Assembly (NCBI GenBank): GCA_017549285.1
Contig: JAFYVE010000028.1
Coordinates: forward strand, 1 to 36,217
Length of the DNA stretch: 36,217 bases
Source of the DNA: Clostridia bacterium
Lineage (GTDB): Bacteria > Bacillota > Clostridia > Oscillospirales > Acutalibacteraceae
Direction: 5' to 3'
Of this stretch, positions 1-36,217 are shown piece after piece; the stretch's first letter is position 1; each line of letters starts with the position of its first letter. The notes under the pieces are model-generated. The model was not told the DNA's origin, ran no database searches, and worked only from the letters and a program-made list of their open reading frames with translations. The position numbers and the translations under genes were made by a program.

Positions 1-126
1 AGCAATAACGATTGAAAATCGTTCAATTACAATAAACCAAATAAATTAATTTGTTTTGTTAACGGAAATCAGAGATTTCCGATTTGTCTTCGACAAATGC
101 GGACCGATGTGGGCATCGGTCCCTAC
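1..126. repeat. Palindromic intergenic repeat, copy 1 (cut by window edge)
   Basis: This stretch matches positions 27691-27806 closely and in the same order. Shared parts are an AGCAATAACGATTGAAAATC start, an AT-rich middle, the small hairpin GATTTGTCTTCGACAAATGC (81-100) and the larger hairpin at 101-122. That larger hairpin pairs GGACCGATG with CATCGGTCC around a TGGG loop. In this copy GGAAATC-AGA-GATTTCC (64-80) also forms a hairpin. If this copy resembles the one at 27647, a left inverted arm would lie before position 1. It is non-coding, sits beyond the end of a minus-strand gene and has no transposase, so it resembles a REP- or MITE-like intergenic element. Confidence 0.8.
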
Positions 127-165
127 GATTGGTTTATTCAAGCATACCGATAAATTCTGATTTGC

Positions 166-197
166 AAAAAAAACAGGCACGGTAACTGCCGTGCCTG
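166..197 (-). terminator. Rho-independent terminator of the transporter/LRR unit
   Basis: The stem CAGGCACGG / CCGTGCCTG has 9 perfect pairs around TAACTG. On the minus strand it is followed by a run of eight U (plus-strand A run at 166-173). It begins 8 bases after the LRR gene stop and so ends that minus-strand unit. Confidence 0.92.
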
Positions 198-204
198 AAT
201 TGTA

Positions 205-1431
205 TTATTTGCGTGTTGCGGAGTAAGTAATGTCTATATTCTTTTTGAAGAGAAGATAGTCGTACTGGGGAATCCAGTTATCGCCGACTGTGAGCTCATT
301 GAACTTTTCTTCGCTTACAGCAACATTCATAACTGCTACACCCTTGATTTCTCCGCCTTCTTTGAAGCAGGTATCCCAGAATGCGTGATGACCAATTTCC
401 TTTACGCTTGCAGGAATAAACACATACTGAAGATTCTGATTGTAACTGAAAGCGTCAGAGCCTATAAATTCAAGACCTTCGGGAAGTGAAAGATAAACTT
501 CGCCGAGTGCTTCTGCTGCAGTGAAATGAGGATCTGTTATATTCGCTGCCTTATAAGTAAATATACTGTGAAGCGAGGGTGTTGTTTCCCATTCATTCTT
601 TCTTTCGTGAAGCTTGAAAACTGCGAGAGTATCAATTATTTCAAGACCTTCAGGAAGATAGATTACTCTGAGATTTGCATAGTTGAAACACATAGCGCCG
701 ATTCTTTTAACAGATGAAGGAACAACGTATGTCTGGACATCTCTTTCATATTCGGCTGTGATATCGGCTGTAAAAAGCTCTTTCTCATATCCGTATTTCT
801 GTCGGAGATATTCATCGTGGTCGCAGGGATAACAGAGCACTTCTGTCATATCCTTTGTGTAAAGAACACCGTCAACATCGCAGTAATTGGGATTGTTTTC
901 ATCAACCTCAATATTCTGCAATGCCCAACAGGAATAAAATGCTTTTTCGTCAACAAATTCAACATCTGCACCTATCCTGATTGTTCTGATTTTATCATCA
1001 CAGTTGAGTGTGAACTGTCTGACTGATGTTATTGGTTTTGATTCATCTTTCACAACATTGAAATTTGTTGCAGGATCATTATTACCGGGAATGTATTCAA
1101 CATTTGAAACATAGTCAATATCAAGCTCATAAAGATAACCTGTATTGCTGAATTTTGTAAATTCATAACCGTTCTCAAGCTGAGTATATTCAAATGTTTC
1201 ATTCTGAAGTGCCATTATACTGAAATACATTGAAAGTGAAACAGCAATAATAATGACGATTACAAAAATTGCTTTTTTAAGATTATAGTATTTATAAGGC
1301 TTGTTGATATGCGGTGCTGCAAGACCTTCAATCTGATAAGTCCATATTTCATCCTCAGGAATATCAAGATGAATATCTTCCTGAAGAACCTCACCTTTTA
1401 CTTTCTTATCTTTTTTCTCTTTTTTACTCAT
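205..1431 (-). CDS. Membrane-anchored leucine-rich-repeat (BspA-like) protein
   Basis: This 408-residue protein starts with a very basic Lys-rich stretch (1-13) and an acidic linker. One hydrophobic segment follows at about 54-74, so it is a signal-anchor protein with its C-terminal part outside the cell. The region from about 140 to 370 carries irregular repeats of the LRR_5/BspA type, for example VVPSSVKRIGAMCF, YLPEGLEIIDTLAV, LPEGLEFIGSDAF and IPASVKEIGHHAF. Such domains are known in surface proteins that bind other proteins or polysaccharides; no enzymatic motif is visible. The gene follows the MFS transporter gene by 14 bases and has a clear AGAGGTG ribosome site, so the two are co-transcribed. 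A link to polysaccharide or uronate capture is only inference from position. Confidence 0.8.
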   Translation of the reverse strand: MSKKEKKDKKVKGEVLQEDIHLDIPEDEIWTYQIEGLAAPHINKPYKYYNLKKAIFVIVIIIAVSLSMYFSIMALQNETFEYTQLENGYEFTKFSNTGYLYELDIDYVSNVEYIPGNNDPATNFNVVKDESKPITSVRQFTLNCDDKIRTIRIGADVEFVDEKAFYSCWALQNIEVDENNPNYCDVDGVLYTKDMTEVLCYPCDHDEYLRQKYGYEKELFTADITAEYERDVQTYVVPSSVKRIGAMCFNYANLRVIYLPEGLEIIDTLAVFKLHERKNEWETTPSLHSIFTYKAANITDPHFTAAEALGEVYLSLPEGLEFIGSDAFSYNQNLQYVFIPASVKEIGHHAFWDTCFKEGGEIKGVAVMNVAVSEEKFNELTVGDNWIPQYDYLLFKKNIDITYSATRK

Positions 1432-1445
1432 GAACTTATCACCTC

Positions 1446-3212
1446 TTATCCTTTATAACTGCCGGCAGTCGATTTACCTTCTTCTGCGGCTTTCTTTTCT
1501 GTGACTTCAGCACGTCGTTTCAGAACTTCCATAACAAGATTCTGCTTTTTGTTGTCATAATCCCAGAAGAGATACGGAATAGTCATAAGGAAGAATCCGA
1601 TTGTGTCAACAATAATAGGAATAACAACAATGTTTCTTCTTGAACCGTCAAAGAAGAGAATTTCCCAGTTACTGTTGAAACCGTATTTAAGAAGGAAGAT
1701 AGGAATAATAAGACCGATAAATGTTGTGATAGGTCCTGTGAACCAGCCGAAAATACCGCCGAAACTTTCAAGTCTTTCACCTGAAATATACATCTGATAA
1801 TCGTTGATTCTGACACCCATATCGTGACCTGCAGTTGTCGGAACTGTCTTTGTCATTTCCATAAAGAAAAGGACGATAATACAGATTGTGCCGCAGAGTG
1901 CAAGGTTGTCACCGAGTGTCCACATTGCAACAGCAATGATTGCGTTACCGATTGCACGGCTGAGCTGATAGAAAATCATAATCTGCTTATATGAGAATCT
2001 CTTGAGGAAATAGGGTGAGAGAAGATCAGGCGGAGTACCTGCAAATGAAATAAGTGCAACAATAAGTGAATAAGGAAGACCGCTGAGACGGAATGTGTAG
2101 AAATAAAGAATTGTTGCAAAAGGCAACATACCGTTACCAAGAGCATCAATAAGACCTACGATGGTATTGATAAGCAGATATTTATTCTTGAGAACACCCA
2201 ACATACCATCCCAGAACTTAATCTGGACTTTCTCCTCAATCGGAGGCTGAGGGATTCTTTCTTTGATTCTGCCGGCAAGGAACATTGTAAATGCAGCAGA
2301 AATTGTAAATGTGATAGGAATAACAAATCTGTAGAAATTGATATCCTGCCATTCGTGACGGAGCATACCTACAATAGCCGGAAGAATAATTGCAAGAATC
2401 GAATTGAAAATATGTGAAATCTTTACGGGATAACTTCTGACAAGAATTCTTTCCTGAAGATTCGGGCTGATACGCTTTGTACATTCTTCAAGAACATTAC
2501 CGAAACCGAATACGTTATATGTAGCAAAAAGAAGATTAGCAACCCATACTCTTGTTGCAACATCGGTAATATTATAAACAGGAAGCCAACCGATAAGAAA
2601 GACCATTACACACTTGGGCACAACATCACAATAAAGTGAATATTTATATCTGCCGTATTTGGGAAGAAGTTTTTTACGCCAGAAAATGTTTCTTGCACCA
2701 ACCCAACCCGAATAAAGGAAATGGGTACCGAATGTCTTGAAACAGGCAGTCGCATTCATACCTTCAAAACTGTTCAGCATAGTAATAAATGAGCCTGACT
2801 GATCAAAAAGCTTTGAATAGTCAAAAATAAGAGTTGATATACCGAAGAACAACATTAAACCGTAAATCAGATAAATCAATCTTTCTTTTTTCTTCTGCAG
2901 GAAACCAAGATTATCACAAACGTACCACCAGATAAGAGCTGTGACATATCCGAGAGGCATATTAAGAAGACCTATAACAGAAAATGTGAGATAGGGCAAC
3001 TTATAGTGATACATAATAAGGAAGCAACTTGACCAGAAGCCTATGTACTCAAGTATTTTTGAGCCCGTATAGTTGGCGCCGACACCGATAATAACGTCCT
3101 TATATTCTTTATAAGGAACATATTTACCTTCTGCCGGAGTGTTCCAATGAGTTTTTACTTCCGTTGCAAAGTTTTTGACGGTAGTAACGGCTCTATCAAA
3201 TTTTTCACTCAT
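1446..3212 (-). CDS. MFS transporter, probably for a hexuronate or related sugar
   Basis: This is a polytopic membrane protein with about twelve hydrophobic segments spread over its full length and a long charged N-terminal tail. The general look is that of the MFS glycoside/sugar:cation symporters, though it is longer (588 residues) than most of them. The start at 3212 is preferred over the upstream ATG at 3221, because AAAGGAG directly abuts the upstream ATG but stands 9 bases before the one at 3212. A TTGAAA-N17-TATAAT promoter lies just upstream. Its position next to uxuA and KDPG aldolase suggests it imports an uronic acid or a sugar derived from pectin or glucuronide, but no residue seen here fixes the substrate. 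Confidence 0.8.
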   Translation of the reverse strand: MSEKFDRAVTTVKNFATEVKTHWNTPAEGKYVPYKEYKDVIIGVGANYTGSKILEYIGFWSSCFLIMYHYKLPYLTFSVIGLLNMPLGYVTALIWWYVCDNLGFLQKKKERLIYLIYGLMLFFGISTLIFDYSKLFDQSGSFITMLNSFEGMNATACFKTFGTHFLYSGWVGARNIFWRKKLLPKYGRYKYSLYCDVVPKCVMVFLIGWLPVYNITDVATRVWVANLLFATYNVFGFGNVLEECTKRISPNLQERILVRSYPVKISHIFNSILAIILPAIVGMLRHEWQDINFYRFVIPITFTISAAFTMFLAGRIKERIPQPPIEEKVQIKFWDGMLGVLKNKYLLINTIVGLIDALGNGMLPFATILYFYTFRLSGLPYSLIVALISFAGTPPDLLSPYFLKRFSYKQIMIFYQLSRAIGNAIIAVAMWTLGDNLALCGTICIIVLFFMEMTKTVPTTAGHDMGVRINDYQMYISGERLESFGGIFGWFTGPITTFIGLIIPIFLLKYGFNSNWEILFFDGSRRNIVVIPIIVDTIGFFLMTIPYLFWDYDNKKQNLVMEVLKRRAEVTEKKAAEEGKSTAGSYKG

Positions 3213-3243
3213 TGTAATCATCTCCTTTAATTAAATTTTAATA

Positions 3244-3272
3244 ATTATAACATACTTATTTAATATTTTCAA
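3244..3272 (-). promoter_or_regulatory. Promoter of the transporter/LRR unit
   Basis: On the minus strand TTGAAA (3267-3272) and TATAAT (3244-3249) are separated by 17 bases, about 30 bases upstream of the MFS start codon. Since a terminator closes the preceding aldolase gene, the transporter unit probably depends on this promoter. Confidence 0.75.
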
Positions 3273-3315
3273 TATATACGCAAGTCATATTTTGTATTTT
3301 TTTATAGAATAAGTA

Positions 3316-3348
3316 CAAAAAAAAATGCCTGTCATTGCAACAGGCATT
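3316..3348 (-). terminator. Terminator after the KDPG aldolase gene
   Basis: AATGCCTGT (3324-3332) pairs with ACAGGCATT (3340-3348) over 9 bases around a 7-base loop. A U tract follows on the minus strand (plus-strand A run from about 3317). It separates uxuA-kdgA from the downstream transporter unit. Confidence 0.92.
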
Positions 3349-3359
3349 CAAATTGAATA

Positions 3360-4319
3360 TTAAAGGCAAAGATGAACAGCGAAACCGCCGAATTCTTCTT
3401 TGAGATAAATAAATGTCATATTACCCTTTGCATCGTACTGTGCTGATTCATAATCAAGAGCAATGCCTTTTCTTTCAAGGTAAGCGACAGCCTTATCCAT
3501 ATAATTTGTCTTGACAGCGATATGCCCCATTGTGCCTCTGCCGTTGAATTTCATAACTTCGATTTCTTCTGTACAGAAATAGCTGACGGGAATCTCTCTC
3601 TGAGAGAAATTGAAACAGAGAGTAAACATATCTGCAACAGCCTTTGCTTTTGCTTCATCTTCACAGTTGATTGCAAGATGACTGAGCTTGAAACCGAGCA
3701 TATTTGCAACTGCTTCTTTTGTAAGAGCTTCGATTTCGTCGAATTTTCCTTCATTGATAAGCGTATCTTTAACCATCCAGCTGCCGCCGCATGCAAGAAT
3801 TTTATCACAATCAAGATAAGAGTTGATATTTTTGGCATTAATGCCGCCTGTAGGCATAAACTTAACACCGACATAAGGAGCTGCAAGTGCTTTTATCATA
3901 CTGATGCCGCCTAAGTTTTCTGCGGGGAAGAATTTTACTACGTCAAGTCCGAGAGCAAGAGCTGCTTCAATATCAGATGTTGAGGGACAGCCCGGTGTGA
4001 TAGGAATATTTCTTTCAACACAGTATTTTACAACAGTTTCATTGAAACCCGGTGTTACAATGAATTTTGCACCTGCATTAACAGCCTTGTCAACCTGCTC
4101 AGTTGTAAGAACAGTACCTGCACCAACGAGCATTTCGGGGAATTCCTTTGTCATAAGAGCAATTGCTTCTTCTGCCGCAGCAGTTCTGAATGTAACTTCG
4201 GCACAAGGAAGACCGCCCTTGATAAGAGCATCTGCAAGAGGAACGGCATCCTTTGCATTATCAATTTTTACAACGGGAACAATACCGATTTTGCTGATTT
4301 CTTTAAGAATTTCGTTCAT
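3360..4319 (-). CDS. KDPG/KHG aldolase fused to a C-terminal VOC (glyoxalase-like) domain
   Basis: Residues 1 to about 208 form a complete 2-keto-3-deoxy-6-phosphogluconate / 4-hydroxy-2-oxoglutarate aldolase. The general-base Glu41 lies in EVTFRT and the Schiff-base Lys129 in VVKFFPAE; GAGTV, TPG and PTGGI barrel motifs are also present. The enzyme splits KDPG into pyruvate and glyceraldehyde 3-phosphate, the last step of uronate breakdown. Residues 210-319 add a VOC-fold domain (KLSHLAIN, MGHIAVKT, FGGFAVHLC) with candidate metal-binding residues His214, His266 and His316. Stand-alone aldolases are about 210 residues, so the extension is an extra domain. The role of the VOC part is unknown. 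The start follows the uxuA stop by 5 bases, with AAGGAG inside the end of uxuA, so the two are translationally linked. Confidence 0.9.
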   Translation of the reverse strand: MNEILKEISKIGIVPVVKIDNAKDAVPLADALIKGGLPCAEVTFRTAAAEEAIALMTKEFPEMLVGAGTVLTTEQVDKAVNAGAKFIVTPGFNETVVKYCVERNIPITPGCPSTSDIEAALALGLDVVKFFPAENLGGISMIKALAAPYVGVKFMPTGGINAKNINSYLDCDKILACGGSWMVKDTLINEGKFDEIEALTKEAVANMLGFKLSHLAINCEDEAKAKAVADMFTLCFNFSQREIPVSYFCTEEIEVMKFNGRGTMGHIAVKTNYMDKAVAYLERKGIALDYESAQYDAKGNMTFIYLKEEFGGFAVHLCL

Positions 4320-4324
4320 TTCAA

Positions 4325-5377
4325 TTACTCCTTACTTCCCTTTTCAATAGCTTCCCACAGACCATTGAGATATGTTGCACCGAGTGCTCTGTCAAAAAGA
4401 CCGTAACCGGGTCTGCCTGTTTCACCCCATATCATTCTGCCGTGGTCAGGTCTGACATAACCTGTGAAACAATTATCGTGAAGGGCTTTCATAACTGCAT
4501 ACATATCGATACTTCCGCAGGATGAAAGATGTGCTCTTTCTTCAAAACCGTTGTCAAGAACAGCAACGTTACGCATATGAACAAAATGAATTCTGCCCAT
4601 TTTTGCATATTTTGCAGCCATTGAAACAACGTCATTCTTATTTGAACAGCCAAGAGAGCCTACACAGAATGTAAGACCGTTGTGAGGGTCGTCAACAAGA
4701 GAAAGGAATTTATCAAGGTTCTTTTCATCTGTAATGATTCTGGGAAGACCGAAAATGCTCCAACAAGGATCATCCTCGTGAATAGCCATATTAATGTCAT
4801 ATTCAGCCGCAACGGGAATAACTTTTTCAAGGAAATACTTAATGTTATCCCAAAGGTCTTCTTCTGTCATAGCATTGTACTCTGCAACAACAGAAGCGAG
4901 TTCATCCCTTGTGTAACTTGCATCCCAACCGGGAAGAGTAAGGTCTGAATCACTCTTGAGAGGGTCAACCTTGTCAACCTGCTCCTGATAATATACAAGA
5001 GAAGTTGAACCGTCAGGCAGAACATGGTCAAGCTGTGTTCTTGTCCAGTCAAAAACGGGCATAAAGTTGTAACAAATACATTTAACGCCTGCTTCACCGA
5101 GTCTTCTGACATTCTCACAGTAATTTTCAATATATTTTTCACGGGTAGGTTTACCGAGCTTGATGTCTTCGTGAACAGGAACAGACTCAATAACATCAAA
5201 CTTAAGACCTGCATCCTCTGTCAATTTCTTGAGTTCCGCAATACTCTCACGGCTCCAAACTTCACCAACGGGAACATCGTAAACTGCAGTTACTATTGAA
5301 TCCATACCGGGAATCTGTCTGATATGCTGTAATGTAATTTTATCGTCTTTACCGTACCAACGGAAAGAAAGCTTCAT
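4325..5377 (-). CDS. uxuA: Mannonate dehydratase
   Basis: The 350-residue protein matches UxuA in length and sequence pattern. MKLSFRWYG at the start, [17 protein letters not shown] in the middle, [10 protein letters not shown], and [11 protein letters not shown] with IHFVHMRNV towards the C-terminus are typical of the family. It removes water from D-mannonate to give 2-keto-3-deoxy-D-gluconate in the glucuronate pathway, using a divalent metal in the cytosol. It is first in its operon, with an AAAGGA site 8 bases before the ATG, and the KDPG aldolase follows directly. The isomerase (uxaC), fructuronate reductase (uxuB) and KDG kinase needed to complete the pathway are not in this window. Confidence 0.95.
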
Positions 5378-5411
5378 AAAATCAGTCCTTTACTTAAATT
5401 TCTACAAATAA

Positions 5412-5461
5412 ATTTTATTATAAATTAATCATTTTGTCAAGAAGACAAACAATAATTTGTC
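5412..5461 (-). promoter_or_regulatory. uxuA promoter with a TTTGTC/GACAAA operator-like repeat
   Basis: Read on the minus strand, TTGACA (5435-5440) and TAAAAT (5412-5417) are 17 bases apart upstream of uxuA. Over and upstream of the -35 box lie three alternating half-sites: TTTGTC (5433-5438), GACAAA (5444-5449) and TTTGTC (5456-5461), spaced by 5 and 6 bases. Such an arrangement would suit a repressor blocking the -35 region. No regulator gene is adjacent, so the binding protein is unknown. Confidence 0.7.
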
Positions 5462-5476
5462 GGGCTGATTCAATGA

Positions 5477-5504
5477 ACAATTTACAATTTACAATGTACA
5501 ATGA
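5477..5504. repeat. Four 7-base tandem repeats (ACAATTT/ACAATGT type)
   Basis: Four successive 7-base units read ACAATTT, ACAATTT, ACAATGT and ACAATGA in the uxuA-chrA intergenic region. They are non-coding once the chrA start is set at 5614. They look like a short simple repeat or the remnant of a dispersed element; no function is visible. Confidence 0.6.
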
Positions 5505-5613
5505 TTTCAGGAAAACAAATTCTGACTTCTCTGATTATTTTATGTTTTTGTTATTGATTTATAAATACAGATTTGATATACTTATTCAAGATATTTTTAA
5601 GGAGATAAATTCA

Positions 5614-6174
5614 ATGGAAAAAGCAAAAAGATGTCTGACACTTTTTCTCACTTTTCTCAGAATCGGAGCGTTCACATTCGGCGGCGGTTACGCGATGATT
5701 CCTCTGATTCAGAGAGAAACAGTTGAAAAACACAAATGGATTTCTGACGATGATATACTGGAAATTATAGCTATTGCCGAATCCACACCCGGGCCTATTG
5801 CAATCAACTCTGCAACATTTGTCGGTTATAAAGTTGCCGGATTCTGGGGTTCTTTCTGTGCAACATTCGGTGTTGTGCTACCCTCATACATTATAATTTC
5901 AATAATTTCTCTTCTTCTTAAAGAATTCCACGATATTCAGGCTGTAAAATATGCCTTTTTCGGCATAAGAGCAGGTGTTCTTGCACTTATTCTCAAATCA
6001 CTGTGGACAATGTTCAAAAAAGTTAAAAAATCAGTTATTCCTTATATTATAGTTGCGATTTCATTTATTCTCGCTGTGTTTACAGATATAAATGTACTGT
6101 TCATTATTGCAGGAAGTGCTGTCTTCGGAATTGTGACCTCTCTTATGTCTGAAAGAAAGGAGAAACAGAAATGA
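5614..6174 (+). CDS. chrA: Chromate transporter, first short subunit
   Basis: This is a half-size ChrA-family (CHR) membrane protein of 186 residues. The family signature FLRIGAFTFGGGYAMIPLI is near the N-terminus and ESTPGPIAINSATFVG follows, with about five to six hydrophobic segments. The upstream open frame extends to 5434, but AAGGAG at about 5600 fits the ATG at 5614, and the extension would be translated from repeat-rich intergenic DNA. Paired short CHR proteins are known to work together as an inverted-topology pair. Some export chromate; in gut anaerobes the natural substrate is uncertain. Its stop overlaps the start of the second subunit (ATGA). Confidence 0.9.
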   Translation: MEKAKRCLTLFLTFLRIGAFTFGGGYAMIPLIQRETVEKHKWISDDDILEIIAIAESTPGPIAINSATFVGYKVAGFWGSFCATFGVVLPSYIIISIISLLLKEFHDIQAVKYAFFGIRAGVLALILKSLWTMFKKVKKSVIPYIIVAISFILAVFTDINVLFIIAGSAVFGIVTSLMSERKEKQK

Positions 6175-6743
6175 TTTATTGGGAACTGTTTATTACTTTC
6201 TTCAAAATAGGACTTTTCACATTCGGCGGCGGATATGCAATGCTTCCCCTGATTCAGGAAGAAGTTCTTGCACACAACTGGATTCCGATGGAAGACCTAA
6301 TCAACTTCATTGCTGTCAGTGAAAGTACTCCCGGACCGTTTGCAATCAATATGGCAACATATGTAGGCACTCAGATGGGCGGTCTTCTCGGCGGTGTATG
6401 TTCTACACTCGGTGTTGTTCTCCCCTCATTCATTATTATTCTCATTGTTGCAAGAATTTTTGAACAATTCAAGAAAAATAAGTTTGTAAAAGGTGCAATG
6501 TCAGGCTTAAAACCTGCCGCAGTCGGTCTTATTGCTTCTGCAGTAATTTCAATGGCGCTGATTGTCTTTATTCCCAACGGATTCACATCAGCGATATTCA
6601 CAAGTATTGAGTTTTATATTTCACTTGCTCTTTTCGCAGTAATGAGTGTTCTTGCATTCAAAAAAGTGCATCCGATTCTCATAATTGTAATTTCCGCTGT
6701 TGTAGGCATTGCAACAGGTTTTGCATTCAAATTACCGATCTGA
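6171..6743 (+). CDS. chrA: Chromate transporter, second short subunit
   Basis: The 190-residue protein is a paralogue of its upstream neighbour. It shares FKIGLFTFGGGYAMLPLI, ESTPGPFAINMATYVG and the same pattern of hydrophobic segments. The ATG overlaps the previous stop codon by 4 bases and is preceded by GAAAGGAG within the upstream gene, so the two subunits are translationally coupled and probably form a heterodimer. A bidirectional terminator follows. The anion carried (chromate, sulfate or another) cannot be told from the sequence. Confidence 0.9.
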   Translation: MIYWELFITFFKIGLFTFGGGYAMLPLIQEEVLAHNWIPMEDLINFIAVSESTPGPFAINMATYVGTQMGGLLGGVCSTLGVVLPSFIIILIVARIFEQFKKNKFVKGAMSGLKPAAVGLIASAVISMALIVFIPNGFTSAIFTSIEFYISLALFAVMSVLAFKKVHPILIIVISAVVGIATGFAFKLPI

Positions 6744-6762
6744 TCTGAAAATTTAAATTTAT

Positions 6763-6801
6763 AAAAAAGGAGCTGTTCAATACAGCTCCTTAATCTTTTT
6801 T
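6763..6801. terminator. Bidirectional terminator between chrA pair and trxB-like gene
   Basis: AAGGAGCTG (6767-6775) pairs with CAGCTCCTT (6783-6791) around a 7-base loop. An A run precedes the stem and a T run (6795-6801) follows it, so it can end transcripts arriving from both converging genes. Confidence 0.92.
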
Positions 6802-6802
6802 A

Positions 6803-7708
6803 TTAAAGTGAATCAATATAATCACATGCTGCAAGGGCAGCAATTGCACCGTCTGAACAAGCTGTTGCGACCTGACGGATTTTCTTTTTGCGGCAGTCAC
6901 CTGCTACGAAAATGCCGTTTGTCTTTGTTACACAGCTTTCATCAGAATCTGCATAACCATAGGAATCAAGACCTATACAATCGCTGAAAGGTGCATTCTG
7001 AGGGATAAGACCGATTGCAACGAACATTCCCTTTACATCGATTTTTCTGTCTTCGCTGTCTGCAGTTTTTGTGATAACGATACTTTCAAGTTCTTCGTTA
7101 CCGACAATTTCTTTTACAACAGAACCTGTGATAATTTCGACATTCTCTTTTGCGTAAAGCTGTTCCGAAAGCTTCTTTTCACCTGTGAGGAAGTCAAGAT
7201 TCTGAACAACATAAACTTTAGATGCAACATCAGAAAGAAGAATTGCTTCCTGAAGGGCAGAGTTACCGCCGCCGATAACAGCAACTTCTTCATCCTTATA
7301 GAAAGCACCGTCACAAACGGCACAGAATGAAATACCGTTACCTATAAGGTTTTCTTCATTATCTACACCAAGAAGTCGATGCTTTGCACCTGTTGCGATA
7401 ATAACTGCTTTTGCTTCAAAATCGCCGTCTTCGGTAACAACAGTTTTTACATCACCGTTTTTAATTGAAAAAACTTCTGTCGGCTCAATTTCTGCACCGA
7501 GTTCAAGTGCCTGCTCAACGAGTTTTTCTGCAAACTCATTTCCCGTTACACTGACAAAACCGGGAATATTTTCAACCTTGGGTGAATATGTGATCTGACC
7601 GCCGAAGCTGCCCTTTTCAAGAACAAGGACGGTTTTATTTGCTCTGAGAGCATATACTGCGGCGGTAAGCCCCGCAGGGCCACCGCCGATGATAATAATA
7701 TCGTACAT
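6803..7708 (-). CDS. trxB: Thioredoxin reductase-like flavoprotein lacking the NADPH arginine motif
   Basis: The 301-residue protein has the TrxB fold signatures: FAD-binding GGGPAG at 8-13, redox-active Cys129 and Cys132 in SFCAVCDGA, a second dinucleotide motif VIGGGNSALQEA at about 145-156, and GIFVAGDCR near the end. Classical NADPH-dependent TrxB has an HRRRxR-type motif after the second strand of the NAD(P) domain. Here that site reads VVQNLDFLTGEK, so the 2'-phosphate-binding arginines are missing. NADH, ferredoxin or another donor are alternatives. The gene starts 12 bases after the nrdD stop with an AGAGGG site overlapping it, so it is probably co-translated with the redoxin-tailed NrdD and may reduce that redoxin. 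Confidence 0.88.
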   Translation of the reverse strand: MYDIIIIGGGPAGLTAAVYALRANKTVLVLEKGSFGGQITYSPKVENIPGFVSVTGNEFAEKLVEQALELGAEIEPTEVFSIKNGDVKTVVTEDGDFEAKAVIIATGAKHRLLGVDNEENLIGNGISFCAVCDGAFYKDEEVAVIGGGNSALQEAILLSDVASKVYVVQNLDFLTGEKKLSEQLYAKENVEIITGSVVKEIVGNEELESIVITKTADSEDRKIDVKGMFVAIGLIPQNAPFSDCIGLDSYGYADSDESCVTKTNGIFVAGDCRKKKIRQVATACSDGAIAALAACDYIDSL

Positions 7709-7720
7709 TAATAATCCCTC

Positions 7721-10093
7721 TTATGCTTTAAGGAATTTTTTGATGTCTGAAACACCTGCATACTTTTCGTATGAATCACCGCTGACAACAACAAGTGTCG
7801 GAGCCTGTTTGATGCCGAACTGTTCAACGAGGTCTGCGTGTTCATTTGCAAGGAGTTTCTCATACTTGAAATCATTCTTGTCAAGAACTGAACAAGCGAT
7901 CTTGCAGTTGGGACATGTTGCAGTTGTGAAAAGGTATGCTGCATCAACAGTTTCAACAGCGCAAACTTCTTCTGCAGCAGCCTTGATTTCTTCTGCTAGG
8001 CTGTTCTTATTGAGGACTGAAGTTTCAATGTTGTAAACCTTTCTGTCCTTGTATTCCTGACTCTTACCGTCATTCCAGTTCTGAACGGGACGGTAGTAAC
8101 CTGTGATACGGCTGTAAACTTCTGTCTTTTCACCGCATTCGGGACACTCATAAACTTCACCTGTGATGTAACCGTGGTTCTTACATACTGAGTATGTGGG
8201 TGAAAGTGTATAATAAGGAAGTTTATAGTTTTCAGCAATCTTCTTTACAAGGTTTGCAGCTGCTTTCCAGTCGGGAAGCTTTTCACCGAGGAATGCGTGG
8301 AATACTGTACCTGATGTATATCTGGTCTGAAGCTCGTCCTGAATATCGAGAGCTGAGAAGATATCGTCTGTGTAACCGACGGGAAGATGTGAGCTGTTTG
8401 TATAATAATGTGTACCGTTTGAGTACTCATTAGCTGTAATGATGTCAGGATAATGTTTGACATCGTGCTTTGCAAGTCTGTATGATGTTGACTCAGCGGG
8501 AGTTGCTTCAAGGTTGTAGAGATCGCCGTATTCAACCTGATAATCTGAAAGTCTTTCACGCATATGGTCAAGAACCTGCTTTGTGAATTCCTGAGTTTCG
8601 ACGTGTGTAAGGTCTTTCTTAAGCCAGCTTGCATTGAGACCTACTTCGTTCATACCGACAAGACCGATTGTTGAGAAGTGGTTATTGAATGTGCCGAGAT
8701 ATCTCTTTGTATAGGGGTAAAGACCTGCTTCAAGGAGCTTTGTGATAACAGTTCTCTTGACCTTGAGTGAACGTGCTGAGATATCCATCATCTTGTCAAG
8801 ACGAGCGTAGAATTCTTCTTCGTTCTTTGAAAGGTATGCAATTCTGGGCATATTGATTGTAACAACACCGACTGAACCTGTGCTTTCACCGCTGCCGAAG
8901 AAACCACCTGATTTCTTTCTGAGTTCACGGAGGTCAAGACGAAGACGGCAACACATTGAACGTACATCGCTGGGTTCCATATCTGAATTGATGTAATTTG
9001 AGAAGTAAGGTGTACCGTATTTTGAAGTCATTTCGAAGAGAAGCTTATTGTTCTCTGTTTCTGACCAGTCAAAGTTGCTTGTGATTGAGTATGTGGGGAT
9101 AGGATACTGGAAACCTCTGCCATTAGCATCGCCTTCAATCATAATTTCGATGAAAGCTTTGTTGACCATATCCATTTCTTTCTGACAATCTTTATAACGG
9201 AAGTCAGCTTCCTTGCCGCCGATGATACAGTTGAGCTCTGCAAGGTCAGCGGGAACAACCCAGTCAAGTGTGATGTTTGAGAAGGGAGCCTGAGTACCCC
9301 AACGGCTGGGAGTATTAACGCCGTAAATAAAGGACTCGATGCACTTCTTTACCTGATCATAAGTAAGGTTATCCTGCTTTACGAAGGGAGCAAGGTATGT
9401 GTCGAATGATGAGAAAGCCTGAGCGCCTGCCCATTCATTCTGCATAATGCCGAGGAAGTTAACCATCTGATTACAGAGAGTTGCAAGGTGCTTTGCGGGA
9501 GCAGATGTAATTTTGCCTGTTACGCCGCCGAGACCTTCCTGAATGAGCTGTTTGAGTGACCAACCTGCACAGTAACCTGTAAGCATTGAAAGGTCGTGAA
9601 TGTGAATGTCAGCATTTCTGTGAGCATCAGCAATTTCCTGGTCATAAATTTCTGAAAGCCAGTAGTTAGCTGTGATAGCACCTGAGTTGCTGAGAATAAG
9701 ACCACCGACTGAATATGTAACAGTTGAATTTTCTTTAACACGCCAGTCATTGATCTGGAGATAATCGTTAACGATATCTTTATAGTTAACCATAGCGGCA
9801 TTGATGTTTCTGACTTTTTCTCTCTGCTTTCTGTAGAGGATGTAAGCCTTTGCTACTTCATCATAACCTGCTTTGATAAGAACTGATTCAACGCTGTCCT
9901 GAATCTTTTCAACGGCAATTTCACCGTTTTCAATCTTGGGCTCGAAATCTGCTGTAACTTTGAGTGCGATAAAATCAATAATGTCTGAATTATACTGTTT
10001 GTTGCATGCATCAAATGCAAGAGCAACGGCGTGACCGATTTTGGAAAGGTCGAATTCAACTGTCTTTCCGTCACGTTTGATAACTTTATACAT
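7721..10093 (-). CDS. nrdD: Anaerobic ribonucleoside-triphosphate reductase with C-terminal redoxin domain
   Basis: The 790-residue protein makes deoxynucleotides without oxygen. An N-terminal ATP-cone (about 1-95) gives allosteric control and the catalytic glycyl-radical barrel follows. Near the C-terminal part are a zinc site made of Cys637, His640, Cys650 and Cys653, and the glycyl-radical loop SRITGYYRPV, with the radical at Gly665. Most NrdD proteins end soon after this loop. Here a thioredoxin/glutaredoxin-like domain (about 710-790) follows, with Cys727-Pro-Asn-Cys730 and a cis-Pro segment KQAPTLVVV. It probably delivers reducing equivalents to the active site, as separate redoxins do for NrdD forms that do not use formate. 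GGGAGG stands 8 bases before the ATG. Confidence 0.95.
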   Translation of the reverse strand: MYKVIKRDGKTVEFDLSKIGHAVALAFDACNKQYNSDIIDFIALKVTADFEPKIENGEIAVEKIQDSVESVLIKAGYDEVAKAYILYRKQREKVRNINAAMVNYKDIVNDYLQINDWRVKENSTVTYSVGGLILSNSGAITANYWLSEIYDQEIADAHRNADIHIHDLSMLTGYCAGWSLKQLIQEGLGGVTGKITSAPAKHLATLCNQMVNFLGIMQNEWAGAQAFSSFDTYLAPFVKQDNLTYDQVKKCIESFIYGVNTPSRWGTQAPFSNITLDWVVPADLAELNCIIGGKEADFRYKDCQKEMDMVNKAFIEIMIEGDANGRGFQYPIPTYSITSNFDWSETENNKLLFEMTSKYGTPYFSNYINSDMEPSDVRSMCCRLRLDLRELRKKSGGFFGSGESTGSVGVVTINMPRIAYLSKNEEEFYARLDKMMDISARSLKVKRTVITKLLEAGLYPYTKRYLGTFNNHFSTIGLVGMNEVGLNASWLKKDLTHVETQEFTKQVLDHMRERLSDYQVEYGDLYNLEATPAESTSYRLAKHDVKHYPDIITANEYSNGTHYYTNSSHLPVGYTDDIFSALDIQDELQTRYTSGTVFHAFLGEKLPDWKAAANLVKKIAENYKLPYYTLSPTYSVCKNHGYITGEVYECPECGEKTEVYSRITGYYRPVQNWNDGKSQEYKDRKVYNIETSVLNKNSLAEEIKAAAEEVCAVETVDAAYLFTTATCPNCKIACSVLDKNDFKYEKLLANEHADLVEQFGIKQAPTLVVVSGDSYEKYAGVSDIKKFLKA

Positions 10094-10125
10094 ATATGTA
10101 GCCTCCCTTTGATAATTCTATTTTT

Positions 10126-10139
10126 CGGCACAAGTGCCG
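10126..10139. promoter_or_regulatory. Perfect palindrome in the nrdD leader
   Basis: CGGCACAAGTGCCG pairs six bases each side of a two-base centre. It lies between the nrdD -10 box and the ribosome site, so it would be in the leader RNA or act as a downstream operator. No U tract follows, so it is not a terminator. Confidence 0.5.
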
Positions 10140-10149
10140 TGTGAGATTC

Positions 10150-10178
10150 ATTATATAGGATATCTTGCGTTTTGTCAA
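10150..10178 (-). promoter_or_regulatory. Strong nrdD promoter
   Basis: On the minus strand a consensus TTGACA (10173-10178) and TATAAT (10150-10155) are separated by exactly 17 bases. This gives nrdD-trxB a transcript independent of the upstream nrdG gene. Confidence 0.88.
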
Positions 10179-10187
10179 TAGCAAAAT

Positions 10188-10201
10188 CACAATATATTGT
10201 G
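10188..10201. promoter_or_regulatory. NrdR-like box upstream of nrdD
   Basis: The perfect palindrome CACAATATATTGTG matches the core of the known NrdR box (ACACWATATATWGTGT type). It stands 9 bases upstream of the -35 box of nrdD. NrdR is the ATP/dATP-sensing repressor of ribonucleotide reductase genes and normally binds two boxes. A weaker second site could overlap the -10 region (centre about 41 bases away), but that one is not convincing by eye. Confidence 0.7.
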
Positions 10202-10208
10202 TATTTTT

Positions 10209-10901
10209 TTAAATTCCTCTTAATTCAGCACTTTTCACAAATCTAACCACGGAAAGTCGGAGGTTTTCCATTTCTTCTCTACAAAGAGGTGTTAACCCCT
10301 GCTGAATATTACCCTCGGACTCTATAAAATGTTGCAGAAAATACTTATCTGCGCCCTGAATCAATTTACCGATTTCCACCATATCTTGTGGTGTGTGGAA
10401 TTCTTTTACAATGGTTGTCCTGAATTCATATTTTACCTTACCCGAAAGAAGAATCTGCACACTTTTTCTGACGGGTTCAAAATCAAAACCGGGGATATCA
10501 ACTGTTTCAGCATATCTGTCAGGACAGTTTTTTATATCCATAGCGACATAGTCAATATTACCTGAGTCAATAAGCTTCTGAAGTTTATCAGGGAAACTGC
10601 CGTTTGTATCGATTTTGACAAGAAAACCGAGGTCTTTGACTTTCTTTACAAAATCAAAGATATCATCGTGCATAAGGGGTTCACCACCACTTATACATAT
10701 TCCGTCAATAACCCCCTGTCTTTTTTTGAGATATGAAAGAATATCCTCTTCCATATACATTTCACTGTCATTCATTCTTGTTACAAGCAGAGAATTGTGA
10801 CAAAACGGGCAACGGAAATTACAACCGGGTGTGAAAACAGTACACGCAACATAACCCGGAAAATCCAGCATTGTCATTTTCTGAAAACCGTGAAAAATCA
10901 T
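10209..10901 (-). CDS. nrdG: Anaerobic ribonucleotide reductase activating protein (radical SAM)
   Basis: The 230-residue radical SAM enzyme has the cluster motif C27-NFR-C31-PF-C34 and the SAM-binding CISGGEPLM segment. It uses a [4Fe-4S] cluster and S-adenosylmethionine to place the glycyl radical on NrdD. Length and the N-terminal FHGFQKMTMLDFPGYVAC pattern fit the longer clostridial activase type rather than the short E. coli NrdG. It lies upstream of nrdD, against the common nrdD-nrdG order. The nrdD promoter and NrdR-like box are just after its stop. It begins 12 bases after the YlmH-like gene, with AGGGTG as ribosome site. Confidence 0.93.
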   Translation of the reverse strand: MIFHGFQKMTMLDFPGYVACTVFTPGCNFRCPFCHNSLLVTRMNDSEMYMEEDILSYLKKRQGVIDGICISGGEPLMHDDIFDFVKKVKDLGFLVKIDTNGSFPDKLQKLIDSGNIDYVAMDIKNCPDRYAETVDIPGFDFEPVRKSVQILLSGKVKYEFRTTIVKEFHTPQDMVEIGKLIQGADKYFLQHFIESEGNIQQGLTPLCREEMENLRLSVVRFVKSAELRGI

Positions 10902-10913
10902 AAAATCACCCTA

Positions 10914-11657
10914 TCAATAAATTCTGACAGCAATAACATTCCTGCCTTTTTTAGTCTGACGCAACACTCCGTTATAAATAAATCTACCCAGTCCTCTTAC
11001 ACTTATAAGCGTCCCCTCTGAAGGAACAAATGAAGAACTGACTGTAAGAAATGAATTACAGAAAACCGTTTCAGCTTCAATTCTTTTCTGACTGTCATTT
11101 CTTGAAAGATTATAAACAGCAGAAATGAGAACATCAAGTCTTTCCGAAGACACAATCAGTTCCTCATATTTCAGCTCAGGAAGAACATCCGTGGGAATAT
11201 CAGTGCTTAATGAACATTTTACGGATGTGTGTTTAACTTTATTAAGCTGATTTATAATAAAATCCGAAACAGTATCAAGACAAACGAGATATGCTACATT
11301 TTCCTTAATAATTATATCGCCAAGCATTTCACGTCTGAGTCCGAGCCCCATAAGAGAGCCGAGAAAGTCACGGTGAGTAAGGTTGTCCGCAAATTTCATC
11401 TGCAAAGGCTCGATTTTAATAAATTTAACGGGATAAAAACATTCATAACCGAGCTCATCTTCATCACCAAAAACGGCAATACATCTTTCGGCATTATCTA
11501 TTCCGCCGTAAAGTGAAACTTTGACAGGAAGCTTTATTTTAAGAAGCTCATTCTGTTCAGCAGCAGTAAGAAACTCGGAATTTGTGTAAATCCCCCGTTC
11601 ATAAGATCTCTGAGCCAGTTCAGCAAATCTGTTTTTCAGCAGAGAAAGTTCATCCAT
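10914..11657 (-). CDS. YlmH-like S4 RNA-binding protein
   Basis: The 247-residue protein has the layout of the YlmH family. The N-terminal and middle alpha/beta region includes LYGGIDNAERCIAVF and RDFLGSLMGLGLRREMLGDI. A C-terminal S4 RNA-binding domain (about 175-247) contains VSSSFVPSEGTLISVRGLGR and ends in GRNVIAVRIY. B. subtilis YlmH binds the ribosome and has been linked to stalled-ribosome rescue; in most Firmicutes the gene sits in the cell-division cluster by divIVA, which is not so here. An upstream GTG at 11663 is also in frame, but the ATG at 11657 is the more usual codon. No good Shine-Dalgarno is adjacent; a GAGG lies on the far side of a hairpin. It is probably co-transcribed with nrdG. 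Confidence 0.8.
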   Translation of the reverse strand: MDELSLLKNRFAELAQRSYERGIYTNSEFLTAAEQNELLKIKLPVKVSLYGGIDNAERCIAVFGDEDELGYECFYPVKFIKIEPLQMKFADNLTHRDFLGSLMGLGLRREMLGDIIIKENVAYLVCLDTVSDFIINQLNKVKHTSVKCSLSTDIPTDVLPELKYEELIVSSERLDVLISAVYNLSRNDSQKRIEAETVFCNSFLTVSSSFVPSEGTLISVRGLGRFIYNGVLRQTKKGRNVIAVRIY

Positions 11658-11668
11658 ACACACAAAAT

Positions 11669-11690
11669 TCGGGACGAAAGACCGTCCCGA
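11669..11690 (-). promoter_or_regulatory. Leader hairpin just before the YlmH-like gene
   Basis: TCGGGACG (11669-11676) pairs with CGTCCCGA (11683-11690) around a 6-base loop. On the minus-strand RNA the hairpin ends about 11 bases before the ATG and is followed by AAUUUU. It lies downstream of a good promoter, so it belongs to the leader of this gene. It could be a weak attenuator, or a device that folds the upstream GAGG close to the start codon. Confidence 0.6.
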
Positions 11691-11711
11691 TTCCTCAGAT
11701 CATTTTTTTTA

Positions 11712-11741
11712 ATTATACAATATATTTCATTTAGCTGTCAA
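11712..11741 (-). promoter_or_regulatory. Promoter of the ylmH-nrdG unit
   Basis: TTGACA (11736-11741) and TATAAT (11712-11717) on the minus strand are 18 bases apart. They sit in the gap after the bofA stop and drive the YlmH-like and nrdG genes. Confidence 0.8.
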
Positions 11742-11747
11742 TACAAA

Positions 11748-12002
11748 TCAGGACAATCTTGAAATTAAATCGGTAACTACAAGAAATATAACTCCGGGAA
11801 GTCCTGACAAAGAGCTGACAAGAAGTGAAAACAGATTAACGGAAATATGAAGACCTGTAAAACCTCCGATAAAATTAACGGCAAAAAGTGCAGATACACC
11901 GTAAAATACAGATAAAAACAGACTTCTGAAAAATCTGCCTGATTTAATATATGTAAATAATATAACAAGACCGCAAAGACACATCAGAAAAACAAACATC
12001 AT
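11748..12002 (-). CDS. BofA-like pro-sigmaK processing inhibitor
   Basis: The 84-residue membrane protein has two to three hydrophobic segments. Its C-terminal signature VNFIGGFTGLHISVNLFSLL followed by SGLPGVIFLV fits the BofA family pattern (NxxGxxxGxxxxVNxxxxxxxxxxGxPG). In spore-formers BofA sits in the outer forespore membrane with SpoIVFA and holds the SpoIVFB protease inactive until pro-sigmaK should be cut. Two adjacent ATG codons are possible starts (12002 and 11999); AGAGGTG spacing slightly favours the second. It is divergent from a small Cys-rich gene. Its presence suggests a spore-forming lineage but does not prove sporulation. Confidence 0.78.
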   Translation of the reverse strand: MMFVFLMCLCGLVILFTYIKSGRFFRSLFLSVFYGVSALFAVNFIGGFTGLHISVNLFSLLVSSLSGLPGVIFLVVTDLISRLS

Positions 12003-12042
12003 AACACCTCTTTTCTATTATATATATTTGTGTTTCATTCGG

Positions 12043-12070
12043 TTTAGACGCATATAAATATGAATATAAT
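12043..12070 (+). promoter_or_regulatory. Probable promoter of the small Cys-rich gene
   Basis: TATAAT (12065-12070) is preceded at 16 bases by a weak -35, TTTAGA (12043-12048). The ribosome site AGAGGTG follows. Confidence 0.55.
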
Positions 12071-12089
12071 AATAAAGAGGTGAACATTT

Positions 12090-12278
12090 ATGAAAAGTCA
12101 TTCAAAATCATATGAACAGTATTGTTGTATAAAAAAAAGAAATGTTGTAATTGAAGAAATCGCATTTCACGACGGAAGAAAGAAACTCAGATGTACTTTA
12201 TATCCCGAATGTATAAGATGTAAAAACAAAATACTCAAAATATATTTTGAAGATGAAAAAGAAGGCGACAGCAATTGA
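12090..12278 (+). CDS. Small Cys-rich protein, function unknown
   Basis: This is a 62-residue basic protein with a good start: AGAGGTG lies 8 bases before the ATG and a TATAAT box upstream. It has Cys12-Cys13 near the N-terminus and Cys35, Cys41 and Cys44 in TLYPECIRCKNK, an arrangement that could bind zinc. I do not recognise a named family. The C-terminus is acidic. Its stop codon overlaps the -35 box of the manA promoter, so it is probably transcribed separately from manA. Its small size leaves some doubt, but the start signals and codon pattern look real. Confidence 0.65.
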   Translation: MKSHSKSYEQYCCIKKRNVVIEEIAFHDGRKKLRCTLYPECIRCKNKILKIYFEDEKEGDSN

Positions 12279-12302
12279 CATATGTGAAATTTATTGTATA
12301 AT
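12275..12302 (+). promoter_or_regulatory. Promoter of manA and the ABC-F gene
   Basis: TTGACA (12275-12280) and TATAAT (12297-12302) are 16 bases apart. The -35 box overlaps the stop codon of the small Cys-rich gene. Confidence 0.82.
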
Positions 12303-12338
12303 ATATAAGGAAAATTTTAAATTACGGAGTGAAAAACT

Positions 12339-13316
12339 TTGAGTATGTTATTCTTAAAACCCGCACTTAAAGAAACAATCTGGGGCGGTAACAGATTAAG
12401 AAGCGACTTTAAAATGGAAACAGAACTTAAAAATATTGCTGAAGCCTGGGTGCTTTCCTGTCACGAAGACGGTGAAAGTATTGTTTCGGGCGGTGAATTT
12501 GACGGCAAGTCACTCTCACACGTGCTTGAAAAGGAAATCGGTATGTCAGCTCTCGGAACAAACTGCGAAGGCTATGATAAAATTGAGGACTTCCCCATTC
12601 TTATCAAGCTCATAGATGCTGATGACAGACTTTCGGTACAGGTGCATCCCGACGATGAATATGCAGCAGCAAACGAAAAGGATGTCAGAGGTAAAACCGA
12701 AGCCTGGTACATAATCGATTGCGATGACGATGCAGAGCTCATTTACGGTTTTAATGATGATCTTACAAAGGAAGAATTCCGTGAAGCTATTGAAAACGGC
12801 ACACTCCTTGACAAAGTAAACAGAACAAAAGTTAAGCCCGGAGATGTTGCATTCATTTCAGCGGGTACACTCCACGCAATCGGCAAAGGTATTCTCCTTG
12901 CAGAAGTACAGCAGAGCTGTAACACAACATACAGAGTTTTTGACTATAACAGAACAGGGCTTGACGGCAAGCCCCGTGAACTTCACGTTGAAAAGGCTGT
13001 TGATGTAACGGAATGCACAATTCCCTCACAGTCACTTGAACCTATCGGTATGCCCGTAAAACATGACGGCTATACGACAACACTCCTTTCAGAATGTCCT
13101 TATTTCACAATGACTTGTGTTGATGTTGAAACTCTTTATGCTGACGAAGCTAATGAAACATCATTCGTTTCACTCGTTATTCTTGACGGTGAAGGCACAA
13201 TAAAATGCGGCAACGATGAACGTGCTTTTGTAAAGGGTGACAGTATATTCCTCCCTGCAGACAGCGGTTCATTCTACGTAAGCGGCATAGCAAAAATTCT
13301 CCATACAAAGGTATAA
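12339..13316 (+). CDS. manA: Mannose-6-phosphate isomerase, class I
   Basis: The 325-residue cupin-fold enzyme interconverts mannose 6-phosphate and fructose 6-phosphate in the cytosol. Visible family features are KPALKETIWGGNRL at the start, the zinc-site segment LSVQVHPDDEYA, GKTEAWYI, and AGTLHAIGKGILLAEVQQS in the second half. The length fits the short Firmicutes form. The chosen start is TTG at 12339, because GGAG lies 9 bases before it and 15 bases before the next ATG (12345). The ABC-F gene begins one base after the stop, so the two form an operon. Confidence 0.93.
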   Translation: MSMLFLKPALKETIWGGNRLRSDFKMETELKNIAEAWVLSCHEDGESIVSGGEFDGKSLSHVLEKEIGMSALGTNCEGYDKIEDFPILIKLIDADDRLSVQVHPDDEYAAANEKDVRGKTEAWYIIDCDDDAELIYGFNDDLTKEEFREAIENGTLLDKVNRTKVKPGDVAFISAGTLHAIGKGILLAEVQQSCNTTYRVFDYNRTGLDGKPRELHVEKAVDVTECTIPSQSLEPIGMPVKHDGYTTTLLSECPYFTMTCVDVETLYADEANETSFVSLVILDGEGTIKCGNDERAFVKGDSIFLPADSGSFYVSGIAKILHTKV

Positions 13317-13317
13317 A

Positions 13318-15201
13318 ATGTCAGTTATAAGCGCACACGAACTAACAATGGAGTTCCTCGATAATGTGCTCTTTGATAAAGCGAGTTTCGACATTGAAGA
13401 GCACGATAAAGTGGGACTTATCGGTAACAACGGAACAGGTAAAACAACACTTTTCAAGCTGATTGCGGGTATTCACGAACCTGCAGACGGCGGTCTTTTC
13501 ATATCTTCAACTGCAAGAACGGGCTATGTTGAACAGCACGCCTGCGCAGATTTCAACAAGACAGCAAAAGAAGAAATGCTGTCTGTTTTTTCGCATCTTG
13601 AAATTATGGAAAAAGAGCTTGAACAGCTTCATAATATAATTGATACTCAGCCCTCAAATCTGTCCGAGCTGATTGAAAAGCAATCACTTATGACAGAAAG
13701 ATTTCAGTCAATGGGCGGTCTTACTTTCCGTTCAAGGGCCAATTCAATGCTTTCCGGTCTTGGATTTACCGAGGAAGAACAGAATCTTCCCGTAGGTGAC
13801 TTAAGTGGTGGTCAGAGAACAAAAATTGCCCTCGGCAAACTACTTTTGTCCGATTCGGATCTGATATTGCTTGACGAACCGACAAACCACCTTGATATAA
13901 AAAGTGTTGAGTGGCTTGAAGATTTTCTTACAAAATATAACGGTACTGCACTGATTGTTTCTCACGACAGATATTTCCTTGACAAAGTCACAAACAAAAC
14001 AATGGAAATCGAGCATAAGAAAATTACTGTCAGAAAAGGCAATTACTCCGTTTATGCAAAGCTCAAGGAAGAACAGAGAGAATCTGACAGAAGAAAATAC
14101 GAACAGCAGGCAAAAGAAGTTGAACGTATTGAAGGCATTATAAAACAGCAGAAGCAGTTCAATCGTGAGCGGAATTATATTACTATTGCAAGTAAACAGA
14201 AACAGATTGATCGTATAAAAGAAGATATGGTAGCTCCCGAAAGCGACGAAAAGGCTATGAAGCTCAGATTTGAGTCAGGTGCGGTCAGCGGTAATGAAGT
14301 TATAAATATAACCGATTTATCAAAATCATACGGAGAAAAAACACTTTTCAGAAACGTAAATCTCAGAGTTATGAAAGGTGAAAGAGTCTTTATTCTCGGT
14401 TCAAACGGATGCGGCAAATCAACATTTCTGAAAGCTGTTTTAGGCAAACTTCAGGCTGATACGGGTTATGCTTCTTTCGGCGCAAATGTTCAGCCGGGAT
14501 ACTTTGACCAGATACAATCGGGTCTTGATTCGGACAAGACCGTTTTACAGGAAGTTTATGATAAATTCCCTGCCTTCACTATTTCACAGCTCAGAGGTTT
14601 TCTTGGGGCTTTCAGATTCAGAGGCGATGCTATCGAGAAGAAAATGTGCGAACTTTCAGGTGGTGAAAGAGCAAGAACAGCCCTTCTTGAACTGATGCTC
14701 AGAAAACCTAATCTTCTTATTCTTGACGAACCTACAAACCATCTTGACATAGCTTCCAGAGAAGTTCTTGAAGAAGCCCTGACAGATTATGACGGCACAC
14801 TTTTCTGTGTTTCTCACGACCGTTTCCTTGTGAATAAACTTGCAACAAAGATTCTTATTCTTGACAAGGGTTATCTTACTGTTTGTAACGGCAATTATGA
14901 TGATTACATAAATACACTCAACACAGCTGAAATAAAAACGGAAAAGAAAGAAAAAAAGCCTAATGAATATCAGCTCAGAAAAGAAAAGGAATCAATGGAG
15001 CGCAAGAAAAAGACAAGAATAAAGCGTCTTGAGGAAGAAATTGAGCAGACCGAAAACGATAAAAACGAAGTGCAGGATATGCTCAACTTACCTGAAACTG
15101 CGGCTGACTATGAGAAGCTTATCCAACTTACAAACAGACTTGACGAGCTTACAAAAAAGCAGGAAGAACTGTACGAAGAATGGCTTGAGCTGAATGTCTG
15201 A
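13318..15201 (+). CDS. ABC-F family ATPase (YdiF/Uup-like translation factor)
   Basis: The 627-residue protein has two ATP-binding cassettes and no membrane segments, which defines ABC-F. Cassette 1 has GNNGTGKT (36-43), LSGGQ (162-166) and DEPTNHLD. Cassette 2 has GSNGCGKST (from 361), LSGGE (from 446) and DEPTNHLD. A charged linker between them carries the RNA-contact region, and residues from about 545 on form a basic coiled coil. ABC-F proteins act at the ribosomal E site to relieve stalls or, in some members, to protect from antibiotics. Length and C-terminal coiled coil are most like housekeeping YdiF/Uup members; specific drug resistance cannot be inferred. It is followed by a clear terminator. 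Confidence 0.93.
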   Translation: MSVISAHELTMEFLDNVLFDKASFDIEEHDKVGLIGNNGTGKTTLFKLIAGIHEPADGGLFISSTARTGYVEQHACADFNKTAKEEMLSVFSHLEIMEKELEQLHNIIDTQPSNLSELIEKQSLMTERFQSMGGLTFRSRANSMLSGLGFTEEEQNLPVGDLSGGQRTKIALGKLLLSDSDLILLDEPTNHLDIKSVEWLEDFLTKYNGTALIVSHDRYFLDKVTNKTMEIEHKKITVRKGNYSVYAKLKEEQRESDRRKYEQQAKEVERIEGIIKQQKQFNRERNYITIASKQKQIDRIKEDMVAPESDEKAMKLRFESGAVSGNEVINITDLSKSYGEKTLFRNVNLRVMKGERVFILGSNGCGKSTFLKAVLGKLQADTGYASFGANVQPGYFDQIQSGLDSDKTVLQEVYDKFPAFTISQLRGFLGAFRFRGDAIEKKMCELSGGERARTALLELMLRKPNLLILDEPTNHLDIASREVLEEALTDYDGTLFCVSHDRFLVNKLATKILILDKGYLTVCNGNYDDYINTLNTAEIKTEKKEKKPNEYQLRKEKESMERKKKTRIKRLEEEIEQTENDKNEVQDMLNLPETAADYEKLIQLTNRLDELTKKQEELYEEWLELNV

Positions 15202-15263
15202 TATTGCATATTTTATGCATATTCATAGTTTTATACATATTTTATACACAAATTACATTTGTT

Positions 15264-15300
15264 GACCTGTATTTCAATCAGAGATACAGGTTATTTTTAT
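15264..15300 (+). terminator. Terminator after the ABC-F gene
   Basis: ACCTGTAT (15265-15272) pairs with ATACAGGT (15284-15291) and is followed by TATTTTTAT. It ends the manA transcript before the arginine operon. Confidence 0.85.
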
Positions 15301-15369
15301 ATATCAATTTTGTATAATTTAACATAAAAAACACCAAATTTACAGCAATATTTTGCATTTTCACAAAGT

Positions 15370-15419
15370 TGTATAAATATTCAGAATTTTCTTGACAATT
15401 ATTAAAAAAAGAGTAAAAT
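15370..15419 (+). promoter_or_regulatory. Arginine operon promoter with ARG-box-like operator
   Basis: TTGACA (15392-15397) and TAAAAT (15414-15419) are 16 bases apart, about 35 bases before argC. Directly upstream, TGTATAAATATTCA (15370-15383) differs at one position from the TGAATWWWWATTCA core of ArgR/AhrC boxes. Repression by an ArgR-type regulator when arginine is plentiful is therefore likely, but AT-rich DNA makes chance matches possible. Confidence 0.6.
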
Positions 15420-15453
15420 ATTATAATAGTATTTTTATAGGGGTAAAAGTTTT

Positions 15454-16392
15454 ATGTACAAAGTTTTTATTGACGGTAATCAGGGTACTACAGGATTAAG
15501 ACTTTTTGACCGTCTGAGCAAAAGAAACGATATTGAACTGCTCACAATAAGCGAAAACTTAAGAAAAGACAGAGATGAGCGAAGACGTCTTATCAATGAA
15601 AGTGACATCACCTTCCTTTGCCTTCCCGATGAAGCATCAAGAGAATCTGTTTCACTCTGCGACAATGAAAACACAGTCATAATTGATACTTCAACTGCTC
15701 ACAGAACAAATCCCGACTGGGCATACGGTTTTGCAGAGCTTTCTGATGAACACAGAGCAAAAATTGCTTCATCAAAAAGAATTGCAGTCCCCGGCTGTCA
15801 CGCAAGCGGTTTTATTTCAATAGTCTACGCCCTTATCGCAAACGGCTTTATGCCTTCTGATTATCCCGTTGTCTGCCATTCACTCACAGGTTACAGCGGT
15901 GGCGGTAAGAAGATGATTAATGACTATGAAAACGAAAAGAAAGCTGAACTTTTTGCTCCTGGTCAGTACGGTATTTCTCAGAATCACAAGCATCTCAAGG
16001 AAATGAAAGTTATCACAGGTCTTTCGGACTTCCCTCTTTTCACTCCGATTGTTGATGACTATTACAGCGGAATGGCGACTACAGTTCCTCTTTTCACAAA
16101 GCTTCTCAACAAGACAAACATTACTGAAATTCACAAAATGTTCTGTGAACATTACAAAGATTCTGCATTTATTGAAGTTATGCCTCTTCATGGCGGTGAA
16201 ACTCCCGTTTCTTTTGTTTATGCCAATGAAAAAAGCGGCAAAGACTCAATGAAAATATTTATTTCGGGCAACGAAGAGAGAATTTTTATCACAAGTGTGT
16301 TTGACAATCTCGGAAAAGGCGCTTCGGGTGCCGCAGTTCAGTGTATGAACATCTCAATGGGTATTGACGAAACAACATCACTTGATATCTGA
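15454..16392 (+). CDS. argC: N-acetyl-gamma-glutamyl-phosphate reductase, short (type 2) form
   Basis: The 312-residue protein is the short ArgC type. GNQGTTG at 8-14 binds the nucleotide and the catalytic Cys115 lies in AVPGCHASGF. It reduces N-acetylglutamyl phosphate to the semialdehyde with NADPH, the third step of arginine synthesis. It is the first gene of the operon, behind the promoter and ARG-like box. AGGGG upstream serves as ribosome site, though its spacing of about 11 is long. argJ starts 14 bases after its stop. Confidence 0.95.
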   Translation: MYKVFIDGNQGTTGLRLFDRLSKRNDIELLTISENLRKDRDERRRLINESDITFLCLPDEASRESVSLCDNENTVIIDTSTAHRTNPDWAYGFAELSDEHRAKIASSKRIAVPGCHASGFISIVYALIANGFMPSDYPVVCHSLTGYSGGGKKMINDYENEKKAELFAPGQYGISQNHKHLKEMKVITGLSDFPLFTPIVDDYYSGMATTVPLFTKLLNKTNITEIHKMFCEHYKDSAFIEVMPLHGGETPVSFVYANEKSGKDSMKIFISGNEERIFITSVFDNLGKGASGAAVQCMNISMGIDETTSLDI

Positions 16393-16406
16393 AAGGAATT
16401 TTGACT

Positions 16407-17621
16407 ATGCAATACATAAACGGCGGCGTATGTGCGCCAAAAGGTTTCAAAGCAAGCGGTATTCACTGCGGAATCAGAAAAAACAAGACAAAGCGTGACC
16501 TTGCACTTATTGTAAGTGACTGCAAGGCATCGGCGGCGGCTATATATACACTCAACCTCGTAAAAGGTGCTCCCATTTACGTTACAAAAGACAACATTTC
16601 GGATGGTTTTGCTCAGGCTATGGTCTGCAACAGCGGAAATGCAAACACCTGTAATGCAGACGGTGTTGAAATTGCAACAAAGATGTGCGAAATCACAGCA
16701 AAGGCTGCAGGAATTGATGCAAAAGATGTTATTGTAGCTTCAACAGGTGTTATCGGACAGCCTCTTGATATCACTCCAATTGCTGACGGTATGCCTCAGC
16801 TTGTTTCAGAGCTTTCATATGATAACAGCATAAATGCCGCAGAAGCTATTATGACAACAGACACAGTAAAGAAAGAGTTTGCCGTAAACTTCACTCTCGG
16901 CGGAAAAGAATGTAAAATGGGCGGTATTGCAAAAGGCTCAGGTATGATTCACCCAAACATGGCAACTATGCTTGTATTCATCACAACTGATGCGGCAATT
17001 TCTTCCGAGCTTCTTCACAAGGCTCTTTATTCAGATGCTCAGAAGAGCTTCAACATGATAAGCATTGACGGTGACACATCAACTAACGATATGGTTTCAG
17101 TTATGGCTAACGGTATGGCAGGCAATGAAATAATTACCGAAGAAAACGAAGACTTTGAAGTTTTCACAAAAGCTCTTGCCATGATTACGGAAAAACTCTG
17201 CCGTGCTATCGCAAAAGACGGTGAAGGCGCAACAAAGCTCGTTGAATGTTTTGTTTCAGGCGGTAAGGACTGGCATACAGCAAAGACAGTAGCAAAGTCA
17301 GTTATCTGTTCATCACTTTTCAAGGCTGCAATGTTCGGTGCCGATGCTAACTGGGGGCGTGTACTGTGCGCAATCGGTTACAGCGGTGCAGATGTTGATG
17401 TCACAAAAATTGACGTTTCATTCACAAGTGAAAAAGGCACTATCGAAGTATGCAAGGACGGTGCAGGCATTCCTTTCAGCGAAGAAAAGGCAAAGGAAAT
17501 ACTTCTCTGTGATGAAATCAAGGTAAACGTTAACCTCAAAGACGGTAATGCAGATGCAGTAGCAAGAGGTTGCGACCTTACTTACGATTACGTCAAAATC
17601 AACGGCGATTACAGAACTTAA
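16407..17621 (+). CDS. argJ: Bifunctional ornithine acetyltransferase / N-acetylglutamate synthase
   Basis: The 404-residue protein recycles the acetyl group from N-acetylornithine to glutamate and may also acetylate glutamate from acetyl-CoA. The self-cleavage site is KGSGMIHPNMATML, where the Thr after Ala becomes the N-terminal nucleophile of the beta chain. The FNMISIDGDTSTNDM and GADANWGR segments are also typical. An in-frame TTG at 16401 exists, but AAAGGA is correctly spaced (9 bases) only for the ATG at 16407. Its presence means the operon uses the cyclic acetyl route, so no argE or argA would be needed if it is bifunctional. Confidence 0.95.
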   Translation: MQYINGGVCAPKGFKASGIHCGIRKNKTKRDLALIVSDCKASAAAIYTLNLVKGAPIYVTKDNISDGFAQAMVCNSGNANTCNADGVEIATKMCEITAKAAGIDAKDVIVASTGVIGQPLDITPIADGMPQLVSELSYDNSINAAEAIMTTDTVKKEFAVNFTLGGKECKMGGIAKGSGMIHPNMATMLVFITTDAAISSELLHKALYSDAQKSFNMISIDGDTSTNDMVSVMANGMAGNEIITEENEDFEVFTKALAMITEKLCRAIAKDGEGATKLVECFVSGGKDWHTAKTVAKSVICSSLFKAAMFGADANWGRVLCAIGYSGADVDVTKIDVSFTSEKGTIEVCKDGAGIPFSEEKAKEILLCDEIKVNVNLKDGNADAVARGCDLTYDYVKINGDYRT

Positions 17622-17632
17622 GGAGTAACATT

Positions 17633-18487
17633 ATGGATATTTCAAATGCACAGAGAGCCGAGATATTAACCCAGGCTCTCCCCTATATACAGAAATACAG
17701 AAACAAGACCATAGTTGTAAAATACGGCGGAAACGCAATGATAAGCGAGGAGCTCAAAGAAGCTGTTATCGGTGACCTTGTACTTCTTTCACTTATCGGC
17801 ATCAGAGTTGTTCTTGTCCACGGCGGCGGTCCCGAAATTAATGACCTCCTCAAAAAGACAGGTAAAAAAAGTGAATTTATCGACGGTCTCCGTGTAACAG
17901 ACGAAGAAACCATCGAAGCCGTACAGATGGTTCTTGCAGGAAAAATCAACAAGAATCTTGTTAATAAAATCGGCAATATGGGCGGTAAAGCTGTAGGTCT
18001 TTGCGGTATTGACGGTCAGATGATCAAGGCAAAACAGCTCGATGATATCCACGGCTATGTCGGTGACATCACAGAAGTCAACACAACCGTCATCACAGAC
18101 CTTCTTGACAACGGCTATATTCCCGTTATTTCAACGGTTGCTTTCGACGAAGAAAACAATTCGTACAATATCAACGCAGATACTGCAGCAGCTTACATTG
18201 CAGGTGCGCTCAAAGCAGAAAGCCTTATCAATATGACTGATATCCCCGGTCTTATGCGTGACACAAACGACCCGTCATCACTTATCAAAAAGCTTTATCT
18301 CAGTGATGCGAGAGAGCTTATGCACGACGGTGTTATCTCGGGCGGTATGATTCCCAAGGTAGAGTGCTGTGTTGAAGCTATCAGAATGGGTGTTAAAAAA
18401 GTTTTCATCATTGACGGCAGAATCCCCCATGCAATTCTCATTGAAACCCTTACCGATGAAGGTATCGGCACAATGTTTATAGAGTAA
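17633..18487 (+). CDS. argB: Acetylglutamate kinase
   Basis: The 284-residue amino-acid kinase phosphorylates N-acetylglutamate. Family features are VVKYGGNAM near the N-terminus, LVHGGGPEIN, and ADTAAAYIAGALKAE with NMTDIPGLM towards the end. The frame extends upstream into argJ, but AAGGAG at 17620-17625 fits the ATG at 17633, 11 bases after the argJ stop. The N-terminal helix region before the core is compatible with arginine-sensitive forms, though feedback control cannot be settled by eye. Confidence 0.95.
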   Translation: MDISNAQRAEILTQALPYIQKYRNKTIVVKYGGNAMISEELKEAVIGDLVLLSLIGIRVVLVHGGGPEINDLLKKTGKKSEFIDGLRVTDEETIEAVQMVLAGKINKNLVNKIGNMGGKAVGLCGIDGQMIKAKQLDDIHGYVGDITEVNTTVITDLLDNGYIPVISTVAFDEENNSYNINADTAAAYIAGALKAESLINMTDIPGLMRDTNDPSSLIKKLYLSDARELMHDGVISGGMIPKVECCVEAIRMGVKKVFIIDGRIPHAILIETLTDEGIGTMFIE

Positions 18488-18497
18488 GGTGTTAAAA

Positions 18498-19661
18498 ATG
18501 ACAACAATTGAAAAAGATAAACAATATATTGCCAATACATACGGCAGATTCCCCGTAACCCTTGTAAGCGGTCACGGGGCAACTGCTGTTGACGAAAACG
18601 GCAAAGAATATATAGATATGGGCACAGGAATCGGCGTTAATGCTTTCGGTTACTGTGACAAGGAATGGGTTGAGGCTGTCACACAGCAGCTTAACACCCT
18701 TCAGCACACTTCAAACCTCTTCTATACTCAGCCCGGTGTTGAACTTGCAGAGCTTCTTTGCAAGAAATCGGGAATGAAGAAGTGCTTCTTCGGCAATTCA
18801 GGTGCAGAGGCAAATGAATGTGCAATCAAGGCCGCAAGAAAGTATTCACTTGATAAATATAATAATCCTGACAGAAACGTTATCATTTCACTCACCCAGA
18901 GCTTTCACGGCAGAACTCTTGCTACTCTCAAGGCAACAGGTCAGGATGTTTTTCACACAACCTTCGGACCCTTTCCGGAGGGTTTTGTATATGCAGAGGC
19001 TAACAATTTCGACTCTTTTATGAGTGTTTATAACGAAAATGTCTGTGCAGTCATTATGGAAATGGTTCAGGGTGAAGGCGGAGTCATTCCTTTAAATAAT
19101 AATTTTATTATAAAAGTAATTGAATTTTGTAAAAAATATGATATAATTGTAATAATAGACGAGGTTCAGACCGGCAACGGCAGAACAGGCAGTATGTATG
19201 CTTATCAGCAGTTCGGAATTGAACCCGATCTTGTTTCAACTGCAAAGGGTATTGCAGGTGGTCTTCCCATGGGTGTATGTCTCTTCGGTGAAAAGACAAA
19301 AGACACTATGACACCCTCATCACACGGTTCAACATTCGGTATGAATCCCGTTGTTGCAGCAGGTGCTTTAAGCATTGTAAAAAGGCTTGACGAGGACTTC
19401 CTTGCATCTGTAAGAGCAAAGGGTGAATACATCAGAAAACGTCTTGCAGAGTGTAAAAACGTTAAAAGCGTAACGGGTATGGGACTTATGCTCGGCATTG
19501 AAACAACAAAGGATGCAAAAGAAGTTGTTATGAAGTGCATCGAAAAAGGAGTTCTCCCCCTTACTGCAAAAACTAAAATAAGACTTCTTCCGCCTCTCAA
19601 TATTTCAGACGAAGAACTTGAGAAGGCTATGGATATAATCACGGAGGTAATTGAAGAATGA
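18498..19661 (+). CDS. argD: Acetylornithine aminotransferase
   Basis: The 387-residue class III PLP enzyme converts N-acetylglutamate semialdehyde to N-acetylornithine with glutamate as donor. Visible features are FGNSGAEANECAIKAARK, SFHGRT, the PLP-ring aspartate in IIDEVQTGNGRTG and the Schiff-base Lys in VSTAKGIAGGLPMG. A GTG at 18489 is in frame, but AAGGTG spacing favours the ATG at 18498. The stop overlaps the argF start (ATGA), giving coupled translation. Confidence 0.94.
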   Translation: MTTIEKDKQYIANTYGRFPVTLVSGHGATAVDENGKEYIDMGTGIGVNAFGYCDKEWVEAVTQQLNTLQHTSNLFYTQPGVELAELLCKKSGMKKCFFGNSGAEANECAIKAARKYSLDKYNNPDRNVIISLTQSFHGRTLATLKATGQDVFHTTFGPFPEGFVYAEANNFDSFMSVYNENVCAVIMEMVQGEGGVIPLNNNFIIKVIEFCKKYDIIVIIDEVQTGNGRTGSMYAYQQFGIEPDLVSTAKGIAGGLPMGVCLFGEKTKDTMTPSSHGSTFGMNPVVAAGALSIVKRLDEDFLASVRAKGEYIRKRLAECKNVKSVTGMGLMLGIETTKDAKEVVMKCIEKGVLPLTAKTKIRLLPPLNISDEELEKAMDIITEVIEE

Positions 19662-20584
19662 AACACTTACTCAAATTAGGTGATTATTCAGAGAAAGAAA
19701 TTCTCTCAATACTCAACCTTGCGGACCAGCTCAAATATGAGAAAAAGCACAACATTGAGCATCACTATCTTAAAGGCAAGACTCTCGGTATGATTTTTGC
19801 AAAGTCATCAACAAGAACAAGAGTTTCTTTTGAAGTAGGTATGTATGACCTCGGCGGATCGGCACTCTTCCTTTCAAATGCTAACACTCAGCTCGGCAGA
19901 GGCGAACCCGTTGAAGACACAGCAAGAGTTCTTTCACGTTATCTTGACGGTATTATGATCAGAACTTTCGATCAGGAAGAAGTTGAAACTCTCGCAAAAT
20001 ACGGTTCAATCCCCATCATCAACGGTCTTACAGACTATGCTCATCCCTGTCAGGTTCTTGCTGACCTTATGACAATCCGTGAATTCAAGAACACATTCAA
20101 GGGTATGAAACTTACATTCATCGGTGACGGCAACAATATGTGTAACTCACTTATCGTAGGCTGTATCAAGGTAGGTATGGATGTTGCAGTTGCTTGTCCC
20201 AAGGGTTATGAACCCGATGCAGACATTGTAAAATGGGCTAACGAAACAGGCAAATTCACACTCACAACAGATATCTTTGAAGCTGCAAAGGATGCTGATG
20301 TTCTTTACACAGACGTCTGGGCATCAATGGGTGAAGAAGCTGAAGCTGAAGAAAGAAAGAAGATTTTTGCAGGTTATCAGATTAATTCAGAACTTATGGC
20401 TGTTGCTCATCCCGATGCTATGGTTCTTCATTGCTTACCTGCTCACAGAGAGGAAGAAATCACAGCTGAAGTTTTTGAAGCTCACGCTGATGAAATCTTT
20501 GAAGAAGCTGAGAACAGACTTCACGCTCAGAAAGCTGTTCTTGTAAAACTTATGAAAGAACAGTATCAGGAAAACAGTAAATAA
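19658..20584 (+). CDS. argF: Ornithine carbamoyltransferase
   Basis: The 308-residue enzyme joins carbamoyl phosphate and ornithine to give citrulline. The carbamoyl-phosphate site SSTRTRVSFE, DYAHPCQVLADL, and the ornithine-site HCLPAHREEE are all present, so it is an ornithine rather than an aspartate enzyme and looks active. GGAGG inside the end of argD precedes the start. It lies directly before carA and carB, so carbamoyl phosphate made by that pair is probably meant for this enzyme. Confidence 0.95.
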   Translation: MKHLLKLGDYSEKEILSILNLADQLKYEKKHNIEHHYLKGKTLGMIFAKSSTRTRVSFEVGMYDLGGSALFLSNANTQLGRGEPVEDTARVLSRYLDGIMIRTFDQEEVETLAKYGSIPIINGLTDYAHPCQVLADLMTIREFKNTFKGMKLTFIGDGNNMCNSLIVGCIKVGMDVAVACPKGYEPDADIVKWANETGKFTLTTDIFEAAKDADVLYTDVWASMGEEAEAEERKKIFAGYQINSELMAVAHPDAMVLHCLPAHREEEITAEVFEAHADEIFEEAENRLHAQKAVLVKLMKEQYQENSK

Positions 20585-20626
20585 TGAAAGCCCCTGAGTT
20601 TTCAATCTAATATAAAGGGTGATTTT

Positions 20627-21682
20627 ATGAAAAAAATGTACATTGTACTCGAAGACGGACATATCTTCGAAGGCAAGGGTTACGGTGCAACGGGTGAAGC
20701 CGTCGGTGAACTTGTTTTCACAACCGGTGTTGTCGGTTATATCGAAACTCTTACAGATGCCGCTTATTACGGTCAGGTTGTTCTTCAGACATTCCCTCTT
20801 ATCGGTAATTACGGCATAATTGACGAAGACACAAACGGTGCAAAACCCGTTATAAAGGCTTATATTGCAAGAGAAATCTGTGATATGCCTTCAAACTTCA
20901 GATGTGAAGGTTTACTTGAAGATTATCTCAAGGAAAACGGAATTATTGCTGTCTGCGATGTTGACACAAGAGAACTTACCAAGCTTGTCCGTGAAAACGG
21001 TGCTATGAATGTCTGCATTACAGAAAATCCCAAGGATGTTGACCTTGAAGAACTCAAAGCTTATGAAATCAAAGATGCTCTTGCATCGGTTGCTTCAAAT
21101 AAAAAAGGTTACTTTGAAGCTGAAGAAAATAAATACTCGGTTGCTATGCTCGATTGCGGTGCTACGGCAAATGCTATCGAAAAACTTACAGACAAAGGCT
21201 GCAACGTTACTGTATTCCCCTACAACACAAAGGCTTCTGAAATTCTTGACGGCTCATTTGACGGTGTTGTTGTTTCAAACGGCCCCGGAAATCCTGCAGA
21301 AAACACAGACGTTATCGCTGAAGTTGCAAAACTTATGGCAGAAAAGCCCGTATTCGGTTTCGGTCTCGGTCATCAGCTTATGGCACTTGCAAAAGGCGGA
21401 CAGACTTCTAAAATGAAGTTTGGTCACAGAGGCGGAAGTGTTCCCGTAAGAAATGCAGTTGACGGCAAAGTTTTTGCAACTCATCAGAATCACGGTTACG
21501 TTGTTTCTGAAATTCCCTCAGATGCAAAAGTTCTTTTCACAAATGTCAGTGATAAAACAAACGAAGGTCTTGAATATGCAAATGCATTTTCAATCCAGTT
21601 TACACCCGACTGCTTCTCTGCAACGGTTGATACAGACAAAATTTACGATAAATTCATTTCACTTATGGGAGGTGACAAGTAA
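20627..21682 (+). CDS. carA: Carbamoyl-phosphate synthase small subunit with a dead glutaminase site
   Basis: The 351-residue protein is full length and aligns by motif with CarA along its whole course (FTTGVVGYIETLTD, LIGNYGIIDED, VVSNGPGNP, THQNHGYVV). The catalytic residues are missing. The nucleophile motif GICLGHQ reads GFGLGHQ, so Cys is Gly246 (codon GGT at 21362-21364). The His/Glu motif QFHPE reads QFTPD, giving Thr326 and Asp328. The glutamine-contact Ser in TDPSY is Ala46. The subunit can therefore hardly hydrolyse glutamine; it may survive as a structural partner for an ammonia-using CarB. There is no frameshift, and the stop overlaps the carB start by one base. A second active carA elsewhere in the genome cannot be excluded. 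Confidence 0.92.
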   Translation: MKKMYIVLEDGHIFEGKGYGATGEAVGELVFTTGVVGYIETLTDAAYYGQVVLQTFPLIGNYGIIDEDTNGAKPVIKAYIAREICDMPSNFRCEGLLEDYLKENGIIAVCDVDTRELTKLVRENGAMNVCITENPKDVDLEELKAYEIKDALASVASNKKGYFEAEENKYSVAMLDCGATANAIEKLTDKGCNVTVFPYNTKASEILDGSFDGVVVSNGPGNPAENTDVIAEVAKLMAEKPVFGFGLGHQLMALAKGGQTSKMKFGHRGGSVPVRNAVDGKVFATHQNHGYVVSEIPSDAKVLFTNVSDKTNEGLEYANAFSIQFTPDCFSATVDTDKIYDKFISLMGGDK

Positions 21683-24600
21683 TGCCGCTTAATAAAGACA
21701 TAAAAAAGGTTCTCGTTATCGGTTCAGGTCCTATCGTTATCGGTCAGGCTGCCGAATTCGACTACGCAGGTACTCAGGCCTGTAAAATCCTCAAGGATGA
21801 AGGTCTTGACGTAATACTTGTCAACTCTAACCCCGCTACCATTATGACAGATAATGCAAATGCGGATGAAATTTATCTTGAACCTCTGACAGAAGAAACT
21901 GTTATGAGAATCATTGAAAAAGAAAAGCCCGACTCAGTTCTTGCAGGTCTCGGCGGTCAGACAGGTCTTACCATCGGTATGCAGCTTGCAAAGAGCGGTT
22001 TCCTCGCAAAGCACGGTGTAAAGCTTATCGGTACAAATGCCGAAGCTATTGACCGTTCTGAAGACAGAGAGCTTTTTAAAGAAACAATGGAATCAATCGG
22101 TCAGCCCTGTATTCCTTCAGACATCGCAACTGAAGCTGAGCAGGCACGTGAGATTGCAAAGAGAATCGGCTTCCCCGTTATCATCCGTCCCGCTTTCACC
22201 CTTGGCGGCGCAGGTGGCGGTGTTGCTTACAATGAAGAAGAACTTATGCCTATTGTTCACAACGGTCTTCTTCTCTCTCCCATCAATCAGATTCTTGTTG
22301 AAAAATATATCTACGGCTGGAAAGAAGTTGAATTTGAAGCAATGCGTGACAGCGCAGGTAACGCTATCGCAGTCTGCTCAATGGAAAACTTCGACCCCGT
22401 TGGTGTTCATACAGGTGACAGTATCGTTATTGCTCCCGCTGTTACTCTTTCAAACAAAGAGTTTATGATGCTCCGTAATGCTTCACTCAAAATCATTGAA
22501 GCACTCGGCATCGAAGGCGGTTGTAACTGTCAGTTTGCTCTTAATCCCGAATCATTTGAATATGCAGTTATCGAAGTTAATCCCCGTGTTTCACGTTCAT
22601 CAGCTCTTGCATCAAAGGCAACAGGTTATCCGATTGCAAAGGTTGCAACAAAAGTTGCTCTCGGCTATACACTCGATGAAATCAGAAACGACGTTACAGG
22701 TGAAACATTTGCTTGTTTCGAGCCTACTGTTGACTACTGCGTAATCAAACTCCCCAAATGGCCCTTTGACAAGTTCATCAACGAAAAGAGAAAACTCGGC
22801 ACACAGATGAAGGCAACAGGCGAAGTTATGTCAATCGCTCCCTGCTTTGAAGCTGCAATTATGAAAGCTGTCCGCGGTGCTGAAATTTCACTTGATACTC
22901 TTAATTTCAAAAAGGTTCAGGACCCTGAAATCGACATCGTTGCAAAACTTCACGATGTTGATGATATCCGTCTTTTCACAGTATTTGAAGCTCTCAAGAG
23001 AGGCGTTTCAACAGAAACAATTCACGATATCACAAAGATTGACGAATGGTTCATTGAAAAGCTCAGAAATCTTGCTGACTACGAAGCTGAAATTGCAAAC
23101 GGTCTCACAGATGAACTTTACCTCAAGGGTAAGAAATACGGATATACAGATGCCGCTATTGAAAGAATCAGCGGTTCAAAAATAGAAAATCCCCGTGATG
23201 CTGTTTACAAGATGGTTGACACATGTGCGGCTGAATACAAGGCTCTTACACCTTATTTCTACTCCACATATGACAACGACTGTGAAGCAAGAGATTATCT
23301 CAAGGGCAACACAAAGAAGAAGATTATAGTTCTCGGTTCAGGTCCCATCAGAATCGGTCAGGGCATTGAATTCGACTACTCATCAGTTCATTGTGTATGG
23401 ACTCTCAAGAATCTCGGCTATGAAGTTGTTATCATCAACAACAACCCCGAAACAGTTTCAACAGACTTCGACACAGCTGACAGACTCTACTTTGAACCTC
23501 TCACTCCCGAAGATGTTCTCAACGTTATCAAGACAGAACAGCCCGAAGGTGTCGTTGTTGCATTCGGCGGACAGACAGCTATCAAGCTCACAAAGTTCCT
23601 TGATGACAACGGATTCAAGATTTTCGGAACATCAGCTGAAGGTATCGACATTGCAGAAGACAGAGAAAAGTTCGATGCTCTTCTTGAAAAGTTCGGTATC
23701 AGACGTCCCAAGGGTATGGGTGTTCTTACACTCGAAGAAGCTCTTGATGCGGCTCACACTCTCACATATCCCGTACTTCTCCGTCCTTCATACGTTATCG
23801 GCGGTCAGAACATGACTATCGCATACAACGATGAAGACGTAAGAAAATACATGAACATCATTCTTTCAGGTAAGATTGAAAATCCCGTTCTTGTTGACAA
23901 ATACATGATGGGTTCAGAACTTGAAGTTGACGTTATTTCAGACGGTAAAGATGTTCTTATCCCCGGTATCATGCAGCACGTTGAACGTGCAGGTGTTCAC
24001 TCAGGTGACTCAATTGCAGTTTATCCCCCCTACAACCTTCGTGACACAATGAAACAGACAATCATTGACTGTTCAACAAATCTTGCTCTTGCACTCGGCA
24101 CAAAGGGTCTTGTTAACATTCAGTACCTCATTTACGAAAATGAGCTTTATGTTATCGAAGTTAACCCCAGAGCTTCAAGAACAATTCCTTATATCAGTAA
24201 GGTTACGGGCGTACCTATGGTTGATATTGCAACAAAGGTTATGACAGGTACTCCCCTTAAAGATTTAGGCTTCGGCACAGGTCTTTACAAGACTCCCCCT
24301 TACTTTGCTGTCAAAGTTCCCGTCTTCTCATTTGAGAAACTTCTTGATGCTAACTCAAGCCTTGGTCCTGAAATGAAATCAACAGGTGAAGTTCTCGGTG
24401 TCGGTAAGACAATCGATGAAGCACTCTTCAAGGGTCTTGTTTCAGCAGGTTTTGAGATTGCTCCCAAGGAACTCGGCAAGGAAATGGGTGTTTACATCAC
24501 AGTTAAGGATGCTGACAAGCCCGAAGTTGTTGACCTTGCAAGAAAGTTCCATGATCTTGGTCTCAAGATTTACGCAACAGAAGGTACTGCTAAAGTTATC

Positions 24601-25725
24601 GGCTCTGTTGACATTGACGTAACAGTTGTCAACAAACTTTACGATGAATCAAACACAAGCATGGACCTTCTTGAAAGCGGAAAAATCAAGTACATTGTTT
24701 ACACAGGTACTCCCCTTGACGTTGTTGATGATTTCATCAAGCTTCACAGACGTGCTCTTCAGCTTTCAGTTGCAACGCTTACATCAATTGACACAGCAAA
24801 TGTTCTTGCTGACATTCTTGCAAGCGGATTCACTCAGGCAAATACAGAGCTTGTAAACATCAACGAAATGCGTACAGAGCCTACAAAGCTCAAGTTTGCT
24901 AAGATGCAGGGTTCAGGTAATGACTTCATCTTCTTTGATAATCTGAACGGTGAAATCACTTCTCCCGAAGTTCTTGCAATCAACTTCTGTAACAGACATT
25001 ACGGTATCGGTTCAGACGGTATTGTTCTTATTGAAAAGTCAGACATTGCAGATGCAAAGATGCTTATGTACAATAAAGACGGTTCAAAGGGCTATATCGC
25101 AGGTAACGGTCTGAGATGTGCAGGTAAATACCTTTATGACAACGGCATTGTTGACAAGACACATCTTACAATTGAAACTCCCGTAGGTCTTAAGAGAATT
25201 CATCTTTACACAGAAAACGGCAGAGTAAAATCTGTTAAGGTTTATATGGGCAAGGCAGAATTTGAAGCTGAAAAGATTCCCACAAACATCATTTCAAAGG
25301 GTAAGGTTGTTGACCAGCCCATCATCATTGACGGCAAAGAATACAATGTAACATGTGTTAACGTAGGCAATCCTCATTGTGTAGTTTTCGGAACACACAT
25401 TGATGCTTACAATCTTAAGGAAATCGGACCTGAGTTTGAAAATGCTAAATACTTCCCCGAGAAAATCAACACAGAATTCGTAAGAGTTGTTGATTCAAGA
25501 ACACTCCGTATGAGAGTTTGGGAAAGAGGCAACGGTGAAACATATGCATGCGGTACAGGTGCTTGTGCAGCAGTTGCAGCAGCTTGTGAACTCGGTTACA
25601 TTGAAAAAGGCAAGGATATCGTTGTTAAACTCAAGGGCGGCGACCTGATTGTCAATTACACAGACGAACAGATTACTCTTGAAGGTACAACAGACCTTAT
25701 CTTTACAGGCGTTATCGAATATTAA
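21682..25725 (+). CDS. carB: Carbamoyl-phosphate synthase large subunit fused to a DapF-like domain
   Basis: Residues 1-1062 are a complete CarB. Both ATP-grasp halves are present (GSGPIVIGQAAEFDYAGTQ near the start; GSGPIRIGQGIEFDYSS at the second half), as is a C-terminal regulatory MGS-like domain around YITVKDADKPEVVDL. The frame then continues without a stop into a diaminopimelate epimerase-like domain (1063-1347, DNA from 24868). This domain has MQGSGNDF, YNKDGS, VNVGNPHCVVF, INTEFV, WERGNGET and ACGTGACA. The second catalytic Cys is Cys1290. The first, normally in CGNG, is Ala1140 (GCA at 25099). CarB usually ends near residue 1070, so the last 285 residues are an added domain. An internal ATG at 24868 exists but has no good ribosome site. 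CarB looks active; DapF activity is doubtful. Confidence 0.93.
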   Translation: MPLNKDIKKVLVIGSGPIVIGQAAEFDYAGTQACKILKDEGLDVILVNSNPATIMTDNANADEIYLEPLTEETVMRIIEKEKPDSVLAGLGGQTGLTIGMQLAKSGFLAKHGVKLIGTNAEAIDRSEDRELFKETMESIGQPCIPSDIATEAEQAREIAKRIGFPVIIRPAFTLGGAGGGVAYNEEELMPIVHNGLLLSPINQILVEKYIYGWKEVEFEAMRDSAGNAIAVCSMENFDPVGVHTGDSIVIAPAVTLSNKEFMMLRNASLKIIEALGIEGGCNCQFALNPESFEYAVIEVNPRVSRSSALASKATGYPIAKVATKVALGYTLDEIRNDVTGETFACFEPTVDYCVIKLPKWPFDKFINEKRKLGTQMKATGEVMSIAPCFEAAIMKAVRGAEISLDTLNFKKVQDPEIDIVAKLHDVDDIRLFTVFEALKRGVSTETIHDITKIDEWFIEKLRNLADYEAEIANGLTDELYLKGKKYGYTDAAIERISGSKIENPRDAVYKMVDTCAAEYKALTPYFYSTYDNDCEARDYLKGNTKKKIIVLGSGPIRIGQGIEFDYSSVHCVWTLKNLGYEVVIINNNPETVSTDFDTADRLYFEPLTPEDVLNVIKTEQPEGVVVAFGGQTAIKLTKFLDDNGFKIFGTSAEGIDIAEDREKFDALLEKFGIRRPKGMGVLTLEEALDAAHTLTYPVLLRPSYVIGGQNMTIAYNDEDVRKYMNIILSGKIENPVLVDKYMMGSELEVDVISDGKDVLIPGIMQHVERAGVHSGDSIAVYPPYNLRDTMKQTIIDCSTNLALALGTKGLVNIQYLIYENELYVIEVNPRASRTIPYISKVTGVPMVDIATKVMTGTPLKDLGFGTGLYKTPPYFAVKVPVFSFEKLLDANSSLGPEMKSTGEVLGVGKTIDEALFKGLVSAGFEIAPKELGKEMGVYITVKDADKPEVVDLARKFHDLGLKIYATEGTAKVIGSVDIDVTVVNKLYDESNTSMDLLESGKIKYIVYTGTPLDVVDDFIKLHRRALQLSVATLTSIDTANVLADILASGFTQANTELVNINEMRTEPTKLKFAKMQGSGNDFIFFDNLNGEITSPEVLAINFCNRHYGIGSDGIVLIEKSDIADAKMLMYNKDGSKGYIAGNGLRCAGKYLYDNGIVDKTHLTIETPVGLKRIHLYTENGRVKSVKVYMGKAEFEAEKIPTNIISKGKVVDQPIIIDGKEYNVTCVNVGNPHCVVFGTHIDAYNLKEIGPEFENAKYFPEKINTEFVRVVDSRTLRMRVWERGNGETYACGTGACAAVAAACELGYIEKGKDIVVKLKGGDLIVNYTDEQITLEGTTDLIFTGVIEY

Positions 25726-25734
25726 TAAGAATTC

Positions 25735-25758
25735 GGGCTGTACTTAACGGTACAGCCC
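25735..25758 (+). terminator. Hairpin at the end of the arginine operon
   Basis: GGGCTGTAC pairs with GTACAGCCC (9 bases) around TTAACG, 9 bases after the carB stop. Only TGATTATT follows rather than a T run, so termination may be partial and some transcripts could read into the Nudix gene. Confidence 0.7.
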
Positions 25759-25779
25759 TGATTATTAGAGGTACTTATT

Positions 25780-26229
25780 ATGAATTGCGAACTTACCAAT
25801 ATGGTAATGATAGAAAATCCTGATAACGGGCAGGTTTTAGTTCAAAAACGGGTAAAATACTGGACAGGAGTAACTTTTCCGGGCGGTCATATTGAAAAAG
25901 GTGAAAGTTTTACGGGAAGTGCTGTCAGAGAAGTAAAAGAAGAAACAGGTCTTGATATAAAAAATCCTAAGCTCTGCGGTACTGTTCATTGGTGCCATAA
26001 AGATACAGATGAAAGATATGTTGTTCTGCTTTACAAGGCAAATGAATTCAGCGGAGAACTTGTTGATAAAACAGAAGAAGGCGAAGTTTTCTGGATAAAT
26101 AAAGAGGATTTTAAAAATTATCAGCTCTCCCCAAATTTCGATACATATCTTAAAGTATTTTTAAGTGATGATAATGAGGCATTCGGTCTTTACAATAAAG
26201 ACGGTGATGACGAAATGATTATTCTGTGA
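25780..26229 (+). CDS. Nudix hydrolase (MutT-like)
   Basis: The 149-residue protein carries a complete Nudix box: Gly36, Glu42, and Arg50-Glu51 through Glu54-Glu55 to Gly57 in GHIEKGESFTGSAVREVKEE. Members cleave nucleoside diphosphates linked to another group, such as oxidised dNTPs; the substrate here is not evident. The C-terminal part is acidic. AGAGG precedes the ATG. The MATE exporter starts 7 bases after its stop, so the two are co-transcribed. Confidence 0.88.
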   Translation: MNCELTNMVMIENPDNGQVLVQKRVKYWTGVTFPGGHIEKGESFTGSAVREVKEETGLDIKNPKLCGTVHWCHKDTDERYVVLLYKANEFSGELVDKTEEGEVFWINKEDFKNYQLSPNFDTYLKVFLSDDNEAFGLYNKDGDDEMIIL

Positions 26230-26236
26230 GGTTATT

Positions 26237-27601
26237 ATGGAAAAAGGAAGAGATGAAAAACAATATATAAAAATGACGCAGACGCCCATTCCTCGTCTTG
26301 TGTCAAAACTTGCTGTACCTACTACAATAAGTATGCTTGTCACGTCTATATATTCACTTGCCGATACATTTTTTGTGTCACAGCTTTCAACGAGTGCAAG
26401 CAGTGCTGTCGGTATTGTATTTTCGGTGCAGACAATCGTTCAGGCAATCGGATTCACTCTCGGTATGGGGGCTGGCAGTCTTCTTGCAAGAAGACTCGGT
26501 GAAAAAAACAAAAAAGCTGCCGACACTTATGCTGCAACATCGTTTTATACAGCTCTGTCACTCGGTTTTGTTTTCCTGATTGTCGGACTGATGTTCTTAG
26601 AAGAAATTATGATGCTCATCGGAGCTACCGAAACTAACTTACACTATACAGTCAATTACGGTAAATATATTATCTGGGGTGTACCCTTTATCTGCGCATC
26701 ATTTGTGCTTAATAATATTCTGCGTTCAGAAGGCAAAGCGGCACTTTCAATGATTGGTCTTTGCACGGGCGGTGTACTCAATATAATTCTTGACCCGATT
26801 TTCATTTTTAACCTGAAAATGGAAACAGCAGGTGCAGCACTTGCAACTCTTATCAGTCAGGCAATAAGTTTTGTTATTCTTATTTCGATGTTTATTTTCA
26901 GAAGAAGCAACATCAGTCTCAGTGTCAGAAATATTTCATTTAAGCTTAAAACTTACGGTGAAATAATTTCAACGGGTATGCCGTCTTTAAGCCGTCAGGG
27001 ACTTGCAAGTATTGCAACAATTCTTCTCAATACTGCAGCTAATCCTTACGGTGATGAGGCTATTGCGGCAATGTCTATTGCAACTAAGGTTTCAATGCTC
27101 GTTTTTTGCGTCTGCATCGGTATCGGTCAGGGCTTTATGCCCGTTGCAGGATATAACTACGGTGCAAAAAAGTTTGACAGAGTAAGAAAAGCTTTCAGAT
27201 TCACACTTATAACTGATACAATCATAATGATTTTACTTGCTGTTTCGATTTTTATTTTTGCACCGTCAGTAATAGGAATTTTCAGAGCAGATGATGCAAA
27301 AGTCATTGAAATAGGTACTGCGGCAATGAGAGCACAATGCATAGCAATGCCTTTTATGGCTACCACAATCGTTGCAAATTCACTTCTGCAGTCGGTCGGC
27401 AAATCAATACCTGCCACAATACTCTCCTGTTGCCGTCAAGGACTGTTTTTCATCCCTCTGATATTAATTTTACCTAAAGTATGGAATTTAACGGGAATAG
27501 AGTACTCACAGGCGATTTCTGACGCATTGACACTTGCAGTCAGCGTTCCGTTCCTGATATGGTTCTTTAAGAATCTGAAAAAAGAAGAAAATAAACAATA
27601 A
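26237..27601 (+). CDS. MATE family efflux protein
   Basis: The 454-residue membrane protein has about twelve hydrophobic segments in two similar halves. MATE-type motifs are PTTISMLVTSIYSLADTFFV in the first segment, GMGAGSLLARRLGEKN, and in the second half GMPSLSRQGLASIATILLN and QGFMPVAGYNYGAK. Such proteins export cationic drugs or metabolites driven by Na+ or H+ gradients. GAGG overlapping the Nudix stop serves as ribosome site. No terminator is evident after it; the palindromic repeat from 27647 is the first structured DNA downstream and could end the transcript. Confidence 0.92.
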   Translation: MEKGRDEKQYIKMTQTPIPRLVSKLAVPTTISMLVTSIYSLADTFFVSQLSTSASSAVGIVFSVQTIVQAIGFTLGMGAGSLLARRLGEKNKKAADTYAATSFYTALSLGFVFLIVGLMFLEEIMMLIGATETNLHYTVNYGKYIIWGVPFICASFVLNNILRSEGKAALSMIGLCTGGVLNIILDPIFIFNLKMETAGAALATLISQAISFVILISMFIFRRSNISLSVRNISFKLKTYGEIISTGMPSLSRQGLASIATILLNTAANPYGDEAIAAMSIATKVSMLVFCVCIGIGQGFMPVAGYNYGAKKFDRVRKAFRFTLITDTIIMILLAVSIFIFAPSVIGIFRADDAKVIEIGTAAMRAQCIAMPFMATTIVANSLLQSVGKSIPATILSCCRQGLFFIPLILILPKVWNLTGIEYSQAISDALTLAVSVPFLIWFFKNLKKEENKQ

Positions 27602-27646
27602 TTTATCCAGATATCTGGAAAACCAATCGAAAGATAAACAAATCTT

Positions 27647-27807
27647 GTAGGGACCGATGCCCACATCGGTCCGATTGCGTAATGTAATGGAGCAATAACG
27701 ATTGAAAATCATTCATTTACAACAAATTAATTTGTTCTATTGGCGTAAATAAAAGATTTCCGATTTGTCTTCGACAAATGCGGACCGATGTGGGCATCGG
27801 TCCCTAC
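27647..27807. repeat. Palindromic intergenic repeat, complete copy with inverted ends
   Basis: The ends (27647-27673 and 27781-27807) are perfect 27-base inverted repeats, each beginning or ending GTAGGGACCGATG. Each arm is itself a hairpin with 9-base stems (GGACCGATG/CATCGGTCC). The inner part from 27691 matches positions 1-126. It carries no open frame and fills the gap between the MATE gene and the hydrolase terminator. Structure inside structure with identical ends is typical of REP/MITE-type elements moved by an enzyme elsewhere. The rest of the 27602-27864 gap holds only the flanking sequence and a terminator. Confidence 0.88.
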
Positions 27808-27826
27808 TAATAATTACTTTTACATC

Positions 27827-27859
27827 AAAAAAAACTCCGACGGTTATTCCGTCGGAGTT
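27827..27859 (-). terminator. Terminator of the secreted hydrolase gene
   Basis: AACTCCGACGG (27833-27843) pairs with CCGTCGGAGTT (27849-27859), 11 bases, followed on the minus strand by a U run (plus-strand A run 27827-27834). Confidence 0.95.
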
Positions 27860-27864
27860 GAATT

Positions 27865-29316
27865 TTATTCAAAAGGAATCAGTCTTTCATCAGCAGATGA
27901 AATCATAAACTGAGGATACTGCGGATTTGATGTAACTGTGGGCTGACCGTCAAATTCAACAAGCCAGAAGAGGAAGTCAGAAACTTCACTTCCGTAACCA
28001 CAAGAAACGTGGGGCATATCCTTGATTGCCCATGTATATTCAGGGAAAAGACATGTTGAAAGGTCAACCTGCTTGTCGGGTGACATCATATCGCTGTCGC
28101 CTTCAAGTTCTTCACCGAAATTAGCTACTCTTGCTCTGCCGAGCATAAGTGCTGATTCAAGAACATTGTCACCGTGTGAGCCAGAACGCTCATAAACGGG
28201 AACGGGTGACATATGATAACCTGCAAATACAGAAACCTCAACACCTTTTTCGGGAAGTGAAAGGAGAAGGTCATCCATACCTGTCATCATTTCATTGAGT
28301 TCATAAGCCTGATCGATAACTTCTGCATAATATGCTTTATCCTCGTCTGTGGGGAACATTGTTTCAATACATGCATCGAATTCATCGGGAAGAACAATCG
28401 CCCAGAGTGCAGGCATTGTAACGAATGTATCGATAAGGAAGTTATCGTAAACGTAGTCAATATATCTGTCAACAAACTTCATAGCAAGTTCTGCAACAGT
28501 ATCAAGAAGACCTGATGTTGCAAGTGCCTTGACGAAGAAATTGTTATCGCCCATCTTATCATAAAGGAAATATTCAAGACCTGTTGCTGTGATAAGAACC
28601 TTTTTCTGGAAAAGATCTGTTACAACGTAAGTACCGCAGAAAACAGTACCGTCAAAAATACACTTATTAAGACTGTCTGTGCCGTATTCATAAAGATAAG
28701 CATCAACAACTGCGCCACCCATACTTGCACAAACAAGATTGACTTTATCTGTGTTATGCTCTGCCTTTGCAAGTTCAATCATTTCGTTAAGGCCGTCACA
28801 TGTCTCTGCAGGTGAATAACGCCAGTCATAAGCATAATAATAAACGCTGTCAGCACCATATCTGTCAACGCCTTCCATAACGATACCGTGCTCCATGGGA
28901 GCTACAACGCTGTGTTCTTCAAGATAATCGGGATAATTGCCGATTGCAAGAGGATAGCTCTTCATTGTAGTATTGTGAACGGAATTACCGTTATTGTCAC
29001 AAGCAAGACCGCCCATGACATATTCAAGGTATTCCATAAGAGGAGGCATAATACCGTCAATACTGCCTTCTTTTACAGCGTTACCGACACACTTTACAAG
29101 TGTTGACATAATATCACCGGTTTCAATGGGATTGAGAGCATTTCTTTCAGTTTCAAGCCCCAGATCAGTTGTAAGGCCGTCAAAATCCATACCACGGCAG
29201 ACTACAAGAGGATACTCAGGGTCAATAACGTCGTTTTCAGTTTCAGTTGCGAAAGCTACAACAGACATACTGAGCACAAGAACAAGTGATAAAACTACAG
29301 ATAAAATTTTCTTCAT
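27865..29316 (-). CDS. Secreted alpha/beta hydrolase (lipase/LCAT-like)
   Basis: With the start at 29316 the protein has 483 residues and a clear signal peptide (KK, hydrophobic core, cleavage near AFA/TE at about residue 23). The in-frame ATG at 29334 is rejected because AGGGGAG is spaced 7 bases before 29316. YYYAYDWRYSP followed by VNLVCASMGGAVVDAYLY resembles lecithin:cholesterol acyltransferase-like and esterase folds. Ser198 is the likely nucleophile. The usual GxSxG elbow reads C196-A-S-M-G, so the first Gly is Cys. A candidate catalytic His lies in KDMPHVSCGYGSE near the end. Substrate is unknown; a lipid or ester outside the cell is likely. It is a single-gene unit. Confidence 0.8.
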   Translation of the reverse strand: MKKILSVVLSLVLVLSMSVVAFATETENDVIDPEYPLVVCRGMDFDGLTTDLGLETERNALNPIETGDIMSTLVKCVGNAVKEGSIDGIMPPLMEYLEYVMGGLACDNNGNSVHNTTMKSYPLAIGNYPDYLEEHSVVAPMEHGIVMEGVDRYGADSVYYYAYDWRYSPAETCDGLNEMIELAKAEHNTDKVNLVCASMGGAVVDAYLYEYGTDSLNKCIFDGTVFCGTYVVTDLFQKKVLITATGLEYFLYDKMGDNNFFVKALATSGLLDTVAELAMKFVDRYIDYVYDNFLIDTFVTMPALWAIVLPDEFDACIETMFPTDEDKAYYAEVIDQAYELNEMMTGMDDLLLSLPEKGVEVSVFAGYHMSPVPVYERSGSHGDNVLESALMLGRARVANFGEELEGDSDMMSPDKQVDLSTCLFPEYTWAIKDMPHVSCGYGSEVSDFLFWLVEFDGQPTVTSNPQYPQFMISSADERLIPFE

Positions 29317-29342
29317 AAAGGTCTCCCCTTTCATACTTGCTT

Positions 29343-29371
29343 ATTATATCACAAATGGAAAAATAATGCAA
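29343..29371 (-). promoter_or_regulatory. Promoter of the secreted hydrolase gene
   Basis: On the minus strand TTGCAT (29366-29371) and TATAAT (29343-29348) are 17 bases apart, about 27 bases upstream of the chosen start. Confidence 0.7.
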
Positions 29372-29379
29372 GATAATTA

Positions 29380-29424
29380 AAATAAAAAGAAAACGGACTA
29401 CAAAAAAAGAAATTTTGTAATCCG
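29380..29424 (-). terminator. Terminator of the 3D-domain gene
   Basis: CGGACTACAAAA (29394-29405) pairs with TTTTGTAATCCG (29413-29424) with one mismatch. The minus-strand RNA continues into a U-rich tract (plus-strand A-rich 29380-29393). Confidence 0.8.
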
Positions 29425-29451
29425 TATAATTATCTGTAACAGAGTATAATA

Positions 29452-30207
29452 TTATAAGATATATACATCTACAGGGTGATTACCCCATGCATATACATCC
29501 TGCATTGTCCATACATAAAGGTCAACGAGAGGACCGTTGCTCATATAGATAAATCCGCCTGTATCTTCAGCGCTGCAGTAACCGTAGACAGCACCACTTC
29601 CGTCATTGGCAACGATATACATTTTTGAACCGTAAGGAATGATTCTGGGATTAACAGCTACAACACCGGGATGAACAGGTGTGCCTGTTGCTGTTGTGTG
29701 CCCCATAATATAAGTTGTTGATTTACCCGAAAGCTTCTGCTTATATTCAAGAGGTATTCCGTTTTCATCAAATCTTACTGAATCAGGAACGGGAATATCT
29801 GAAACCTGAGTGAGTCCAAGCTGATCAAATGTGTAACCCATTCTTGTGCCGGGTATCTGATCTTTTGTTTCTGAAACCTTTTGAACAGTTACTTCTTCTG
29901 TTTCAGCTTCAGGTTTTACTGAAACTTCTTCTGATTCATTTTCCTGAGAAGCTGATTCTGAAACTGCCTCAAGAACCGAAATATTTGTGTCTGAATTCGG
30001 GGATAAATAAGATTCCGAAAGTTCAAGAATCATCTTCTGACTGTCATAATTACGCACTGTTTCGGCTGAAACTCTGTTTTCAACAGTAAAATAAACTCCG
30101 CATGAAAGCGCCGTGAGAATAACAAGTGCGATTGTAATTGCAACCGTAAATTCAGTTGTGGCTAACTTATCACAGACAGAAGAAAGAATGCGATTTACTT
30201 TCTTCAT
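29452..30207 (-). CDS. Membrane-anchored 3D-domain cell-wall protein
   Basis: With the start at 30207 (AAAGGAG 8 bases upstream) the protein has 251 residues. The frame reaches further upstream to 30279, but without a ribosome site. A transmembrane segment lies at about 21-41. An acidic, low-complexity linker (about 70-115) follows, and a C-terminal 3D domain (about 165-251) related to MltA-type lytic transglycosylases and Sps/YuiC proteins. Two of the three family aspartates are present: Asp215 in SAEDTGGF and Asp229 in LVDLYV. The first site reads AVNPRIIPYG, so Asp is Asn186. It probably acts on peptidoglycan outside the membrane. It has a strong promoter and an unusually long leader. Confidence 0.82.
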   Translation of the reverse strand: MKKVNRILSSVCDKLATTEFTVAITIALVILTALSCGVYFTVENRVSAETVRNYDSQKMILELSESYLSPNSDTNISVLEAVSESASQENESEEVSVKPEAETEEVTVQKVSETKDQIPGTRMGYTFDQLGLTQVSDIPVPDSVRFDENGIPLEYKQKLSGKSTTYIMGHTTATGTPVHPGVVAVNPRIIPYGSKMYIVANDGSGAVYGYCSAEDTGGFIYMSNGPLVDLYVWTMQDVYAWGNHPVDVYIL

Positions 30208-30299
30208 ATAATTGTCTCCTTTAAGATGTTTTTGCTGTTTTTTTGCATAAAAAAGATGCATAAAACAGTTATCATACATTTTTGCATTAAGACGCCGTA

Positions 30300-30328
30300 A
30301 TTATAATCAAGTCAATTGTTAATGTCAA
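30300..30328 (-). promoter_or_regulatory. Promoter of the 3D-domain gene
   Basis: A consensus TTGACA (30323-30328) and TATAAT (30300-30305) on the minus strand are 17 bases apart. The start codon is about 90 bases further on, so the leader is long; it includes an AT-rich hairpin (TGCAT/ATGCA, about 30244-30260). Confidence 0.85.
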
Positions 30329-30602
30329 GCAATTTCAATATTCAATTTTTGTGCAATTTGCCGATTGATTTTTTTTGAAGGCAATTTTAATTACCAATTA
30401 ATTGGAAATTTACAATGTTTAATCACACCATTTGTCAATTTTTGACATATGATTTGTCAACTTTAACAAAGATGACCTTATCTATGAAGGAAATATCGCA
30501 TTTTATATCTTTATTTTACGTGATTTAACACAATATGACAATATATTGTATTATTAATTACATAACGATAAAGTTCATACTAAATATATTTGGAAAATTT
30601 TT
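30329..30602. other. AT-rich intergenic stretch without a gene
   Basis: No open frame with start signals is visible on either strand. It contains a perfect 12-base palindrome CCAATTAATTGG (30394-30405) and several TTGTCAA/TTTGACA-like words between about 30438 and 30468. They could be operator or old promoter pieces. Nothing further could be supported. Confidence 0.5.
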
Positions 30603-30643
30603 CAAAAAAGAGCCTCAGAAAACTAAGTTTCCAGAGACTCTTT
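30603..30643 (-). terminator. Terminator of the GH27 gene
   Basis: A long imperfect stem runs from AAAGAGCCTC (30607) to GAGACTCTTT (to 30643), with about three mismatches. The minus-strand RNA then enters a U run (plus-strand A run 30604-30609). Confidence 0.8.
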
Positions 30644-30648
30644 ATCAG

Positions 30649-32289
30649 TTATAAATCAGTAATTACCACACATCCGTGTGCATCGATTGTAATTTTATCA
30701 TTAACTCTTATCGCTTTATTACTCCATACCTCATAGAGGTTAGTAGCATCAGGTTTGAACTCAGCAGGCACTCCCGAAAAATCAAAATCAACAGTTTTTT
30801 TCTTGGCTGATTTATTATAGATACAGATTGCAAATTTACCGTTTTCGAGCTTTTTGAAAAGGTAATCAAAAGTGAGATTCTTTTTATAACGGATACACTG
30901 ATGACCGAGTTTATCCTGATTAATTGCAATCATCTTTTTGTTTGAAATAATTTCAAGAGTATTCTTTTCATCCGGGAGTTTTCTCAGGTCATTCCCGAGA
31001 ATAAGAGGTGAAGCCATCATACACCAGAGTGAAAAATGAGTTTTGTTTTCATCGTATGTTAACTTACCGTTACCGACTTCAAGCATATCAGGGTCATTCC
31101 AATGACCCGGTCCTGCAAATTCTCCGAGTTTTAAATTCATATTATATATATGATTAATCCAGCGCCAGTTAGGGATGATATCACCTGAAATACGCCAGAG
31201 ATTACCGGTATTCCACGCCCAGTCTTTCGGTTTGTTTCTTCCCCATTCACAGATTGAATATGTTATTTTGCCGTCAGATGCCTTTCTGAGAGCTTCACCC
31301 ATTCTTTTATACTGAATATAGGCACTGTCAGCTCTTGTACAGACGGGATTGAAAAATCTGAGTTCATTTTTACCCTTTTTTACATTGATTTTTGTCTGAT
31401 ATCTGCCGTCAACAGTCCATATTTTAGTGCAAGGGATAAAAAGCTCGTAATATTCACTGTTATTTTGAATTACAATATATTTTTCAAATCTGCCTGTTTT
31501 TCTGATACAAAGTGTCACATCGCATTCAGAGTCAGAATCACTTTCATATTCAAAAACAGCACTGCCCTTTCCGTGTCCTAAAAGTGAAATATAATATTTA
31601 CCGGGAAATTTTTTGTTTTCATCAAGTTTTGCAAGACCTGAGAGTTTTGCTTTATCGGCGGGTATAACAGTTACATTATCACCGTTTTTGATTTCAATTG
31701 CACTTATAAGCGGAGCTGCCGAGGGAATTTTTATGTTATGACAGAAGTCATATTTGAAATATTCAACACCCCAGTCAACAAATGTTGCGGCATCTGTCTT
31801 CTCATTACCAAGACTTGCAGGTAAATCTTCGCACGTAAAGTCACCGTTTGATGAGTAAAGACCGATTTTAAGCCCTTTGGAACGGATTTTTGAACTGAGT
31901 GTATCAATACCCGATGCAAAACGGACTAAATCCCCCTGCAATCTGCCGTTTTCATCACGGAGAGATGAATGCCAGCAGTCATCAAGATTGACATATTTAT
32001 AACCTGCATCAGCAAGACCCGTTGAAACAAGAGCATCTGCTGTTTCTTCAATGAGCTTTTCGTCGATGTGATTTCGGAATGTATTCCAGCTTGACCAACC
32101 CATAGGTGGTGTTTTTGCATCACCGCCCTGATAGAATTCACCTTTCGGGATATTCATTGTAATTTTCGAACGAAATATAAACTGTTTAATGATACAAAAC
32201 GGACATACACCCTGTTTTCTCTTGAACAAGCCCCAAGAAACAAATACTATTATAAGTATTATAAATATTAATAATAAATATTTATACAT
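30649..32289 (-). CDS. Membrane-anchored GH27 alpha-galactosidase with inserted module
   Basis: The 546-residue protein begins with a hydrophobic anchor (about 3-20). The GH27 barrel follows: PPMGWSSWNTF (61-71), YVNLDDCW, the nucleophile Asp181 in YFKYDFCHN, SICEWGRNKP, the acid/base Asp370 in LWRISGDI, and GHWNDPDML. A C-terminal beta domain closes it. GH27 enzymes remove alpha-linked galactose (some act on N-acetylgalactosamine or arabinose). Between the nucleophile and RADSAYIQYKRMGEAL there are about 135 extra residues (about 187-320) rich in beta strands, looking like an inserted carbohydrate-binding module. GAGGTG precedes the ATG. The exact substrate is unresolved. Confidence 0.9.
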   Translation of the reverse strand: MYKYLLLIFIILIIVFVSWGLFKRKQGVCPFCIIKQFIFRSKITMNIPKGEFYQGGDAKTPPMGWSSWNTFRNHIDEKLIEETADALVSTGLADAGYKYVNLDDCWHSSLRDENGRLQGDLVRFASGIDTLSSKIRSKGLKIGLYSSNGDFTCEDLPASLGNEKTDAATFVDWGVEYFKYDFCHNIKIPSAAPLISAIEIKNGDNVTVIPADKAKLSGLAKLDENKKFPGKYYISLLGHGKGSAVFEYESDSDSECDVTLCIRKTGRFEKYIVIQNNSEYYELFIPCTKIWTVDGRYQTKINVKKGKNELRFFNPVCTRADSAYIQYKRMGEALRKASDGKITYSICEWGRNKPKDWAWNTGNLWRISGDIIPNWRWINHIYNMNLKLGEFAGPGHWNDPDMLEVGNGKLTYDENKTHFSLWCMMASPLILGNDLRKLPDEKNTLEIISNKKMIAINQDKLGHQCIRYKKNLTFDYLFKKLENGKFAICIYNKSAKKKTVDFDFSGVPAEFKPDATNLYEVWSNKAIRVNDKITIDAHGCVVITDL

Positions 32290-32309
32290 ATTATTATCAC
32301 CTCAGAAAG

Positions 32310-32338
32310 AGTATAGCATAGAAAAAGCTCATCGTCAA
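32310..32338 (-). promoter_or_regulatory. GH27 promoter overlapping the upstream terminator
   Basis: On the minus strand TTGACG (32333-32338) and TATACT (32310-32315) are 17 bases apart. The -35 box lies inside the hairpin that ends the aldolase transcript. Confidence 0.7.
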
Positions 32339-32349
32339 TGACGATGAGC
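32322..32349 (-). terminator. Terminator of the aldolase gene
   Basis: GCTCATCGT (32327-32335) pairs with ACGATGAGC (32341-32349) around a 5-base loop. The minus-strand RNA continues UUUUUC. It lies 6 bases after the aldolase stop. Confidence 0.9.
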
Positions 32350-32355
32350 CTCAAT

Positions 32356-33582
32356 TTATTTATTTGTTTCTGTTTTCTTTGAATACTTTGTCTTATAGAT
32401 AACTCTCATAAGTAAAGCTTCAACGGGGTTGATGTATTTAGCATCGCCGATAAGCTTTGCTGCAGCATCTGTTCTCATTTCTTTTTCGAGAACCATTTCA
32501 ACTGCTTCTGCATCGTCCATTGTACCTGCAACACAGATACCGCCGTTATCCTTGAGAAGAACAGCATTTCTGCCCTTGAGCTTTCTTACAACCTTCTTTG
32601 CTGTCTTGACAGTATTTGCAGGGTTGTATTCACCTGTTTTAAGAGTTACACCGATAAGCTGAGCAAAGTCATCAAGAAGGGGCTTGAATGTGCCGCCTCT
32701 GACTGATGCTGCAACGATTTCAGGCTTTTTTGAATGAATGATGCAGTTTACATCATCTCTTGATGCGTAAACAGCTCTGTGAAGCTCTGCACTTGCGGGG
32801 TAATTTTCACAATCAGCAACTTCGTTACCGGTTGCGATGTCAATTCTGACAGTTTCACCGCCGTCAACAGGCTTCATAACGAGTGTTGAGCCTTCTCTTT
32901 CAGATGTGTAAGGATCAAAAATCTGAGCCTGCTTCTTTGCGCCGTCGCTGATTTCTGCAATATGCTCTGCAACAGCAGCAATATTTGAGCTTACCTTGCC
33001 GGAAACAGCTTCAAGTCTGTCAAGAAGGAACTTCTCGCATACCTTTTCAAGAGTATCAGCAACACGGAAAGCATCATCATAGTCAGCACCAATGCAGAGT
33101 GCTCCGTGATGTGACATAATGACAGCCTTTGATGATGAACGCTCGAGAGCAGCAACAACACCTTTACGGAGCTTGCCAGTACCGGGAAGACCGTATGATG
33201 CAACGGGAATATCTGAGCCGATAATTCCTCTGTATTCTTCGGGTACCATATTGATATCGTAACCGAGGAAGCTTACAGCTGAAGCATTCTTCTGATGAGT
33301 ATGGATCACGAAATTGACATCAGGACGCATCTTATATGCAGCAGCGTGAATGCCTTTTTCTGATGAAGGCTTGATTTCTGATTCATAAGAACAGTCTTCA
33401 ATTTTAACAAGAACTATGTCATCGGGAGTGAGTGATTCATAACTTCTGCCGCTGGGAGTGATAACAAAATATTCATCATCAACTCTGCAGCTGATATTAC
33501 CCCATGTACGGGCAATAAGACCTGAAGCTACAACTTCGAGACCCGCTCTGACGACTAATGATTTAGCTTCTAAAATGTCCAT
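32356..33582 (-). CDS. Tandem class II aldolase/adducin-domain protein
   Basis: The 408-residue protein contains two class II aldolase domains in a row. The first (about 1-200) is complete. It has GNISCRVDDEYFVITPSG, Glu75 in SEKGIHAAAY, the zinc histidines in VIHTHQKNAS and SHHGAL, as in fuculose- and ribulose-phosphate aldolases and epimerases. The second (about 215-395) keeps the fold pattern but has IIHSKKPE and KDNGGICV where the zinc histidines should be, so it looks non-catalytic. Single-domain members are about 210 residues. It starts 14 bases after the split aminotransferase, with GAGGTG as ribosome site, so the two work in one pathway. The substrate is unknown. Confidence 0.85.
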   Translation of the reverse strand: MDILEAKSLVVRAGLEVVASGLIARTWGNISCRVDDEYFVITPSGRSYESLTPDDIVLVKIEDCSYESEIKPSSEKGIHAAAYKMRPDVNFVIHTHQKNASAVSFLGYDINMVPEEYRGIIGSDIPVASYGLPGTGKLRKGVVAALERSSSKAVIMSHHGALCIGADYDDAFRVADTLEKVCEKFLLDRLEAVSGKVSSNIAAVAEHIAEISDGAKKQAQIFDPYTSEREGSTLVMKPVDGGETVRIDIATGNEVADCENYPASAELHRAVYASRDDVNCIIHSKKPEIVAASVRGGTFKPLLDDFAQLIGVTLKTGEYNPANTVKTAKKVVRKLKGRNAVLLKDNGGICVAGTMDDAEAVEMVLEKEMRTDAAAKLIGDAKYINPVEALLMRVIYKTKYSKKTETNK

Positions 33583-33596
33583 AAGGGCACCTCTTA

Positions 33597-35084
33597 TTAT
33601 TTGTTGTACTGCTTAAGAGCAACGTTTGCGAATACCTTATCGAATCTTCTGACAGCCTCGTCAATGAGTTCGGGTGTATAAGCAGCTGATGTGTAAAGTC
33701 TTGAACCTGCAAGAGTTACGAGACCTTCTGCCATATATGCAGCGCCCATATACTGCATTTCCTTCTTTCTTTCGCTTGTAGCTGAAAGAACGTTGGGAAT
33801 TGTCCAGGGTTTTGACCAGTCAACACAGAAGTGCATTGTACCAACTGTTTCAAGATGACAAACTGAGCCCTGATTGAATGCTACGAAGGGAAGGTTGTAC
33901 TTCTTGATAAGTTCCTGAAGACCCTTTGTGAGTCTGTCACCCATCTGACCTGCGTACTGACAAGCATTCTGCTTATCGATAGCTTCAAGAGTATAGTAAC
34001 CTGCAACACAGGAAATGGGAGTAGCAGCCATTGTACCGCCCATAAATGCTTTCTTGACCTTTTCACCTGATGAATCAAGACCTGAGCCGAGATACTTCAT
34101 ATATTACTTCTTACCGCCGATACCGCCTGCACCGGGATATCCGCCTGCGATAACCTTACCGAAGATTGTAAGGTCAGGAGAAACACCGAAGTAACCCTGA
34201 GCACCTGCCATACCGATACGGAAACCTGTAACAACTTCATCAAATACAAGGAGTGCACCGTACTTACGGCAAAGTCTTTCAACGCCCTTGTTGAAATCGT
34301 AATCGATGGGTCTTGTACCGCTTTCAGGACCGATGGGTTCAATGAAAACAGCAGCTGTGCCGCCTGTAAACTGATTTCTTCTGAGAACTCTTTCAAGTGA
34401 ATCAAGATCACCGGGGAAGAATTCCTGAGTATGTTTGTAAAGGTAAAGAGGTACACCGTGTGACTGTGTGAACTTTGAACCGGGAACACGGATACCATAA
34501 CCGAGCTGATCTGACCAACCGTGGTAAGCGCCGCCCATCTTAACAACATTCTTATTCTTAGTTGCAAGTCTTGCAACACGGATAGCTGCCATACAAGCTT
34601 CTGTACCTGAACCAAGCATACGGAACATATCTACTGAAGGAACGCTGTCAACAACCTTCTTTGCAAGTTTGTATTCAAACTCGTGGAAAAGACCTGTTGA
34701 AGGACCGCATGTATTGAGAAGGTCGATAACCTGTTCACGAACTTCAGGAGGATTAGAACCGAGAACTGTGGGGCCGCCTGCCTGGAGGAAGTCGAAATAT
34801 TCGTTACCGTCAATATCATAGAGCATCATACCGTCAGCCTTTGTGAAAACAAGGGGGAACGGATAGTTGAAAGCAAGGTTGTGCTGAACGCCGCCGGGGA
34901 TGACTGTCTTAGCTTCGTCAATCATTTCCTTTGACTTTACACACTTCTTGCCGTAGTACTCTTCTTCATAAGCTTTGAGAGCCTCGGGTTTGATTGTGTA
35001 AATGGGCTGTGAAATAAGGTCGTCGAGCTGTTTTGTAACTGCAGCTGCGTCGTGGTAATTCGTAATAGCGAATCTTGTGTCCAT
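33597..35084 (-). pseudogene. Class III (HemL-like) aminotransferase split by one in-frame TAA
   Basis: Two frames make up one protein. The first (34104-35084, 326 residues; GGAGG 9 bases before the ATG at 35084) has GSGTEACMAAIRVAR, GAYHGWSD, LLVFDEVVTGFR and the PLP Lys310 in TIFGKVIAGGYP. It ends at TAA 34104-34106. After one Tyr codon the same reading frame continues (33597-34100, 167 residues) with GGTMAATPISCVAGYY and the usual C-terminal domain. So there is no frameshift: one codon, perhaps GAA, became TAA. The whole resembles glutamate-1-semialdehyde aminomutase relatives but with about 40 extra N-terminal residues. It may be a fresh pseudogene, a base error, read-through, or two chains made by restart at ATG 34100. 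Confidence 0.85.
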
Positions 35085-35123
35085 TTTAATATACCTCCGT
35101 GTGTATAATATTTTACATATAAG

Positions 35124-35152
35124 ATTGTATAACAAATTGTTCCTGATGTCAA
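35124..35152 (-). promoter_or_regulatory. Promoter of the aminotransferase-aldolase unit
   Basis: On the minus strand TTGACA (35147-35152) and TACAAT (35124-35129) are 17 bases apart, about 40 bases before the start. Confidence 0.82.
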
Positions 35153-35191
35153 ATGTTTTTTGTATATTTGAATAAAAAGCTACATTTACTC

Positions 35192-35220
35192 TTGTAATGA
35201 CTAATATAATCTGATAAAAT
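35192..35220 (+). promoter_or_regulatory. Probable promoter of the TSCPD-nucleosidase unit
   Basis: TTGTAA (35192-35197) and TAAAAT (35215-35220) are 17 bases apart. An alternative -10, TATAAT, lies at 35204-35209 but lacks a well-placed -35. Confidence 0.6.
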
Positions 35221-35250
35221 AAAGAAAAATTTCAGAAAGGTAAATTTTCA

Positions 35251-35502
35251 ATGACATACAGTTACAGAACACATGGCGTCTGCTCACAGAAAATCACTTT
35301 CAGTCTTGAAAACGGTATTGTTTCAGACGTAACATTCTATGGCGGATGCAACGGCAACCTTAAAGGTATTGCAAAACTTGTTGACGGAATGAAAGCAGAA
35401 GATGTTATAGCAAGAATCAAGGGTACAACCTGCGGTTTCAAGCGTACATCCTGCCCCGACCAGCTGGCAACAGCACTTGAAGAAGCTCTGAAAGAAGGTT
35501 AA
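35251..35502 (+). CDS. Small TSCPD-domain protein
   Basis: The 83-residue protein is a stand-alone TSCPD domain with four conserved cysteines: Cys11 in HGVCSQKI, Cys33 in GGCNGNL, Cys61 in TTCGFK and Cys68 in TSCPDQLA. The domain also occurs at the C-terminus of vitamin B12-dependent ribonucleotide reductases and probably binds a metal. The function of the free form is unknown. AAAGG precedes the ATG by about 10 bases. The nucleosidase-like gene follows after 3 bases. Confidence 0.85.
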   Translation: MTYSYRTHGVCSQKITFSLENGIVSDVTFYGGCNGNLKGIAKLVDGMKAEDVIARIKGTTCGFKRTSCPDQLATALEEALKEG

Positions 35503-35505
35503 AAA

Positions 35506-36180
35506 ATGAAAATCGGTTTTGTTATAGCAGACGAAAATGAATTTTATCCGTTTCTTGACTTTGCAAGAGAAAACGGTGCCAAGGAATATAAAAAGAGAAA
35601 CAAAGACTATGTTGAATTTCAGTATGCCGGTAAAGATATAGTTGCTGTTAAAGCCGGTATCGGTAAAGTAAACGGTGCATCATCTGCCGCTTTCCTGATT
35701 GCAGACGAAAAAGTTGATGCAATAATGAGCTTTGGTCTTTCCGGTGCAATATCCGGTCTTTCAAAAAATGATATCGTTGCCGGTACAACTTACACAGAAT
35801 GCGACTTTGACCTGACTGCAATCGGTTACCCCTTAGGCAAAAAGCCTCAGGAAGTATATGTTTATGAAGCAGACAAAACTCTTCTTGAAACTGCACTTAA
35901 GGTTAAGGGAATGAAAAAAGCTGCCTGCGGTTGCGGTGATTTATTCCTTGCAGATAAAGACAGAAAAAATCTTTACAAGGAAATATTTGCTATAAATGAA
36001 TTTGATATGGAAACAGGAGCTGAGGCTTCCGTCTGTCACGATGCAGGTGTTCCCTTCCTTGCGATAAGACAGATCAGTGACACAGCTGACGATACAGCTG
36101 CCACAAGCTACAGGGAACTTAATGATTCTCAGCCTGTTGACCTGACTCTTGTGATAAAAAAGATTATAGAATTACTGTAA
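35506..36180 (+). CDS. MTA/SAH nucleosidase-like protein
   Basis: The 224-residue protein is of the nucleoside phosphorylase fold and closest to 5'-methylthioadenosine/S-adenosylhomocysteine nucleosidase. Glu12, the counterpart of the water-activating residue, is conserved in ADENEF. FGLSGAI, CGCGDLFLAD, FDMETGAEASV (with the ribose-contact Met-Glu) and the proton-donor Asp in IRQISDTADD match the family. Such enzymes free adenine from MTA or SAH and so recycle methyl-cycle by-products. The MEG-A motif reads MET-G-A, so substrate preference may differ. No terminator is visible in the last 37 bases, which are A-rich. Confidence 0.82.
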   Translation: MKIGFVIADENEFYPFLDFARENGAKEYKKRNKDYVEFQYAGKDIVAVKAGIGKVNGASSAAFLIADEKVDAIMSFGLSGAISGLSKNDIVAGTTYTECDFDLTAIGYPLGKKPQEVYVYEADKTLLETALKVKGMKKAACGCGDLFLADKDRKNLYKEIFAINEFDMETGAEASVCHDAGVPFLAIRQISDTADDTAATSYRELNDSQPVDLTLVIKKIIELL

Positions 36181-36217
36181 ATAAAGTGACCTGAAAAAAA
36201 AATTTAAAAAAAATTGA

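Follow-up and report, generated by a model that had tools for sequence, protein, structure and literature searches.

Known Carbamoyl Phosphate Synthetases and Related Systems

The review PMC6245113 gives glutamine as the physiological donor for all bacterial carbamoyl phosphate synthetases (CPSases) and assigns the synthesis of carbamoyl phosphate from ammonia to the CarB subunit, at ammonia levels which in E. coli are very high and likely to be physiologically irrelevant; the statements on the donor and on the ammonia levels count against the reading proposed below. The known precedent of an ammonia-only enzyme is CPS I, which, according to review literature, needs N-acetylglutamate and works in the urea cycle. 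A similar division is known for NAD synthetase, for which PMC3376133 describes a glutamine/ammonia split within one family, lineage-specific losses and ammonia as the physiological donor of the single-domain enzymes; these have no glutaminase domain, and their use of ammonia is regarded as ancestral, whereas the organisms described here still have the glutaminase subunit and its loss of function is a derived condition that recurs. Bacterial GMP synthetases are described as two-domain proteins, and GMP synthetases and their ATPPase units as able to use external ammonia (PMC10526850). No earlier report of a triad-less bacterial CarA was found in the open-licence PMC literature.

The Arginine Operon and the CarB-DapF Fusion

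The window, that is, the whole stretch of 36,217 nucleotides analysed here, contains an arginine operon on the + strand in the order argC-argJ-argB-argD-argF-carA-carB. The first gene, argC (15454..16392), encodes an N-acetyl-gamma-glutamyl-phosphate reductase of the argC_other type according to NCBIfam, and the other enzymes around carA were named by family search: argJ (16401..17621), the acetylglutamate kinase gene argB (17570..18487, as the listed ORF, the true start being probably later), argD (18489..19661) and argF (19658..20584), whose product, ornithine carbamoyltransferase, is a consumer of carbamoyl phosphate. The carA gene (20627..21682) is followed by a carB-dapF fusion (21682..25725) of 1347 aa, with CarB at residues 4–1044 and DapF at residues 1071–1345. 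The last base of the carA stop codon is also the first base of the carB start codon (TAATG). Upstream of the operon lies an ABC-F ATPase (13318–15201), for which, among the matches listed (25 of 186 from NCBIfam), the general ribosomal protection-like ABC-F model alone is over its cut-off.

In the window CarB, the equivalents of Arg129, Arg169, Glu215, His243, Gln285, Glu299, Asn301, Arg303, Arg306, Arg675, Arg715, Gln829, Glu841, Asn843, Arg845 and Arg848, which we take to be the catalytic residues, are all kept. These sites are conserved at 0.91–1.0 in 32 CarBs adjoining a CarA with a broken triad. A cluster of changed CarB sites at 225–275, striking by frequency, failed a rank test (p 0.44) and was dropped. 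Long CarB frames are common in the sample: 100 of the 178 CarB frames downstream of CarA (duplicates included) exceed 1200 aa, with CarA intact or broken alike; the identity of the extra part as DapF comes from the family search of the window. No paper on a CarB-DapF fusion was found in an open-licence PMC search.

Compared with E. coli CarAB, a bacterial CPS II, the window has the same domains, the same CarB catalytic residues, the CarA fold and the order of carA then carB; the differences are that its CarA is without the triad and Ser47, and that its CarB is fused to DapF.

CarA without the Glutaminase Triad

The carA ORF encodes 351 aa in a frame that is open throughout, with a CPSase small-chain domain at residues 6–131 and a class I glutamine amidotransferase (GATase) domain at residues 174–345. 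The positions of the lost triad were read, on the + strand, from an alignment to E. coli K-12 CarA. First of all, Gly246 (codon GGT, 21362..21364, motif VFGFGLGHQ) stands at the place of the nucleophile Cys269. Thr326 (ACA), Pro327 and Asp328 (GAC), in the motif QFTPD (21602..21610), correspond to His353, Pro354 and Glu355. Moreover, Ala46 (GCT, 20762..20764, motif LTDAAYY) replaces Ser47, presumably the glutamine-contact residue, which has a frequency of 0.99 in 125 triad-intact CarAs of the order. In the loop of residues 330–334 (21614..21628), equivalent to E. coli 357–361, Gly359-Pro360 is replaced, as seen in the alignment. The initial description of a whole triad and a contact serine lost in an intact frame is thus confirmed at Ala46, Gly246, Thr326 and Asp328. 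The residues retained relative to E. coli CarA include Gly219, Pro220, Gly221, Leu247, His249, Gln250, Asn288, His289 and Gly290.

By homology the protein belongs to the CarA family, with both Pfam domains over the cut-off (PF00988 at 152.7 bits, PF00117 at 118 bits) and a score of 362.1 against NF009475 (cut-off 221). It also still passes TIGR01368, the model for the glutamine-hydrolyzing small subunit (350.7, cut-off 307.35), and since the triad is absent, automatic annotation would mislabel it. Of the features of a CPS II small subunit, neither the Cys-His-Glu triad nor the Ser47 contact is there. As for the features of a CPS I-type enzyme, a putatively non-catalytic glutaminase-like part is kept beside an apparently intact synthetase, judged from sequence and model, while carA and carB are separate genes and not one polypeptide.

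The AF2 model (36-row alignment) has a mean pLDDT of 90.1 and a pTM of 0.91, and residues 330–334 are the only stretch of three or more residues with pLDDT below 50. In Foldseek, the top match of the model is E. coli CarA (1jdb_C, TM 0.93), followed after E. coli CarA by human CPS1 (5dot, TM 0.88); the window CarA is thus predicted to have the full CarA fold. The E. coli CarA mutants C269S (1c30) and G359F (1m6v) are among the best structural matches, and both of their mutated positions are also altered in the window lineage; unlike these single engineered changes, the window CarA has changed by evolution at four active-site positions and in the 357–361 loop.

Authenticity and Selection

The four residues recur unchanged in the CarAs of three relatives, each from a separate ruminant-gut assembly: RGIG4537 (roe deer rectum, 91% identity), RGIG9408 (yak cecum, 86%) and RGIG6514 (sheep rectum, 86%), so that Gly246, Thr326 and Asp328 turn out to be shared, a comparison that the initial annotation had proposed as a check. 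Among the four assemblies the altered codons themselves vary synonymously (Ala GCT/GCA, Thr ACA/ACT, Asp GAC/GAT), and dS is about 0.6 with identical active-site residues. A sequencing or binning error would find some room in the fact that the named relatives are metagenome-assembled genomes (MAGs) and that the genome of the window (G000) is an incomplete draft of 56 contigs; the concordance of four assemblies with synonymous differences at the very codons concerned, together with the at least 12 supported state changes on the CarA tree described below, leaves it practically no probability. Sequencing error as the cause of the triad loss is ruled out by the concordant assemblies, and the loss is therefore no error.

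The genus of the window is mixed, a point which, like the CarB-DapF fusion, the initial annotation had not noted. Among ten other genomes of the genus, nine have a CarA, four of them broken (G004, G005, G007 and G009) and five intact (G001, G002, G003, G006 and G008); in the search of these ten genomes, G010 gave no CarA match.

Among the four assemblies, dN/dS is 0.125 for carA (0.108 in the N-domain and 0.133 in the GATase domain), 0.017 for carB, 0.025 for argF, 0.033 for dapF and 0.048 for argB; that is to say, the value of carA is about seven times that of carB. In the intact congeners, the CarA N-domain is at 0.045 and the GATase domain at 0.063, with dS saturated. The carA gene of the window clade is under purifying selection, yet clearly relaxed.

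The relaxation would suit another explanation, namely that CarA is a decaying remnant without a role, on its way to being lost, and that CarB alone works, since dN/dS of carA lies above that of its neighbours and of the intact congeners (the latter with saturated dS). However, the dN/dS of each domain is still well under 1, none of the four assemblies has a disrupted frame, and the equivalents of Leu270, His272, Gln273 and Gln310–Gly313 stand at 0.89–1.0 in 44 broken CarAs, which makes a mere remnant unlikely. All carA/carB loci were located through carA, and genomes with carB and without carA lie outside the sample.

Recurrence of Broken CarAs in the Order

The CarA census was ranked by likeness to the window CarA and is not a random sample; the triad states come from pairwise tblastn alignments, in which a few calls near gaps may be off. 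A further 120 CarAs of the same family and order, 100 from one ranked list and 20 from another, comprise 90 with Cys-His-Glu and 30 without, in 25 combinations. Left out of the census were 13 listed rows and the unlisted ones of the first list, and several of the second, including G016:C60, G019:C43, G028:C13, G024, G036 and G037:C67. Altogether 51 of 235 distinct CarAs are broken: 43 are without the Cys, mostly with Gly in its place (33), and eight keep the Cys and are without the His and/or the Glu.

For the CarA tree, near-copies (more than 98.5% identical) were removed and the trait (motif) columns were dropped, which left 169 near-full-length rows, 44 of them broken; it is a quick tree without a mixture model, in which L451, L450, L449 and L052 were flagged as long branches. 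On this tree the intact and broken states require 24 changes, and well-supported branches force no fewer than 12 of these. The broken label is clustered, since shuffled labels needed 39 changes on average and none of 500 shuffles came as low as 24. These counts do not distinguish loss from gain; a whole triad is unlikely to be regained, however, so that most of the at least 12 changes should be losses. The initial annotation had supposed an origin independent of animal CPS1, and that view gains strength from the 12 or more supported switches of state within a single bacterial order.

The window clade (L001 and L003–L005, with Gly/Thr/Asp) joins L009 (Ser/Tyr/Gly) with support 91 and adjoins four intact congeners, and Ala at 46 is shared by its four members and L009, five in all. 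Among L075–L133 without L106, by title mostly Lachnospiraceae, Erysipelotrichaceae and Lactobacillus, only 2 of 58 are broken (L100 and L128); L106, which is broken and titled Clostridia bacterium, was excluded from the 58 as probably of the same order as the window. Three genomes carry two CarAs, one intact and one degenerate: G011 (L013/L447), G012 (L441/L452) and G043 (L027/L451). A codon-pattern scan for a Cys-less GxLGHQ matched 93 of 394 genomes and was dropped as evidence; of 30 scan loci that were read, 15 look like Obg GTPases by motif, one is the window CarA and 14 lie in other frames.

Residues Lost and Kept with the Triad

In 23 path-disjoint broken/intact pairs, one-way losses at sites conserved in intact CarAs (E. 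coli numbering) were counted at M237 (20), H353 (20), N204 (18), C269 (17), N240 (16), E355 (16), S47 (13), I205 (13), K202 (12), P360 (12) and G359 (10), against 27 intact control pairs in which no site is lost in more than 4. In the 44 broken CarAs of the tree, H272 and Q310 stand at 1.0, N311 at 0.95 and H312 at 0.93, and the whole set of Leu270, His272, Gln273, Gln310, Asn311, His312 and Gly313 equivalents lies at 0.89–1.0. It follows that the glutamine site and the 359–360 loop go and the framework stays. The 359 loop is taken here to border the ammonia tunnel, and ammonia may enter in the region of the 359–360 loop. A paper whose title concerns an escape route for ammonia is in the reference list of PMC6941894.

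This pattern also bears on the idea that CarA has become a glutamine sensor or regulatory subunit, which would bind glutamine without cutting it and gate the use of ammonia. The equivalents of Gly241, Gly243, Leu270, Gln273, Asn311 and Gly313 are indeed kept at 0.89–0.98 in the 44 broken CarAs. The Ser47 equivalent, however, is lost in 29 of these 44 and in the window, and the substituted residues vary between lineages. This pattern is more in keeping with decay than with the rise of a new binding site, so that such a sensor is very improbable.

Other Amidotransferases and Consumers of Carbamoyl Phosphate

Genome completeness bounds every call of absence made here, and the genome of the window is 88% complete. 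Within it, no second CarA was found at E values up to 10, except for a stretch of 70 residues at 26% identity (E 0.03); another carA, for which the initial annotation advised a search, is thus not found in this 88% complete genome. A single CarA match (cut-off 1e-3) is present in each of G000, G004, G005, G007 and G009. In G007, which is 97% complete, the counterpart of the window CarA is the only CarA found, and the same genome has a complete pyrimidine operon.

Two PF00117 proteins occur in G000: CarA and a protein with GICLGMQ and QFHPE, which, in view also of its his-gene neighbours, we take to be HisH. In G000, G004, G139 and G209 the PF00117 matches are CarA and one HisH-size protein only, and this protein reads as an intact HisH in G000 and G004; the HisH motifs are kept in G000, G004, G005, G007 and G009, and four other loci did not match the motif used. 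The Cys motif CGICNGFQ of a protein presumed to be PurL is also kept, as seen in G165 only. Two proteins of G000 start with MCG and read as GlmS-like and AsnB-like, names which we assume from motif and length. G000 has a glutamine synthetase, as do 50 of the 52 genomes in all. The absence of glutamine from the cell, considered as a cause, was ruled out by glutamine synthetase, the intact HisH and the MCG-start GlmS-like and AsnB-like proteins; with these kept, the change is selective and glutamine itself is available.

One further PF00117 protein of 244–247 aa is present in the triad-less G007, G009 and G165. It would be a candidate for a glutaminase in trans, docking on CarB in CarA's place or delivering ammonia from elsewhere, and the question of a committed glutaminase was once raised for single-domain NAD synthetases (PMC3376133). 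Against this, G000, G004, G139 and G209 show only CarA and the HisH-size protein among their PF00117 matches, and CarA still stands in its operon place, so that supply in trans is improbable.

As for the consumers, PyrB was not found in the 88% complete G000, in which ArgF is the only member of the OTCace family. A second OTCace-family member is present in each of the four broken congeners (G004, G005, G007 and G009), and in G007 its region is the complete pyrI-pyrB-pyrE-pyrF-pyrD-pyrK-pyrC set.

Association with PyrG, GuaA and PurF

The CarA state is known for 52 genomes. Those with a broken CarA lack the N-domain of CTP synthase (PF06418) in 12 of 14 cases, those with an intact one in 5 of 38 (Fisher p 2e-6, with relatedness ignored), and among genomes at least 90% complete PyrG is absent from 6 of 7 versus 1 of 27. 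Where a broken CarA is the only CarA match, PyrG is absent in 12 of 12 genomes and full-length GuaA likewise in 12 of 12. In all, PyrG was not found in 17 of the 52 genomes, of which seven have a completeness of 90% or more; G007, for its part, has the full UMP genes. The absence of PyrG beside a complete UMP pathway is odd, and CTP must come from salvage or from an unknown enzyme.

In ten broken genomes the GMP synthetase C-domain (PF00958) lies in frames of 337–357 aa. The short GuaA of G000 (L316:7257-8258, 333 aa) covers positions 190–512 of the 512-position NF000848, that is, the synthetase without the glutaminase, and NF000848 names it as the glutamine-hydrolyzing type although the glutaminase domain is absent. 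The GuaA of G038 (L324:13866-15161) is 431 aa long, in a frame of 433 aa, and its match to the family model begins only at position 177; a residual GATase match of 76 positions was noted at its start. PF00958 was not found in G317, which has a broken CarA. The broken genomes G011 and G343 have a full-length GuaA and two CarA matches each, the second of G011 (L447) being intact. A full GuaA occurs in 30 of the 38 intact genomes; three (G002, G047 and G059) have only a shorter frame, and in the remaining five none was found, so that eight are without a full GuaA. Both a full and a short GuaA occur in some genomes with an intact CarA.

PurF homologues that start with MGGFFG, the N-terminal Cys nucleophile being replaced by Gly, and that fall under the TIGR01134 cut-off, are present in the broken-CarA genomes G165 and G005 (L319:11074-12492 and L320:6855-8261). 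The neighbours of the G165 homologue are purM, purN, a purH-type formyltransferase and purD, with the presumed PurL just downstream. In G139 and G038 a PurF-like protein, by motif and length, has the usual ECGVFGI start, and the matches listed for G000, G004 and G007 at E up to 0.01 include none as long as PurF.

When CarA loss was compared with PyrG or GuaA in path-disjoint tests, only four supported pairs were available and the result was not significant (p 0.125 at best); pairs running the opposite way number none for PyrG and one for GuaA, the latter in few of 200 pairings. In summary, similar changes of CarA arose repeatedly in the order, and they go along with the absence of PyrG and of the glutaminase part of GuaA.

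Proposed Mechanism

A retained non-catalytic CarA beside an ammonia-fed CarB is the best reading of the comparative evidence and is likely to hold; in this respect the proposal of the initial annotation is supported. The evidence consists of the sole CarA found, the kept CarB residues, purifying selection, ArgF and, in relatives, PyrB as consumers, and HisH as the only other PF00117 amidotransferase found in G000. With its nucleophile, both members of the His/acid pair and the Ser that contacts glutamine all replaced, CarA should be unable to hydrolyse glutamine; it would be a pseudo-glutaminase, whose fold and place beside CarB are kept and whose glutamine hydrolysis is predicted to be lost. 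With the ammonia-releasing residues missing from CarA, the straightforward reading is that CarB takes ammonia from solution. Both ATP-grasp active sites of CarB being intact, free NH3 from the cytosol would be converted into carbamate and carbamoyl phosphate, the NH3 entering probably at the disused glutaminase pocket or at an altered CarA-CarB interface, and carbamoyl phosphate would pass to ArgF next door and, in relatives, also to PyrB. CarA may be kept for structure, i.e., for the assembly or stability of CarB, for shaping the ammonia path or for allostery. The use of ammonia, the entry route and the structural role of CarA are what we infer from these data. An ammonia-rich niche has only circumstantial support, the named relatives coming from the ruminant hindgut.

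Several points count against the use of ammonia: carA is relaxed; HisH keeps its triad in five genomes, PurL its Cys motif in G165, and the GlmS-like and AsnB-like proteins of G000 their MCG start; glutamine synthetase is present; and G000 has no PyrB found. Further, the Cys is still there in 8 of the 51 broken CarAs, PyrG is missing from 5 and a full GuaA from 8 of the 38 genomes with an intact CarA, the path-disjoint tests against PyrG and GuaA are not significant, and the cluster of CarB sites at 225–275 fails its rank test.

More tentatively, several gut Clostridia lineages of this one order may have repeatedly switched the nitrogen of nucleotides and arginine from glutamine to ammonia, with the CarA triad dead, GuaA reduced to its synthetase, sometimes the PurF Cys changed to Gly, PyrG gone, CTP drawn from scavenged cytidine or from an unknown and possibly ammonia-dependent route, and HisH, PurL and GlmS still glutamine-dependent; this wider proposal could hold, and is slightly easier to doubt than to accept.

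Significance

Vertebrate CPS1 is likewise an ammonia-only CPS that keeps a glutaminase-like domain, with which the window CarA model aligns as given above; it differs in being one polypeptide that depends on N-acetylglutamate in the urea cycle, and the window has two genes in a bacterial arginine operon. The window CarAB may well work like CPS I and is not a member of CPS I. Profile-based annotation, as with TIGR01368 and NF000848, can name proteins glutamine-hydrolyzing when the needed residues or domain are absent. If the ammonia-fed reading is true, the lineage would be a bacterial and repeatedly evolved counterpart of CPS1, and nature would have repeated many times the experiment of turning a tunnelled amidotransferase into an enzyme of ammonia, so that the residues which change along the way could be compared. 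The link with missing PyrG and glutaminase-free GuaA, moreover, opens a way to test, both by genomics and in vitro, when cells use free ammonia in place of glutamine.
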